A model generated the notes under the pieces. It did no database searches and was not told the DNA's origin. It saw only the letters and a program-made list of their open reading frames with translations. From contig JAISLK010000037.1 in NCBI GenBank assembly GCA_031290935.1, positions 62,001 to 126,000 on the forward strand: a DNA stretch of 64,000 bases. The letters are read 5' to 3'. The stretch comes from Prevotellaceae bacterium (lineage in GTDB: Bacteria; Bacteroidota; Bacteroidia; Bacteroidales; UBA932). Shown here piece by piece: positions 1-64,000 of the stretch (positions are counted from its first letter, which is position 1; each line of letters opens with the position of its first letter). The translations under genes were made by a program, and so were the position numbers.

Positions 1-375
1 CTGGCTGTCCGGATGGCAATCGAAAAGGGGTTTCAGGTCGCGATTATTACCGGGGGCAATTCCGACACCATAAAAAAACGCTTCCAAATCTTCGGCGTAA
101 CCGATTTTTACATGCTCTCGCGCATTAAATTACCCGACCTGCAACATTTCTGCGAAAAATACCGCCTGCATCCCGCCGAGACACTCTTCATGGGCGACGA
201 CCTGCCCGACATCCCGCCCATGCAACACTGCGGCCTGCCCTGCTGCCCCGCCGACGCCGTGCCCGAAGTAAAAGCCGTCGCCGAATACATCTCCCTTTTC
301 GACGGCGGGAAAGGCTGTGTCCGCGACGTCATCGAACAAACCCTGAAAGTACAGGGGAAATGGATAGACAACTAA
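1..375 (+). CDS. kdsC: HAD-family phosphatase, KdsC-like (3-deoxy-D-manno-octulosonate 8-phosphate phosphatase), 5' truncated by window
   Basis: Reading frame is open from base 1 (LAVRMAIEKGFQVAIITGGNS...); AIITGGNS and MGDDLPDIPPM match KdsC-type HAD motifs. Confidence 0.75.
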   Translation: MAVRMAIEKGFQVAIITGGNSDTIKKRFQIFGVTDFYMLSRIKLPDLQHFCEKYRLHPAETLFMGDDLPDIPPMQHCGLPCCPADAVPEVKAVAEYISLFDGGKGCVRDVIEQTLKVQGKWIDN

Positions 376-408
376 AAGGCCTGAGCGGCTATCCCCGCTA
401 TTCAAAAA

Positions 409-459
409 AAGCTGTCATTTTGTCAAAAAAACCGGACATTCCTGCTTCATTTGTTAAAA
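409..459 (+). repeat. 51-bp conserved flank (leader-like) of 21-bp array 1; inverted copy at 17856-17906
   Basis: aagctgtcattttgtcaaaaaaaccggacattcctgcttcatttgttaaaa; reverse complement of 17856-17906 differs at one base by eye. Confidence 0.9.
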
Positions 460-684
460 TTTTGACTTCATTTGTTAAAAGTTCAACTTCATTTGTTAAA
501 ATTTTAACAAATGAAGTTGAAAGTTGGACTTCTTTTGTTAAAAGTTGAGCTTCTTTTGTTAAAATTTTAACAAAAGAAGTTAAAAGTTGGACTTCCGAAG
601 TTGAAAGTTGGACTTCCGAAGTTAAAAGTTGAGCTTCCGAAGTCAAAAGTTGAGCTTCCGAAGTCAAAAGTTGGGCTTCCGAAC
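445..684. repeat. Intergenic tandem array 1, 11 units of 21 bp plus a partial unit
   Basis: Units begin CTTC at 445, 466, 487, 529, 550, 592, 613, 634, 655, 676 (units at 508 and 571 are the palindromic counterparts); contains perfect 30-bp palindromes at 487-516 and 550-579. Confidence 0.93.
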
Positions 685-795
685 TGCTATGTCGCCGGTA
701 TCCGGACGCCGCCGGCAAAATGCCGGACGTGCGTAAAAGAAAACGCCGGCAAATTTCCCTGCCGGCGTTGCATCCATAGATAAATAACCTGTCGT

Positions 796-3700
796 TTATG
801 CTTTTTCCGCTTTCTTTTTCATGCGTTCGTAGTCGCTCATAGAGGCGACGACCAGCTTGTCGAGGTACCGCATGCCGGTGCCGGCAGGTATGAGGTGGCC
901 GCAGATAACGTTTTCTTTCAACCCCTCCAGCGCGTCCTCTTTGCCATGAATAGCGGCGTCGCCCAGCACCTTTGTGGTTTCCTGGAACGAAGCAGCCGAC
1001 ATGAAACTGGTTGTACGCAATGCCGCGCGGGTAATCCCCTGGAGTATCTGGTTGGAAGTAGCGGGCAACGCATCGCGCGCTTCCACCAGTTTCAAATCCC
1101 TGCGTTTAAGCATCGAATTTTCGTCGCGCAATTTGCGTGCGGTAATCATTTGCCCGGCTTTCACGGTCGTCGAATCGCCGGGGTCCTGCACCACTTTTTT
1201 GTCGTACAGCGAATCGTTTTCAAACATGAAATCCCATTTGTCCACCAGCTGTTCGGCGAGGAAGCGGGTATCCCCCGGCTCCACAATTTCTACCTTGCGC
1301 ATCATCTGGCGCACGATGACCTCAAAGTGCTTGTCGTTAATTTTTACCCCCTGCAGGCGGTAAACTTCCTGAATTTCGTTTACAATATATTCCTGTACAC
1401 GCGTAGGCCCCTGTATGTTCAAAATGTCGAGCGGCGTAATGGCGCCGTCGGACAAAGGCGTTCCGGCGCGTACGTAGTCGTTTTCCTGTACCAGGATTTG
1501 CTTCGACAAAGGCACTAAATATTTTTTTTCTTCGCCCAGTTTCGAGCGTACAATAATTTCGCGGTTGCCGCGTTTAATTTTGCCCATGATTACTTCGCCG
1601 TCAATTTCGGAAACAACCGCGGGATTTGACGGGTTGCGGGCTTCAAACAGTTCGGTAACGCGCGGCAAACCGCCGGTGATGTCGCCCGATTTACCAACCG
1701 CCCGCGGGATTTTCACCAGGATATCGCCCGTATTCGCTTTGTCGCCTTCATTCACCATGATGTGGGCGCCCACCGGCAAGTTGTACTGTTTAATTTCATT
1801 GCCTTTGGCATCCAAAATACGCACCGTCGGGTTCCGGGATTTGTCGCGCGATTCGATAATCACTTTTTCGCGGTAGCCGGTCGTCTCGTCCGTTTCTTCG
1901 CGGAACGTAATGCCTTCCACCACGCTGTCGAAGGTGATTTTCCCGGCCAGTTCCGAAATAATAACGGCATTGTAGGGGTCCCATTCGCAAATCAAATCGC
2001 CTTTTTTCACGTTCGCGCCATTCTTCATATACAGCTGTGCGCCGTAAGGAATGCTGTGGTGATAAAGCGCGATGTCCGTATTTTTATCGACAATGCGCAT
2101 TTCCGCCAACCGTCCGATAACAATATCTACTTTCGTCCCGTCGCCGGAAACTTTATTTACCACGCGCAATTCTTCAATTTCCAGTTTGCCGTCGTAGCGA
2201 GCAATCACTTTGTTGTCGGAGGCAATACTCGATGCCGTACCGCCGACGTGGAAAGTACGCAGCGTCAACTGTGTTCCCGGCTCGCCGATAGACTGTGCGG
2301 CAATCACGCCGACGGCTTCTCCGCGTTCCACCATGCGCCCGGTAGCCAGGTTGCGCCCGTAACATTTGGAGCAAATACCTTTTTTCGAATCGCAGGTCAA
2401 TGCCGAGCGGATTTCCACCTGTTCAATCGGGGAGTCTTCGATGATTTGTGCGAGGTCTTCGGTGATTTCTTCTCCTGCCGCCACAATCAAGGCGCCGGTC
2501 AACGGGTGGGTAACATCATGTACGGAGGTGCGCCCCAGGATACGGTCATAAAGCGATTCTACCACTTCGTCGTTGTTCTTGATAGCCGAAGCCACCAGGC
2601 CGCGCAATGTACCGCAATCATCTTCGTGGATGATGACGTCTTGCGATACATCTACCAGACGGCGGGTAAGGTAACCGGCGTCGGCGGTTTTCAGCGCCGT
2701 ATCGGCTAACCCTTTTCGCGCGCCGTGTGTAGAAATAAAGTATTCCAGCACCGACAGTCCTTCTTTAAAGTTGGACAAAATCGGGTTTTCGATAATTTCC
2801 GCGCTTGTAGCGCCGGATTTTTGCGGTTTTGCCATTAAACCGCGCATGCCGGTCAACTGGCGAATTTGTTCCTTCGAGCCGCGGGCGCCGGAATCCAACA
2901 TCATGTACACAGAGTTGAAGCCGCCTTTGTCGCTCGACAACTGTTTCATCACTGTTTGCGTAAGTTTGGCGTTGGTGTGCGTCCAAATATCAATAATCTG
3001 GTTGTAGCGTTCGTTGTTTGTAATGAAGCCCATGTTGTAGTTGTTCACCACTTCTTCTACGGCCGCATAGCCTTCGTCTACCAGTTGTTCTTTTTCTTTC
3101 GGCACAATCACATCATTCAAATTGAATGACAAACCGCCGCGGAATGCCATCTGGTAACCGAGGTTCTTAATATCATCCAGAAACTTGGAAGTAACCGCCA
3201 CGCCAGCTATTTTCAACACCTTCCCGATAATATCGCGCAATGATTTTTTGGTTAATACTTCGTTGATATACCCGGCTTCTTTCGGCACCACCTGGTTAAA
3301 CAGTACGCGCCCGACGGTGGTATCTATCATTTCGCTTTTGTAAGTATTATCGGGCTGCCAAAGGTTCACGCGCACTTTAATCATTGCGTGCAAATCCACT
3401 GCTCGCTCGTTGTAGGCAATCGATACTTCTTTGGGGCCGTAAAATACGGTCCCCTCCCCTTTCGCGCCTTTCAAGGCTTTGGTAATATAGTACAGCCCCA
3501 ACACCATGTCTTGCGAGGGCACCGTAATAGGGGCGCCGTTCGCGGGATTCAGGATGTTGTGCGAGCCAAGCATCAATAACTGCGCTTCCAAAATGGCGGC
3601 ATTGCCCAGCGGCAAGTGAACGGCCATTTGGTCGCCGTCGAAGTCGGCATTGAAAGCCGTACACGACAAGGGGTGCAACTGGATAGCTTTACCTTCTATC

Positions 3701-5058
3701 AACTTCGGCTGGAAAGCCTGGATACCCAGGCGGTGCAACGTAGGCGCACGGTTCAACAATACGGGGTGCCCTTTCATCGCATTTTCCAGGATATCCCATA
3801 TTACGGCGTCTTTGCGGTCAACAATTTTTTTCGCCGATTTAACGGTTTTTACAATACCGCGTTCTATCAATTTACGAATGACAAACGGCTTGTAAAGCTC
3901 GGCTGCCATGTCTTTCGGCAAACCGCATTCGTGCATTTTCAATTCCGGGCCTACCACAATTACCGAACGCGCCGAATAGTCCACACGTTTACCGAGCAAA
4001 TTCTGGCGGAAACGCCCCTGCTTGCCTTTCAAGCTATCGGAAAGCGATTTTAACGCGCGGTTTGAATCGGTTTTCACCGCATTTGATTTGCGCGAGTTGT
4101 CAAACAGCGAATCCACCGCTTCCTGCAACATGCGTTTCTCATTGCGTAAAATTACTTCGGGCGCTTTGATTTCAATCAAGCGTTTCAATCGGTTGTTGCG
4201 AATAATCACGCGGCGGTACAAATCATTCAGGTCGGATGTGGCAAAACGGCCGCCGTCCAACGGCACCAATGGGCGCAAGTCCGGCGGAATAACCGGGATT
4301 ACTTTCATAATCATCCATTCGGGCTTGTTGATATGCTTCGATTCGCGGAAGGCTTCTACTACGCTCAGGCGTTTCAAGGCTTCTTCCTTGCGCTGTTGCG
4401 ATGTTTCATTATCGGCTTTGTGACGCAGGTCATACGACAGGACGTCCAAGTCAATCCGCATAAGCATTTTCAATAATATCTCAGCGCCCATGCCGGCAAT
4501 GAATTTATTGGGGTCATCATCGTCGAGCAATTGATTTTCTTTGGGCAAGGAGTCCATGATATGGAGGTATTCTTCTTCCGACAGGTAATCGTTTGCTTTC
4601 ACGCCGTCTTTTGCTGCAACGCCCGGCTGCACTACGATGTAACGTTCGTAATATACGATAGCTTCCAATTTTTTCGCAGGGATGCCTAACAAATACCCTA
4701 TTTTATTGGGCGTCGAACGGAAATACCAAATATGGGCTACCGGAACCGTAAGCGTAATATGCCCCATACGTTCGCGGCGCACCTTTTTCTCGGTAACTTC
4801 TACTCCGCAACGGTCGCAAACGATTCCGCGATAACGGATGCGTTTGTATTTTCCGCAATGGCATTCGTAGTCTTTCGACGGCCCGAATATACGTTCGCAA
4901 AATAACCCGTCGCGTTCCGGTTTATAAGTGCGGTAATTAATGGTTTCGGGTTTCAGCACCTCGCCGCTGGAATATTCCAGCACTTCTTCGGGCGAAGCCA
5001 ATCCGATAGTAATTTTAGTGAAGTTACTTTTTTGCTTATTCTCTTTTTTCAGCGCCAT
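796..5058 (-). CDS. rpoC: DNA-directed RNA polymerase subunit beta'
   Basis: 1420 aa; [15 protein letters not shown] catalytic motif, zinc-binding [23 protein letters not shown]. Confidence 0.98.
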
Positions 5059-5090
5059 ATCTTTTTTGACTTTTATTATTCTAAATTATT

Positions 5091-8909
<3,819 letters not shown>

Positions 8910-8956
8910 TTTATTCGGATTAGTTGAACTATAAACTTATTTAACGACAAAAAGGC

Positions 8957-8980
8957 TTAGAACCCGGTGAAGGGTTCTAA
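8957..8980 (-). promoter_or_regulatory. rplL-rpoB intergenic hairpin (possible attenuator or processing site)
   Basis: ttagaaccc-ggtgaa-gggttctaa inverted repeat between rplL and rpoB. Confidence 0.5.
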
Positions 8981-9017
8981 ACCTGTGTTAGGGTTCCCGA
9001 TTGTACGGGAGGAACGT

Positions 9018-9395
9018 TTATTTAACTTCAACTTCCCCGCCCGCTTCTTCGAGTTGCGCCTTGATTTGTTCCGCTTCGGCTTTAGAAACTTTTTCTTTTA
9101 CCGCTTTTGGAGCAGCATCCACTAAATCTTTAGCTTCTTTCAAGCCCAAACCTGTGATGTCTTTTACCACTTTCACGATTTGTAATTTAGTTTGTCCCGG
9201 TGATTTCAGAATCACGTCGAATGCTGTTTGTTCGGCAACGGCTGCACCTGCGCCGCCTGCTGCCGGGGCGGCTACTGCTACTGCAGCGGCTGCCGGTTCT
9301 ATGCCATATTCTTCTTTAAGAATAGTAGCTAATTCTTGAACTTCTTTAACGGTAAGGTTTACCAATTCTTCTGCGATTTTTTTGGTATCTGCCAT
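9018..9395 (-). CDS. rplL: 50S ribosomal protein L7/L12
   Basis: [38 protein letters not shown]...; internal ATG at 9395 preferred over the track start at 9446. Confidence 0.97.
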
Positions 9396-9461
9396 GATGT
9401 TTTTATTTTTTAATGTTTTATTTTTTGTTACTTTGTTTTTAGGCAATATTGCCTGTTTGTT

Positions 9462-9983
9462 TTATTCGGGGCGTTCTGAAAGGGTTTTCACAATACCCGC
9501 CAATTTGCCTCCGCTTGATTGTAATGCGGAAATAACAGATTGGGCAGGCGATTGCAATAATCCGATAATATCGCCTATTATTTCTTCGCGTGATTTCATG
9601 TTTACCAATATTTCCAAATTGTTTGCACCTACGTACAGGCATTCCTGCACATATGCGCCTTTCAATTCGGGTTTGCCGTTGGCTGCGCTAAATTCTTTTA
9701 TCAACTTGGCGGGAGCGTTTACGACTTCGGTAAACATCACGGAAGTGGGGCCATTCAATGCGCTGTACAAATCGGTTTCGACGAATTTGTTTTTTTCTAA
9801 AGCTTTTTGCAGCAGGGTATTTTTCACTACTACCAATTTTACTTTTTTCTCAAAACAAAGCCGGCGAAGCTGTGTTGTTTTTTCAGCGTTTAAGCCAGAA
9901 ATATCGGCTATATAAAAATGAGGCGTTTGTTGCAGCTGCTCTGCTAACCTGTCAATAATCGCGGTCTTTTCTTCTTTTCTCAT
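9462..9983 (-). CDS. rplJ: 50S ribosomal protein L10
   Basis: MRKEEKTAIIDRLAEQLQQTPHFYIADISGL; position between rplA and rplL. Confidence 0.96.
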   Translation of the reverse strand: MRKEEKTAIIDRLAEQLQQTPHFYIADISGLNAEKTTQLRRLCFEKKVKLVVVKNTLLQKALEKNKFVETDLYSALNGPTSVMFTEVVNAPAKLIKEFSAANGKPELKGAYVQECLYVGANNLEILVNMKSREEIIGDIIGLLQSPAQSVISALQSSGGKLAGIVKTLSERPE

Positions 9984-10001
9984 TGTTTCATTCGTTTTTG
10001 A

Positions 10002-10703
10002 TTATTCAGCAGCCGTCAATACTTTTGTATCCACACTGACACCGGGGCCCATTGTGGATGACAAGTAAACGCTCTTAATGTAAGTACCCTTCAACGAAGA
10101 AGGTTTTAGCTTCACGATAGTATTCAAGAGTTCGGAAGCGTTATCGGCAATTTTAGTTGCGTCAAACGATGCCTTTGCGACGGATGCATGAACGATGCCT
10201 TGCTTATCAACTTTAAAATCAATTTTCCCTGCTTTTACTTCCTCTACTGCTTTTCCGATTTCCATCGTTACAGTACCGGTTTTAGGGTTCGGCATCAAAC
10301 CGCGCGGACCTAACACGCGCCCCAATGCTCCTACTTTCGCCATTACAGACGGAGTGCAAATGATAACGTCAATGTCTGTCCATCCACCTTTAATTTTCTC
10401 GATATACTCATCCAATCCTACGTGATCGGCGCCTGCCGCTTTCGCTTCCGCCTCTTTATCGGGCGTGCACAACACCAACACACGAGTAGTTTTTCCTGTT
10501 CCATGCGGAAGAGTTACTACGCCGCGCACCATTTGGTTCGCTTTACGCGGATCCACTCCTAAACGCACCGCTATATCCACCGACGCATCAAATTTTGTAA
10601 AAGTAGTATCTTTTACTAACTGTGCGGCTTCAGTTATTTTGTATTGTTTAGTGGGTTCTACTTTTGCGTAGGCAACTTTTTGTTTTTTTGTCAACTTACT
10701 CAT
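10002..10703 (-). CDS. rplA: 50S ribosomal protein L1
   Basis: PHGTGKT and [18 protein letters not shown] motifs. Confidence 0.98.
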
Positions 10704-10716
10704 CTTTGCATGTTTT

Positions 10717-11163
10717 TTAGTTTACATCGGCAGGGAAATTTCCGTCAACGGTAATTCCCATGCTGCGGGCTGTTCCTGCTACCATACTCATTGCCGATTT
10801 GAGCGTAAAAGCGTTCATGTCGGGCATTTTGCTTTGAGCAATAGCACGAACTTGTTCCCATGTTACAGTAGCTACTTTCTTGCGATTAGGTTCTGGGGAA
10901 CCCGATTGTATTTTTGCAACTTCTTTAAGCTGCACGGCAACCGGGGGTTGTTTCACGATAAAGTCAAATGACTTGTCGCTGTAAACAGTAATAATGACAG
11001 GCAATACTTTTCCTGCTTTGTCTTGCGTACGCGCATTGAACTGCTTGCAGAACTCCATTATGTTTACACCTTTGGAACCCAATGCAGGACCTACCGGCGG
11101 AGAGGGATTAGCCGCTCCACCCTTAATTTGTAATTTGATTAGTCCGGCAATTTCTTTAGCCAT
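10717..11163 (-). CDS. rplK: 50S ribosomal protein L11
   Basis: [36 protein letters not shown]. Confidence 0.98.
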
Positions 11164-11175
11164 AATGTTTTTTAA

Positions 11176-11727
11176 TTATTCTTTTTCTACTTGTATGAAG
11201 CCTAATTCGAGTAAGGTTTTCCGCCCAAAAATTTTGACCATTACTTTCAATTTCTTTTTGTCTTCGTTTACCTCCTCTATGATACCGTCGAAACCATTGA
11301 ACGGGCCATCGGTTACTTTCACCGGTTCGCCGACTACAAACGGAGTAACATTTTCTTCGTTATTTACCTCCGAAAGTTCATCTACACGGCCTAAAATGCG
11401 ATTCACTTCCGATAAGCGTAACGCCATAGGTTTGGAGCCTTTGGTTTCTCCTAAGAAACCGGAAACATTCGGAATATTACGTAAGACATGTTCTACTTCC
11501 CCTACCAGATCAGCTTCTACTAAAACGTAACCCGGAAAATAGATGCGATCTTTACTAACTTTTTTACCATTTTTTACCTGATAAATTTTCTCGGTTGGGA
11601 TGAGTACTTGCGATACGTGGTCTTGGAGCTTCAAACGTTTTATTTCGTTTTCAATATACTCCTTAGCTTTTTTTTCACGGCCGCCCGCAACTCTCAACAC
11701 ATACCATTGTTTGGTAACTTCGCTCAT
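11176..11727 (-). CDS. nusG: Transcription termination/antitermination protein NusG
   Basis: KQWYVLRVAGGREKKAKEYIE... and FNGFDGIIEEVNEDKKKLKV KOW motif. Confidence 0.96.
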   Translation of the reverse strand: MSEVTKQWYVLRVAGGREKKAKEYIENEIKRLKLQDHVSQVLIPTEKIYQVKNGKKVSKDRIYFPGYVLVEADLVGEVEHVLRNIPNVSGFLGETKGSKPMALRLSEVNRILGRVDELSEVNNEENVTPFVVGEPVKVTDGPFNGFDGIIEEVNEDKKKLKVMVKIFGRKTLLELGFIQVEKE

Positions 11728-11740
11728 TTTCTTTAAGCTT

Positions 11741-11935
11741 TTAGTACAACATTTCGTAAATAAATGACATGCCGTTTTTAAATGCCAAGTCCATAACCAG
11801 CACTACCAGCGCCAGTACTACCGACCCAATCATTACCACAATAGCGCTACTTTGCAGTTGCGCCCACGTAGGCCACGATACTTTATGCACTAATTCGTTG
11901 TACGATTCTTTGATGTACGTTTTAATTTTTTTCAT
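11741..11935 (-). CDS. secE: Preprotein translocase subunit SecE
   Basis: Short one-TM protein, YNELVHKVSWPTWAQLQSSAIVV; upstream of nusG. Confidence 0.93.
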   Translation of the reverse strand: MKKIKTYIKESYNELVHKVSWPTWAQLQSSAIVVMIGSVVLALVVLVMDLAFKNGMSFIYEMLY

Positions 11936-12040
11936 TGTTTTTTATAACTTGCGCCGTTCAATTTACTGTGGAAGCTGTTGCAAATTTCACGACATCATTT
12001 AATTTCACTTGGCAGCCGTAACACACTGCCTTGTTACTCG

Positions 12041-12111
12041 CAGGGGCAGAGCGATTCGAACGCCCATCAACGGTTTTGGAGACCGCTATTCTACCCTTGA
12101 ACTATGCCCCT
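12041..12111 (-). tRNA. tRNA-Trp (CCA)
   Basis: AGGGGCA/TGCCCCT acceptor stem, anticodon loop CTCCAAA. Confidence 0.95.
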
Positions 12112-12243
12112 GTTTTACATGCGTAAACCCCGATGCATTCGGAGCTTACACATGCGTAGTGTACATTTTTTGTTAACTTGCCTTTTCACCGCTAATTCGA
12201 CAGGGTGCAAATTGCGGCAACCATTTATTATAAGCCAACAAAA

Positions 12244-13431
12244 TTATTCAATAATTTTAGTTACCTGGCCGGCGCCCACCGTGCGGCCGCCTTCGCGAAT
12301 AGCAAAACGCAACCCTTCGCTCATTGCCACAGGGTAAATCAAATCTACGGTTATTGTTACATTATCGCCAGGCATTACCATTTCTACGCCTTGCGGCAAA
12401 GTAATTTCCCCGGTGATGTCCAATGTACGCAGATAAAATTGCGGGCGGTATTTATTATGGAACGGCGTATGCCTTCCACCTTCTTCTTTTTTCAATACAT
12501 AAATTTCCGCTTCAAATTTCTTGTGCGGCTTAATAGTATTCGGACGTGCGATAACTTGCCCGCGTTTAATATCTTTTTTGTCAATACCGCGCAACAGCAA
12601 ACCTACATTGTCGCCCGCTTCGCCTTGATCCAGCAATTTGCGGAACATTTCCACGCCGGTAACTGTTGTCTTTTGCGGTTTTTCGCCCAAACCGATAATT
12701 TCTACTTCTTCGCCTACTTTAATTATACCTGTTTCGATACGGCCTGTAGCAACCGTTCCACGACCGGTGATAGAGAAGACGTCTTCTACCGGCATAACGA
12801 AAGGTTTTTCGTTTTCGCGCGGAGGAATGGGAATGTACTCATCAACGGCTTTCATCAATTCGATAATTTTTTCTTCCCATTTGGCGTCGCCGTTCAAACC
12901 GCCCAGCGCTGAACCGCGAATGATAGGTGCATTGTCGCCGTCGAACTGATAGAAACTCAACAATTCGCGCACTTCCATTTCTACCAGGTCAAGCATTTCG
13001 GGGTCATCCACCATATCCACCTTATTCAGGAAAACAACGATACGGGGAACGTTCACCTGACGCGCCAACAGAATATGTTCACGCGTTTGCGGCATCGGGC
13101 CATCGGTTGCAGCCACCACGAGAATCGCGCCGTCCATCTGGGCTGCGCCCGTAACCATGTTCTTCACATAGTCGGCATGACCCGGACAGTCCACGTGTGC
13201 ATAGTGGCGGGCAGCTGTTTCGTATTCCACATGCGCGGTGTTAATAGTAATACCGCGTTCTTTTTCTTCAGGTGCATTGTCGATAGAATCGAAAGAACGC
13301 ACTTGTGAAAGACCTTGTTTTGCAAGAACCGTAGTAATTGCAGCGGTCAAAGTAGTTTTACCATGGTCTACGTGACCAATGGTTCCAATGTTGACGTGAG
13401 GTTTCGTCCGTTGGAATGTTTCTTTTGCCAT
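12244..13431 (-). CDS. tuf: Translation elongation factor Tu
   Basis: [26 protein letters not shown] motifs. Confidence 0.99.
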
Positions 13432-13521
13432 AATTATTCGTTTTTAAATTTTTAATTTTTATTTCTGTTTGTTTATTGTGTTGTACGTTGTTTGCGCTTT
13501 ACATTATTACTGTTTCCTTTG

Positions 13522-13593
13522 AGCCGGCGGTGAGAATTGAACTCACGACCTCTTCCTTACCAAGGAAGCGCTCTACCACTGAGCTACGCTGGC
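13522..13593 (-). tRNA. tRNA-Thr (GGT)
   Basis: Cloverleaf, anticodon loop TTGGTAA. Confidence 0.95.
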
Positions 13594-13599
13594 CTTTCG

Positions 13600-13672
13600 A
13601 GCGGAAGACGAGGTTCGAACCCGCGACCCTCAGCTTGGAAGGCTGATGCTCTACCGACTGAGCTACTTCCGC
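13600..13672 (-). tRNA. tRNA-Gly (TCC)
   Basis: Cloverleaf, anticodon loop CTTCCAA. Confidence 0.95.
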
Positions 13673-13733
13673 AATGCTGCTTTTTCCATTTGGCAATATG
13701 CAGTCTACTTAGCTACACACTGCTCATCGCAAG

Positions 13734-13816
13734 TGGGGAAAGCAGGATTCGAACCTACGAAGACGTGCGTCAGCAGATTTACAGTCTGCCCCAGTTGGCC
13801 ACTTTGGTATTTCCCC
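13734..13816 (-). tRNA. tRNA-Tyr (GTA)
   Basis: Cloverleaf with long variable arm, anticodon GTA. Confidence 0.95.
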
Positions 13817-13904
13817 GGTACTTTTCAGGAAACAACCTTTGCGCTATCAAAGTACATATTTCCTGAATTCTCTTTATCTCATTTTTTATCGCATCAGTGG
13901 CTGG

Positions 13905-13978
13905 AGCCGATGGAGGGATTCGAACCCCCGACCAGCTGATTACAAATCAGCTGCTCTGGCCAACTGAGCTACATCGGC
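13905..13978 (-). tRNA. tRNA-Thr (TGT)
   Basis: Cloverleaf, anticodon loop TTTGTAA. Confidence 0.95.
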
Positions 13979-14240
13979 AATACGTCAAACAACGACATTT
14001 TTCTGCAAAAATGGAGCGCAAAGATAGTATAAATATCTGGACTTACCAAACTTTTTTTTATTAAACTTTAAAATTTATCTAATAAAAATTATACTGTTTA
14101 GAATAACAGTATATTATTATTAGTGTTTTTCGTTTGGACAATCGGAATGCAAGCGCTACAAAAATAAACAGTCCTCGTATTCGCTCCTGCAAAATTCCAC
14201 ATTTTTCGTATCTTTGTCCCTTGAAAAATAAGGAACAATT

Positions 14241-15998
14241 ATGTGCGCAAACTGGCAAGAAAAAGTAAAGCCCGATACGCAAAGACCCAAATACCTTTTG
14301 AAGAAACAATTTTTATATTCTCTTGTTTTCCTCCTTTCGGTAAATGTTTCGGCACAAGAAGGAGCCGGTTATTTCCGTTGGCCTGTGGACGGCGCGATAT
14401 CCCTTTCGGCGAATTACGGCGAGTTGCGGAGCAATCATTTTCATGCAGGGTTGGATATCCGCGTAGGCGGCGTTCCCGGCATGCCCGTGTATGCCGCCGC
14501 CGACGGTTATGTGTCGCGCATCGCGGTACGCCCCGACGGTTACGGAAGGGCAGTGTATATTACGCATCCCAACGGCACAACGTCGGTGTACGCCCACCTG
14601 CATACGTTTGCGCCCGCCCTGAAAGCGTATATCGAAGCGATACAATATGCGCGGCAACGCTATACGGTGGATGAGCAAATAGCGGCCAATGTATTGCCCG
14701 TAAAAAAGGGGCAACTGATAGGCGCTGCCGGCAACAGCGGATCTTCCGCCGGCGCGCACTTGCATTTTGAAATCCGCCATACCGATACGGAAACGCCGCG
14801 CAATGTGTTTTCGTACGGTTATTATCCCCTGCTCACAGATACGTATGCGCCGGTTATCCGCAGGGTGGCGTTCTTTTCGTTCCGCCGGCAGGGGGATATT
14901 CCTTCTTCCGCTAATTTTTATGAACGCAGGAACCCGGCACGCCGCGTACAACAAACGGTACACGTTCCGGATACCTTTTATATAGGTATTGATGCGTATG
15001 ATTCGCAAAACGGCACGCCGGCGAAACTGGCGGTGAACCGGGCGCTGGTAACGCTGGACGGCGCAACCGTTTTCAGCTGCCGGTTTGAAGATATTTCGTT
15101 TGATGCGATGCGTTATATCAACAGCGCTATCGCTTACGAGGAGCGGCAACGGAACAATAAGGTGTTTCTAAAAACATACATCGCGCCGGGCAACCGGTTG
15201 CAGATTTACCGGGATGTACAAAACAGCGGGTTGATTTCCTTGCCCGACACCCTGCCGCACACTATGGAAATAAAAGTTATCGACGACGCGGGAAACCATA
15301 CGGCAACCGCCTTTACCGTACAAAAAAAGCCGGGCAGCCCGGCAAGCCTGCCTGTACCGGAAACGGGAACAATACCCGTCGCCCATTGGGATACGCCTGC
15401 AGCTATTGTGAAGGAAGGGTTGTCCGTTTCCATTCCCGCAGGCGCACTGTATCAGCCGGCGGAGTTGTTCATAGACACGATTGCCGGAAAACCGGACGGC
15501 GCATACTCGCCGCTATGGCGCATCCATACGCCGGAAACGCCGCTGCATTATGCCATGACACTTAAAATAGCCGCCGATATGCCCGATACGCTTTTTCCGA
15601 AAGCCTTGATTGCCGGTATCACGGGCAACCATATTTATTCCTGCGGCGGGCAATGGAAAAACAATGCGGTGGAAACAAGCACCCGTTCGTTCGGCGATTT
15701 CTTCGTTACGGTGGATACCATCGCGCCTGTGATTACGCCCGCCTTCGCCCCCAATGCCTACCTGGGCAAGCAGGCGCAGCTGCGAATAAAAATCACCGAC
15801 AACCTTTCCGGCATCGGCTCTTACAGCGGTTACATTGACGACGAATGGGCGCTGTTTGAATACGACGCGAAAAACAGACGGTTGCTATACACGTTCGACG
15901 CCAGGCGCATCAAGCGCGGCAGGAAGCACCGCCTGCTGCTGTCCGTTACCGACAACAAGGGAAACACCGCTACTTTGCAAACGGCTTTTACGTGGTAA
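14241..15998 (+). CDS. M23-family metallopeptidase, secreted
   Basis: Signal-like N-terminus; HFHAGLDIR and AHLHFEIR zinc-ligand motifs; GNSGSSAG. Confidence 0.9.
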   Translation: MCANWQEKVKPDTQRPKYLLKKQFLYSLVFLLSVNVSAQEGAGYFRWPVDGAISLSANYGELRSNHFHAGLDIRVGGVPGMPVYAAADGYVSRIAVRPDGYGRAVYITHPNGTTSVYAHLHTFAPALKAYIEAIQYARQRYTVDEQIAANVLPVKKGQLIGAAGNSGSSAGAHLHFEIRHTDTETPRNVFSYGYYPLLTDTYAPVIRRVAFFSFRRQGDIPSSANFYERRNPARRVQQTVHVPDTFYIGIDAYDSQNGTPAKLAVNRALVTLDGATVFSCRFEDISFDAMRYINSAIAYEERQRNNKVFLKTYIAPGNRLQIYRDVQNSGLISLPDTLPHTMEIKVIDDAGNHTATAFTVQKKPGSPASLPVPETGTIPVAHWDTPAAIVKEGLSVSIPAGALYQPAELFIDTIAGKPDGAYSPLWRIHTPETPLHYAMTLKIAADMPDTLFPKALIAGITGNHIYSCGGQWKNNAVETSTRSFGDFFVTVDTIAPVITPAFAPNAYLGKQAQLRIKITDNLSGIGSYSGYIDDEWALFEYDAKNRRLLYTFDARRIKRGRKHRLLLSVTDNKGNTATLQTAFTW

Positions 15999-16037
15999 CC
16001 CCTTGTTTACGGATTGGCGGATGGGGGCTCCCCCCGG

Positions 16038-17435
16038 TTAAAATCCCAATATTTTCAGCATGGATTTATACGTTTGCTCCTTGCTGAAAAGTTTGGTGAT
16101 ATATTCGCCGTCTTCGTCGCGGGTAATGATAATATGTTTCGGGCCCGGTTGCAGGCAGTGCTGCAGCCCGCCGGTGCCGCCGATAGAATCCTGGTAAGCG
16201 CCGGTATGGAAGAAGCCGATGTATTGCGGCGTGTCATCGTGGGGAAATATTTTGGGCAAGAAAATAGCGTTGGCATGCGATTCGGCGTTATAATAATCCT
16301 GGCTGTCGCAAGTCAGCCCGCCGAGGAACACGCGGTGGTATTCGCGCCCCCAATTATTCACCGGCAAGAGGATAAAGCGCTGCTTGATTGCCCACGTATC
16401 GGGCAAAGTAGTCATAAAGGAACTGTCAATCATATACCAGCGTTCGCGGTCGTTCTGCTGCTTTTGTCCCAGGATTTGAAAAATAATCGCGCCGCTTTCG
16501 CCTACGGTGAAACTTCCAAATTCGCTAAAAATATTTGGCTCCGGCACTCCGTTTTGATTACATATACTCTTTATTTGCGCAATAATTTCTTCCGCCATAT
16601 ACTCGAAATCGTAATCAAACGCCATCGAATTTTTAATAGGGAAGCCGCCCCCGATGTTCAGCGAATCCAGTTCGGGGCATATTTTTTTGAGGCTGCAATA
16701 CACGCTCACGCACTTGGCCAGTTCGTTCCAGTAATACGAATTATCGCGGATGCCTGTGTTAATAAAGAAGTGCAGCATCTTTAACGAAAATTGCGCATCC
16801 TTGGCGATTTTATCCTTATAAAATGTCAAAATATCGCTGTACCGGATGCCCAGGCGGGAAGTATAAAAGTCGAATTTCGGCTCTTCCTCCGCGGCAATCC
16901 GGATACCCAGCTTGCACGGCCGGGTAACGTATTTGTGCAGCAGGTCAAATTCCGCCATATTGTCGAGCACCGGAATGGTGTTTTCCCAGCCATTGTTTAT
17001 CAGCCCCGCAATGTTTTCTATATACAGGTCTTTTTTGAAACCGTTGCATACAATATAACGGTCTTTTGCCACCAGGCCCTGCTCGTGGAGCGCTTCAATC
17101 AGGTTGATGTCAAACGCCGACGACGTTTCGAGGTGTATATCGTTCCTGAGCGCTTCCTCGAGGACAAACGCAAAGTGGGAACTCTTGGTACAGTAACAGT
17201 ATATATAATCGCCGTTGTAATCAACCTTTGCCATGGCCACATTGAACATCCGTTTGGCGCGCTGGATTTGCTGGCTTATCTTGGGCAGATAGCTGATGCG
17301 GAGGGGCGTTCCGTACTGCTCAATCAGCTCCATCAGGGGAACGTCATTAAAGTATAATTCGTTGTCCACTGTCTTAAATTCCTCTTGCGGGAACTCAAAA
17401 CTTTGCTCAATTAAATCAACATATTTATTCTTCAT
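16038..17435 (-). CDS. speA: Arginine decarboxylase-type PLP-dependent decarboxylase
   Basis: MKNKYVDLIEQSFEFPQEEF...; the track ORF start at 17864 runs through the 21-bp array and is rejected. Confidence 0.8.
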   Translation of the reverse strand: MKNKYVDLIEQSFEFPQEEFKTVDNELYFNDVPLMELIEQYGTPLRISYLPKISQQIQRAKRMFNVAMAKVDYNGDYIYCYCTKSSHFAFVLEEALRNDIHLETSSAFDINLIEALHEQGLVAKDRYIVCNGFKKDLYIENIAGLINNGWENTIPVLDNMAEFDLLHKYVTRPCKLGIRIAAEEEPKFDFYTSRLGIRYSDILTFYKDKIAKDAQFSLKMLHFFINTGIRDNSYYWNELAKCVSVYCSLKKICPELDSLNIGGGFPIKNSMAFDYDFEYMAEEIIAQIKSICNQNGVPEPNIFSEFGSFTVGESGAIIFQILGQKQQNDRERWYMIDSSFMTTLPDTWAIKQRFILLPVNNWGREYHRVFLGGLTCDSQDYYNAESHANAIFLPKIFPHDDTPQYIGFFHTGAYQDSIGGTGGLQHCLQPGPKHIIITRDEDGEYITKLFSKEQTYKSMLKILGF

Positions 17436-17630
17436 GATAAAATGTAACAGGGTTACTTTATAAAAAAAACAATAATGTAATTGCACCGGATTTAAAAATC
17501 CGGGCACAAAAGTACAAAAAAATTCCGGTAATACGGCAGCGCGAAGCAAAAATTTACCGCTTACCTCCGGGAACGGGCGCAAACAGGCCCAAATAACAGC
17601 TTCTCGCCACCGGTAAAAGGCAACCTCCCC

Positions 17631-17861
17631 GTTCGGAAGCTCGACTTTGGACTTCGGAAGCCCAACTTTGGACTTCGGAAGCTCGACTTTGGACTTCCGA
17701 AGCTCGACTTTGGACTTCCGAAGCTCGACTTTGGACTTCCGAAGCTCGACTTTGGACTTCCGAAGCTCGACTTTGGACTTCGGAAGCTCGACTTTGGACT
17801 TCGGAAGCTCAACTTTGGACTTCGGAAGTTCAACTTTGGACTTCCGAAGTCCAACTTTTAA
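17631..17861. repeat. Intergenic tandem array 2, 11 units of 21 bp
   Basis: cttc(g/c)gaagctcgactttgga x11 in exact register; reverse complement closely matches array 1 units. Confidence 0.95.
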
Positions 17862-17906
17862 CAAATGAAGCAGGAATGTCCGGTTTTTTTGACAAAATGG
17901 CAGCTT
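17856..17906 (-). repeat. 51-bp conserved flank of array 2, inverted copy of 409-459
   Basis: ttttaacaaatgaagcaggaatgtccggtttttttgacaaaatggcagctt. Confidence 0.9.
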
Positions 17907-18008
17907 CTCAAAATAATTTGCGCACCCGCGCCCGCCCCAATCCGTAAAGCTATCGAAAAAAGTTTTGTATCTTTGCCGGGCGCTAAAAAATTAGCCGCCG
18001 TAAATCTT

Positions 18009-20525
18009 ATGGAATTAAAATTATCTCAGGAAGTCCACCAAATTATCAACTACAGCCGCGAAGAGGCTATGCGGCTGGGCAATTATATTATTGACCCGGA
18101 ACACCTGATGCTGGGCGTTATCCGGCAGGAAAACAATGATGCGATGAAAATCCTTTCCCTGCTTGGGGTAAAGATGGCTTCGCTGAAAAAAGTACTCGAA
18201 ATGTCGCTCCGCACCGACAGCATCATTCCTTATGAAGAGGCCGATAAACTGGCTTATTCCAAGGCCGCCGACAAGGCGCTAAAACAAATGTACCTCGAAG
18301 GACTTGCGTTCAAAACGGAAACGCCCGCCGCCGAACACCTCCTGCTGGCGATATTGAAAGAAGATAAATCGCGCACCGCCCTGCTGCTGGCAAAGCTGCA
18401 TGTGGATTACAGAAATGTGAGCGCTGCATTGGCCAATCAGCATTTTGACCAGCCGAAAATGTCGCAGGGCCTTACGGATTTTGAAGACGAATCCGAAGCC
18501 GAACCCGAACAGCCGCCCCAACGGCCGGCCAAGCCGGCTACCGCGCCGCCGCCGCCTTCCAAATCGCAAAGCGATACGCCCATTTTAGATAATTTCGGCA
18601 TTGACCTTACCGCCTGCGCGGCGAATGGCAAACTCGACCCGGTGGTGGGGCGCGAAAAAGAAATCGAACGGCTGGCGCAGATTTTAACCCGCCGCAAAAA
18701 AAATAACCCGATATTGATTGGCGAACCGGGCGTCGGGAAATCGGCCATCGCCGAAGGGCTCGCGTTGCGTATTGCACAGAAAAAAGTTTCGCGCATCCTG
18801 TTGAGCAAACGGATTATTTCCCTCGATGTGGGCGCTATTGTGGCCGGCACGAAGTACCGCGGGCAGTTTGAAGAACGCATGAAAGGCATCCTGAACGAAA
18901 TCACGAAAAACGGGAATATCATCCTCTTCATCGATGAAATTCATACCATCGTGGGCGCCGGCAATGCAGGCGGTTCGCTGGACGCCGCCAACATGCTGAA
19001 GCCGGCGCTGGCTCGCGGCGAACTCCAGTGTATCGGCGCTACCACCCTGAATGAATACCGCGAAAATATCGAGAAAGACGGCGCACTGGAACGCCGTTTC
19101 CAAAAAATTATCGTCAACCCGACGTCGCCCGAAGAAACCCTGGAAATATTGAACAACATCAAGGAACGTTACGAAACACACCACAATGTTACCTATGCGC
19201 CCGAAGCCCTGAAAGCATGTGTAACTTTCACGCAACGCTACATCACCGACCGCTGTTTGCCGGACAAGGCAATTGACGCCATGGACGAGGCGGGCGCGCG
19301 TATGCATATCGCCGATATTTCCGTGCCCGACGCCATTACGGAAATGGAAAAAGCATTGGACGACATCCGCGAACGCAAGCGGGACGCGGCAAACAAGCAA
19401 CAGTTCGACCATGCAAAAGTATTGCGCGACGAAGAATTAGCAAAACAAAAAGAACTGGACGAAGCGCTCAAAAAATGGAACGACGAACAAACGAGAAACC
19501 GCGCCGTCGTACAGGAAGAACAGGTAGCCGAAGTGGTTTCCATGATTGCCGGCGTACCGGTCCACCGGGTAGCGGAAGACGAAAGCAACCGCCTGCTGAA
19601 AATGGGCGATGAGTTGAAAAAACGCGTTATCGGACAGGACGAAGCCATCGAAAAAATCGTGCGCGCTATCCGCCGCAACCGCGCCGGACTGAAAGACCCG
19701 AACAAACCTATCGGCACATTCATCTTCCTTGGCCCTACCGGCGTAGGGAAGACGCAACTCGCAAAAGAAATTTCGGAATATCTATTTGACTCCTCCGAAA
19801 ACCTGATTCGCATTGACATGAGCGAATACATGGAAAAATATTCGCTGAGCCGCCTGATTGGCGCGCCCCCGGGCTACGTCGGCTACGAAGAAGGCGGGCA
19901 ACTGACGGAGCGCGTGCGACGCAAACCTTATGCAGTAGTGCTTTTGGACGAAATTGAAAAAGCGCATGCCGATATTTTCAATCTATTGCTGCAAGTATTC
20001 GACGAGGGACGCCTGACCGACAGCAACGGCCGGTATGTGGATTTCCGCAACACGGTACTGATTATGACTTCCAACATCGGTAGCCGCGAATTGAAAGAAT
20101 ACGGACAGGGTGTTGGCTTTGCCACGCTCACCAAACGCGATACCGTTGAAAATACGCGCAGCATTATCGAAAAAGCCCTGCAACGCACATTCACGCCGGA
20201 GTTCCTGAACCGCGTGGACGAGCAAATCCTGTTCAATTCATTGAGCAAAGAAGCGATATTTAAGATTATCGACATTGAGCTTGCAAACTTGTACCGGCGG
20301 ATAACCGAATTGGGCTACAGCGTAGCGATTACCGACGAAGCGAAAGACTTCGTCGCCGAGCAGGGCTATGACGCCAAGTACGGCGCCCGCCCGCTGAAAC
20401 GCGCCGTACAAAAATACCTCGAAGACAACTTGGCCGAAGCCATCATCCGCCTGCAACTCAAACCGGGGCAACAGCTCAAAGTACAGCTAAACGAAGAAAA
20501 AAACGACGTGGTAGTTGAAAGTTAA
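18009..20525 (+). CDS. clpC: ATP-dependent Clp protease ATP-binding subunit ClpC
   Basis: Clp-N repeats, two Walker A motifs ([25 protein letters not shown]), UVR-like linker; start at [11 protein letters not shown] (18009). Confidence 0.93.
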
Positions 20526-20587
20526 AAGCTAACAGTCAAAAGTGGACGGATGCCGGAAAGGATTTACGGGGTAAAGAGTAATAAAAT

Positions 20588-20619
20588 AAAAAACTTACTG
20601 CACCGGCAGTAAGTTTTTT
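20588..20619. terminator. Rho-independent (bidirectional) terminator
   Basis: aaaaaacttactgc-accg-gcagtaagtttttt. Confidence 0.85.
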
Positions 20620-20624
20620 ATTTG

Positions 20625-20698
20625 CTCCTCAGCCAGGACTTGAACCTGGGACCCTCTGATTAACAGTCAGATGCTCTGACCAACTGAGCTACTGAGGA
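20625..20698 (-). tRNA. tRNA-Asn (GTT)
   Basis: TCCTCAG/CTGAGGA acceptor stem, anticodon loop CTGTTAA. Confidence 0.95.
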
Positions 20699-20890
20699 AT
20701 TTTTTGGAATGCAAAAGTAAGCTAAAATTTGGAATTGTGCAAATTTACAGGAAAAAAATTTTCCGGCGCGGGCAGATTTAAGTACCAAATGCAACCGGAA
20801 GATTAAAAGCGCAAGCAAATACAATAGCAGGCTTCATTCTTTACATCTGCTCAATGGATAGGCGGTAAGAAAGCATTGGGCGCTTACTGC

Positions 20891-21586
20891 TTAATCCTCC
20901 TCGCCTGCACAAAAATTAAATAAACGTATCAGGCCTGCTGCCTGTTTTAAATCGAGGTCATGTTCTTTGACGTAGCTGCTTATTATATCCTTATTTTTAC
21001 CGAAATTTTTTTGAAAATTCTTTTCTGTAACCGGCCCTAAAGATTTGCCGGACTGTAGATAAAATGTCTGTACGACCGCATACGTAATTTCCCTGTTAAT
21101 CGTCAAGCCGTCGGGAGTCGCTTTATCGCTTATCACGGCAGCATTCTCAATGGCCGCGGTACTGGTCGTCATGCCGTAGGCGCCGTATTGTTTCACGGTA
21201 GCCGGTTTTATGCGCCGGCTTACAACTAAACGGATATGGCCGGCAGTGGCCAGTACTTCTACATACCCTTTTGAAGTATGAATAAAATCACTTTGCCCGA
21301 AACGGATAGAAAAAATGTCATCGGGATTTGTCAGCGCCAGCGTATCACCATTCTCCCCAATAAACAGCATGACGCCGGTGAGCATATTGTAATTCATCCT
21401 GGCCTGGCCGGAGCCTTTTTTGGTTGCAAGCATGACCTCTTGAAATTCGGGAAACAGAAATCGGCTGTTGGATAACGCCTCATTGACATTTTGTCCGGTA
21501 CGGACATTCATAGTTATCTTTTTTTGGGCAAGAACGGCCGAACATCCGGCAGCGAGGAAGATAAGTGTTAATACATATTTTTTCAT
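20891..21586 (-). CDS. Conserved hypothetical secreted protein
   Basis: 231 aa ORF with N-terminal signal peptide (MKKYVLTLIFLAAGCSAVLAQ); 15 bp after the PorP/SprF gene. Confidence 0.75.
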   Translation of the reverse strand: MKKYVLTLIFLAAGCSAVLAQKKITMNVRTGQNVNEALSNSRFLFPEFQEVMLATKKGSGQARMNYNMLTGVMLFIGENGDTLALTNPDDIFSIRFGQSDFIHTSKGYVEVLATAGHIRLVVSRRIKPATVKQYGAYGMTTSTAAIENAAVISDKATPDGLTINREITYAVVQTFYLQSGKSLGPVTEKNFQKNFGKNKDIISSYVKEHDLDLKQAAGLIRLFNFCAGEED

Positions 21587-21601
21587 TTGGAATTGTTTTT
21601 T

Positions 21602-22528
21602 TTAATTCGTATCAGTAGCGACGGACGGAGCGACTTTTCGCTCGCCCCAGGCCAAACGTACAACTATGAAATGCGAGGAGCCGGCGCGGTAATCAGAACC
21701 GGCGCCCTGCGAAAATTGGTAGCGCAACAGCAATTGCTTCGTGATGGCTACGCCCGCCGAGACCTGCAATTGCGCAGGAGATGCCCAGCCCGCTCCTAGT
21801 TCTACCTTCCGGTCATACGCGGCGGTAAACATAAACTCGTAGCCCGGCCGGGTTGTTCCCGATAATTGCAGCAACGCTGCCGGCGATAAACTTACCCTGT
21901 TCGTAAGGTCAAAACGGTAGCCGCCGATAAAATAGTATTGCAAGCGTGCAAAATCAAAGTTATTTCCCAGATGATTATCTTTAATCTCGTTGGTAAGTAA
22001 CTGCGGGATGGACAGGCCGGCATAGAATTTATCGCCGGAATAGTACAGGCCAAAGCCGGCGTTAAAACCAAATTGACTGTCTAATGGTTTGGCAAAAACG
22101 GGGTCGTTTGCATCGTTCAAGTCCATTACGCGGCTTTCGTACAGCATCAGCGCCGACAGGCTCAAGCCAAAAGACAGGTAATTATTTTTAAGCCGTATCT
22201 GGTAGGCGTAGGCTGCGCCTGCCTGTAGGTGGTCGGTTACGCCGTAAGAGTTGTTATGCACCCATGCGCCCAAACCGTTGTTTTGCACAAGCGGCGTTTG
22301 GAACGACAAAAATTCCGACAGCGGCGCGCCTTCTATGCCTGTCCACTGTTTATATACGCCGAGCGTCAGCTGTGTTTGCATGGCGACGCCCGCCACAGCC
22401 GGATTGAGCAACAGTTCGTAGTCGCGGTAATGCAGGTTCCCCTGCTCCCCGAAATGCGGCTGCGCAGCTACGGTAACGGCATTGCCGATAAATACGGATA
22501 CTATTATTATTGTTATAATCTTTTTCAT
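21602..22528 (-). CDS. PorP/SprF-family type IX secretion-associated membrane protein
   Basis: YELLLNPAVAGVAMQTQLTLGVYKQWTGIEGAPLSEFLSFQTPL is typical of PorP/SprF. Confidence 0.88.
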   Translation of the reverse strand: MKKIITIIIVSVFIGNAVTVAAQPHFGEQGNLHYRDYELLLNPAVAGVAMQTQLTLGVYKQWTGIEGAPLSEFLSFQTPLVQNNGLGAWVHNNSYGVTDHLQAGAAYAYQIRLKNNYLSFGLSLSALMLYESRVMDLNDANDPVFAKPLDSQFGFNAGFGLYYSGDKFYAGLSIPQLLTNEIKDNHLGNNFDFARLQYYFIGGYRFDLTNRVSLSPAALLQLSGTTRPGYEFMFTAAYDRKVELGAGWASPAQLQVSAGVAITKQLLLRYQFSQGAGSDYRAGSSHFIVVRLAWGERKVAPSVATDTN

Positions 22529-22546
22529 TTTAATGATTTTTTCATT

Positions 22547-24988
22547 TTAATATCGAATGACCACAAAACTCTTCTTTATATTCCCTGACTTTTGCGCCGA
22601 CAGGATATAATAATACGTATTGCCGGGCACTTTGTTCCCTGCATGCGGGCCGGTATTGGCAACGCCGTCCCAGTCATTTTTATAGTCCGGCGAGCGGTAA
22701 TGTTCCTGCCCTGACCCGTCAAATACCCTGAGGGAGTAAGTATCGCTATTATCGAGGGAGCATACGAAGTAATCATTCACGCCATCGCCGTCGGGGCTGA
22801 AGCCCTGTGGCGCATAAATATCCTCTACGACTTCTACTTGGCAGGACGCTTCAAAATTACCGTCCTCGGTATATACTTTAAGCGTGGTATTCCCCACGGC
22901 GCGGGCGACGAGGTTGCCGGCCATATCAATGGCCGCCACTGAAGATTTATCGGAACTCCATATTACATTTTTATTATAAGCATCATCTGGTTCTACAATA
23001 GCTTTCATTCTGGTTACGCTATTTACCAATACTTTTAACAGGCTTTTTTCTAACCGGACGCCGGCAACTGCCCGGACTACCCTGACGACGACAGAATCCC
23101 GGAAACCGCCGTCCACTGTGGCGGCTATTAATTTTGTCTCGCCGGTTTGTTGCAGCGCTTTCACGCTATCGGTGGCGGCCGTATGAATCATAACGGCCAC
23201 CGCCGGATTCAACACCGTCCATGTTACCTGTTTATTGCTGGCATCCGGCGGCTGTATCACGGTATATATGCTGGCGCTGTTACCGGGAGTAATAATAACC
23301 GTATCGGGATACACGGCGATGCTTTCTACATTTACTTCCTTTACGTGCAGGTTTGTTACAGCCGTATATCCGCCGTCCACCGTGGTGGCTATAATTTTCG
23401 TATTCCCCGCCGCTATGCCCTGCACAACGCCCGAAGCGTTCACCGTCGCGATGGACGTATTATTGCTTTTCCACGTTACCTGCTTATTGCTGGCATTCGC
23501 CGGCGAAACGGTGGCATGCAATGTAATCGTCCGGCCGGCCAATACGGTGTCGGCGGCAGGAGCGGTAACGCCGGTGGCCGGGACATATTCGCCCACGGCC
23601 AGAGAAGCGTCCAGCAGCCCGGAGCCCATGAACGGGATAATTGCCGGGTCCCATTCTATCGGGCGCACGGAAGCCAACAGCCGCGCCCGCAGTTGATCCG
23701 GCGTATAGGACGGGCTGCCGTACTTGGAAAGAATCAATGCCGCCACGCCCGATACGTGCGGGCAAGCCATGGAAGTGCCTTGCATATAGCCGTAGGCGCC
23801 GTCAGGGAGGGTGCTGTACACCGTTTTAGAGGATACTTTTACATCTCCCCCCGGCGCGGAAATATCCACCCACGAACCGTAATTGGAATAATCCGCCCGT
23901 TTCCCGGTAGGACCGATGGCGGCCACCGCCACCACCTCCTCCCATGCACCCGGAAGCCATTCGCCGTCGTCATGGTCATTCCCGGCGGCAAATATCACGA
24001 GGCCGCCGACCATCGGGGTATTATCCCTCGGAGAGCCGTCCGGCTTTCTTCCTGCGTGGGCGATGAAATAACCGATAGCCTCTTTATCGACCTCGTTATA
24101 CTCTCCCTTGGTATCATAGCCCCAACTGTTTTGGGCAATCACCGCCCCGTTATCAGCCGCCCATACAATGGCATTGGCAGCCACCGTCCCTGTATTTCCC
24201 TCGAAAATTTGGCAGGATAATAACCGCACGCCATCGCCGCTACCGGATCCACCGGCAATGCCGGATACGCCCATGCCGTTATTGGTTACCGCGGCAATCG
24301 TTCCCCCTACATGCGTACCGTGGTCGTCGGCCGTTACGCCGCCGCCGCTCACAAAATTACGTCCGCCTCCATAATTGGCCGTTATATCCGGGTGCGCCGC
24401 ATCAATGCCGCCGTCCACCACGCCGACAATTACACGGCTATTGCCCTGCGTGGTATTCCAGGCTTCCGGTAAGTTGATGTCCACATCGGCGAGCCCCACC
24501 TGCCCGGTATTGTGGTAATGCCACTGGGCGGAAAAATACGGGTCGTTGGTAGCGGACTGCCGCCGGTTGTCCACGGCGTCCGCCGCAGCCGGCACATTGG
24601 TAATGCGTTTTATTCGGGCTACCGGCGCGGCGCGAGTGATTACCGGCGTACTGCCGTAACCGGCGGCGGCGGCGATGACGCTGGCGTCGGCCTTTAATAC
24701 TATTTCGTACCATAAGTGCAGCCCGAATTGCCGGTGCGCCGCCTCATATTCGCCGGCAGGAGGAAAGATGCGCCGCCATTCGGCGGCGCCATAGCGCACA
24801 TTCAGGTCGTCCACACTTTTGAGGCCGGTTTGCACGACGCTGCCTGCCTGTGCGCGCAGCGGCCGGGTTTGCAGTTGCTGCGCCATTTCCGGCGTAAGTT
24901 TTACGTGAATAACGCCAGCGGCGTATTGCCCGCGGCCTTCTGCAAAGAGCAGGGCGAGGGCAAATAAGGTTAAAAGATATCTCTTCAT
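22547..24988 (-). CDS. S8 subtilisin-like peptidase with Ig-like (BIG2-type) repeats and gliding motility-associated C-terminal domain
   Basis: VVDGGID / DHGTHVGGT / GTSMACPHVSG triad; repeated VTWKSNNTSIATVNASGVV; C-terminal APQGFSPDGDGVNDYF; start at MKRYLLTL. Confidence 0.92.
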   Translation of the reverse strand: MKRYLLTLFALALLFAEGRGQYAAGVIHVKLTPEMAQQLQTRPLRAQAGSVVQTGLKSVDDLNVRYGAAEWRRIFPPAGEYEAAHRQFGLHLWYEIVLKADASVIAAAAGYGSTPVITRAAPVARIKRITNVPAAADAVDNRRQSATNDPYFSAQWHYHNTGQVGLADVDINLPEAWNTTQGNSRVIVGVVDGGIDAAHPDITANYGGGRNFVSGGGVTADDHGTHVGGTIAAVTNNGMGVSGIAGGSGSGDGVRLLSCQIFEGNTGTVAANAIVWAADNGAVIAQNSWGYDTKGEYNEVDKEAIGYFIAHAGRKPDGSPRDNTPMVGGLVIFAAGNDHDDGEWLPGAWEEVVAVAAIGPTGKRADYSNYGSWVDISAPGGDVKVSSKTVYSTLPDGAYGYMQGTSMACPHVSGVAALILSKYGSPSYTPDQLRARLLASVRPIEWDPAIIPFMGSGLLDASLAVGEYVPATGVTAPAADTVLAGRTITLHATVSPANASNKQVTWKSNNTSIATVNASGVVQGIAAGNTKIIATTVDGGYTAVTNLHVKEVNVESIAVYPDTVIITPGNSASIYTVIQPPDASNKQVTWTVLNPAVAVMIHTAATDSVKALQQTGETKLIAATVDGGFRDSVVVRVVRAVAGVRLEKSLLKVLVNSVTRMKAIVEPDDAYNKNVIWSSDKSSVAAIDMAGNLVARAVGNTTLKVYTEDGNFEASCQVEVVEDIYAPQGFSPDGDGVNDYFVCSLDNSDTYSLRVFDGSGQEHYRSPDYKNDWDGVANTGPHAGNKVPGNTYYYILSAQKSGNIKKSFVVIRY

Positions 24989-25051
24989 GGTTTTCCGGTA
25001 TTTATTATGTATATAAATATAAAATGAATAAAAAAACAACAGGCGCCGATA

Positions 25052-25098
25052 ACAGTAATAAAAGAAGCGCCCCTTGCGGGCGCTTCTTTTATTACTGT
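25052..25098 (-). terminator. Terminator hairpin downstream of SusC/D-lipoprotein operon
   Basis: acagtaataaaagaagcgccc-cttgc-gggcgcttcttttattactgt, 21-bp perfect stem. Confidence 0.85.
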
Positions 25099-25107
25099 AC
25101 ACTGTGA

Positions 25108-26040
25108 TTATTTCAATTGAGCTTTAATATAAGCGCCATAAGCGCCGGTATAATATCCCGACCAGACACCATTCTTAAATATTTGTATCATCCAATAATC
25201 CTCTGTATCAAAAAGACGGCTGGAGTAATTAATAGTTCCATTTAGAGGCAAAGCCGGGTTACCCGCAACATCCCAATCGCCAAATATGAGAACGTCTCCT
25301 GCACTGGTACTATAGTTTCCAATAAATTGTGGCGGTATATTGAATGTCATGGTGTTAATATTTACGTACACTTTTATCGGCACATCCTTGATTGTATTAT
25401 AAACGCCTGCCGTATTCGGCACCATACCGCTAAAGAATCCGGAAATAAGCAATGTATCCCCTACTCCTTTCGAAATGTCCACGTCAATTGTTTTGCTTGC
25501 ATATCCCGATCCTGTATTCAAATTTGTAAACAGTTCGTATTTCCCCACAAAGTCATCCAAACTCGGAAAAGCAACCTGCAACTCGCAGATGCCGCCCTGC
25601 AGAGGACTCATGCCTAATTTGTATCCGGCGGAATTGGATTTTAGCACGATGTTGATTATTTTCAAATCCGGAACGCCGGTAAAGGGCGCGCGAATGTAGA
25701 TGGTATCCGTGCCGGTGCCTTCGGGAAAGGTCAGCACATAGTTGGACACCGAGTCGCCGTGCGCGTCCACTACATAGAAATCTTTGCCCAGCACGGCATG
25801 CCGGACGCCTTCAGCTTTGGGTTCAAAACTGTAGTTCACGGTAACCGCAGCCCCTTTTGGGGCGGCAATGACTACCGGTACTTTTAATACATCGCCGTCC
25901 TGCACCACCAGCGCATTATCGCGGGTAATGGAAACAAAATAGTCGGAGGCGGGCAAGAAAACGTCTTCTTTTTCCTGACAGGCATTTAGCGCCAGAAGGC
26001 CTGCTATGATAAACAGTAAGTAGAATTGTATTTTTTTCAT
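25108..26040 (-). CDS. Lipoprotein following SusD (SusE-position surface lipoprotein)
   Basis: Lipobox LLALNACQEKE; directly follows SusD. Confidence 0.75.
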   Translation of the reverse strand: MKKIQFYLLFIIAGLLALNACQEKEDVFLPASDYFVSITRDNALVVQDGDVLKVPVVIAAPKGAAVTVNYSFEPKAEGVRHAVLGKDFYVVDAHGDSVSNYVLTFPEGTGTDTIYIRAPFTGVPDLKIINIVLKSNSAGYKLGMSPLQGGICELQVAFPSLDDFVGKYELFTNLNTGSGYASKTIDVDISKGVGDTLLISGFFSGMVPNTAGVYNTIKDVPIKVYVNINTMTFNIPPQFIGNYSTSAGDVLIFGDWDVAGNPALPLNGTINYSSRLFDTEDYWMIQIFKNGVWSGYYTGAYGAYIKAQLK

Positions 26041-26073
26041 CGTATATAATTTTTAATTGTAATAATAAATCAT

Positions 26074-27516
26074 TTATTCTTCCGTACCGTACCCGTCGTT
26101 TTGTACCATCAGGGTATTGGCGCGCACCTCGAGGATAGGAACCGGCCAAACAAAATGGTAGTCGTCTGCGGTAACGGTAATCGGGTTGGTAGTGGGGTGG
26201 GAATCCGTTTGGGCTACCCGTGCGAATCCTCTTCCGAAACGTTTGAGGTCATGGAAATAGTGCCCTTCCACCGGAAATTCCCTGCGCCGTTCTTCAAAAA
26301 TAGCGTCTTCGTTAATTATCGACGCCGGGCCGATACCTCGGTGGGTGCGCAGTTCGTTCAGCGTCGCCAGTCCGGCTCCCCCGCTGTTCATTTGCGCTTC
26401 GGCTTTATTCAGTACTAATTCCGCATACCGGAAGATTTTTACCGTATTCGTCCGGAAGGTAGAGGTGGGGAACGAAGTTTTGTTCCCGGCATATTTGAAG
26501 AGCAGCGTTTGCGTGCCGTATTGCTTCGTTACCGTGTCACGGAAATAAGCGGCGCGCCGGTAATCGCTGTTCTCATATTTGTCCACAATACCGGAGGCGC
26601 CGTTTTTACTCGGCACCACGTCGGGGTGCGGCAGCCCTTGCGAATCATTAATGAAATAATCGCCGATAGCGCGCCCCTGGCCATATTCATTCGTTGCCAG
26701 CGTTATCTGGAATACGATTTCTTTTCCTTTATCCTGGCTCCACACTTCTTTAAATTCTTTTTCGGTGTCGGCCAGTCCGAAAGCGCCGTTCGACACCCTG
26801 TCAAACTCGGCCGCCGCCGCTATCACGCCGGGATAATCCTGCATATACAGTTTCACCCGCGAGAGCAGAATGTATGCTGCACTTTGGGTAAAATAGTTGA
26901 TGCCGGTACTGCTCAAGCCGGGAATGGCGTTTTCAATATCCTGCACAATCCACGAATACACTTCCGCTACCGTATTGCGGGCTTTGTTTTCAATATCCGA
27001 CGTTCTTACAAACGGAACGCCCAAATCAGAAGCGGCCGTAGCGAGGTTGTACTTTTTAGCGAATATGCGCACCAAATCGTGATGCGCCAACGCGCGGGCA
27101 ATTAAAGCTTCCGATTTAATCCGCGTTTTTTCTTTTCCGTCGCCCGGCACATCGTCAATAGCATTGATAATATTGTTGGCATTTACGATAGCTTTATAAT
27201 AGTTGTCCCACAAGTTTGCCGCTTCGCCGGAGTTGGAATTCCAATTATAACGAAGCAGTTCATAGAAAGTATTTGTAAAATTTTTCATCGGCACCAGGTT
27301 GTCGGAGGCGATGTCGAAATAAATAAGCTCATCCGGCAGGTACACTTCGCGGATATAGGCATACACGCCGTTTAAGGCGGTGTTGCAGTCTTCCAGCGTA
27401 GCTAATGCGATGTCGGTACTTACCGCATTCGTCGGTTCTTTATCTAAAAAGTCTTCACAAGCGGTTCCGGCAAATAATCCGGCAATCAATACGGTGTATA
27501 ATAGTATTTTTTTCAT
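26074..27516 (-). CDS. SusD/RagB-family nutrient-binding outer membrane lipoprotein
   Basis: GTACEDFLDKEPTNAVS; C-terminal RRREFPVEGHYFHDLKRFGR. Confidence 0.95.
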   Translation of the reverse strand: MKKILLYTVLIAGLFAGTACEDFLDKEPTNAVSTDIALATLEDCNTALNGVYAYIREVYLPDELIYFDIASDNLVPMKNFTNTFYELLRYNWNSNSGEAANLWDNYYKAIVNANNIINAIDDVPGDGKEKTRIKSEALIARALAHHDLVRIFAKKYNLATAASDLGVPFVRTSDIENKARNTVAEVYSWIVQDIENAIPGLSSTGINYFTQSAAYILLSRVKLYMQDYPGVIAAAAEFDRVSNGAFGLADTEKEFKEVWSQDKGKEIVFQITLATNEYGQGRAIGDYFINDSQGLPHPDVVPSKNGASGIVDKYENSDYRRAAYFRDTVTKQYGTQTLLFKYAGNKTSFPTSTFRTNTVKIFRYAELVLNKAEAQMNSGGAGLATLNELRTHRGIGPASIINEDAIFEERRREFPVEGHYFHDLKRFGRGFARVAQTDSHPTTNPITVTADDYHFVWPVPILEVRANTLMVQNDGYGTEE

Positions 27517-27537
27517 AATTATATTTTCCTCCTTTGT

Positions 27538-30534
27538 TTAGAATGTAATATCTATCCCCAATGATACTTTGCGCGGCATGGGATACGCGCCCAAGTCCAC
27601 GTTACTGGGGTTTTCCGGGTCGAACCCGCGATATTCGGTAATGGTTAATAAATTTTCACCCTGTGCGTAAATCCGCAGGCCTTTCAATATTTTTGTCTTT
27701 TCCAGCAGGTTCCGGTCGAATGTATAAGAAAGGGTAATGTGTTTCAAGCGTACAAAATCCTGCGGTTCGTAGAGGCGTTCGTCAAATTGCGCTCCTGTGC
27801 CTAACCGCGGCAGGGGCGTAACATCGCCCGGCTGCTTCCAGAAATTGGCAGCTTCCCGCGACTGTCCCATATTGCTAAACCCGCCATTGTTAATGGTAAA
27901 GAAGTAGCGGTTGTTGTTCAGGGCATATTTGCCGAACATGCCGATAAACGAGGCATGCAAAGCAATACCTTTCCAGGATACGTCCATATCCAGTCCGGCG
28001 GTGTAGTCGGGGATATAGGTGTAGCCGAGGAATACGGCGTTTTCGTCGGCAAAGACAGTAGTCAGGTTGCCGTTTTTGTCATACCACAGCGGGTCGCCGT
28101 TGCCGGGGTTCACGCCCGCCCAGCGCACATCGTAAAATTCGCCGTAGGGATGCCCTACCTGTAATTTCAAACCGGTACCGGGGTCTTCCAGCCCTTCGTC
28201 TTCCAGCAGGTTGTCGAAAAGTTTGGTAATTTCATTGTAGTTATACGAGAAATTGGCGGAAGCGGATACCGTCCAGTCGGCGGTTTTCACCAATTCCGTG
28301 GATACGGATACTTCTATCCCGGTGTTGTACATTTCGCCCATGTTGCGGTACACGTCGGCAAAGCCGGAGGTGTGCGTAACCGGCACTTCGAGCAGCATGT
28401 CGTAGATATTGCGGCGATACCAGTCCACCGTCAGTTTGTAACGGTCTTCTACAAACCCGACGTCAATACCGGCATTGTAGGCCAGCGAGCGTTCCCACGT
28501 CAGGTTGTCGTTCGACGGGGAATTCAGGTAAGACGCTGCATTACCATTATAAGTGGTTCCAAAGGCGTACAGCCCTTTGGAACGGTAATTGCCGAAACCA
28601 ATAGTGCCTTGCTGCCCGGCATTGCCTTGCGTGCCAACGCTGAAGCGCAGTTTTGCCAACGACAGCCAGTCGGTATATTCCAGGAACGCTTCGTTTTTAA
28701 TATTCCATGATACGCCGGTTGACCAGAAAGTTCCCCAGCGGCGGTTTTGCCCGAACCGCGAAGAGGCGTCCGTACGCAGGGTGAGGTCAAGGAAATATCT
28801 TTCCTTGTAATTATAATTCAGGTTGCCGAAGAACGATAATATGCTAAACTCCTCTATGCGGCCGCCGAAACCTTTGCCGGAATAAATGCCGGTAAAAGCG
28901 TCCGGCACTTTCAGCGCGGGATGCGATACGCCTTTCATGTTGTTCGTTTCCGACGTATAGTGGTAACCGACGATTTCGGAACCCCCAATCACTTTCAAGT
29001 TATGATCATCGGCAATTTGTTTGGCATAGGTCAATACATTGGTCTGCGTCCAGATGTTCACTCCATAATGTCCGAGTTGCAATATGCCGCCCGCCGTTTC
29101 CCCCCATGCAGAATAGGGAGATTGGTATTCTCTGTCTTTTTCCGTGTTATAGTTAATTCCCAGGGTAGAACGCAATGTGAGGTCTTTGAGAAATTCTATT
29201 TCGAGGAAAGCAACGCCCCGCAAATTTAGCACATTAAATCCTGATTCGTTTAAACTTAGTTCTTTTAATGGGTTTCCATACCCCCAGCGCAGGAAGTCCG
29301 TATTGAATGAGCCGTCGTCATTTTTCAGGCGTTCGTAGGGGTTAATGAGGTAGGATGCGAAAATGGGGTTATATACATTGTTACGATAATTGCTGTCTTC
29401 ATCGCCGGTAACGGAAGATTGGTTATCCTGGTAGCCTAAGGAAGCGTTGAGTCCGAATTTCAGCCAGTCATTAGCTGTTTGGGAGTAGTTCACGCGGGCG
29501 GTGTAGCGTTCATATTTGGAACGTTCCACCACACCGTCTTCCTTATAATAGCTTACGGAAGCCAGCACACGCTGTTTTTCCGTACCGCCCTGCACTTCGA
29601 GGTCGTAGCTCTGCATGATGCCGTCGCGCATCATTTCGTCCACAATAGAACTGTTGTTTTGAATGGCTTTGCGATAAAATTCCACATCCGCCGGTTTGGA
29701 CATATCCAGCAATCCGGTAGCGATTTCGTAATTCAGTTTTTCTTCGGTATTCATTAAGTTCAGCCGGTTGGGGGCTAACAAACTTACGCCGCCGGAAGCC
29801 TTAAAAGTAATTTTGGCTTCCTTTCCTTTGGCGCCTTTCGTGGTTACGAGCACCACACCGTTGGAAGCGCGCGAACCGTAAATAGCCGTAGCGGAAGCGT
29901 CTTTCAAAATAGTGAGGCTTTCAATATCATTCGTATTGAGGGTCGAAAAGTCGCCGGCGGTGGACGAAATCCCGTCAATGATATAGAGAGGCGCCGTTCC
30001 GGCATTGATAGAGCCTACGCCGCGGATACGGATAGTAGAACTTGCCCCGGGACGTCCCGAATTGGCAATCACGGATACCCCTGCCGCCTGTCCCTGCAGC
30101 AACTGGGTAGCATTTGCTACCGGAATATCCTGCAAACTCTTGGCCGTTACGGTACCTACTGCGCCGGTGATAGCGCCTTTACGGGTAGTGGCATATCCTA
30201 CCATAATTACATCTTCCAATATTTCCGCGCTAACTTCCAACTGGATGTTAACAACCGACCGTTGATTGACGTTTACAGTTTCCCGTTTGAATCCCAGTAA
30301 AGAAAATACCAGCGAGTTTGAACCTTCCGGAAGGGTTATTGTGTAGTTACCGTCCGCGTCGGTGATGACGGAAACAGTCGTTCCATCTACGATTACTACT
30401 GCTCCAACTAAAGGAGTGCCGTCTTCGGCGGAAGTAACCTTCCCGGTTACCTGTTGCCCCTGCGCCCACAAGGCGCCGATGCTTAACAGTACGGCCAGCG
30501 CCGTTCCTATGATTTTATTTATTGTTATTTTCAT
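27538..30534 (-). CDS. SusC/RagA-family TonB-linked outer membrane protein
   Basis: Carboxypeptidase-like N-domain, SLTILKDASATAIYGSRASNGVVLVTTKKG-type plug motif. Confidence 0.97.
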   Translation of the reverse strand: MKITINKIIGTALAVLLSIGALWAQGQQVTGKVTSAEDGTPLVGAVVIVDGTTVSVITDADGNYTITLPEGSNSLVFSLLGFKRETVNVNQRSVVNIQLEVSAEILEDVIMVGYATTRKGAITGAVGTVTAKSLQDIPVANATQLLQGQAAGVSVIANSGRPGASSTIRIRGVGSINAGTAPLYIIDGISSTAGDFSTLNTNDIESLTILKDASATAIYGSRASNGVVLVTTKGAKGKEAKITFKASGGVSLLAPNRLNLMNTEEKLNYEIATGLLDMSKPADVEFYRKAIQNNSSIVDEMMRDGIMQSYDLEVQGGTEKQRVLASVSYYKEDGVVERSKYERYTARVNYSQTANDWLKFGLNASLGYQDNQSSVTGDEDSNYRNNVYNPIFASYLINPYERLKNDDGSFNTDFLRWGYGNPLKELSLNESGFNVLNLRGVAFLEIEFLKDLTLRSTLGINYNTEKDREYQSPYSAWGETAGGILQLGHYGVNIWTQTNVLTYAKQIADDHNLKVIGGSEIVGYHYTSETNNMKGVSHPALKVPDAFTGIYSGKGFGGRIEEFSILSFFGNLNYNYKERYFLDLTLRTDASSRFGQNRRWGTFWSTGVSWNIKNEAFLEYTDWLSLAKLRFSVGTQGNAGQQGTIGFGNYRSKGLYAFGTTYNGNAASYLNSPSNDNLTWERSLAYNAGIDVGFVEDRYKLTVDWYRRNIYDMLLEVPVTHTSGFADVYRNMGEMYNTGIEVSVSTELVKTADWTVSASANFSYNYNEITKLFDNLLEDEGLEDPGTGLKLQVGHPYGEFYDVRWAGVNPGNGDPLWYDKNGNLTTVFADENAVFLGYTYIPDYTAGLDMDVSWKGIALHASFIGMFGKYALNNNRYFFTINNGGFSNMGQSREAANFWKQPGDVTPLPRLGTGAQFDERLYEPQDFVRLKHITLSYTFDRNLLEKTKILKGLRIYAQGENLLTITEYRGFDPENPSNVDLGAYPMPRKVSLGIDITF

Positions 30535-30566
30535 ATTAATTTTTTCTATTAAATGTTTATAAATAT

Positions 30567-32225
30567 TTACAACGTTGCCACAACCTCGACATTATCAATC
30601 CCAAGAATTTCTTGGTCAGTACAATTGTAATGTACAAAGGCAATATATATTTTCTTCCCAACATAAGCGGTTAAATCAGCCTCTTTTGGCAGAAGATAGC
30701 CATTAGTCCTTGCAAGTGTTTCTTCAAATACAGCAGGAATGTCGGAACAATTAGCCGCTGTAATCGGGGTTTCCGATACGATTACTTTGTAGTGTTCATT
30801 ACCATATGATGAATAAGATAGCCACTGAAGCGTAACACTACTCAAACCACCAGGAATGGTAATTTGTGGGGATATTAAATAATTTTCAGGAGTAAGAGGG
30901 CCAGCGGTATTTATCCATGATCGTGAAATCATTGTAAGACCGGTTACGCCATAATCGATTGAAGACCAATTGTAGCCATCGCCGTCTTTATCAATAAGGC
31001 TCCATGTATTAACTTCTGCTTGTGTAGCAAAAGTATTAACAAACAACGTAATTATTCCTATTTCCTGTGTAATGGTAAACGAAGCGGAAGCCTTTTTGTC
31101 TATTGAAGTCAGCGTTACGGTGGCGGCACGTGCGGGACCCGTATTCGCCAGTATTTTCAGGGACAAGCCGGAAGAGTCTTTCTTTTGTTGCACCTGCGCC
31201 CATGTTGCCGCCGATGCCGGGGTGAACGCGTATGTCCAATCTTGCGTAGCCAGTATGGAAACATTCGCCGCGCCGCCTTCTTTGGCTATTTCAATGGTCG
31301 CAGGCGTAACTACAATGCTGGCGCCGGCGGCGTGTTGTATAATATCTAATGTATCGGCCACTGTACCTGTCGCTAATACCTGTTTAAAAATAAAGCGTCC
31401 CGAACGGGGTTGCCCGGTAGTATTCGCCGGTGCCTTGATGGTAATAATGTCTTCTTCCCGGGAAATATCAAAGGAAGGCTCGCCGGATTGGGTAAATTCC
31501 CACGGCACATTGGCGGTAATCACATAATCGGCCGTATCGCCTGCCGCCGGCACGGTTACCAGTTTTTTAGAAACCTTGATGGAAGCCGCCGACTGGGTGA
31601 TTCTCACTGAGCCGGAAAAACTGCCCGCTTCATTCTTTAGGGTATAGCGTAGGGAGGAAACGCGATCTTTCGACGTCGGGTTTTCGGTAATAACCGCCAG
31701 GAGTGTATCCTTATTCTCCGACCTCCACACCCCGGCGTAGATGTTCACGTCAGTTGAAAATGATACCGTTCCGCTACTGATATTTGTTGTAATAAGCGCC
31801 CTTACGGTATCCGAAGTTGCTTTTACGGAAGCAGTAGCCGGGGTAAGGGTAATAGTTTCCTCGTAGGCGGATTGTTTTACGGTAATTTCCCTGGTAATGT
31901 TATCCGTTTTTACAAGCACCGTGGCCGTGCGTGCGACCTTTACGAGCGAATTGTCCACAGTAATGATGAATTCATCATCGCCATTCCCGCCGGTTTTATT
32001 GAAGTGTACCCATGAGGAATCACAGGTAACCGACCAAGCCCTGTCGGCAAGAATTTTCACAGCGGCCGGTTCGTTTCTTTCGGAATTTACAGAAATACTT
32101 GTAGGCGAAACCGCCAATTGAGAAAGGATGTCCGGACTGTACTCTTCTTCCTCGCAAGCGCTGAACGTAAATGTTCCGATAAGCAGGATACATCCCATTC
32201 TTAAGAGTAATTTTGATTTTTTCAT
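30567..32225 (-). CDS. BACON-domain lipoprotein with C-terminal choice-of-anchor-like domain
   Basis: Lipobox FTFSACEEEE; repeated AxWS/WxxFxxxG...ITVKQS BACON-type repeats; C-terminal PENYLISPQITIPGG...YVGKKIYIAFVHYNC. Confidence 0.85.
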   Translation of the reverse strand: MKKSKLLLRMGCILLIGTFTFSACEEEEYSPDILSQLAVSPTSISVNSERNEPAAVKILADRAWSVTCDSSWVHFNKTGGNGDDEFIITVDNSLVKVARTATVLVKTDNITREITVKQSAYEETITLTPATASVKATSDTVRALITTNISSGTVSFSTDVNIYAGVWRSENKDTLLAVITENPTSKDRVSSLRYTLKNEAGSFSGSVRITQSAASIKVSKKLVTVPAAGDTADYVITANVPWEFTQSGEPSFDISREEDIITIKAPANTTGQPRSGRFIFKQVLATGTVADTLDIIQHAAGASIVVTPATIEIAKEGGAANVSILATQDWTYAFTPASAATWAQVQQKKDSSGLSLKILANTGPARAATVTLTSIDKKASASFTITQEIGIITLFVNTFATQAEVNTWSLIDKDGDGYNWSSIDYGVTGLTMISRSWINTAGPLTPENYLISPQITIPGGLSSVTLQWLSYSSYGNEHYKVIVSETPITAANCSDIPAVFEETLARTNGYLLPKEADLTAYVGKKIYIAFVHYNCTDQEILGIDNVEVVATL

Positions 32226-32703
32226 AGCATCATTTTTTTTGATTAGTAAATAATTTTTTTGTTGTGTGTTTTATTTATGAACAAAAATGTTCTTACAATG
32301 GTTACAAAAGTACAAAAAGGAATCAAAAGAAACAATACTGTCATATAATTGTAACATTAATTTATTTTTACTTTATTGCGCCCTGTAAAGCATACTGCCC
32401 TTTTAAGATGTTACTGTTTATTATTTTATAAAGAGTAATAAAACATTTTCCTCTGCTTTTCAGACAGGGGAAAAACACTTTTTCCCGCCTGCTTTATGAA
32501 AAAATGAAGATTTTTTTGCGATTGGCGGCTTTTTTTTGGGCCATTTTCGATTGGAAATTGAAAAATGTAAATTTTTTTTAATATTTTTTCAAGAATTTTT
32601 AATGCGTTTATTTTCTTGCAGCTAACATCCATTTTTTCCCGAATCTGCCGTAGAAATAAGGCTATCCAAACTGTGCGGGCTTTCTTTCCTTTATCATTCC
32701 TTG

Positions 32704-32711
32704 TATCTTTG
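32704..32711 (+). promoter_or_regulatory. Bacteroidetes -7 box upstream of tyrosine recombinase
   Basis: TATCTTTG (TAnnTTTG). Confidence 0.5.
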
Positions 32712-32749
32712 TTATTCCAATAAACGAATTTAAGATAATAAGATAATTT

Positions 32750-34036
32750 ATGACCAAAGTCCGTTTCTACCTGCGAAAACACAACACTATGAATGTAACA
32801 AGTATTTTTATGTCAATCTATTTCGGGGCTTCCAAATGGAATACAAATCTCAAAAAGTACCTTCCCCTCAAATACAGTATCGGTGAAAGCATATCGCCCG
32901 CGCACTGGGACAAGAAAAAATGCAAGGCTGTAGAGAGCGTTAACTACCCCCAATATACGTTGCTGAATATCCGGCTCCGGATACTGGAAAATTTGGTTCA
33001 TTGCTTCGTGCTGGAGTTAAAAAATAAAAATATCATACCCAGCCATAAACGACTGCGGGATATGCTGGACATTAAATTACAAAGGGTACACGACAGGGTG
33101 GTCTGGGATCCTGTATGCTCCTTGCCCGATTTTGTCGAACAGCATATAATGCACGTCATGCACCTCAAATCGACCGGCACCATCAACCAGTACCGCAATA
33201 CCCTGCGTATATTGACGGCGTTTGCCAAAGAGACCGGCAAAAAACTGGAGTTTGAAGATATTGATTTGAAATTTCATGCCGATTTCAGGAAATATATGCG
33301 GGCGCAGGGTTATTCCGATTCGTACCTCAGCAACCAGATAAAATTTATCCGGTTATTTATGAATGAAGCGACCGAACTGGGGTATAACAGGCAATTGATA
33401 TTTAAAAGCAGAAAGTTCGGTTTTACGACGCCGGAGACAGCCAAAATATACCTCACCGAGGCCGAAATAAACAGTATTCAACAGTTGCATATTGAAGGCA
33501 GCATCATTTTGTCGGCCACGCGGGATTTGTTTATCGTCGGCTGCCGGACAGGCTTGCGGTTCTCCGACCTTGTCCGCCTGAACCCTTCCAATTTTAATGA
33601 AAGTGAAAAAATCCTGCGCATCACCACGCAAAAAACCAATAAGCTGGTCTATATCCCGCTGACGGCGGATGTGATGGAAATTTGCAGGAAATACAACTAT
33701 TCCCTGCCGTATGTATCCAATGGGGTATTCAACATCCATATTAAAGAGATTGCCTGCATGGCCGGCGTGGAAGAAGATGTGGAAATAACCTCTTACAAAG
33801 GACATGAAAAGAAACGCGAAATTTTTAAAAAATATAAACTGGTAAGCGCTCATACCGCCCGCCGGAGTTTTGCGACGAACGCTTACCTCGGGGAGGTGCC
33901 GACTATCGCGATTATGAGCATCACCGGGCACCAGACGGAAAAATCTTTTATGAAATATATTCGTATCGGGAGCGAAAATAATGCCCGGCAGTTACTCTCT
34001 CATCCGTACTTTTTAAAAGACTGCAAAAAGAAATAA
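32750..34036 (+). CDS. Tyrosine-type recombinase/integrase (Bacteroidetes type)
   Basis: Catalytic residues: CRTGLRFSDL (R), HTARRSFATN (HxxR), GHQTEKSFMKYI (H...Y); N-terminal arm and SAM-like domain. Confidence 0.93.
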   Translation: MTKVRFYLRKHNTMNVTSIFMSIYFGASKWNTNLKKYLPLKYSIGESISPAHWDKKKCKAVESVNYPQYTLLNIRLRILENLVHCFVLELKNKNIIPSHKRLRDMLDIKLQRVHDRVVWDPVCSLPDFVEQHIMHVMHLKSTGTINQYRNTLRILTAFAKETGKKLEFEDIDLKFHADFRKYMRAQGYSDSYLSNQIKFIRLFMNEATELGYNRQLIFKSRKFGFTTPETAKIYLTEAEINSIQQLHIEGSIILSATRDLFIVGCRTGLRFSDLVRLNPSNFNESEKILRITTQKTNKLVYIPLTADVMEICRKYNYSLPYVSNGVFNIHIKEIACMAGVEEDVEITSYKGHEKKREIFKKYKLVSAHTARRSFATNAYLGEVPTIAIMSITGHQTEKSFMKYIRIGSENNARQLLSHPYFLKDCKKK

Positions 34037-34096
34037 AGCGGAAAAATTCATCATAAGCGCATCCCCAGTAAACATGCAGCGGGGCAAAAGCGCTTG

Positions 34097-34104
34097 TATC
34101 TTTG
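34097..34104 (+). promoter_or_regulatory. Bacteroidetes -7 box upstream of susC homolog
   Basis: TATCTTTG followed by GCACAC. Confidence 0.5.
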
Positions 34105-34200
34105 CACACCCAAAAACAGGGCGCGTCATCCGCCTGCTTTGGCTTATATATGTAAAAAGACAGCAAATAACATTAATCAATCACTAAGCGAAAATTATTT

Positions 34201-37200
34201 ATGCACAAAATCTTTTTGATTGCCGCCTGCCTGTTTTTTACGGGCAAAGGCGTTGTGTGGGCGCAGCCCGTACAGGTAAACGGCGTGGTCACAGAAAACC
34301 GGCAACCCCTGGCAGGCGTGTCGGTCATAGTAAAAGGAAGTTCCGCCGTCAGTATCACCGACGTCGACGGCCGCTATTCTATTGCTGCGCCGGAGGGGGC
34401 AGTACTGGTTTTCTCTTTCATGGGGCTTAAAACGCAGGAAATCGACGTGGGCAACCGTACGGTCATCAATGTGGAAATGGAAGCGGACGTGGCAGAATTG
34501 GAGGAAGTAATCGTTGTGGCGTACGGGACGGCGACGCGGCGGGCTTTCACCGGCGCAGCAAGCGTTATCAAGAGCGCGGATATTGCCAAACGCCAATCGT
34601 CGAACATCACGAATATGCTTACAGGGCAGGTGGCGGGGCTGCAAACGGCCAGTTCCAGCGGGCAGCCGGGGGCGCCGGCGGCTATCCGTATCCGGGGGCT
34701 GGGTTCGTATTCGGCGTCGTCGGCGCCGCTGTTTGTGGTGGACGGCATGCCCTACGAAGGCGGGCTGGAAAATATTAACGCTGCCGATATTGAATCTATC
34801 AATGTATTGAAAGACGCTACGTCGAGTTCGCTCTATGGCGCACGGGGCGCCAATGGGGTAATTATTATCACCACCAGGAGCGGCAAATCGCGCGACGCCG
34901 TTATAACAGTGGATGCAAAAGCCGGCGTCAATTCCCGCGCACTGTGCGACTACGACGTGATTAAAGACCCTGCCCTGTTTTACGAAACGCACTACCGGGC
35001 TATCTATAACTATGCAAGCAGGCAACCCGGGCAAACCCCCGCTTCGGCGGATGCGTTTGCCAATGCCCATATGATAAACAATAATTCCTACGGGCTTATA
35101 TATAATGTGTACGATATTCCCCAGGGGGAGGCAATGATTGTAAACGGTAAACTGAATCCCGCCGCTACACTGGGGCGGATGGTTACCAGCCAGGGCGGGC
35201 AGTACTGGCTGCAGCCCGACGACTGGGCAAAGGAGGCCTACCGCCGGTCATTGCGCCAGGAGTATAACATCACCGTGAACGGCAGCAGCGAAAAGGGTTC
35301 CAACTATTTCTCGGCAGGTTTTTTGAGCGACAAGGGATTTGTGGCAGGCTCCGATTTCAGGCGGTTCACCGCCCGCGTGCGTTCCGACTGTCAGGTGAAA
35401 AAATGGTTGAAAGTTGGCGCCACGGCAGGTTATGCGCACACCGCGGGCAACTATATAGACGCTACCGGCAACAGCAGCGCAAATATTTTTTACAGTATCC
35501 GTTCCATGGGGCCGATTTACCCGGTGTTTGTGCGGGACGCCAACAAGCAGGTGGTAACAGACCCGCAGGGGCGCCCCCTGTATGACTGGGGCGATAAAAT
35601 CTACGGCGTCCGGCCGGTGATGCCGCTGTCAAATCCTGTGGCAGGGAATATGCTTAACACGAACGGCGACGATATAAATAATTTGAACGCAAATACCTTT
35701 GCAGAAATAACCTTCCTGGAGGATTTTTCATTCAAGTTGAGCGCCGGCGCCGACTGGGTGGACGACCGCACGACGGAGTTTACCAACCGTTACTACGGGC
35801 AGTACGCCCCGTCGAACGGGATTATTCGCAAACAGCACTGGCGGCTGTTTACCGTCAATTTGCAGCAACTGTTGAACTGGAAACGCCGGTTCGGCAATCA
35901 TCATTTAGACGCAATGCTCGGTCATGAGTATTATAACCGGCAGGTCGCTTTCCTTTCCGGCTCGCGGAGCAATGCGTTTAACGATGAAAAAATGGAAATA
36001 AACGCCGCCGTATCCAACCCTTCTGCCAATTCCTACCTGACGGAATACAATATTGAAGGCTTCTTCGGGCGCGTGCAGTATGATTACGGGCAACGTTATT
36101 TTGCTTCGGCAAGCTACCGCCGCGACGGCACTTCGCGTTTCCACCCGCATCACCGGTGGGGTAACTTCTGGTCAGCCGGCGTGGCCTGGCTGGTGAATGA
36201 AGAGGCGTTCTTCCACGCGCCGCAGGTGGATTTATTAAAGTTCAAACTGAGCTATGGCTCGCAGGGAAACGATAATATCGGGGGGTACCTGTATGACGAC
36301 CGTTTCCGCATTGCCACTTCGCCGGCCGGCATCGGGTTGACGGTTATCGGGCTGGGAAACCCCCGTATTACATGGGAAACAAATTATAACTTCAATGCCG
36401 GCGTGGAATTTCAGCTGTTCGATAAACGGCTGGGCGGGAATATTGAGTACTTTATTCGCCGGTCGGGCAATTTGCTGTTCAACGTGCCGCTGCCGCCTTC
36501 CTTCGGGTTCGGCAGCATCGGTGAAAATGCCGGGGCGATGCGTAATAACGGCTTTGAGCTGGAAATTACCGGTACGCCGGTAAAGAATGAGCGCCTGCTG
36601 TGGACGCTTTCTTTCCATGCCACGCATTTCGTAAATGTCATTACCAAACTGCCGGCGGCGCGAAAGGACGGTTTTGAAACGGGCAGCTACCGCATTGAGG
36701 AAGGGAAATCGCGCTATGAATGGTATATGCCGCAATATGCCGGCGTAGACGACAGCGGCCGTTCGACATGGTACGTCAATGTGAAAGACGCGGAAGGGCA
36801 TATTACCGGCAGGGAGGCTACCGCCAACTATGCCCTCGCCAGCTATTATTTTTCCGGTTCGTCTATCCCCGGCCTTTTCGGCGGGATTTCCACCGCTGTG
36901 GAAGCCGCCGGCATGGATTTCAGCTTTGCGCTGGCTTACCAGCTCGGCGGGCGCAGCTATGACGCCGGCTACGCCGCCCTGATGTACGTCCCCTCGTCCG
37001 CACAGAAAGGGTATGCATGGCATAAGGATATACAGAAAGCATGGTCGGAAAATAACCGTTCGTCCAACATCCCGCGCCTGCAATTCGCCGACGCCTCGGT
37101 AACCAATATATCCGACCGTTTCCTGACGAGCGCTTCCTGCCTCAGCATCCAGAATATTATCGTAGGCTATACGTTTCCGAAAGCATGGACGTCGAAAATA

Positions 37201-37359
37201 TACCTTTCCTCCCTGCGTATTTTCGCTGTGGCGGATAATGTCTTTCTGTTCTCGGCGCGGAAAGGTTTCGACCCGCGCCAAAGTTTCGACGGCAGCGCGT
37301 CGGCACAACAATACGCCCCGGCGCGAACCGTTTCCGCCGGCGTGTCGGTGAAGTTTTAA
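34201..37359 (+). CDS. SusC/RagA-family TonB-linked outer membrane protein
   Basis: VNGVVTENRQPLAGVSVIVKGS; SINVLKDATSSSLYGARGANGVIIITT. Confidence 0.97.
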   Translation: MHKIFLIAACLFFTGKGVVWAQPVQVNGVVTENRQPLAGVSVIVKGSSAVSITDVDGRYSIAAPEGAVLVFSFMGLKTQEIDVGNRTVINVEMEADVAELEEVIVVAYGTATRRAFTGAASVIKSADIAKRQSSNITNMLTGQVAGLQTASSSGQPGAPAAIRIRGLGSYSASSAPLFVVDGMPYEGGLENINAADIESINVLKDATSSSLYGARGANGVIIITTRSGKSRDAVITVDAKAGVNSRALCDYDVIKDPALFYETHYRAIYNYASRQPGQTPASADAFANAHMINNNSYGLIYNVYDIPQGEAMIVNGKLNPAATLGRMVTSQGGQYWLQPDDWAKEAYRRSLRQEYNITVNGSSEKGSNYFSAGFLSDKGFVAGSDFRRFTARVRSDCQVKKWLKVGATAGYAHTAGNYIDATGNSSANIFYSIRSMGPIYPVFVRDANKQVVTDPQGRPLYDWGDKIYGVRPVMPLSNPVAGNMLNTNGDDINNLNANTFAEITFLEDFSFKLSAGADWVDDRTTEFTNRYYGQYAPSNGIIRKQHWRLFTVNLQQLLNWKRRFGNHHLDAMLGHEYYNRQVAFLSGSRSNAFNDEKMEINAAVSNPSANSYLTEYNIEGFFGRVQYDYGQRYFASASYRRDGTSRFHPHHRWGNFWSAGVAWLVNEEAFFHAPQVDLLKFKLSYGSQGNDNIGGYLYDDRFRIATSPAGIGLTVIGLGNPRITWETNYNFNAGVEFQLFDKRLGGNIEYFIRRSGNLLFNVPLPPSFGFGSIGENAGAMRNNGFELEITGTPVKNERLLWTLSFHATHFVNVITKLPAARKDGFETGSYRIEEGKSRYEWYMPQYAGVDDSGRSTWYVNVKDAEGHITGREATANYALASYYFSGSSIPGLFGGISTAVEAAGMDFSFALAYQLGGRSYDAGYAALMYVPSSAQKGYAWHKDIQKAWSENNRSSNIPRLQFADASVTNISDRFLTSASCLSIQNIIVGYTFPKAWTSKIYLSSLRIFAVADNVFLFSARKGFDPRQSFDGSASAQQYAPARTVSAGVSVKF

Positions 37360-37435
37360 TTTACACCATATATATAATGGTACATTTTACACCATATATA
37401 TAACAGTACATTTTTACACCATAATATATATACAT
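37360..37435. repeat. Short tandem repeat (26-27 bp period) between susC and susD
   Basis: tttacaccatatatataa(tgg/cag)tacatt repeated about 2.7 times. Confidence 0.85.
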
Positions 37436-37436
37436 C

Positions 37437-39014
37437 ATGAAAAAATACAGGATATACCCCACCGTTGCGGCTACCGGCCGTGCATGTGTAGCCCTCCTGC
37501 TGCTATCCGGCATGGCGGGCTGCCTGAAAGAAACGTTCCCGAAAGACGATACCGCCCTTGGCCGGGAAATTGCCGGGGCCTCGCCCGGCTACTTCGCCGC
37601 CGGCATTGACGCATGGATGATTTCCAATTCTGTGGGCGCATGGGGTTACAGCCATTATGATTTCGGCTACCCGTCCATTATGATTATGACGGATATGGAA
37701 GGGCAGGATATAGCGCCGATGAATAAATATAATACTTTCGGGGCTTTCTATACGGTGCAGAACCTGGGCCCGGATTATGTAACCGTACAGGTTCCATGGA
37801 ATTTCTTTACCAAGCTGCTTAAACTGTCCAACATCGCCATCGCCGCGCTGGACAGCGCTTCCGTGAATACGGAAGCAAAAACCGTACTGGCGCAGGCGTA
37901 CGCCTACCGCGCATTCGCCTATTTCCAGCTGGCGCAGCTCTACCAGTACACCTATAAGGGGCATGAACAGGCGCCGGCAGCGCCCATTGTTCCCGAAAAC
38001 ATCACGCTCGAGCAGGCGCGGAACAACCCCCGCGCGACGGTGGAAACAGTGTACCGGCAAATCCTCCGCGACCTTGCCGCCGCCGAAAGGCTGATGGAAA
38101 ACACCCCGTATGTGCGCCCTTCGGCGGCGAAAATCAACCTGAATGTCATCCAGGGGCTGCTGGCGCGGGTATATTTGGTGATGCACGAGTTTGACAGGGC
38201 GCGGCAATACGCCGCCCTGGCCGGAAAGGGCTTCCGGCCGCTGTCCGAAGCGCAGTACTTTGACCCGGCGAGCGGGTTTAACGACCTCGCCGCACAGCAG
38301 TCATGGATATGGGGGCTGGACGTTACGGCAGAGGACGGGTGCACGAAAACCGGCATCATCAATTTCCCCGGGCAGATGTGCAATACCTACCTCGCCGGCT
38401 ATGCCGCCGCGGGCTATGCCAAAATGATTGACGCCGCCCTTTACCACAGTATCCCCGACGCCGACTGGCGAAAAAAGGCATGGCTGGCGAAAGATACGGA
38501 AATCATCCCCGGCTTCCGCCTCCCGAAATACAGTTCCATGAAATTTAAACCCTGTGCCGGCGATATGAAAAACAACCGGCAGGCATGCGACATCCCCCTG
38601 ATGCGCGTAGAAGAGATGATGCTCATCGAAGCCGAAGCAGCCGCCCGCGGAAGCGCCGGGCTGGACGCCGGGAAAAAACTGCTGGACGGCTTCCTCGCCC
38701 TGCGTACCCGGAGCGGGCAAAGCCAAACCTCGCAAGCCGCCTCCGTCGCCGGCCTGGTGGATGAAATCTGGAAACAGCGGCGTATTGAGTTCTGGGGCGA
38801 GGGGCTGTCGTTCTTCGATATCAAACGCCTTGAAAAAGGCATTACCCGCAGCTACCCCGGCACAAACCACCAAATGAACGCCCGCTACAATACCTCCACA
38901 ACACCCTACTGGATGAATTTCTGCATCAGCCGCTCGGAAACAAATACCAACAAAGGCATCCCGCCGGAAATGAATAACCCCGAGCCGAAAAAACCGGAAG
39001 ACGGGGGGATGTGA
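37437..39014 (+). CDS. SusD/RagB-family lipoprotein
   Basis: Lipobox LSGMAGCLKE; C-terminal RRIEFWGEGLSFFDIKRLEKG. Confidence 0.93.
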   Translation: MKKYRIYPTVAATGRACVALLLLSGMAGCLKETFPKDDTALGREIAGASPGYFAAGIDAWMISNSVGAWGYSHYDFGYPSIMIMTDMEGQDIAPMNKYNTFGAFYTVQNLGPDYVTVQVPWNFFTKLLKLSNIAIAALDSASVNTEAKTVLAQAYAYRAFAYFQLAQLYQYTYKGHEQAPAAPIVPENITLEQARNNPRATVETVYRQILRDLAAAERLMENTPYVRPSAAKINLNVIQGLLARVYLVMHEFDRARQYAALAGKGFRPLSEAQYFDPASGFNDLAAQQSWIWGLDVTAEDGCTKTGIINFPGQMCNTYLAGYAAAGYAKMIDAALYHSIPDADWRKKAWLAKDTEIIPGFRLPKYSSMKFKPCAGDMKNNRQACDIPLMRVEEMMLIEAEAAARGSAGLDAGKKLLDGFLALRTRSGQSQTSQAASVAGLVDEIWKQRRIEFWGEGLSFFDIKRLEKGITRSYPGTNHQMNARYNTSTTPYWMNFCISRSETNTNKGIPPEMNNPEPKKPEDGGM

Positions 39015-39066
39015 TAATGTGCTAATGTGATTAATTGTTTAATGTGATTAATTAGTCTGGCGCCGG
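39012..39066. repeat. Dispersed 3' motif (ATAATGTGCTAATGTGATTAATT ... CTGGCGCCGG), copy A
   Basis: Near reverse complement of 41342-41380. Confidence 0.75.
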
Positions 39067-39131
39067 CATGAAATCGCCAGATTATTTATTTTACGTATCT
39101 TTGCGCGGGAAAAACCAAAACTAAAAATAAT

Positions 39132-39884
39132 ATGTATAAAAAAATTGTAGCAGGAAACTGGAAAATGAATACCACCTTCCAGGAAGGGGAAGCGCTGGTA
39201 AAGGCCATTATTGCCGGGAAAAAGGAAACGCCGGCGGATGTATCGCTGATTGTAGCGCCGCCGTTTACGCATCTTTGTTGCCTTACGGAGCCCTTGCGCA
39301 AGGCGGGTATCGGTACGGCGGCGCAAAATTGCGCGTCGGAAGAGAAAGGCGCATACACCGGCGAAGTGTCGGCAAAAATGCTGGCCTCCATTGGCGTCGA
39401 ATATTGTATTATCGGGCATTCCGAACGCCGCGAATACTATGGTGAGACGAATGAAATTTTATTCAAGAAAGTGCAGCAGGCTTTATCCGCGGGCTTGCGC
39501 CCTGTCTTTTGCGTCGGCGAAGTGCTGGCGGAACGCGAAGCCAACCGTCATTTTGAAGTGGTGGCGCAACAATTGGGCGAAGTCCTTTTGAAATTAACGC
39601 CGGCGGATTTTGCAAAAATAATTGTCGCTTACGAACCGGTATGGGCTATCGGCACCGGGAAGACGGCTACTTCGGCGCAGGCGCAGGAAATACATGCGCA
39701 TATCCGCAAGACGCTGGCAGGCCGGTTCGGCGCGGCGGCCGAGGATACGGCTATTTTATACGGCGGCAGCTGCAAACCTTCGAATGCAAAGGAACTGTTT
39801 GCGCAGCCCGACGTCGCCGGCGGCCTGATTGGCGGCGCATCGCTCGTTGCCGACGACTTTATCGCTATCGCGAAAAGCTACTAA
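39132..39884 (+). CDS. tpiA: Triosephosphate isomerase
   Basis: AGNWKMN, IIGHSERR, AYEPVWAIGTGKTAT, YGGSCKPSNA. Confidence 0.98.
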   Translation: MYKKIVAGNWKMNTTFQEGEALVKAIIAGKKETPADVSLIVAPPFTHLCCLTEPLRKAGIGTAAQNCASEEKGAYTGEVSAKMLASIGVEYCIIGHSERREYYGETNEILFKKVQQALSAGLRPVFCVGEVLAEREANRHFEVVAQQLGEVLLKLTPADFAKIIVAYEPVWAIGTGKTATSAQAQEIHAHIRKTLAGRFGAAAEDTAILYGGSCKPSNAKELFAQPDVAGGLIGGASLVADDFIAIAKSY

Positions 39885-39904
39885 GGGCGCTGCATTGATG
39901 TATG

Positions 39905-39996
39905 AGTTGAGAGTTGAAAGTTGAAAGTTGAAAGTTGAAAGTTAACTGGCGCCAGCTAATTTTCAACTTTCAACTTTCAACTCTCAACTCTCAACT
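39905..39996. repeat. Long inverted repeat of 7-bp units centred on CTGGCGCCAG
   Basis: agttgagagttgaaagttgaaagttgaaag... / ...ctttcaactttcaactctcaactctcaact flanking aactggcgccagct. Confidence 0.9.
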
Positions 39997-41302
39997 AAAT
40001 CACTTCTGCTACCACAAAGTTACTGCCCCCGACGAAAATGACATCGCCGGGGGCAGCGCGGTTTTTGGCCATGGAGAGGGCTTCCCGTACATTCGGGACA
40101 GTTTCGCCGGAGAGGCCGGCGGCATGGCATTGCGCCGCAAGTTCAGCGGCGTCGAGGGCGCGCGGCAAAGCGGCCTGCGTGAAATAATAGCATGCGTCGC
40201 GCGGCAGCAGGGGCAGTATGGCCGACAAGTCTTTGTCGGCTACCACGCCAAATACGATATGCAGGCGGTTGTGCGGCATATCCGCCAGCTGTTTCAAGCT
40301 ATGCTGCAGCCCGTGCGCATTGTGCCCGGTATCGCAGATGACCGTCGGGTTGCTTTCCAGTATTTCCCATCGCCCGCGCAGGCCTGTAAGGCGGGCGGCC
40401 TGTTCCAGGCCATCAAGGATGCTGCGGGTGGAAACCGCCACAGGGCGGGGAAGCGAACGCAATACTTCCAGCGCCGCCAGCGCCGTCCGGGCATTGTACC
40501 GCTGGTATTCGCCCAGCAAATCCACCGCCACGCGGAGCGCGGCCAGCGGGGCGCCGGCGTACTGCACGATGAAATGTTGCAGGCGGTCATATACGCCGTC
40601 GGGCGTTACGTGTACGCAGTCTTTGGCAAACAGCAGCGGGGCTTTTTGCTTTGCCGCTGTTTCCCGGAATACATGTTCCGTTTCCGGCAAAGCCTCGCCA
40701 ATCACTGCGGGCGTGCGCCTTTTAATAATGCCGGCTTTTTCGCGGGCGATGGCTTCCAGGGTGCCGCCGAGGTGTTCCGTATGGTCTAACCCGATGTTGG
40801 TAATCACGCTCAGCGCCGGGCGGATAATATTGGTAGCGTCCAGCCGCCCGCCCATGCCTGTTTCCACGACGGCGATATCCACTTCCCGGCGGGCAAAATA
40901 ATCGAACGCCAGCGCCGTGGTCATCTCAAAAAACGACGCCCGGTTTTTTTCTATCCACGGATAATGTGCATTGACGAAATCCAGCACTGCAGCCGGGAAG
41001 ATGGGGGCGCCGTTGACTTTTATACGTTCGCGGAAATCTTTCAGGTGCGGCGAGGTATATAGCCCCACCCTGTAACCCGCCGCCTGCAGGGCGGCCGCCA
41101 GCATGTGCGACACGGAGCCTTTGCCGTTCGTGCCTGCGACATGAATACATCTGTATTTACGGTGCGGATGCCCGAAGTATTTATCCAATGCTTCCGGCGT
41201 AGCCAAACCGGCTTTGTACGCCGCCTTCCCTATCGACTGGTACATCGGCAACCGTTCAAACAAACAGGCTGCCGCGTCCTCATAAATTGTAAATCGAGCC
41301 AT
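39995..41302 (-). CDS. folC: Bifunctional folylpolyglutamate/dihydrofolate synthase
   Basis: HVAGTNGKGSVSHMLA; GMGGRLDATNI; CDTGHNAHG. Confidence 0.95.
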   Translation of the reverse strand: MARFTIYEDAAACLFERLPMYQSIGKAAYKAGLATPEALDKYFGHPHRKYRCIHVAGTNGKGSVSHMLAAALQAAGYRVGLYTSPHLKDFRERIKVNGAPIFPAAVLDFVNAHYPWIEKNRASFFEMTTALAFDYFARREVDIAVVETGMGGRLDATNIIRPALSVITNIGLDHTEHLGGTLEAIAREKAGIIKRRTPAVIGEALPETEHVFRETAAKQKAPLLFAKDCVHVTPDGVYDRLQHFIVQYAGAPLAALRVAVDLLGEYQRYNARTALAALEVLRSLPRPVAVSTRSILDGLEQAARLTGLRGRWEILESNPTVICDTGHNAHGLQHSLKQLADMPHNRLHIVFGVVADKDLSAILPLLPRDACYYFTQAALPRALDAAELAAQCHAAGLSGETVPNVREALSMAKNRAAPGDVIFVGGSNFVVAEVI

Positions 41303-41341
41303 CTTTTTTAGTTGTAAATCATAAGTTGTAAATCACACATC

Positions 41342-41380
41342 GGCCGGCGCCAGCCCAATTAATCACATTAGCACATTATT
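41342..41380. repeat. Dispersed 3' motif, copy B (inverted relative to 39012-39066)
   Basis: ggccggcgccagcccaattaatcacattagcacattatt. Confidence 0.75.
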
Positions 41381-41867
41381 TTTTCCATTCCGCTACTTCC
41401 AGCCCGGCGATAGCGCCGTTGTCTATGGTAAACCGCAGGGCGGTGCGTACGGTATGAAAGCCATATATGCCGGCCGCCCCGGGGTTCATGTGGAGCAGGT
41501 TTAATTTTTTATCGTGCATTACTTTTAAAATATGCGAATGCCCGGAAATAAACAGCTGCGGCGGGCTTTTTAGCAATTCCTGCAGCACGGCGGGTTCATA
41601 ACGCCCGGGATAACCGCCGATATGCGTCATCAACGTTTCCACCTTTTCTACGGTAAAGCGCAGCGCCGCCGGGTAAACGCGCCGGACGTCCGCGCCGTCG
41701 ATATTGCCATACACGGCGCGCAGCGGTTTGAACGCCGCTATTTCATCGGCTATCGCCAAAGAGCCGATATCCCCGGCATGCCATATTTCATCTGCGTCCT
41801 GGAAGAAACGGCGCAGTTTTTCATCCCAGAGATGATGCGTATCCGAAAGCAAGCCGACAGTTTTCAT
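41376..41867 (-). CDS. YfcE/MJ0936-type metallophosphoesterase
   Basis: LLSDTHHLWDEK, HAGDIGS, YGNIDG, SGHSH; start at MKTVGLLSDTHH. Confidence 0.92.
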   Translation of the reverse strand: MKTVGLLSDTHHLWDEKLRRFFQDADEIWHAGDIGSLAIADEIAAFKPLRAVYGNIDGADVRRVYPAALRFTVEKVETLMTHIGGYPGRYEPAVLQELLKSPPQLFISGHSHILKVMHDKKLNLLHMNPGAAGIYGFHTVRTALRFTIDNGAIAGLEVAEWKK

Positions 41868-42080
41868 TAGCGAAAAAAAATAATGGTGCAAAAATACTAT
41901 TTTTTCCGGGAAGGGAAAGGGTCGAAGGGGCAAGGGGGATGCCGCGCCGGGGATGTACCGGCGGCGAACCTTCCCGGGAGGACATTTTTGAGGTTTTATT
42001 TATCGCCGGGGCGTGGTGTAAAACGCCCCGCGGGCGTCGTTGCACAGGCTTTTTTAATGGATTTGATACTTCCGGCAGGG

Positions 42081-42320
42081 TTGCAACAGCTGTTGCAAGT
42101 CCGTTGCATTTTTGCGACAGGGTTGCAACAAGTGTTGCAAGTCCGTCGCACTTTTGCGACAGGGTTGCAACAAGTGTTGCAAGTCCGTTGCACTTTTGCG
42201 ACAGGGTTGCAACAGTTGTTGCAAGTTCGTCACACTTTTACGACAGGGTTGCAACAGTTGTTGCAAGTCCGTCGCATTTTTGCGACAGGGTTGCAACAGT
42301 TGTTGCAACCCTGTCGCAAA
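42081..42320. repeat. Intergenic tandem array 3, 5 units of 42 bp (2 x 21) plus a terminal inverted partial unit
   Basis: ttgcaacagttgttgcaagtccgtcgcatttttgcgacaggg; units start 42081, 42123, 42165, 42207, 42249; terminal 42-bp near-perfect palindrome at 42279-42320. Confidence 0.95.
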
Positions 42321-42435
42321 TCTGAAGCCGGGAGGAAAGGCAATACTTTTTTTGCATGGAGGAGGTATGTGCGGGTATTATTTCGTCCCTGCTTTGGTCA
42401 TAAAATAGTATCTTTGCATTATTAAAAAAAAATAT

Positions 42436-43467
42436 ATGTCAAAATCGATTATTCTTGTTACCGGCGGCACGGGGTACATTGGCTCGCATACCGTCGTAGC
42501 GTTACAGCAGGCGGGGTTTGAAGCCGTCATTATAGATAATTTGTCGAACTCCACCGCGGAGGTGGTCGACGGCATAGCGCGCATCACCGGCGCCCGCCCG
42601 CATTTTGAGCGGGTGGACTGTTGCGACCGGCATGCGGTGGCTGCGGTATTTGAGAAATACCCCGGCATTACGGCGGTTATTCATTTTGCCGCGTCCAAGG
42701 CGGTGGGCGAAAGCGTGGAGAAGCCTTTATTATATTACCGCAATAACCTGGTATCGCTGCTCAACGTGGTGGAAGAGATGCTGGCGCATGCCGTGTTATC
42801 TATTGTGTTTTCTTCGTCGTGCACGGTTTACGGCCAGCCCGCCGCGCTGCCGGTGACGGAAGATGCGCCGGTGCAGCCGGCGCTGTCGCCCTATGGCAAT
42901 ACGAAACAGATTTGCGAAGAGATTTTGCGGGATACCGCTGCTTCCTGCGCCTTGCAAGGCGTTTTGTTGCGTTACTTTAACCCGGTAGGCGCCCACCCGT
43001 CGGCGGAGATAGGCGAATGGCCGGTGGGCGTGCCGCAAAATTTAGTGCCGTTTATCACGCAAACGGCGGCAGGCGTCCGGAAAGAGCTAAGCGTTTTCGG
43101 CAATGACTACCATACGCCCGACGGCAGCTGTATCCGCGATTACATCAATGTGGTGGATTTGGCGCGCGCGCATGTGCAGGCCGTAAATTACCTGTTGGGC
43201 GGGAAAAATAAAACGGCGATGGACGTCTTTAATATCGGTACGGGCAAAGGGTTGTCGGTGCTGGAACTGGTTAGCGCTTTTCAAGAAGCTACGGGCGTAA
43301 AAATACCTTACAAAATTACCGGCCGCCGCGCCGGCGACATCGAGCAGGTATGGGCGAACCCCGGGAAAGCGCATGCCGTCCTGGGCTGGCATGCGCAGGA
43401 ATCTATTGAAGACACCCTGCGTTCCGCATGGAAATGGGAAAAGAAAGTCAGGGGAATTGAACAGTAG
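42436..43467 (+). CDS. galE: UDP-glucose 4-epimerase
   Basis: VTGGTGYIGSHTVVALQQAG; SSSCTVYG; RYFNPVGAHPS. Confidence 0.96.
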   Translation: MSKSIILVTGGTGYIGSHTVVALQQAGFEAVIIDNLSNSTAEVVDGIARITGARPHFERVDCCDRHAVAAVFEKYPGITAVIHFAASKAVGESVEKPLLYYRNNLVSLLNVVEEMLAHAVLSIVFSSSCTVYGQPAALPVTEDAPVQPALSPYGNTKQICEEILRDTAASCALQGVLLRYFNPVGAHPSAEIGEWPVGVPQNLVPFITQTAAGVRKELSVFGNDYHTPDGSCIRDYINVVDLARAHVQAVNYLLGGKNKTAMDVFNIGTGKGLSVLELVSAFQEATGVKIPYKITGRRAGDIEQVWANPGKAHAVLGWHAQESIEDTLRSAWKWEKKVRGIEQ

Positions 43468-43489
43468 AAAGTCATAAGTTGAAATCCGT

Positions 43490-44557
43490 TCACGCCTTAT
43501 TGGCGTGTTTCCGGATTAGCCGTCCGATATTGCGCTCCAGGATAAAATCAATGATAATACATATCCCGGCGCTTCCGGCAAGCACTATCCAGTCTTTAAA
43601 AAAATTGCTGGCGGCGAAAATACTTGCGGAAACAAGCATGTAGCCTGCGAGGATAATGCGCGCAGCGCCTGCATGCGTTCCCGTTACGTGCAGCAGCACA
43701 TGATGCAAATGTTGCTTGTCGGGAAGGAAAGGTGATTTCCGCTGCTTAAGCCGCAGGATGAATATACGGGTGGTATCGAAAACCGGTAATAATACCAGCG
43801 CCAGCCCGGCGCTGAATACGGCCGGGAATTTACAGGGCGCATCATCCGGCAAATTGCCGTTGACGGTAATAAAAGACAGCGTACTTGTCGCCAGGAGAAA
43901 CCCGACGACCAGCGAACCGGTGTCGCCCATGAAAATGGAAGCCGGCTGCCAGTTATAATATAAGAACCCGATGAGGGCGCCGATGATACAGGCCATGCGC
44001 AAGGCTTCCGTATTGTTGCCCGTAAAATAGAACCAAAAACCGAGGAACGAAAAAGCTATTGTAGCGATACTGGCTGCCAGCCCGTCGATGCCGTCGATTA
44101 AATTAAAGGCGTTGGTGATAAAAATAATGAACAATATGCTTACCGCATACCCCAACAGCTCCGGTATTTCATATATGCCGAACAAGCCATAGAAAGAATG
44201 GATATACATATTGCCGGCTATTACCACGATAATTGCCGCGATGATTTGTACAAATAATTTGTACACCGGGCGCAAGGGGTCTATGTCATCACGGATGCCG
44301 GCAAAGAACACAAGCGCAATAGCCGCCAGCTCAAACCGGCGGCTGCTAATGCTCTCGATGGGTATCCACAGTAGCATGGCAAACAGGAAGGCTGTGCAAA
44401 TAATAATCCCCCCCATCGACGGGACAAAGCCCTTGTGGATTTTCCGGTGCCCGCCTTCGTCAAGGACATGCCTGCGGCGCAGGAAACGCACCAGTAAGGG
44501 CATCATCAAAAAACTACATAATAAAGCAGTAATACCGGCGTAGAAGAATATACTCAT
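43490..44557 (-). CDS. MraY/WecA-family undecaprenyl-phosphate glycosyl-1-phosphate transferase
   Basis: HRKIHKGFVPSMGGI; NAFNLIDGIDGLA; FMGDTGSLVVGF. Confidence 0.93.
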   Translation of the reverse strand: MSIFFYAGITALLCSFLMMPLLVRFLRRRHVLDEGGHRKIHKGFVPSMGGIIICTAFLFAMLLWIPIESISSRRFELAAIALVFFAGIRDDIDPLRPVYKLFVQIIAAIIVVIAGNMYIHSFYGLFGIYEIPELLGYAVSILFIIFITNAFNLIDGIDGLAASIATIAFSFLGFWFYFTGNNTEALRMACIIGALIGFLYYNWQPASIFMGDTGSLVVGFLLATSTLSFITVNGNLPDDAPCKFPAVFSAGLALVLLPVFDTTRIFILRLKQRKSPFLPDKQHLHHVLLHVTGTHAGAARIILAGYMLVSASIFAASNFFKDWIVLAGSAGICIIIDFILERNIGRLIRKHANKA

Positions 44558-44591
44558 ATATTAATTTTTTGGCAAAAGTAAGAAAATATAG

Positions 44592-47500
44592 TTATATTTT
44601 TTTCGTCAACTGGAATTTTATATTTTCCGATTGCATGAAGTCTATAAATTCCGGCGTCAGCGCCACGCGAAACGAGCGCGACTGTAAGACTAATTTCAGG
44701 CAGTTTTTTTGTTCCGTCAATTTCAGTTGCAGGGCGATGTGCCCCCGGTTTTTTGAGATGGCTTCTTCCAGGCGTTTTATCAGCGATGCGGACAACTCTT
44801 CTACCGGCAATACCAGTTGGACGGTCTGTATCAATTCGTCGCACACGTGCGCCAGGTTATGGATAGCGCGTATTCTCAGTTCCCATTCCTCGGGGCGCTT
44901 ATCATCCCTTCCGCGAAAACGTTTTTGCAACTGGCAGCGCAGGAGCAACAGCTGGTCGACTTTAATCAATTTGGAAAAATTGTCGTAATCCTGCCCGTAT
45001 AGCGTCATTTCCCTGGCGCCGATATAATCTTCGATGGTGAAACGGATATAAGGTTTTTCCGTTTTTCTTGATCTGGCTTCTTCCACTTTGGTTACAATGC
45101 CTGCGAGCATAATGGATGTTTTCTGTATCTTTTCGTCCTTGTCGTTTTGCGCCCTGCTTAATAGCGCCGGGACGTCCTGCAATGTATGGGTAGTAAAATG
45201 CTCCAGCGCGAATTTGTGCACATCCAGCGGGTGCGCCGACAGGTAGATGCCGACTAATTCTTTTTCTTTTTTCAACGTTTCGGTAGCCAGCCATTCTTCC
45301 ACGCCGGTGGGGATTTTCGGCTTTTGTATCGCTACCTCATACGTGCCGCCGAACAGTGAATTGGTGTTTTGCTGTTTGTCGGCTTGCCGTTTGGAGGCAT
45401 AGCGCAGCAAGCTATCCAGGAAGATTTCATTTTGTTCGTTGGGCGATAGGAACTGGTAGCGCTTGATTTCTTTAAATTCATCGAACGCGCCGCCCAGCAC
45501 CAGGGCTTCCACCGTCCGGCGGTTGATGGTGGTTAGCGGCACGCGTTCTACAAAGTCGTAGATGTCTTTGAAAGGCCCGTGCGCTATCCGTTCGCTGACG
45601 ATGGCGTCGATGGCGGCCGCTCCCACGTTTTTAATAGCCGCCATGCAGAAGCGGATATTTCCCGCTTCATTAACGGTAAACTTCCGGTTACTTTCATTGA
45701 TAGCCGGCCCCAGCACGGCGATGCCCATCCGCCGGCACTCGTTCATCAGTTTGGTAATTTCGTCGATATTGTCCAGGTTGCGGCTCAGCACGGCGGCCAT
45801 GTATTCCGCCGGATAGTTGGCTTTCAGGTAGGCGGTCTGGTAGCCCAGCAAAGCGTAACAGGTGGAGTGCGATTTATTGAAAGCGTATTCGGCAAACGAT
45901 TCCCAGTCGCTCCATATCTTGGCGCAAATTTCTTCGGAGTGGCCGTTTTTTACCGCGCCGGCAATAAAATCGTTTTTCATTTTCGCCAGGGTCTTTTTTT
46001 GCTTTTTCCCCATGGCTTTTCGCAAGGTGTCCGCTTGCCCGCCCGTGAAGCCCGCCAGTTTTTGCGACAGTAACATGACCTGTTCCTGATACACGGTAAT
46101 GCCGTAGGTGTCGCTCAAAAACTCTTCCATTTCGGGCAGGTCGTATTTTATTTTCTCGCGCCCATGCTTCCGCTGGACAAAATTGGAAATATAATTCATC
46201 GGGCCCGGGCGGTAGAGCGCGTTCATGGCAATCAGGTCTTCAAAACGGGTGGGTTCGAGATCCTGCAGGTGTTTCCGCATGCCGTCCGATTCAAACTGGA
46301 ATGTAGCGACGGTATTCCCGCGGCTGAACAGTTCATAGGTTTTTTTATCATCCAGCGAAATGGAGGCCAAATCTATTTCAATGCCGCGGGAAAGTTTGAT
46401 GTTTTCAATGGCGTCGCGCAGAATCGACAGGGTCTTTAATCCGAGGAAATCCATTTTCAGCATGCCTACTTCTTCGATGCACGACCCTTCGTATTGCGAT
46501 ACCCACATGTCTTCGCCGGTGTCTTTGTCTTTGGCGGCGGAAATGGGAATGTGCTCCATCAAATTATCCCGCCCGATAATAATGGCGCAGGCATGCACCC
46601 CGGTATTGCGGATAGAGCCTTCGAGTTGTTTGGCAAACTTGAAAGTGTTTTGCAGCAGCGGGTCTTCCGATTGCAATTCCTGTTTAAGTTCGGGGATATG
46701 GTCGAGGCAATTTTTCAAGTTAATCGGCAAGTTCTGTTCTTCTTTTTCTTCGTTGCCGTCTTCGTCTTTTTTAACAACCGTTTCTTTTTTATCCCAGCGC
46801 ATGGGTATCAGTTTGGCCAGCGTATCGGATTTATCCAGCGGCAACTTTTGCACGCGCGCTACATCGCGGATAGCCGACTTGGTAGCCATCGTCCCGAACG
46901 TGATGACATGCGATACATGGTCTTTACCGTATTTATCCTCTACATATTTTAATACTTTTGCACGCCCGTCGTCGTCGAAATCAATATCAATATCGGGCAG
47001 GGAAATGCGGTCGGGATTGAGGAAACGCTCAAACAGCAAATTATATTTCAACGGGTCAATATCGGTAATCCGCAAACAGTAGGCCACTACCGAACCGGCC
47101 GCCGAGCCGCGCCCGGGGCCTACCCACACGTCCATTTTACGCGCTGCGGCAATAAAATCCTGCACAATCAAAAAGTAATCGGGATACCCCATTTTCTTTA
47201 TTGTCGCCAGCTCAAAATCAATCCGCGCTTTTATTTCCTCCGTCAGTTCTTTGTAGCGTTGCGCCGCGCCTTCATACGCCAGGCTCCGCAGGTATTCGTT
47301 GGAGTCCGCGAAATCCCCGGGGATGGGGAAATACGGCATTATCGGCCGGTTGTTGATACTGTAGCGTTCTATTTTTTCCGCTACTTCCAACGTATTGGTC
47401 AACGCTTCGGGAAGGTCGGAAAACAGTTGCGCCATTTCCGCATGCGTTTTCATCCATTCCTGTTTGGTATAGCGCAGGCGTTTTACATCGTCCAGCCCGG

Positions 47501-48215
47501 CGCCGGTATTCAGGCAAATCAGGCGGTCGTGCGCTTCAGCGTCGTCGGCGTTTTCAAAGTGGACGTCGTTGGTGGCAATAATTTTAATCCGGTATTTTTG
47601 CGCGAATGCCAGCAGGTGTTCCGCCACGGCTTTTTGCATCGGGTAAACCTGCCGGTCTGCCAGCGGGTCTTGCGTTTCGTGGCGTTGCAATTCGAGATAG
47701 TAATCATCGCCGAATAAATTTTTATACCACACAATGGTTTTTTCCGCCTCTTCCAAATTCCCGTGCAGGATAGCGCGCGGCGCTTCGCCCGCCAGGCAGG
47801 CCGAACAGGCAATCAATCCTTCGTGGTATTTTTCCAGCAGTTCGTGGTCGATGCGTGGCTTGTAATAAAACCCTTCGATATAGGCAAGGGAAACCAGCTT
47901 GACCAGGTTATGGTAGCCGGTTTTATTTTTGGCTAACAGCACAAGGTGGTTGCTGCTTTGGTCTTCTTTGCCGCGCCGCGAGAAGCGGCCTTCGGCTGAT
48001 ACATACACTTCGCATCCGACAATCGGTTTTATTTCCGGGAATTTTTTTTCTGCTACATCCAAAAATTCTTTTATGCCGAACATATTGCCATGGTCGGTGA
48101 TAGCTAACGCCGGCTGCCCGTCTTCCCTGGCTTTTCGGAAAAGCCCGTCAATCGTGGACATCCCGTCTAAAATAGAGTATTGCGTGTGGACGTGTAAGTG
48201 TACAAATGGTACCAT
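44592..48215 (-). CDS. dnaE: DNA polymerase III subunit alpha
   Basis: FVHLHVHTQYSILDG PHP domain; GPGRGSAAGS; PDIDIDFDDDGR. Confidence 0.98.
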   Translation of the reverse strand: MVPFVHLHVHTQYSILDGMSTIDGLFRKAREDGQPALAITDHGNMFGIKEFLDVAEKKFPEIKPIVGCEVYVSAEGRFSRRGKEDQSSNHLVLLAKNKTGYHNLVKLVSLAYIEGFYYKPRIDHELLEKYHEGLIACSACLAGEAPRAILHGNLEEAEKTIVWYKNLFGDDYYLELQRHETQDPLADRQVYPMQKAVAEHLLAFAQKYRIKIIATNDVHFENADDAEAHDRLICLNTGAGLDDVKRLRYTKQEWMKTHAEMAQLFSDLPEALTNTLEVAEKIERYSINNRPIMPYFPIPGDFADSNEYLRSLAYEGAAQRYKELTEEIKARIDFELATIKKMGYPDYFLIVQDFIAAARKMDVWVGPGRGSAAGSVVAYCLRITDIDPLKYNLLFERFLNPDRISLPDIDIDFDDDGRAKVLKYVEDKYGKDHVSHVITFGTMATKSAIRDVARVQKLPLDKSDTLAKLIPMRWDKKETVVKKDEDGNEEKEEQNLPINLKNCLDHIPELKQELQSEDPLLQNTFKFAKQLEGSIRNTGVHACAIIIGRDNLMEHIPISAAKDKDTGEDMWVSQYEGSCIEEVGMLKMDFLGLKTLSILRDAIENIKLSRGIEIDLASISLDDKKTYELFSRGNTVATFQFESDGMRKHLQDLEPTRFEDLIAMNALYRPGPMNYISNFVQRKHGREKIKYDLPEMEEFLSDTYGITVYQEQVMLLSQKLAGFTGGQADTLRKAMGKKQKKTLAKMKNDFIAGAVKNGHSEEICAKIWSDWESFAEYAFNKSHSTCYALLGYQTAYLKANYPAEYMAAVLSRNLDNIDEITKLMNECRRMGIAVLGPAINESNRKFTVNEAGNIRFCMAAIKNVGAAAIDAIVSERIAHGPFKDIYDFVERVPLTTINRRTVEALVLGGAFDEFKEIKRYQFLSPNEQNEIFLDSLLRYASKRQADKQQNTNSLFGGTYEVAIQKPKIPTGVEEWLATETLKKEKELVGIYLSAHPLDVHKFALEHFTTHTLQDVPALLSRAQNDKDEKIQKTSIMLAGIVTKVEEARSRKTEKPYIRFTIEDYIGAREMTLYGQDYDNFSKLIKVDQLLLLRCQLQKRFRGRDDKRPEEWELRIRAIHNLAHVCDELIQTVQLVLPVEELSASLIKRLEEAISKNRGHIALQLKLTEQKNCLKLVLQSRSFRVALTPEFIDFMQSENIKFQLTKKI

Positions 48216-48284
48216 AAATTAAAATGGAAAAGGATATTTTTTCGTTTGCAAAGATACAATATTTATTTACGGATTTACGGATTT

Positions 48285-48300
48285 GGGCTGGCGCCAGCCC
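48285..48300. repeat. 16-bp perfect palindrome GGGCTGGCGCCAGCCC
   Basis: Read directly; same GGCGCC core as at 39946 and 41342. Confidence 0.8.
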
Positions 48301-48311
48301 AAATCATCCCA

Positions 48312-48920
48312 TCATTCGCACAACTTATCAATAAACAGTATGCCGCGCGTATGGTCGTATTCATGCTGGAAAATCACCGCCGTGAACGTATCCGGGCGGC
48401 TGTAGCCTTCCAGCCGTTCGCGGAACAGTTCGCCGCGCTCGTTATAATACTCCACTTCCACCCAGGGATAGCGGATGGAATTGCCGCTGATACCGGGAAT
48501 GGACAGGCACCCGTCGCGCACGAAACACACCGTTGTATCCGGGCGGCGGGTTATTTTGGGGTTGATAGCCGTGACAACCGGCTCGCCCGGCGCATCCAGC
48601 CGCATAAACAGGAAAATATTTTTCAACACCCCTACCTGCGGCGCGGCAATACCCACGCCGTTCTCCGCGGCCAGCGTGGTTTTCAGGCGTGCAATCAATA
48701 AGGCCAGCGTGGAATCATTGGCGAAATTTTCCACATCGCTGCAAGGCGTCCGGAGTATCGCAGCATCGTGCGTATCGGTTATTTTCAACACCCTGAAAGG
48801 CGTTTGCGCCGTCCCTTCGGCAACCAGCGCCTGTTCTTCTGCGGAAAATACCGCCGGGCGGCCGCAGGAAAGCGCCAGGGCGCCCGTTATGCCGCATAAT
48901 AGTAATAATACTTTTTTCAT
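48312..48920 (-). CDS. def: Peptide deformylase homolog with lipoprotein-type signal peptide
   Basis: GVGIAAPQVG, DGCLSIPG, FQHEYDHTRGILFID motifs; N-terminus MKKVLLLLCGITGALALSCGRP. Confidence 0.88.
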   Translation of the reverse strand: MKKVLLLLCGITGALALSCGRPAVFSAEEQALVAEGTAQTPFRVLKITDTHDAAILRTPCSDVENFANDSTLALLIARLKTTLAAENGVGIAAPQVGVLKNIFLFMRLDAPGEPVVTAINPKITRRPDTTVCFVRDGCLSIPGISGNSIRYPWVEVEYYNERGELFRERLEGYSRPDTFTAVIFQHEYDHTRGILFIDKLCE

Positions 48921-49248
48921 AGTTGGTAAATTTAACGGCCGCAAGTTACAAAAAATATATGGCGCCCGCCAATTCCCGCCTCACGCCGGGTACAATCCAA
49001 CTTATCGCGCGTCCTGAGTCGCTGAAACAACCCCCGGACAATCATTAACCGTAAATCCGGCTACTTAAAGGCAGGACAAGAATGGCTACGCACTAAACGC
49101 CTCCAAGCCACCCGGAATAAAGATTTCCTTATCCGGTCGCTTAAAATGTACATGCGCTTACCCTGGAAAAAGTGATTATTTTTTGCGTATATAAAATTTA
49201 GTTATTAACTTTGCATCCCTTTTTAAAGAAGGATGTTTTAGGAAACAC

Positions 49249-49322
49249 AGTCTCGTAGCTCAGTTGGTTAGAGCACTACACTGATAATGTAGGGGTCCGC
49301 GGTTCAACTCCGCGCGAGACTA
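49249..49322 (+). tRNA. tRNA-Ile (GAT)
   Basis: AGTCTCG/CGAGACT acceptor stem, anticodon loop CTGATAA. Confidence 0.95.
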
Positions 49323-49334
49323 CAAAAGCTACTG

Positions 49335-49370
49335 CCAGGCGATTTTGAATAAAATCGCCTGGTTCTTTTT
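49335..49370 (+). terminator. Rho-independent terminator after tRNA-Ile
   Basis: ccaggcgatttt-gaat-aaaatcgcctgg-ttcttttt. Confidence 0.88.
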
Positions 49371-49630
49371 AATTAAAAACCAACCTTTAAAAAGAAAGGA
49401 CATTTTGGTGCAATGCTAATTGTTTTTTGCTGTTCTTAAAAAACTTTCTATCTTTGCACCCGGAAATCAAAACAAAATGGCAGGCCTCTTAAACACATCC
49501 CCGACACAGCTGGAAAAATTATCAAATTATACCTGTATATACCCTGACCCTGTCGCACCTGTCCCGGGACTTTCGGGAGTATGTTCCGGAACTTATAGTA
49601 ATAAAAACCGAAAACAAATAATTTAAGCAA

Positions 49631-50782
49631 ATGAAGCTGTTCAATAGCATAAGTACAGTGATTATAGCCGGCGTATTGCTGGTTGCCTGCAAAAGTACCG
49701 GACAGAAAGCCTTGTCGCAAGGCGATTACTACACCGCCTGCTTGCAGGCGATTAACAAACTGCGTTCCTCTCCGGACAATGCAAAAGCCGCCGGCGCTCT
49801 GGAGCAGGCTTATCCGTTGGCTGTGGATTATACGCAACGGGAAGTGGAACGGCTAATGGCTTCACCGTCGAATAATAGCCGCTTTCGGGCGATTTTTAAC
49901 CTGTACCTCCATATGAACAATATTGCGGTTCAATTGTCCCAATGCCCGGCTGCCTTGCGGATTATTCCCCATGCCGATTACTATAATTCGCAGTTGGAAT
50001 CGGCGCGGAACATGGCGGCGGAAGAAAGCTACCAGGCTGCCGAAAATTACCTCCGCCAGGGTACGCGCCCAGCGGCCAAACAGGCTTACCTGCAATACCG
50101 GCAGGTAAACAGCATTATCCCCGGCTACAAGGATGTTGCCGACAAGTTGCAGGAAGCAAAATGGGATGCTACATTGAAAGTGGTACTGGAACAAATACCC
50201 GTAGAAGGGCAATATAAAATAAGCGCTGATTTTTTCCAGGCTAAAGTATTCGAATATTTTTCTACCGGTATCCGGAATGAATTTATACGTGTTTTTTCGC
50301 CGGAAGAAGCCGAAAACACTCAGCTGCAACCCGACCAACTCATCCGTTTGCGCTTTTTGGATTTTACAGTGGGGCAACTGCACGAAAGCAAACACACACG
50401 CGAAGTAACACGCGACAGCGTAGCTACGGGCACCTATAAAGACGCGAAAGGCGAGGAGCATACCGTTTACGGAACGGTTAAGGCGACGCTGACCGCCCAT
50501 ACCGTTGAATTATCGTCCGGCGGGATATTGGAAGCCGCTATTATCAATTATGCGACGAAGTCCGTGTTATCGCAACAACGCTTTCCCGGCGCCTATGTAT
50601 GGAGCGACTCATGGGCTTCGTTCAACGGCGACGAACGGGCGTTAAGCCGAAAAGAGCTGGACATGTGTAAACGCAGCAAACCCTCGCCGCCGCCACCGCC
50701 GCAAGAGCTGTTTATCCAGTTTACCGTACCGATTTATGCGGACTTGTCCCGGTTTATTCAAAATTATTACAGGAATTACTGA
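49631..50782 (+). CDS. Conserved hypothetical lipoprotein
   Basis: Lipobox GVLLVACKSTGQ; 383 aa. Confidence 0.8.
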   Translation: MKLFNSISTVIIAGVLLVACKSTGQKALSQGDYYTACLQAINKLRSSPDNAKAAGALEQAYPLAVDYTQREVERLMASPSNNSRFRAIFNLYLHMNNIAVQLSQCPAALRIIPHADYYNSQLESARNMAAEESYQAAENYLRQGTRPAAKQAYLQYRQVNSIIPGYKDVADKLQEAKWDATLKVVLEQIPVEGQYKISADFFQAKVFEYFSTGIRNEFIRVFSPEEAENTQLQPDQLIRLRFLDFTVGQLHESKHTREVTRDSVATGTYKDAKGEEHTVYGTVKATLTAHTVELSSGGILEAAIINYATKSVLSQQRFPGAYVWSDSWASFNGDERALSRKELDMCKRSKPSPPPPPQELFIQFTVPIYADLSRFIQNYYRNY

Positions 50783-50854
50783 CGCCGGGCTTTAGTCATA
50801 AAACCGGCTTCCAAAAAAAAATTGTATATTTGCCTATTCTTAAAGAGGAAAAAC

Positions 50855-51433
50855 ATGCGGAATTTTATTATTATCATTGGAACAATTTGGCTTGGCTGTT
50901 CTTTTGGACACCTTGCAGCGCAAGGAAAGCAAGCGCCGCCGGAAAGCAATCCGGTACAGTGGTATTCCATAGAAACGGCTGACAGCCTGCGCGGCAAAAC
51001 GCCGAAAAAAATCTTTATCGACGTATATACCGACTGGTGCGGCTGGTGCAAGGTCATGGACAGGAATACATTTAGCGACCCGAAAGTGGCGGAGTACCTG
51101 AACAGGCACTTTTATCCGGTCAAACTGAATGCCGAACAAAAGACGCCTATCAAATTCGACGGGCATACGTTTAATTTTATGCCGGAACATCGTTCACACG
51201 AGTTGGCCATTGCTTTGCTGCAAGGTCAAATGAGTTATCCGAATATTGTTTATATGAACGAAGAGGGGCAACCGATTCAAGCTGTTCCCGGCTATCAAAC
51301 GCCCGAAGTGATTTTACCGATTCTGGTATTTTTCGCCGAAAACCATTACCAAAAACTGTCGTGGGAAGACTACAACAAAAGCATCTGGCCTACGCACCCG
51401 GAGAATAAGCAGGCAGTAGGCGGTTCTCAGTAG
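50855..51433 (+). CDS. Thioredoxin-fold secreted protein
   Basis: FIDVYTDWCGWCKVMDRNTFSDPKVAEYLN; signal peptide; start at MRNFII. Confidence 0.88.
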   Translation: MRNFIIIIGTIWLGCSFGHLAAQGKQAPPESNPVQWYSIETADSLRGKTPKKIFIDVYTDWCGWCKVMDRNTFSDPKVAEYLNRHFYPVKLNAEQKTPIKFDGHTFNFMPEHRSHELAIALLQGQMSYPNIVYMNEEGQPIQAVPGYQTPEVILPILVFFAENHYQKLSWEDYNKSIWPTHPENKQAVGGSQ

Positions 51434-51516
51434 CAGTAGGCGGTTTTTAGTCAACAATAGAAAAAAATGAGCAGGCGCAAATCACGCGCTTGTTTTTTTA
51501 TTCTACTGCTTACTGC

Positions 51517-52452
51517 CTACTGAATACTGTCCACTGCAAACTTCCTCGGGTGGTATTCCAGGATAGTGGATTGCCAGCGTTTGCGGTTGAGGTGCGTGTA
51601 GATTTCGGTGGTGAGGATGCTTTCATGCCCCAGCATATCCTGTACGGCACGCAAGTCGGCGCCGTTTTCAATCAGGTGCGTGGCAAAAGAATGGCGCAAG
51701 GTGTGCGGGCTGATATTCTTTGTTATCCCGGCTTTCTCCGCCAGCCCTTTAATAATCCTGAAAATCATGGAGCGCGAAAGCGCCTTGCCGCGCCGGTTGA
51801 GGAACAGGATGTCCTCGTATTTGGTAATGATTTTTTGCGTAGCGCGTTTTTGCAGGTACCGGTTAATTTCGTTTTCGGCGCATTTGCCGACAGGAATCAG
51901 GCGTTGCTTGTCTCCCTTGCCGGTTACGCGGATGAAGCCCTCATCAAAAAATAAATCGGAAATGCGCAGGCTCACGGCTTCGGAAACGCGCAGCCCGCAG
52001 CCGTACATGATTTCGAGGATGGCGCGGTTACGGTGCCCGTCGGGGCGGCTGGCGTCCACAGCGGCAATGAGCGCTTCAACTTCACCGATGCTCAATACAT
52101 CGGGAAGATACAGGCCTAATTTCGGCCCCTCCACTAATTCCGTCGGATTGGTTTCCATCCGGTTTTCCAGTATAAGAAATTTGTAGAATGCTTTGACGCC
52201 GCTCAGCGTGCGGGCTTGCGAGCGTTTGTCAATGCCCGCTTCGTACAAGCGCCCAAGGAATAATTCGATTATTTTTCGCGTAACGCAGTCCGGAGGGACG
52301 CCTGTTTTGGAACAGCAGAAACGTTGCAGTTTTTTCACATCCATCAGGTAGGCGGCGATGGAATTGCCCGACAACGACCGTTCGAGTCGCAGGTAGGTTT
52401 CAAAATCGTCTATTGCCGTTTGCCATGTGGCGGTGTGGCTGTTTGTGGTCAT
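51517..52452 (-). CDS. xerD: Site-specific tyrosine recombinase XerD
   Basis: YGCGLRVSEAVSLRI, HTLRHSFATHLIENGADLRAVQDMLGHESILTTEIYTHL. Confidence 0.93.
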   Translation of the reverse strand: MTTNSHTATWQTAIDDFETYLRLERSLSGNSIAAYLMDVKKLQRFCCSKTGVPPDCVTRKIIELFLGRLYEAGIDKRSQARTLSGVKAFYKFLILENRMETNPTELVEGPKLGLYLPDVLSIGEVEALIAAVDASRPDGHRNRAILEIMYGCGLRVSEAVSLRISDLFFDEGFIRVTGKGDKQRLIPVGKCAENEINRYLQKRATQKIITKYEDILFLNRRGKALSRSMIFRIIKGLAEKAGITKNISPHTLRHSFATHLIENGADLRAVQDMLGHESILTTEIYTHLNRKRWQSTILEYHPRKFAVDSIQ

Positions 52453-53087
52453 AGTTTACGAATAATCATCAGCCCGTCGCGGAGCGGCAGCCATACGTTT
52501 TCTACGCGGCAGTCGGTTTGTACGAGTTCGTTAAAATCGCGTATTTCCTGCGTATGCCTATCGGCGGGCGCGGGCGTTTCCATCACTTTGCCATTCCACC
52601 ATACATTATCGGCCAGCAGGAAACCGCCGCTGCGCACCTTGCCGATGAGGGCGTGGTAATAGGCGCAGTATTCGCGTTTATCGCCGTCGATATACGCCAA
52701 ATCAAACGTCTCGTCCATCGCCGGGATGATTTGCAAGGCGTCGCCCGTGTGCATTTTTATTTTCCCGGCATGCGGGCTGCGGGCAATAAACGACGCCGCG
52801 ACGCCGTGCAGTTCGTCGTTGCGTTCAATCGTATGCAGCACGCCGTTGGCGGGAACGCCTTTTGCGAGGCACAAGGTGGCATAGCCTGTGAATGTCCCTA
52901 TTTCCAAAGCGTGCAGGGGGCGTATCATGCAAGAAATTTGTTCCAGCAATTTCCCTTGCAGGCGTCCCGACAGCATGCGCGGGTTCAGGACATGCAAATG
53001 CGTATAACGCACCAGCTCCGCCAGCAGTGCGTCTTCTGGCGAAGTGTGGTTTTCGGCGTAAGTTGTCAGTTGTAAGTCGTCAGTCAT
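52449..53087 (-). CDS. Class I SAM-dependent O-methyltransferase
   Basis: ALEIGTFTGYATLCLAKG; DLAYIDGDKREY. Confidence 0.92.
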   Translation of the reverse strand: MTDDLQLTTYAENHTSPEDALLAELVRYTHLHVLNPRMLSGRLQGKLLEQISCMIRPLHALEIGTFTGYATLCLAKGVPANGVLHTIERNDELHGVAASFIARSPHAGKIKMHTGDALQIIPAMDETFDLAYIDGDKREYCAYYHALIGKVRSGGFLLADNVWWNGKVMETPAPADRHTQEIRDFNELVQTDCRVENVWLPLRDGLMIIRKL

Positions 53088-53141
53088 AAATTGTCAGTCG
53101 TAAGTCGCAGGTTGCGGCAGGCGTTAGCCCATTCTTAATTC

Positions 53142-54359
53142 CTAATTCACATAAGTGAGCGTAGAGAGTTTTTCCGGCGCAAAGATTTCGTTGGCGATGT
53201 CCTGTATTTCCTGCGCGGTGAGCGCTTCTATCCGCGCTTTTAACAGGTCGAAAGTTTCTACATAATCATAAGCCATCACACTTTTTCCCTGGCTTAACAT
53301 TTGCACTTCGGCATTGTCAGCGCTAATGAACAGTTGCCCCAACAACTGTTTCTTGATGCGGTGCAGGGAGGCGCTACCAAAGGCTTTGGCACATACCGCC
53401 TGCAATTCTTTCCTGATGAGTTCCATGCATTGCGGTATATTTTCCCTGTCGGCGCCGAAGTAAACAGTTACGGCGCCGCTGTCGCAGTAAGGCGTGTAGT
53501 TGGCTTCTATCGTATATACCAGCCCGTTTTTTTCGCGCAGCGCCGTATTCAAACGCGCATTGGCGGCGGGGCCTCCCAAATAATTTACCAACAGCGCCAG
53601 CCCGGTGCGCCTGGCGTCATGTAAAGAGTATGCGCGGTTGCCCAGCATGCAGTGTGTTTGAAAAGTCCGGCATTCTTTGGTAACCTGAAACGGCCGGTAC
53701 GCCGCCGGTTTTTTCCTGCTGCGCTTGCCTCCTGCGGCGGGAAAAGCAGAAAAATGCTTTTTCACCAACCGCTCCATGCGTTTCGGGTTGATTTTCCCGA
53801 TACTGGAAAACACCATTTGCGGGGGTTGATAGTGTTGCCCGGTAAAGTTTTTCAGCTGTTCCACGCCAATGCCCGCAAGGGTTCCGGGAACGCCTAAAAT
53901 CGGCCTTCCCAGCGGGGAGCCTTTGAACAGCAAGGCGTCGAAATCATCAAAAATCAATTCGGACGGATGGTCTTTGCAGGAATTTATTTCGTCGATAATA
54001 ACTTCTTTTTCCTTTTTCAACTCTTTGTCGGGAAAGGTAGCATGAAAAGCCAAATCGGCAAGCAATTCCACCGCCCGCTCAATGTCGCCTTTCAGCACGG
54101 TGGCATGAATGACCGTTTCTTCCTTTGTGGTAAAAGCGTTCAGTTCGCCGCCTACATTTTCCAGCCGGTTATTGATATAATAAGTCGAACGCCGCTGGGT
54201 GCCTTTGAACAACATGTGTTCCGTCAGGTGCGCTATGCCGTTTTCGGCGGATGCCTCGTCGCGCGTGCCCGCATTGACGCTCAGGCTGCAATAGGCCACC
54301 GGCGAAGTATGGTAGCGATGTACTATGCGCAGACCATTTGGAAGAATGTAGTTATTCAT
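53142..54359 (-). CDS. M16-family (insulinase-type) zinc peptidase
   Basis: HLTEHMLFKGTQRRS (HxxEH); start at MNNYILPNGLRIVH. Confidence 0.94.
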   Translation of the reverse strand: MNNYILPNGLRIVHRYHTSPVAYCSLSVNAGTRDEASAENGIAHLTEHMLFKGTQRRSTYYINNRLENVGGELNAFTTKEETVIHATVLKGDIERAVELLADLAFHATFPDKELKKEKEVIIDEINSCKDHPSELIFDDFDALLFKGSPLGRPILGVPGTLAGIGVEQLKNFTGQHYQPPQMVFSSIGKINPKRMERLVKKHFSAFPAAGGKRSRKKPAAYRPFQVTKECRTFQTHCMLGNRAYSLHDARRTGLALLVNYLGGPAANARLNTALREKNGLVYTIEANYTPYCDSGAVTVYFGADRENIPQCMELIRKELQAVCAKAFGSASLHRIKKQLLGQLFISADNAEVQMLSQGKSVMAYDYVETFDLLKARIEALTAQEIQDIANEIFAPEKLSTLTYVN

Positions 54360-54417
54360 TTTAAAGAAAATTTTTGCAAAGTTAGAAAAATATCTTACCT
54401 TTGCACTCCTGAAAAAA

Positions 54418-54490
54418 GGTGCCATAGCTCAGCAGGTAGAGCAAAGGACTGAAAATCCTTGTGTCCGCGGTTCGATTCCACGTGGCACCA
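54418..54490 (+). tRNA. tRNA-Phe (GAA)
   Basis: GGTGCCA/TGGCACC acceptor stem, anticodon loop CTGAAAA. Confidence 0.95.
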
Positions 54491-54495
54491 CCGGA

Positions 54496-54531
54496 AAAAA
54501 AAACTGTTCGACTATTCGAACAGTTTTTTTT
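54496..54531. terminator. Bidirectional terminator hairpin after tRNA-Phe
   Basis: aaaaaaaactgttcga-ctat-tcgaacagtttttttt. Confidence 0.88.
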
Positions 54532-54548
54532 ATGGCCCCAATTCTTAT

Positions 54549-55045
54549 TTTAAAATTTTAATATTATCAGTTAAAATTTTCTTAAAGAATTTGAAAGTGC
54601 AAATGTAAAAAACGTAAATGACATTACAACAAAAAAGCAATTTAAATTATTAACAAAAAATATTAATATATTATAATTCAGTATTATATTTTTTAATAAC
54701 TTCGATGTTTTTTAATTAAACTTTTAAATTGATACGGATAATTTATCCAAATAAAATGGATGCAGCAAGCGTCGAGATAAACAAAAAATATCCATGAATA
54801 ATTGATACAAAAAAAACATTAATCTATTATAATCCAATATATTTTTATTTTTTTCGGTCTAATCCAATATTTTTTCTTACCGTTTTTCATACCTCCTGCT
54901 TTTCTTTATAAACACCTATTAATATTAACTATACACGCTTTATAAAACGTGTTATTTTGCCCTTTTTATACCCAAATTCGTCCCCACCCCATGTATATGC
55001 CTGTCTATCAAAATCAATTTTAACTGATAATATTAAAATTTTAAA
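54549..55045 (-). promoter_or_regulatory. Candidate invertible promoter segment (left copy, promoter pointing away from susC = inferred OFF)
   Basis: Perfect 30-bp inverted repeats TTTAAAATTTTAATATTATCAGTTAAAATT (54549-54578) and its reverse complement (55016-55045); inside is homologous in inverted orientation to 61728-62197. Confidence 0.8.
54600..54633 (-). promoter_or_regulatory. Promoter inside left invertible segment, leftward
   Basis: Minus strand TTTG-N22-TACATTTG; surrounding sequence matches the promoter at 62120-62153. Confidence 0.65.
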
Positions 55046-55156
55046 CGGATAAAAAAGTTGTTAAAAAAACGCATTCAAAATTGACAAAAAAATGACCGCC
55101 GCGCCATTTATGCTTAGCCAAATGTATCATCTCCTCCAGAGGAAAGCGTACCGTTT

Positions 55157-55362
55157 TGCCGAAAAGCTGCATAACTTTTCCCAAAAACTGCATGGTAATC
55201 GCCGAAAACTGCATGGTATTTGCCAAAAGCTGCATGGTAATTGCCAAAAACTGCATGGTAATCGCCAAAAACTGCATGGTAATTGCCAAAAACTGCATAG
55301 TAATCGCCAAAAACTGCATGGTAATCGCCAAATACTGCATGGTATTTGCCGAAAACCATACC
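55157..55362. repeat. Intergenic tandem array 4, about 9 units of 21 bp plus a partial unit
   Basis: (c/t)gccaaaaactgcatggtaat repeated in register from 55179; units at 55200, 55221, 55242, 55263, 55284, 55305, 55326. Confidence 0.95.
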
Positions 55363-55500
55363 GCTTTTTCCCGGATTTGCTCATAAATCAAAATAACAAT
55401 AAAGTAAATATTAAAATGTTATATGAAAATATCGAAAGTTATCGGATAAAACCATAATTATCACAATTCACTTATTTACTTACCAAAATTTAATTTATCT

Positions 55501-58500
55501 ATGAAATTAAACAAAATCAAGAGAACGGGACACAGGCTTTTACGAAAAACCTGCCTTCTCGCAGGCGTATGCTTGCTGACGATGTTGGGCTTTACTCCCG
55601 TAAATGCGCAACAGCAAAGTAAAACCATCATTGGCACGGTGGTGGACAAAAGCGGGGAACCGATGGTAGGCGCCGCCGTTGTCGTGAAAGGAACGACAAA
55701 GGCTGTGGCTACCGACGTGGACGGGAAATTTTCCCTCTCCGTGTCTGAAGGAGATGTGTTGACGGTATCGTTTATCGGTTACACCACCAAGAACGTTACG
55801 GTAAGCGCGGCAAACACTTTAACCGTTACGCTCGAAGAAAACGCACAGATGCTGGACGAAATTGAAATCACGGCAGAGTTCGGTATGAAGCGCGTCGCGC
55901 GGTCTATCGGGTCGTCCGTGCAAAACGTGAAAGCCGCGGACATTATTGAATCTGGGCGCGACAATTTCATTTCCGCCTTGCAGGGGCGCGTAGCGGGGAT
56001 GAACGTTATTTCCAGCGGCGGTGCGCCGGGCGCTTCCAACACTGTTATCCTGCGAAGCCTGACTTCTATTTCAGGGAACAACCAACCGCTCTATGTTGTA
56101 GACGGTATCCCGATGAATAACTCGTCATTCAGCGCATCATCAGGATTTGCCAGAGCCGACGTTTATTCATCCCGCTACCTTGACTTTTCGTCGCGTGGCG
56201 ATGACTTCAACCCGGAAGACATCGAATCCATGACTATCTTGAAAGGCGCAGCTGCCGCCGCCCTCTACGGGTCTAACGCATCGAACGGCGCAATTATCAT
56301 CACTACAAAAAAAGGTGCGCCCGGAAAAGGAAAAGTATCCTATAGCAACTCTTTCCGCTGGGATTCGGCGTATGGCTATCCCGAATTACAGGATAAATAT
56401 GCCAACGGCGGCTACGGGGCTACCAGTTATTATAATCTTAGCCGGTTTGGCGGCCTTTATCCCGAAGGCACTACACTATATGATAATGTGGCGGCCATCT
56501 TGCAAACAGGATTTACGAGCAAACACAACATCGCCGTAGAAGCCGGAACAGCCAGTACAACCATCCGCGCCGCCGCTTCCTTCCTTGACCAAACAGGGGT
56601 AGTTAAAACAACGGATTATGGCCGCACCAGTATTTCCTTATCCGGTAAGTCGGAAATTACTAAATGGCTAAAAATGGAAGCATCCATGCAATATGCCTCT
56701 ACCACTAATACGAAAGTGCAAAAAGGATCCAGTGGGCCACTGCGTTGGGCGATGCGCTGGCCCATGGTGGACGACATGTCGAATTATCTGGCTCCCGACG
56801 GCATGCACATGCGTTATCCGGAACGGTATGTGGATACAGACTTATATAATCCAATATTCGGCATGAACAAAAATAAATTTTACGACGAATCCGACCGTAT
56901 TATAGCCAATGCCGTAGTGATTGTTACCCCTACGAAAAATACTTTCCTCCGCGCACAGGCAGGCTGGGACGTAGGCGCACAAACGTTCGAAACATCGGAA
57001 CACCCCTATTTTACCACTAATAACTATAACGTGCTTCCCGGAAACGGCGGCGTATATAACTTGTCGAAATCAAATTTTTCAGACCCCGCAATGAATATTC
57101 TTGCCGGTTATAACGACAGTTTCTTCCAGGACAAATTGACCGTTTCGGCGCAGGTAGGATACCACCAGCTAGAAAACGGCGTTACCCGCTTATCTACCTA
57201 CGGAACTAAATTTGCTGTCGTGGATTTGCAATCTATCAATAACTGCGACCCTACAACTGTTTCTTCAAAGAAAAGGGCTTCCAAACGCAGGATACAGGCT
57301 ATTTCGGCGCAGGCGGAAGTCGGGTGGAATAATATGGCCTTCCTGACTTTCCGTGCCCGTAACGACTGGTCTTCTACACTGCCGAAAGACAATAATTCTT
57401 ATTTCTATCCGGCGTTGGAAGGCGCTTTTGTGGCTACCGAATTGCCGTTCCTGAAAGAAAACAAATATGTAACCTACCTGAAACTGCGCGGCGCAATAGC
57501 GCAGGTTGGTAAAGACGCCGGCCCGCTCGAAATCAATCCCGAACTGGAGCCGACGCAACAATCGGGCGGCGGTTATAGATATGGATGGACAGGGCCGAAC
57601 CTGGACTTGCGCCCGGAAATGACCACCTCCTGGGAAGCCGGATTTGAAGGACGGTTCTTTAATGACCGGGTCGTAGCGGATTTTACCTATTTTAATACGC
57701 GTTGTGAAGACCAGATAGTAAAAGAATTCCGTATGAGTTATGCTGGCGGGTTTGTATTAAACACCCAAAATATGGGTACCTTTGAAACCTGGGGATGGGA
57801 AGCGCATATTGACGGCGATATTTTCAACACCAACGGCTTCCGTTGGAATATCGGCCTAAACCTTTCGCACACCGGTTCGGAAGTAATAAGTATGCCCGTA
57901 CCGGAATATTATGACGCTTATACCAACGGCAACACTGCCGGTATTCGTAACGGCGTAATGGTCGGCTACCCGGTAACTACCGTAACGGGAACTGACTTTC
58001 AACGCAACGACAAAGGAGAGGTGCTGATAGATCCGAGCACCGGCATACCGCTCGTTTCCTCCGAATGGACAATGCTTGCCGACCGGGAACCCAAAGTCCG
58101 TTTAGGTTTTAATACGGTTCTTTCCTATAAAGGCTTCCGGTTATCGGCTATGTTTGCCGGAAAGTTAGGAGCAAATGTAGTAAATGGTACTAAACGGGAA
58201 ATGATGTCCAGTGGGTTGAGTTGGGAATCGGTAGATTTCCGCGAACGCGGTCCGGTAGTATTTAATGGCGTATTGAAAGACGGTAATGAAAACAGCGACC
58301 ACCCGACGCCTAATATCTTGTCGGTAACGTATGGCGATTATAGCGCATCCATTTATGCCGGAGCAGCAGCAAACTGGATAGAAAAAAATGTACACTACAT
58401 CCGGTTGCAGGAACTCCGCTTTTCCTATACGATTCCTACGAACTACTTGAAAAAATTCCTTAATGGATTCGTCAGTTATGCCAGCGTTTTCGTTTGCGGG

Positions 58501-58656
58501 AACGACCTCTTTACCATCACCAATTATTCCGGTATTGACGCTGTGGGGAATACCCTGTCAGCTTCTGCCGGCGGTACGGGCGGCGAAGGCTATGACACAT
58601 GGGCTATACCCAACCCGCGCGGCCTGTCGTTTGGCGTTAGTTTAACCTTTAATTAA
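55501..58656 (+). CDS. SusC/RagA-family TonB-linked outer membrane protein
   Basis: IIGTVVDKSGEPMVGAAVVVKGTTKAVATDVDGKF; SMTILKGAAAAALYGSNASNGAIIITTKKG. Confidence 0.97.
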   Translation: MKLNKIKRTGHRLLRKTCLLAGVCLLTMLGFTPVNAQQQSKTIIGTVVDKSGEPMVGAAVVVKGTTKAVATDVDGKFSLSVSEGDVLTVSFIGYTTKNVTVSAANTLTVTLEENAQMLDEIEITAEFGMKRVARSIGSSVQNVKAADIIESGRDNFISALQGRVAGMNVISSGGAPGASNTVILRSLTSISGNNQPLYVVDGIPMNNSSFSASSGFARADVYSSRYLDFSSRGDDFNPEDIESMTILKGAAAAALYGSNASNGAIIITTKKGAPGKGKVSYSNSFRWDSAYGYPELQDKYANGGYGATSYYNLSRFGGLYPEGTTLYDNVAAILQTGFTSKHNIAVEAGTASTTIRAAASFLDQTGVVKTTDYGRTSISLSGKSEITKWLKMEASMQYASTTNTKVQKGSSGPLRWAMRWPMVDDMSNYLAPDGMHMRYPERYVDTDLYNPIFGMNKNKFYDESDRIIANAVVIVTPTKNTFLRAQAGWDVGAQTFETSEHPYFTTNNYNVLPGNGGVYNLSKSNFSDPAMNILAGYNDSFFQDKLTVSAQVGYHQLENGVTRLSTYGTKFAVVDLQSINNCDPTTVSSKKRASKRRIQAISAQAEVGWNNMAFLTFRARNDWSSTLPKDNNSYFYPALEGAFVATELPFLKENKYVTYLKLRGAIAQVGKDAGPLEINPELEPTQQSGGGYRYGWTGPNLDLRPEMTTSWEAGFEGRFFNDRVVADFTYFNTRCEDQIVKEFRMSYAGGFVLNTQNMGTFETWGWEAHIDGDIFNTNGFRWNIGLNLSHTGSEVISMPVPEYYDAYTNGNTAGIRNGVMVGYPVTTVTGTDFQRNDKGEVLIDPSTGIPLVSSEWTMLADREPKVRLGFNTVLSYKGFRLSAMFAGKLGANVVNGTKREMMSSGLSWESVDFRERGPVVFNGVLKDGNENSDHPTPNILSVTYGDYSASIYAGAAANWIEKNVHYIRLQELRFSYTIPTNYLKKFLNGFVSYASVFVCGNDLFTITNYSGIDAVGNTLSASAGGTGGEGYDTWAIPNPRGLSFGVSLTFN

Positions 58657-58668
58657 AACACAATAATT

Positions 58669-60585
58669 ATGAAAAAAATAACAATAATAACGTTTTTAAC
58701 TGTCTTATTCTCGGTTACAAGCTGTGAAAAATATTTGGATGTCAATAAAAATATTGACGCCCCTGACCGTATAGATAGCTACTTGTACCTTTCCGGTATT
58801 TTACAGTCCTATCAGGATATTTATAATGATTTGCATGCAATAGCCCCCATGATAGAAATGTGGGGTACTACCAATGCAAATTATACTCCTTTTGCCAATC
58901 ATTTCTACTATAAAAGTTCGGACGTTGGCGGAGTAGTTTGGCGTACGGTTTACTGGGGACAGGGAATGAACCTGGAGAACCTCATCAATCAGTCTATAGC
59001 GGCCGAAGAATGGACGCTGGTGGGTATCGGGTATGCTATCAAATCCTTTAGTTGGGATATGCTTACGAAATTATATGCCGATGTGCCCTTAAAGCAAGCC
59101 TTCAGTACCGGACGGACGATATATGATTACGATTACCAAAATGAAATCTACACGCAAGTACGCGCATGGGCGCGGGAGGCCATTAAGTATTTGGAAATGG
59201 ACGATAAGACCAGTTACGGCTCTAAATTAACCGACCATGACTGGATATACAAAGGCGACAAGGCAAAATGGATCAAGTTTGCCTACGCAGTGATTGTGCG
59301 AAATCTGGCCTCATTGTCCAACAAGACCGGTTTTGTAACGCAGTATGCTGACGAATTGATCGAATGCGCCGGGAAATCTTTCCAGTCGGCAGATGACGAC
59401 GCGCGGGTAGGGGTGTCCGGCGGCTCCCAGTCCGTACCTTATAGCGGATTCAATAACTTTTGGGGAACTGCCAGGAATAATCTCGGGCAAACTTCGTTTC
59501 AACACGACTATGCTGTGCAGGTAATGACCGGCACTGTGCCTGTATATGAGGCTGACGGAAATAGAAAAAAAGTTGTGATACCTCCTACGCATGAGGATAC
59601 GCTTTATTACGCCTACTATCCGTATGAATTAGTTCCCCAACAAATTATTTGCGACACGTCGAAAGCGACAGGACATTTTGACCCCCGTGTAATAGCCAAA
59701 CTTAGTACGACAACAAACCAGTATATGTACATAGATAATGCCGACAGCGTAAAAGCCTATAAATATTATGGAGCGCGGAGATCGACCGAACGCATCAACC
59801 CCATTGACGCCGGCGGCGTACCCACTTTTTTTGGCCGAGATGCCGCCGTAAAAAACGGTTCAACAGCTCCGCCTAATGATGGAAAAGGGCGTTGGATATA
59901 TCACGACGAAGCGCCGTATATCCTGACGACTTGCGCCGAAATAAAATTCTGCCTGGCGGAAGCCTATTGGAAAAAGGGGCAAAAGGGATTGGCTTACGAA
60001 GCCTTTAAAGAAGGCGTAAAAGCAGATATTGCCTTTACCGCCGGGCAACTTCGGCCGGGAGCCAAAGGCCAGGAAGTCGGTGGCGACAAAGTTACCGCAG
60101 CAGTGTTCAATACCCTTGCCAACGAATATACGGCAGGGCCTTATGTAGATGGATTGGGCGAAGCCAATTTAACCCTTTCGCATATTATGATGCAAAAATG
60201 GGTAGCCCTTTACCCTTGGGGCGCTATGGAAGCATGGGTGGACATGCGCAAATACCATTATGATATTGCCTATACCGGCAATTATCCGACACTGGGCAAT
60301 GGCTGGGATGCTACAAGGCGTATCCAGCATAAAGCAGATGATGCCCAAGACAGGCTGTATAAAGGTTTTTACCTGGGAGCGGCAGAGCGATTGGAATTTC
60401 GTGATGCCCCTTACAATATCGAGAATGAAGGTTCTCCTTGCTACCGCTTGCGTCCGCGCTATAATTCGGAATATATCTGGAATATTCCTTCGCTGGAAAA
60501 ATTAAAACCCATTGCCGGCACAGCTCCTAATTATCAATGTTCGATACCCTGGTTTGCCTACCCGGGAGATTATCCTGCTAACTAA
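58669..60585 (+). CDS. SusD/RagB-family (SusD-like) lipoprotein
   Basis: Lipobox SVTSCEKYLDVNKNIDAPDRI; directly follows SusC. Confidence 0.9.
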   Translation: MKKITIITFLTVLFSVTSCEKYLDVNKNIDAPDRIDSYLYLSGILQSYQDIYNDLHAIAPMIEMWGTTNANYTPFANHFYYKSSDVGGVVWRTVYWGQGMNLENLINQSIAAEEWTLVGIGYAIKSFSWDMLTKLYADVPLKQAFSTGRTIYDYDYQNEIYTQVRAWAREAIKYLEMDDKTSYGSKLTDHDWIYKGDKAKWIKFAYAVIVRNLASLSNKTGFVTQYADELIECAGKSFQSADDDARVGVSGGSQSVPYSGFNNFWGTARNNLGQTSFQHDYAVQVMTGTVPVYEADGNRKKVVIPPTHEDTLYYAYYPYELVPQQIICDTSKATGHFDPRVIAKLSTTTNQYMYIDNADSVKAYKYYGARRSTERINPIDAGGVPTFFGRDAAVKNGSTAPPNDGKGRWIYHDEAPYILTTCAEIKFCLAEAYWKKGQKGLAYEAFKEGVKADIAFTAGQLRPGAKGQEVGGDKVTAAVFNTLANEYTAGPYVDGLGEANLTLSHIMMQKWVALYPWGAMEAWVDMRKYHYDIAYTGNYPTLGNGWDATRRIQHKADDAQDRLYKGFYLGAAERLEFRDAPYNIENEGSPCYRLRPRYNSEYIWNIPSLEKLKPIAGTAPNYQCSIPWFAYPGDYPAN

Positions 60586-60611
60586 ATTATTAATTTTTAA
60601 ACTTAAAAATT

Positions 60612-61622
60612 ATGAAACAAATTAAATATATAAATTTATTGTTATTGATTATGTTTTTCGCCTCTTGCGAAAAACATGTAGTAGACTACGACACCTATAC
60701 GTTAACGGAAAATACGGCGGAATACCAGTTACATTATTTTGTACCTGTTCCTTCTGCAGCCGCGAATAACATCTATAAAGTAGAAGTTAATGATGATGTC
60801 GTTACTACTAATGCTGCTACGTTGGTTACTTACAACGCTATTCCCAGCGGCGGCGTAGGCCGGTTCGCTACTGTGGCTCCCGGTACAGTAAACATAAAGT
60901 TGTATCAACTGACCAATCCAAGTTTACCATACAGCGATGCTAATTTAACTAAAGTATACGACCAGAACACGCAACTACAAGGCGGTAAAAAGCAGAATAT
61001 TTTTGTATATGATTTTACTCAACCGCCGATTGTTTTTGATAACGGGTACCCTTATATATCCGACCGCCGGCCGTATGATACGGATACCATTGCGTATGTA
61101 AAATTCTACAATTTTATGTTTGAAACCACGGACGTTCCTACAACCATGAAATTGCAGTACCAGTACCAATATATTTTGCACCCGCTTTATACCCTCGAAG
61201 ACGCCCAAAAAGGTGTTATACCCGAAGGTAAAAAAGTAGGAGATGCAACCGGAGATACCAAACGAAGCGCATGGCTCAATATTGGCAACCCGCTTGCTTT
61301 TGGTGAAACAACCGGATGGCAAGAGGTAGTGGTCAAAAAAACAAGTTACATTGCACAGGGCTCGGCAACCATTTATTATCGGATTGTAGTTTCTGCTGAA
61401 AATGGCGGAGTACCCGGCGTTACTGTAATGGATAGCAATGATTGGGTTTTGCGGGCACGGACGAATGCCAGCAATGTAAATACGTACAATGCTTATTCTT
61501 ATAGCACTTCACTAACAATTGGGCGAAGACAACACCACACGATAGGCGGCCAGCGGGCAGGGGGCGACATTCCTGGTGTTGCTGATCCGATAATCGGGAT
61601 CAAACTTTTTACAGCACTCTAA
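60612..61622 (+). CDS. Lipoprotein, third gene of SusC/D operon (DUF4397-like N-terminus)
   Basis: Lipobox MFFASCEKHVVDYD; family call tentative. Confidence 0.65.
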   Translation: MKQIKYINLLLLIMFFASCEKHVVDYDTYTLTENTAEYQLHYFVPVPSAAANNIYKVEVNDDVVTTNAATLVTYNAIPSGGVGRFATVAPGTVNIKLYQLTNPSLPYSDANLTKVYDQNTQLQGGKKQNIFVYDFTQPPIVFDNGYPYISDRRPYDTDTIAYVKFYNFMFETTDVPTTMKLQYQYQYILHPLYTLEDAQKGVIPEGKKVGDATGDTKRSAWLNIGNPLAFGETTGWQEVVVKKTSYIAQGSATIYYRIVVSAENGGVPGVTVMDSNDWVLRARTNASNVNTYNAYSYSTSLTIGRRQHHTIGGQRAGGDIPGVADPIIGIKLFTAL

Positions 61623-61642
61623 TTCCATAGAGTTAATAAATA

Positions 61643-61696
61643 AATAATTATAACAAAGAAGCCGTCCGAAAGGACGGCTTCTTTGTTATAATTATT
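61643..61696. terminator. Terminator hairpin, 25-bp perfect stem with GAAA tetraloop
   Basis: aataattataacaaagaagccgtcc-gaaa-ggacggcttctttgttataattatt. Confidence 0.92.
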
Positions 61697-61727
61697 TGAT
61701 TATCTCAAGTGTGTTTATTTGATTAAA

Positions 61728-62197
61728 ATTTTAATATACTCAGTTAAAATTGATTTTGATAGACAGGCATATACATGGGGTGGGGACGAATTTGGGTATA
61801 AAAAGGGCAAAATAACATGTTTTATGAAGCATGTATAGTTAATATTAACAAGTATTTATAAAGAAAAATAGGAGGTGTGAAAACCGGTAAGAAAAAATAT
61901 TGTATTAGACCGAAAAAAATAAAAACATATTGAATTATAACATATTAATATTTTTTACAACAATGATTTTTTGTTTTTTTCGATACCCGTTGCATCCATT
62001 TTCGACGAATTAATTTTCCGCATCAATTTAAAAATTTAATAAAAAATAGCAAAATTATAAAAAAATGCAGCATTGAATTATAACTTATTAATGTTTTTGT
62101 TAATAATTTTGGTTGATTTTTTGCTGTAATTTCATTAAGATTTTTTATATTTGCATTAACAAATTTAAAACAAAATTTTAACTGAGTATATTAAAAT
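61728..62197 (+). promoter_or_regulatory. Candidate invertible promoter segment (right copy, promoter pointing toward susC = inferred ON)
   Basis: Perfect 24-bp inverted repeats ATTTTAATATACTCAGTTAAAATT (61728-61751) and its reverse complement (62174-62197). Confidence 0.8.
62120..62153 (+). promoter_or_regulatory. Promoter inside right invertible segment, rightward
   Basis: TTTG-N22-TATATTTG, about 125 bp upstream of the susC ATG at 62278. Confidence 0.7.
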
Positions 62198-62277
62198 GTA
62201 AATTCAAAAATTAATTAAAAGATTATCAAGGCTATATAAGTTTAAAATTTTATTTATTAACCCAACTTAAATTATCT

Positions 62278-64000
62278 ATGAATTTGAAAAAATCAAAAAA
62301 ATCAAGCAGCAGCTTACTTTACAGAGCTTGCCTTGTCGCAGGCGCATGCCTGTGTTGGATGTGCAGCCTTACGTTGGCAAATGCACAACAGCAAACAAAA
62401 ACATTGGCCGGCACAGTGGTCGATGCAAAAGGAGAAACCGTTGTCGGGGCATCCATTTCCGAAAGGGGAACGACGAATGCCGTGATGACGGATGTAGATG
62501 GGAAATTTTCCATTACCGTACGGGAAGGCGCAACCTTAAACGTTTCTTTTTTGGGTTACAAAACGCAATCGTATGTGGTGGGCGCAGCTAATTCTGCTCG
62601 GATAGTATTGCAGGAAGACAGCAAAGTGCTGGACGAAGTAGTAGTAGTCGGCTACGGTATGCAGCGGAAAGAAAACCTGACCGGCGCCGTAGTATCGGTG
62701 GATGTGGACAAAACCTTAGCCAGCCGTCCTATAGCCGACGTCGGGCGCGGATTACAGGGCTCCGTCCCGGGGTTGTCGGTGGTAGTGGCCAGCGGTGAAA
62801 TCGGTTCCGACCCGATTATGAAAATTCGCGGGCAGGTTGCTTCTTTAAACGGAAGTTCCACACCGCTAATACTGATGGATAATGTCGAAATCCCCAGCAT
62901 TCAGGTGGTCAATCCTGACGACATTGAATCTATTTCCGTATTAAAAGACGCCGCATCGGCTTCTATTTACGGTTCTAAAGGCGCATTTGGAGTTATTTTG
63001 ATAACGACCAAAAAAGGCGCAAGAACAGAATCTGTGTCGGTAACTTATTCGGCCAATTTCTCATGGCAGAACAGGGCAAAAGAATTAAACATGGCAACCA
63101 TAGACGGGTTGCAATATACCCTGGATGCGGCTCGTAGCCGTAACCCCGAAAATCCGGGTACCGGCGTAGTCGGCAATATGTGGCGAATAAATGAAGAAAG
63201 CCTTAAGAAAGCAAGAAAATGGGTAGAAACGTACGGCAGTACGGTGAAGCCGACGGACCCTGTGGTATATAACAGGGACTGGTATATAGACCCGGCTTTT
63301 GGCCCTGCGTATAAATTGGGGATACGTACCTACAATTCAGTGGACGCCTTAGTAAAGGAATGGACGCCGACCATGACGCACAACTTGTCTCTCAACGGAC
63401 GGTCGGGTAAAACAACTTACCATATCGGCTTAGGCTTTTTGGAACAAACCGGAATGACAAAACCCGCCAAACATGATGATTTCAAACGCTACAATGCATC
63501 CATCAATGTGTCAACAGAAGTGAATAAATATTTGACATTGCATGGAGGCGCTATTTATTCCGACCGGACTAAACGTTATCCCAGTATCGGCTCTACCTAT
63601 ACAGACCCGTGGTTATATGCCTATCGTTGGGGCAGTTTGATGCCTATCGGCGTGGTAGACCAGTTTGGCGACCAGATAAGAAACCCTGCGTATGAACTGG
63701 CCGAAACAACCACTTCAAGCAAGCGCAATATTTATGTGAATATAAATTTGGGCGCTACCGTTAATTTTACAAAAGACTGGAATCTTCAATTTGACTACAC
63801 GCATGTTACAAGAGGAGATATAACAGAAACATCTATCCCGACTTTTGCCGGTGGCGATGCATGGTATGGAGCAGTAGAATGGCTGGACGAAAACGGCAAC
63901 CAGGTTTTTGTGGACGAACAAGGGAACATAACGGGCACAGGAGGCGTACCTGCCTACAGGTTTAGTCCGATAGAATGGAATGCGTCCGGTTCGTCGGGAA
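62278..64000 (+). CDS. SusC/RagA-family TonB-linked outer membrane protein, 3' truncated by window (absent from ORF track)
   Basis: MNLKKSKKSSSSLLYRACLVAGACLCWMCSLTLANAQQQTKTLAGTVVDAKGETVVGAS...; SISVLKDAASASIYGSKGAFGVILITTKKG. Confidence 0.93.
   Translation, partial: MNLKKSKKSSSSLLYRACLVAGACLCWMCSLTLANAQQQTKTLAGTVVDAKGETVVGASISERGTTNAVMTDVDGKFSITVREGATLNVSFLGYKTQSYVVGAANSARIVLQEDSKVLDEVVVVGYGMQRKENLTGAVVSVDVDKTLASRPIADVGRGLQGSVPGLSVVVASGEIGSDPIMKIRGQVASLNGSSTPLILMDNVEIPSIQVVNPDDIESISVLKDAASASIYGSKGAFGVILITTKKGARTESVSVTYSANFSWQNRAKELNMATIDGLQYTLDAARSRNPENPGTGVVGNMWRINEESLKKARKWVETYGSTVKPTDPVVYNRDWYIDPAFGPAYKLGIRTYNSVDALVKEWTPTMTHNLSLNGRSGKTTYHIGLGFLEQTGMTKPAKHDDFKRYNASINVSTEVNKYLTLHGGAIYSDRTKRYPSIGSTYTDPWLYAYRWGSLMPIGVVDQFGDQIRNPAYELAETTTSSKRNIYVNINLGATVNFTKDWNLQFDYTHVTRGDITETSIPTFAGGDAWYGAVEWLDENGNQVFVDEQGNITGTGGVPAYRFSPIEWNASGSSG

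Follow-up and report, generated by a model that had tools for sequence, protein, structure and literature searches.

A 21-bp palindromic array between convergent kdsC-like and rpoC genes of a Prevotellaceae bacterium: a candidate copy of a small dispersed intergenic element

Introduction

In a 64,000-nucleotide stretch of DNA from a Prevotellaceae bacterium, hereafter the window (G000:C37:62001-126000), the gap between a kdsC-like gene and rpoC holds a run of palindromic 21-bp units, and the question arises of what such an array is and how it came to lie there. The window belongs to a 1.64-Mb assembly (G000) that is 63% complete. The nearest named relatives of its rpoC are found in Bacteroidales MAGs designated 'Prevotellaceae bacterium' (95% and 94% identity), which, judged by bin names, we take to be termite-gut bins. 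The array, termed here array 1, is described below together with its copies, its relationship to a broader class of arrays in the genus and the explanations that have been considered for it.

Results

Register, palindromes and coding potential of array 1

Array 1 (Table 1) consists of 11 full contiguous units (445-675) and a 9-bp remnant, CTTCCGAAC, at 676-684, with zero indels. Its self-match equals 0.78 at lag 21, 0.72 at lag 42 and 0.77 at lag 63, compared with at most 0.43 at any lag from 10 to 59 in 2000 dinucleotide shuffles, which bears out the strict 21-bp register of the original prediction. The unit can be parsed as three heptads (CTTCCGA AGTTAAA AGTTGAG), but a simple heptamer array was rejected as the identity of array 1, the lag-7 self-match being only 0.38. 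Both of the perfect palindromes reported previously are present, and the first, at 487-516, actually reaches 40 bp. The idea that these 30-mers represent a 9-bp palindrome expanded by 21 bp is arithmetically sound (9 + 21 = 30), but the direction of change does not follow, because they can equally be read as an AT-rich unit succeeded by an inverted copy of that unit. The flanking genes are convergent, as had been stated, with the kdsC-like HAD phosphatase gene on the plus strand stopping at 375 and rpoC on the minus strand occupying 796-5058.

Table 1. Coordinates of the features of the two elements in the window
Feature	Position	Strand	Description
Leader of element 1	412-444	+	CTGTCATTTTGTCAAAAAAACCGGACATTCCTG, 33 bp
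Array 1	445-684	+	11 units of 21 bp and a 9-bp remnant
Perfect 40-bp palindrome	482-521	.	Contains the 487-516 palindrome
Perfect 30-bp palindrome	550-579	.	One compensated A:T to T:A pair relative to 487-516
Intrinsic-terminator-like hairpin for rpoC	742-769	-	Separate from the element
Tail of element 2	17568-17631	-	92% identity over 64 bp to the tail at G000:C47:16707-16770
Array 2	17631-17870	-	11 units of 21 bp and a 9-bp remnant
Leader of element 2	17871-17903	-	Same family as the leader of element 1

A minus-strand frame (398-718, 106 aa, TTG start) is open across array 1, and the remaining five frames contain stops. A translated 7-residue repeat, such as SEAQLLT, would account for one frame staying open for 106 codons, but a fixed register of 21 bp, a multiple of 3, readily permits one open frame of six, the only start codon is TTG, and the frame cannot be held by the 23-bp arrays of the same class described below. 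Translation is hardly credible, and the earlier reading of the array as non-coding stands. Arrays of this kind create false ORFs and break short-read assemblies.

Array 1 within a dispersed leader-array-tail element

The 33-mer that precedes array 1, CATTTTGTCAAAAAAACCGGACATTCCTGCTTC, has three mismatch-free matches in the 1.64-Mb assembly, each of which opens an array: element 1, element 2 (17867-17899 on the minus strand of the window) and C47:16418. The opening 14 bases of the leader, CTGYCATTTTGWCA, match four times, once per element, the fourth copy being a diverged one (C47:31278-31456) that shares these 14 bases. Element 2 spans 17568-17903, and the two further copies reside on another contig (C47). 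A tail of about 64 bp is common to element 2 and the C47 16-kb copy only, array 1 and the C47 31-kb copy being devoid of it. In three copies, AT-rich units (CTTCATTTGTTAAAA) lie nearest the leader, and the distal units have the form CTTCSGAAG. The pattern searches covered the whole G000 assembly, the element ends being defined by two to four copies, and a unit search with up to 2 mismatches revealed no further loci in it.

The genomic contexts of the copies, for which several gene names were read from translations, are diverse: convergent kdsC/rpoC for element 1, divergent speA/clpB for element 2 and, on C47, co-directional gaps between gldG-like and yqgF-like genes and between a hypothetical gene and a DNA methyltransferase gene. 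All four copies lie outside genes once the ORFs made by the arrays themselves are set aside. Judging from these sequence comparisons, array 1 belongs to a small dispersed element that is restricted to the species and has at least four copies; the original view of an array sited between convergent genes holds with respect to the location, but not as a one-off feature.

Comparison of the aligned copies by eye disclosed no terminal inverted repeats at the element ends. In the assembly, which lacks about 37% of the genome, the left-end 14-mer occurs only at the four elements and in no insertion sequence, and no transposase with ends matching the element is visible in this 63%-complete assembly. 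The motif GAGAAGCTG is found at both ends of copy 2, the right-hand one being part of the conserved tail, and sister species offer no empty site because their gene order differs; a target-site duplication was considered for this copy and dropped.

A consensus scan yielded three weak sigma-70-like matches within 300-900 and no TAnnTTTG box within 400-800. A sigma-54 or stress promoter in the leader was considered because, in relatives, CTGYCATTTTGWCA is also found upstream of dnaK, lon and clpB-like genes. This interpretation was rejected for three reasons: inspection of the leader by eye gave no correctly spaced -24/-12 pair, the 14 matches of the motif in relatives are little above the 10 obtained with a reversed-pattern control, and a separate TAnnTTTG box is present at -38 of clpB. 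The sites in relatives by the starts of dnaK, clpB-like and lon genes (L101, L107 and L112, about position 1501) are accompanied by sequences that by eye look like sigma-54 -24/-12 elements and might represent a stress-gene operator of Bacteroidales. An Rfam search detected only tRNAs.

A genus-wide class of arrays with unrelated sequences

Pattern searches that covered 59 and 40 relatives gave no match to the unit pair or to the leader, and no copies of the element were found among GTDB contigs, viral contigs, plasmids and phages. Array 1 is missing from the kdsC, speA and clpB loci of those sister species that have these genes. The sequence of array 1 is thus absent from all of these relatives, but arrays of its class are abundant in the genus. 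In G005 and G008, a different 23-bp array is located upstream of clpB, and in G001 and G003, different 21-bp arrays are located on the other side of speA. The position upstream of clpB, with different 23-bp arrays in the two sister species (L240 and L241), is possibly a recurrent array site. Array positions may recur while the sequences change, although this pattern was noticed post hoc.

Tandem Repeats Finder was applied to 453 kb of G000, 300 kb of G003, 120 kb of G001 and 131 kb of G006. Peaks were obtained at periods 7/14 (not in G006) and 21/42/63, with an additional peak at 23 in G000, and above 14, the commonest periods genus-wide are multiples of 21. The density of the 21-multiple arrays per 10 kb equals 0.64 in G000, 1.37 in G003, 1.34 in G001 and 0.38 in G006. 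Five of the seven outgroup samples, which represent other genera or families and are small (64-100 kb each), have no such arrays; in the other two, where gene context comes from a crude ORF picker, the length-filtered arrays overlap ORFs, with the exception of one 84-bp array of 2.2 copies. Several of the contigs end inside arrays. In particular, L118 and L144 both start within 14-bp arrays (1-118); the common end point, exactly 118 bp, resembles an assembler k-mer limit, so that the true arrays are probably longer.

The unit sequence differs between arrays, and the families present at two or more loci share flanks as well. A 23-bp family (L013:8287 and L016:17826) has the same unit and both flanks in common, and a further 21-bp family (L119/L126) shares one flank. 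Five 42-bp arrays of G003 (L136, L141, L143, L146 and L147) keep one half-unit, GCTCTCTCGCACCGTGCGGG and its variants; the other half is of the same length and comes in four different sequences, three of which are clearly palindromic.

The window contains other arrays. The one at 42076-42308 (42-bp unit, 5.5 copies), each unit of which holds the two hairpins GTTGCAACAGTTGTTGCAA and TCGCACTTTTGCGA, is another family of the class, with a unit that is partly shared by L121 and L123 arrays. The 21-bp array at 55181-55356, CCAAAAACTGCATGGTAATCG, is not palindromic (0.48) and lies upstream of a 1051-aa ORF at 55501. At 39905-39996, in the gap of convergent triosephosphate isomerase and Mur-ligase-type genes, a heptamer array AGTTGAA is opposed to its inverted copy TTTCAAC, centred on CTGGCGCCAG, and may form a large bidirectional hairpin.

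Constraint on the palindromes

Palindromicity was assessed in 69 non-heptad arrays with periods of 21-23 or 41/42, 8 of which overlap ORFs of a crude caller, among them array 2, where the repeats themselves give rise to the ORF. Over the whole set, the palindromic fraction reaches 0.645, as against 0.513 when columns are shuffled and the best axis is chosen anew, and variability between units is 0.044 in paired and 0.093 in unpaired columns, a difference that does not exceed 0.014 in shuffles (Wilcoxon p about 1e-5). Compensated double changes per changed cell amount to 0.089 at the dyad axis and 0.032 at control axes, most of them coming from a few arrays and, because units duplicate, not being independent events; an example from G008 is the change of GTTCAAATccAATTTGAAC to GTTCGATTccGATTCGAAC. 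Strong folding is predicted for both strands: the fold z-scores of array 1 are -7.6 and -6.5 for RNA and -6.3 for DNA, and that of array 2 RNA is -8.7. In array 2 (p 0.005) and in the C47 16-kb copy (p 0.035), adjacent units resemble each other more than they do once the order of units is shuffled; for array 1, p is 0.08.

The similarity of adjacent units, as well as the plentiful simple heptamer and octamer arrays of the same genomes, would suit a neutral slippage minisatellite free of structural constraint, with palindromes arising by chance or template-switch repair. Such an origin is distinctly unlikely, given that palindromicity and arm conservation exceed the column shuffles and that the shared leader and tail would be left unexplained. 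Somewhat better placed, though unlikely too, is an array of palindromic dimer sites bound at a two-turn spacing by a cooperative nucleoid or regulatory protein: at 10.5 bp per turn, a period of 21 makes two turns, 42 and 63 are its multiples, and the arms are better conserved than the remaining columns. However, a single sequence-reading protein cannot serve dozens of arrays with unrelated palindromes, the 23-bp class of the same genome does not correspond to an integral number of turns, and the arrays show no clear orientation bias relative to genes.

The convergent position of array 1 and its strong predicted RNA hairpins might also suggest a transcription terminator or mRNA 3'-end stabiliser for kdsC and rpoC. 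This function is unsupported and very unlikely, because rpoC owns a terminator-like hairpin and the density of arrays is the same in divergent and convergent gaps (7.8 per 10 kb in both); furthermore, there is no terminator-like site inside array 1, and copy 2 lies between the divergent speA and clpB.

Discussion

The explanation preferred here, with a probability of about 0.55, takes array 1 for the minisatellite core of a small intergenic element that is dispersed and non-autonomous, a family of hairpin cassettes that grow by local duplication. The element comprises the fixed leader and a series of 21-bp units, to which two of the four copies add the tail. Shared flanks show that complete elements have been copied into several intergenic sites in this species, presumably by a copying enzyme, and the likeness of neighbouring units suggests that local tandem duplication, probably via slippage or unequal recombination, makes the array grow or shrink in each copy. 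The arms would stay complementary and yield consecutive hairpins, roughly one for every two turns of DNA, which, in line with the predicted folds and arm conservation, may form in the cell in single-stranded DNA, in RNA or as cruciforms. The element would then be one family of a genus-wide class of arrays of unrelated sequence, in which hairpin geometry rather than one binding sequence is likely to be the kept feature and whose members may persist mainly as hairpin cassettes of a mobile or selfish kind, affecting transcripts or supercoiling locally as a side effect. Against this explanation count the small number of copies, four in a 63%-complete assembly, the missing tail of array 1 and of the C47 31-kb copy, and the fact that no terminal inverted repeats, target-site duplications or matching transposase were recognised there. 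Template-switch (quasipalindrome) correction could keep the arms complementary without selection for function. A more far-reaching proposal, according to which the genus keeps dozens of intergenic arrays per genome with a conserved unit length (21 bp, or 42/63) and hairpin but a sequence open to change or exchange, is doubtful; if true, it would point to a system in which shape, rather than sequence, guides the making or recognition of hairpin arrays.

Among known systems, array 1 resembles CRISPR in having a leader that is followed by regular repeats, but the repeats are contiguous and no unique spacers are present, in agreement with the prediction that it is not CRISPR. With REP/REPIN sequences, linked to RAYT (Y1) transposases, the element has in common that small palindromes are dispersed between genes; it differs in the long strict tandem arrays and in families without shared sequence. 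RAYT-driven spread was rejected, the Y1 transposase (PF01797) being absent from the incomplete G000 assembly and present in only two of nine species of the genus. The TAACTGA heptamer direct repeats of Beggiatoaceae, Cyanobacteria and Bacteroidetes (PMC4679880) are likewise intergenic and tandem and occur in Bacteroidetes; the unit of array 1 is formally three heptads, and the window has a true heptamer array at 39905-39996. Unlike these repeats, array 1 has a palindromic 21-bp unit and is not located immediately upstream of start codons.

The closest architecture is that of BrickBuilt, a MITE of Porphyromonas gingivalis in which a leader, a spacer-free array of 23-bp units and a tail are found at many loci, the leader and tail reaching 285 and 318 nt and carrying IS5-like terminal inverted repeats (PMC4596501); a literature search for 21-bp palindromic minisatellites in such bacteria returned nothing closer. 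Both elements belong to Bacteroidales, are intergenic and species-restricted, combine leader, array and tail with imperfect units, spacer-free and of 20-24 bp (21 here), include partial copies without leader or tail (here, the leader is found at three to four loci and the tail at two) and are predicted to form long stem-loops, and by this analogy, the element would be built and work like BrickBuilt. It differs in the 21-bp unit, in the shorter leader and tail and in the coexistence of many unrelated array families in one genome; it is not filed as a MITE because IS-like terminal inverted repeats were looked for and not found. The single BrickBuilt case would thereby be broadened to an entire genus with many coexisting but unrelated families of two-turn palindromic minisatellites, with a statistical sign that it is the hairpin that persists and not the sequence, and the spread and maintenance of bacterial intergenic palindromes would become testable on many independent sequences together.
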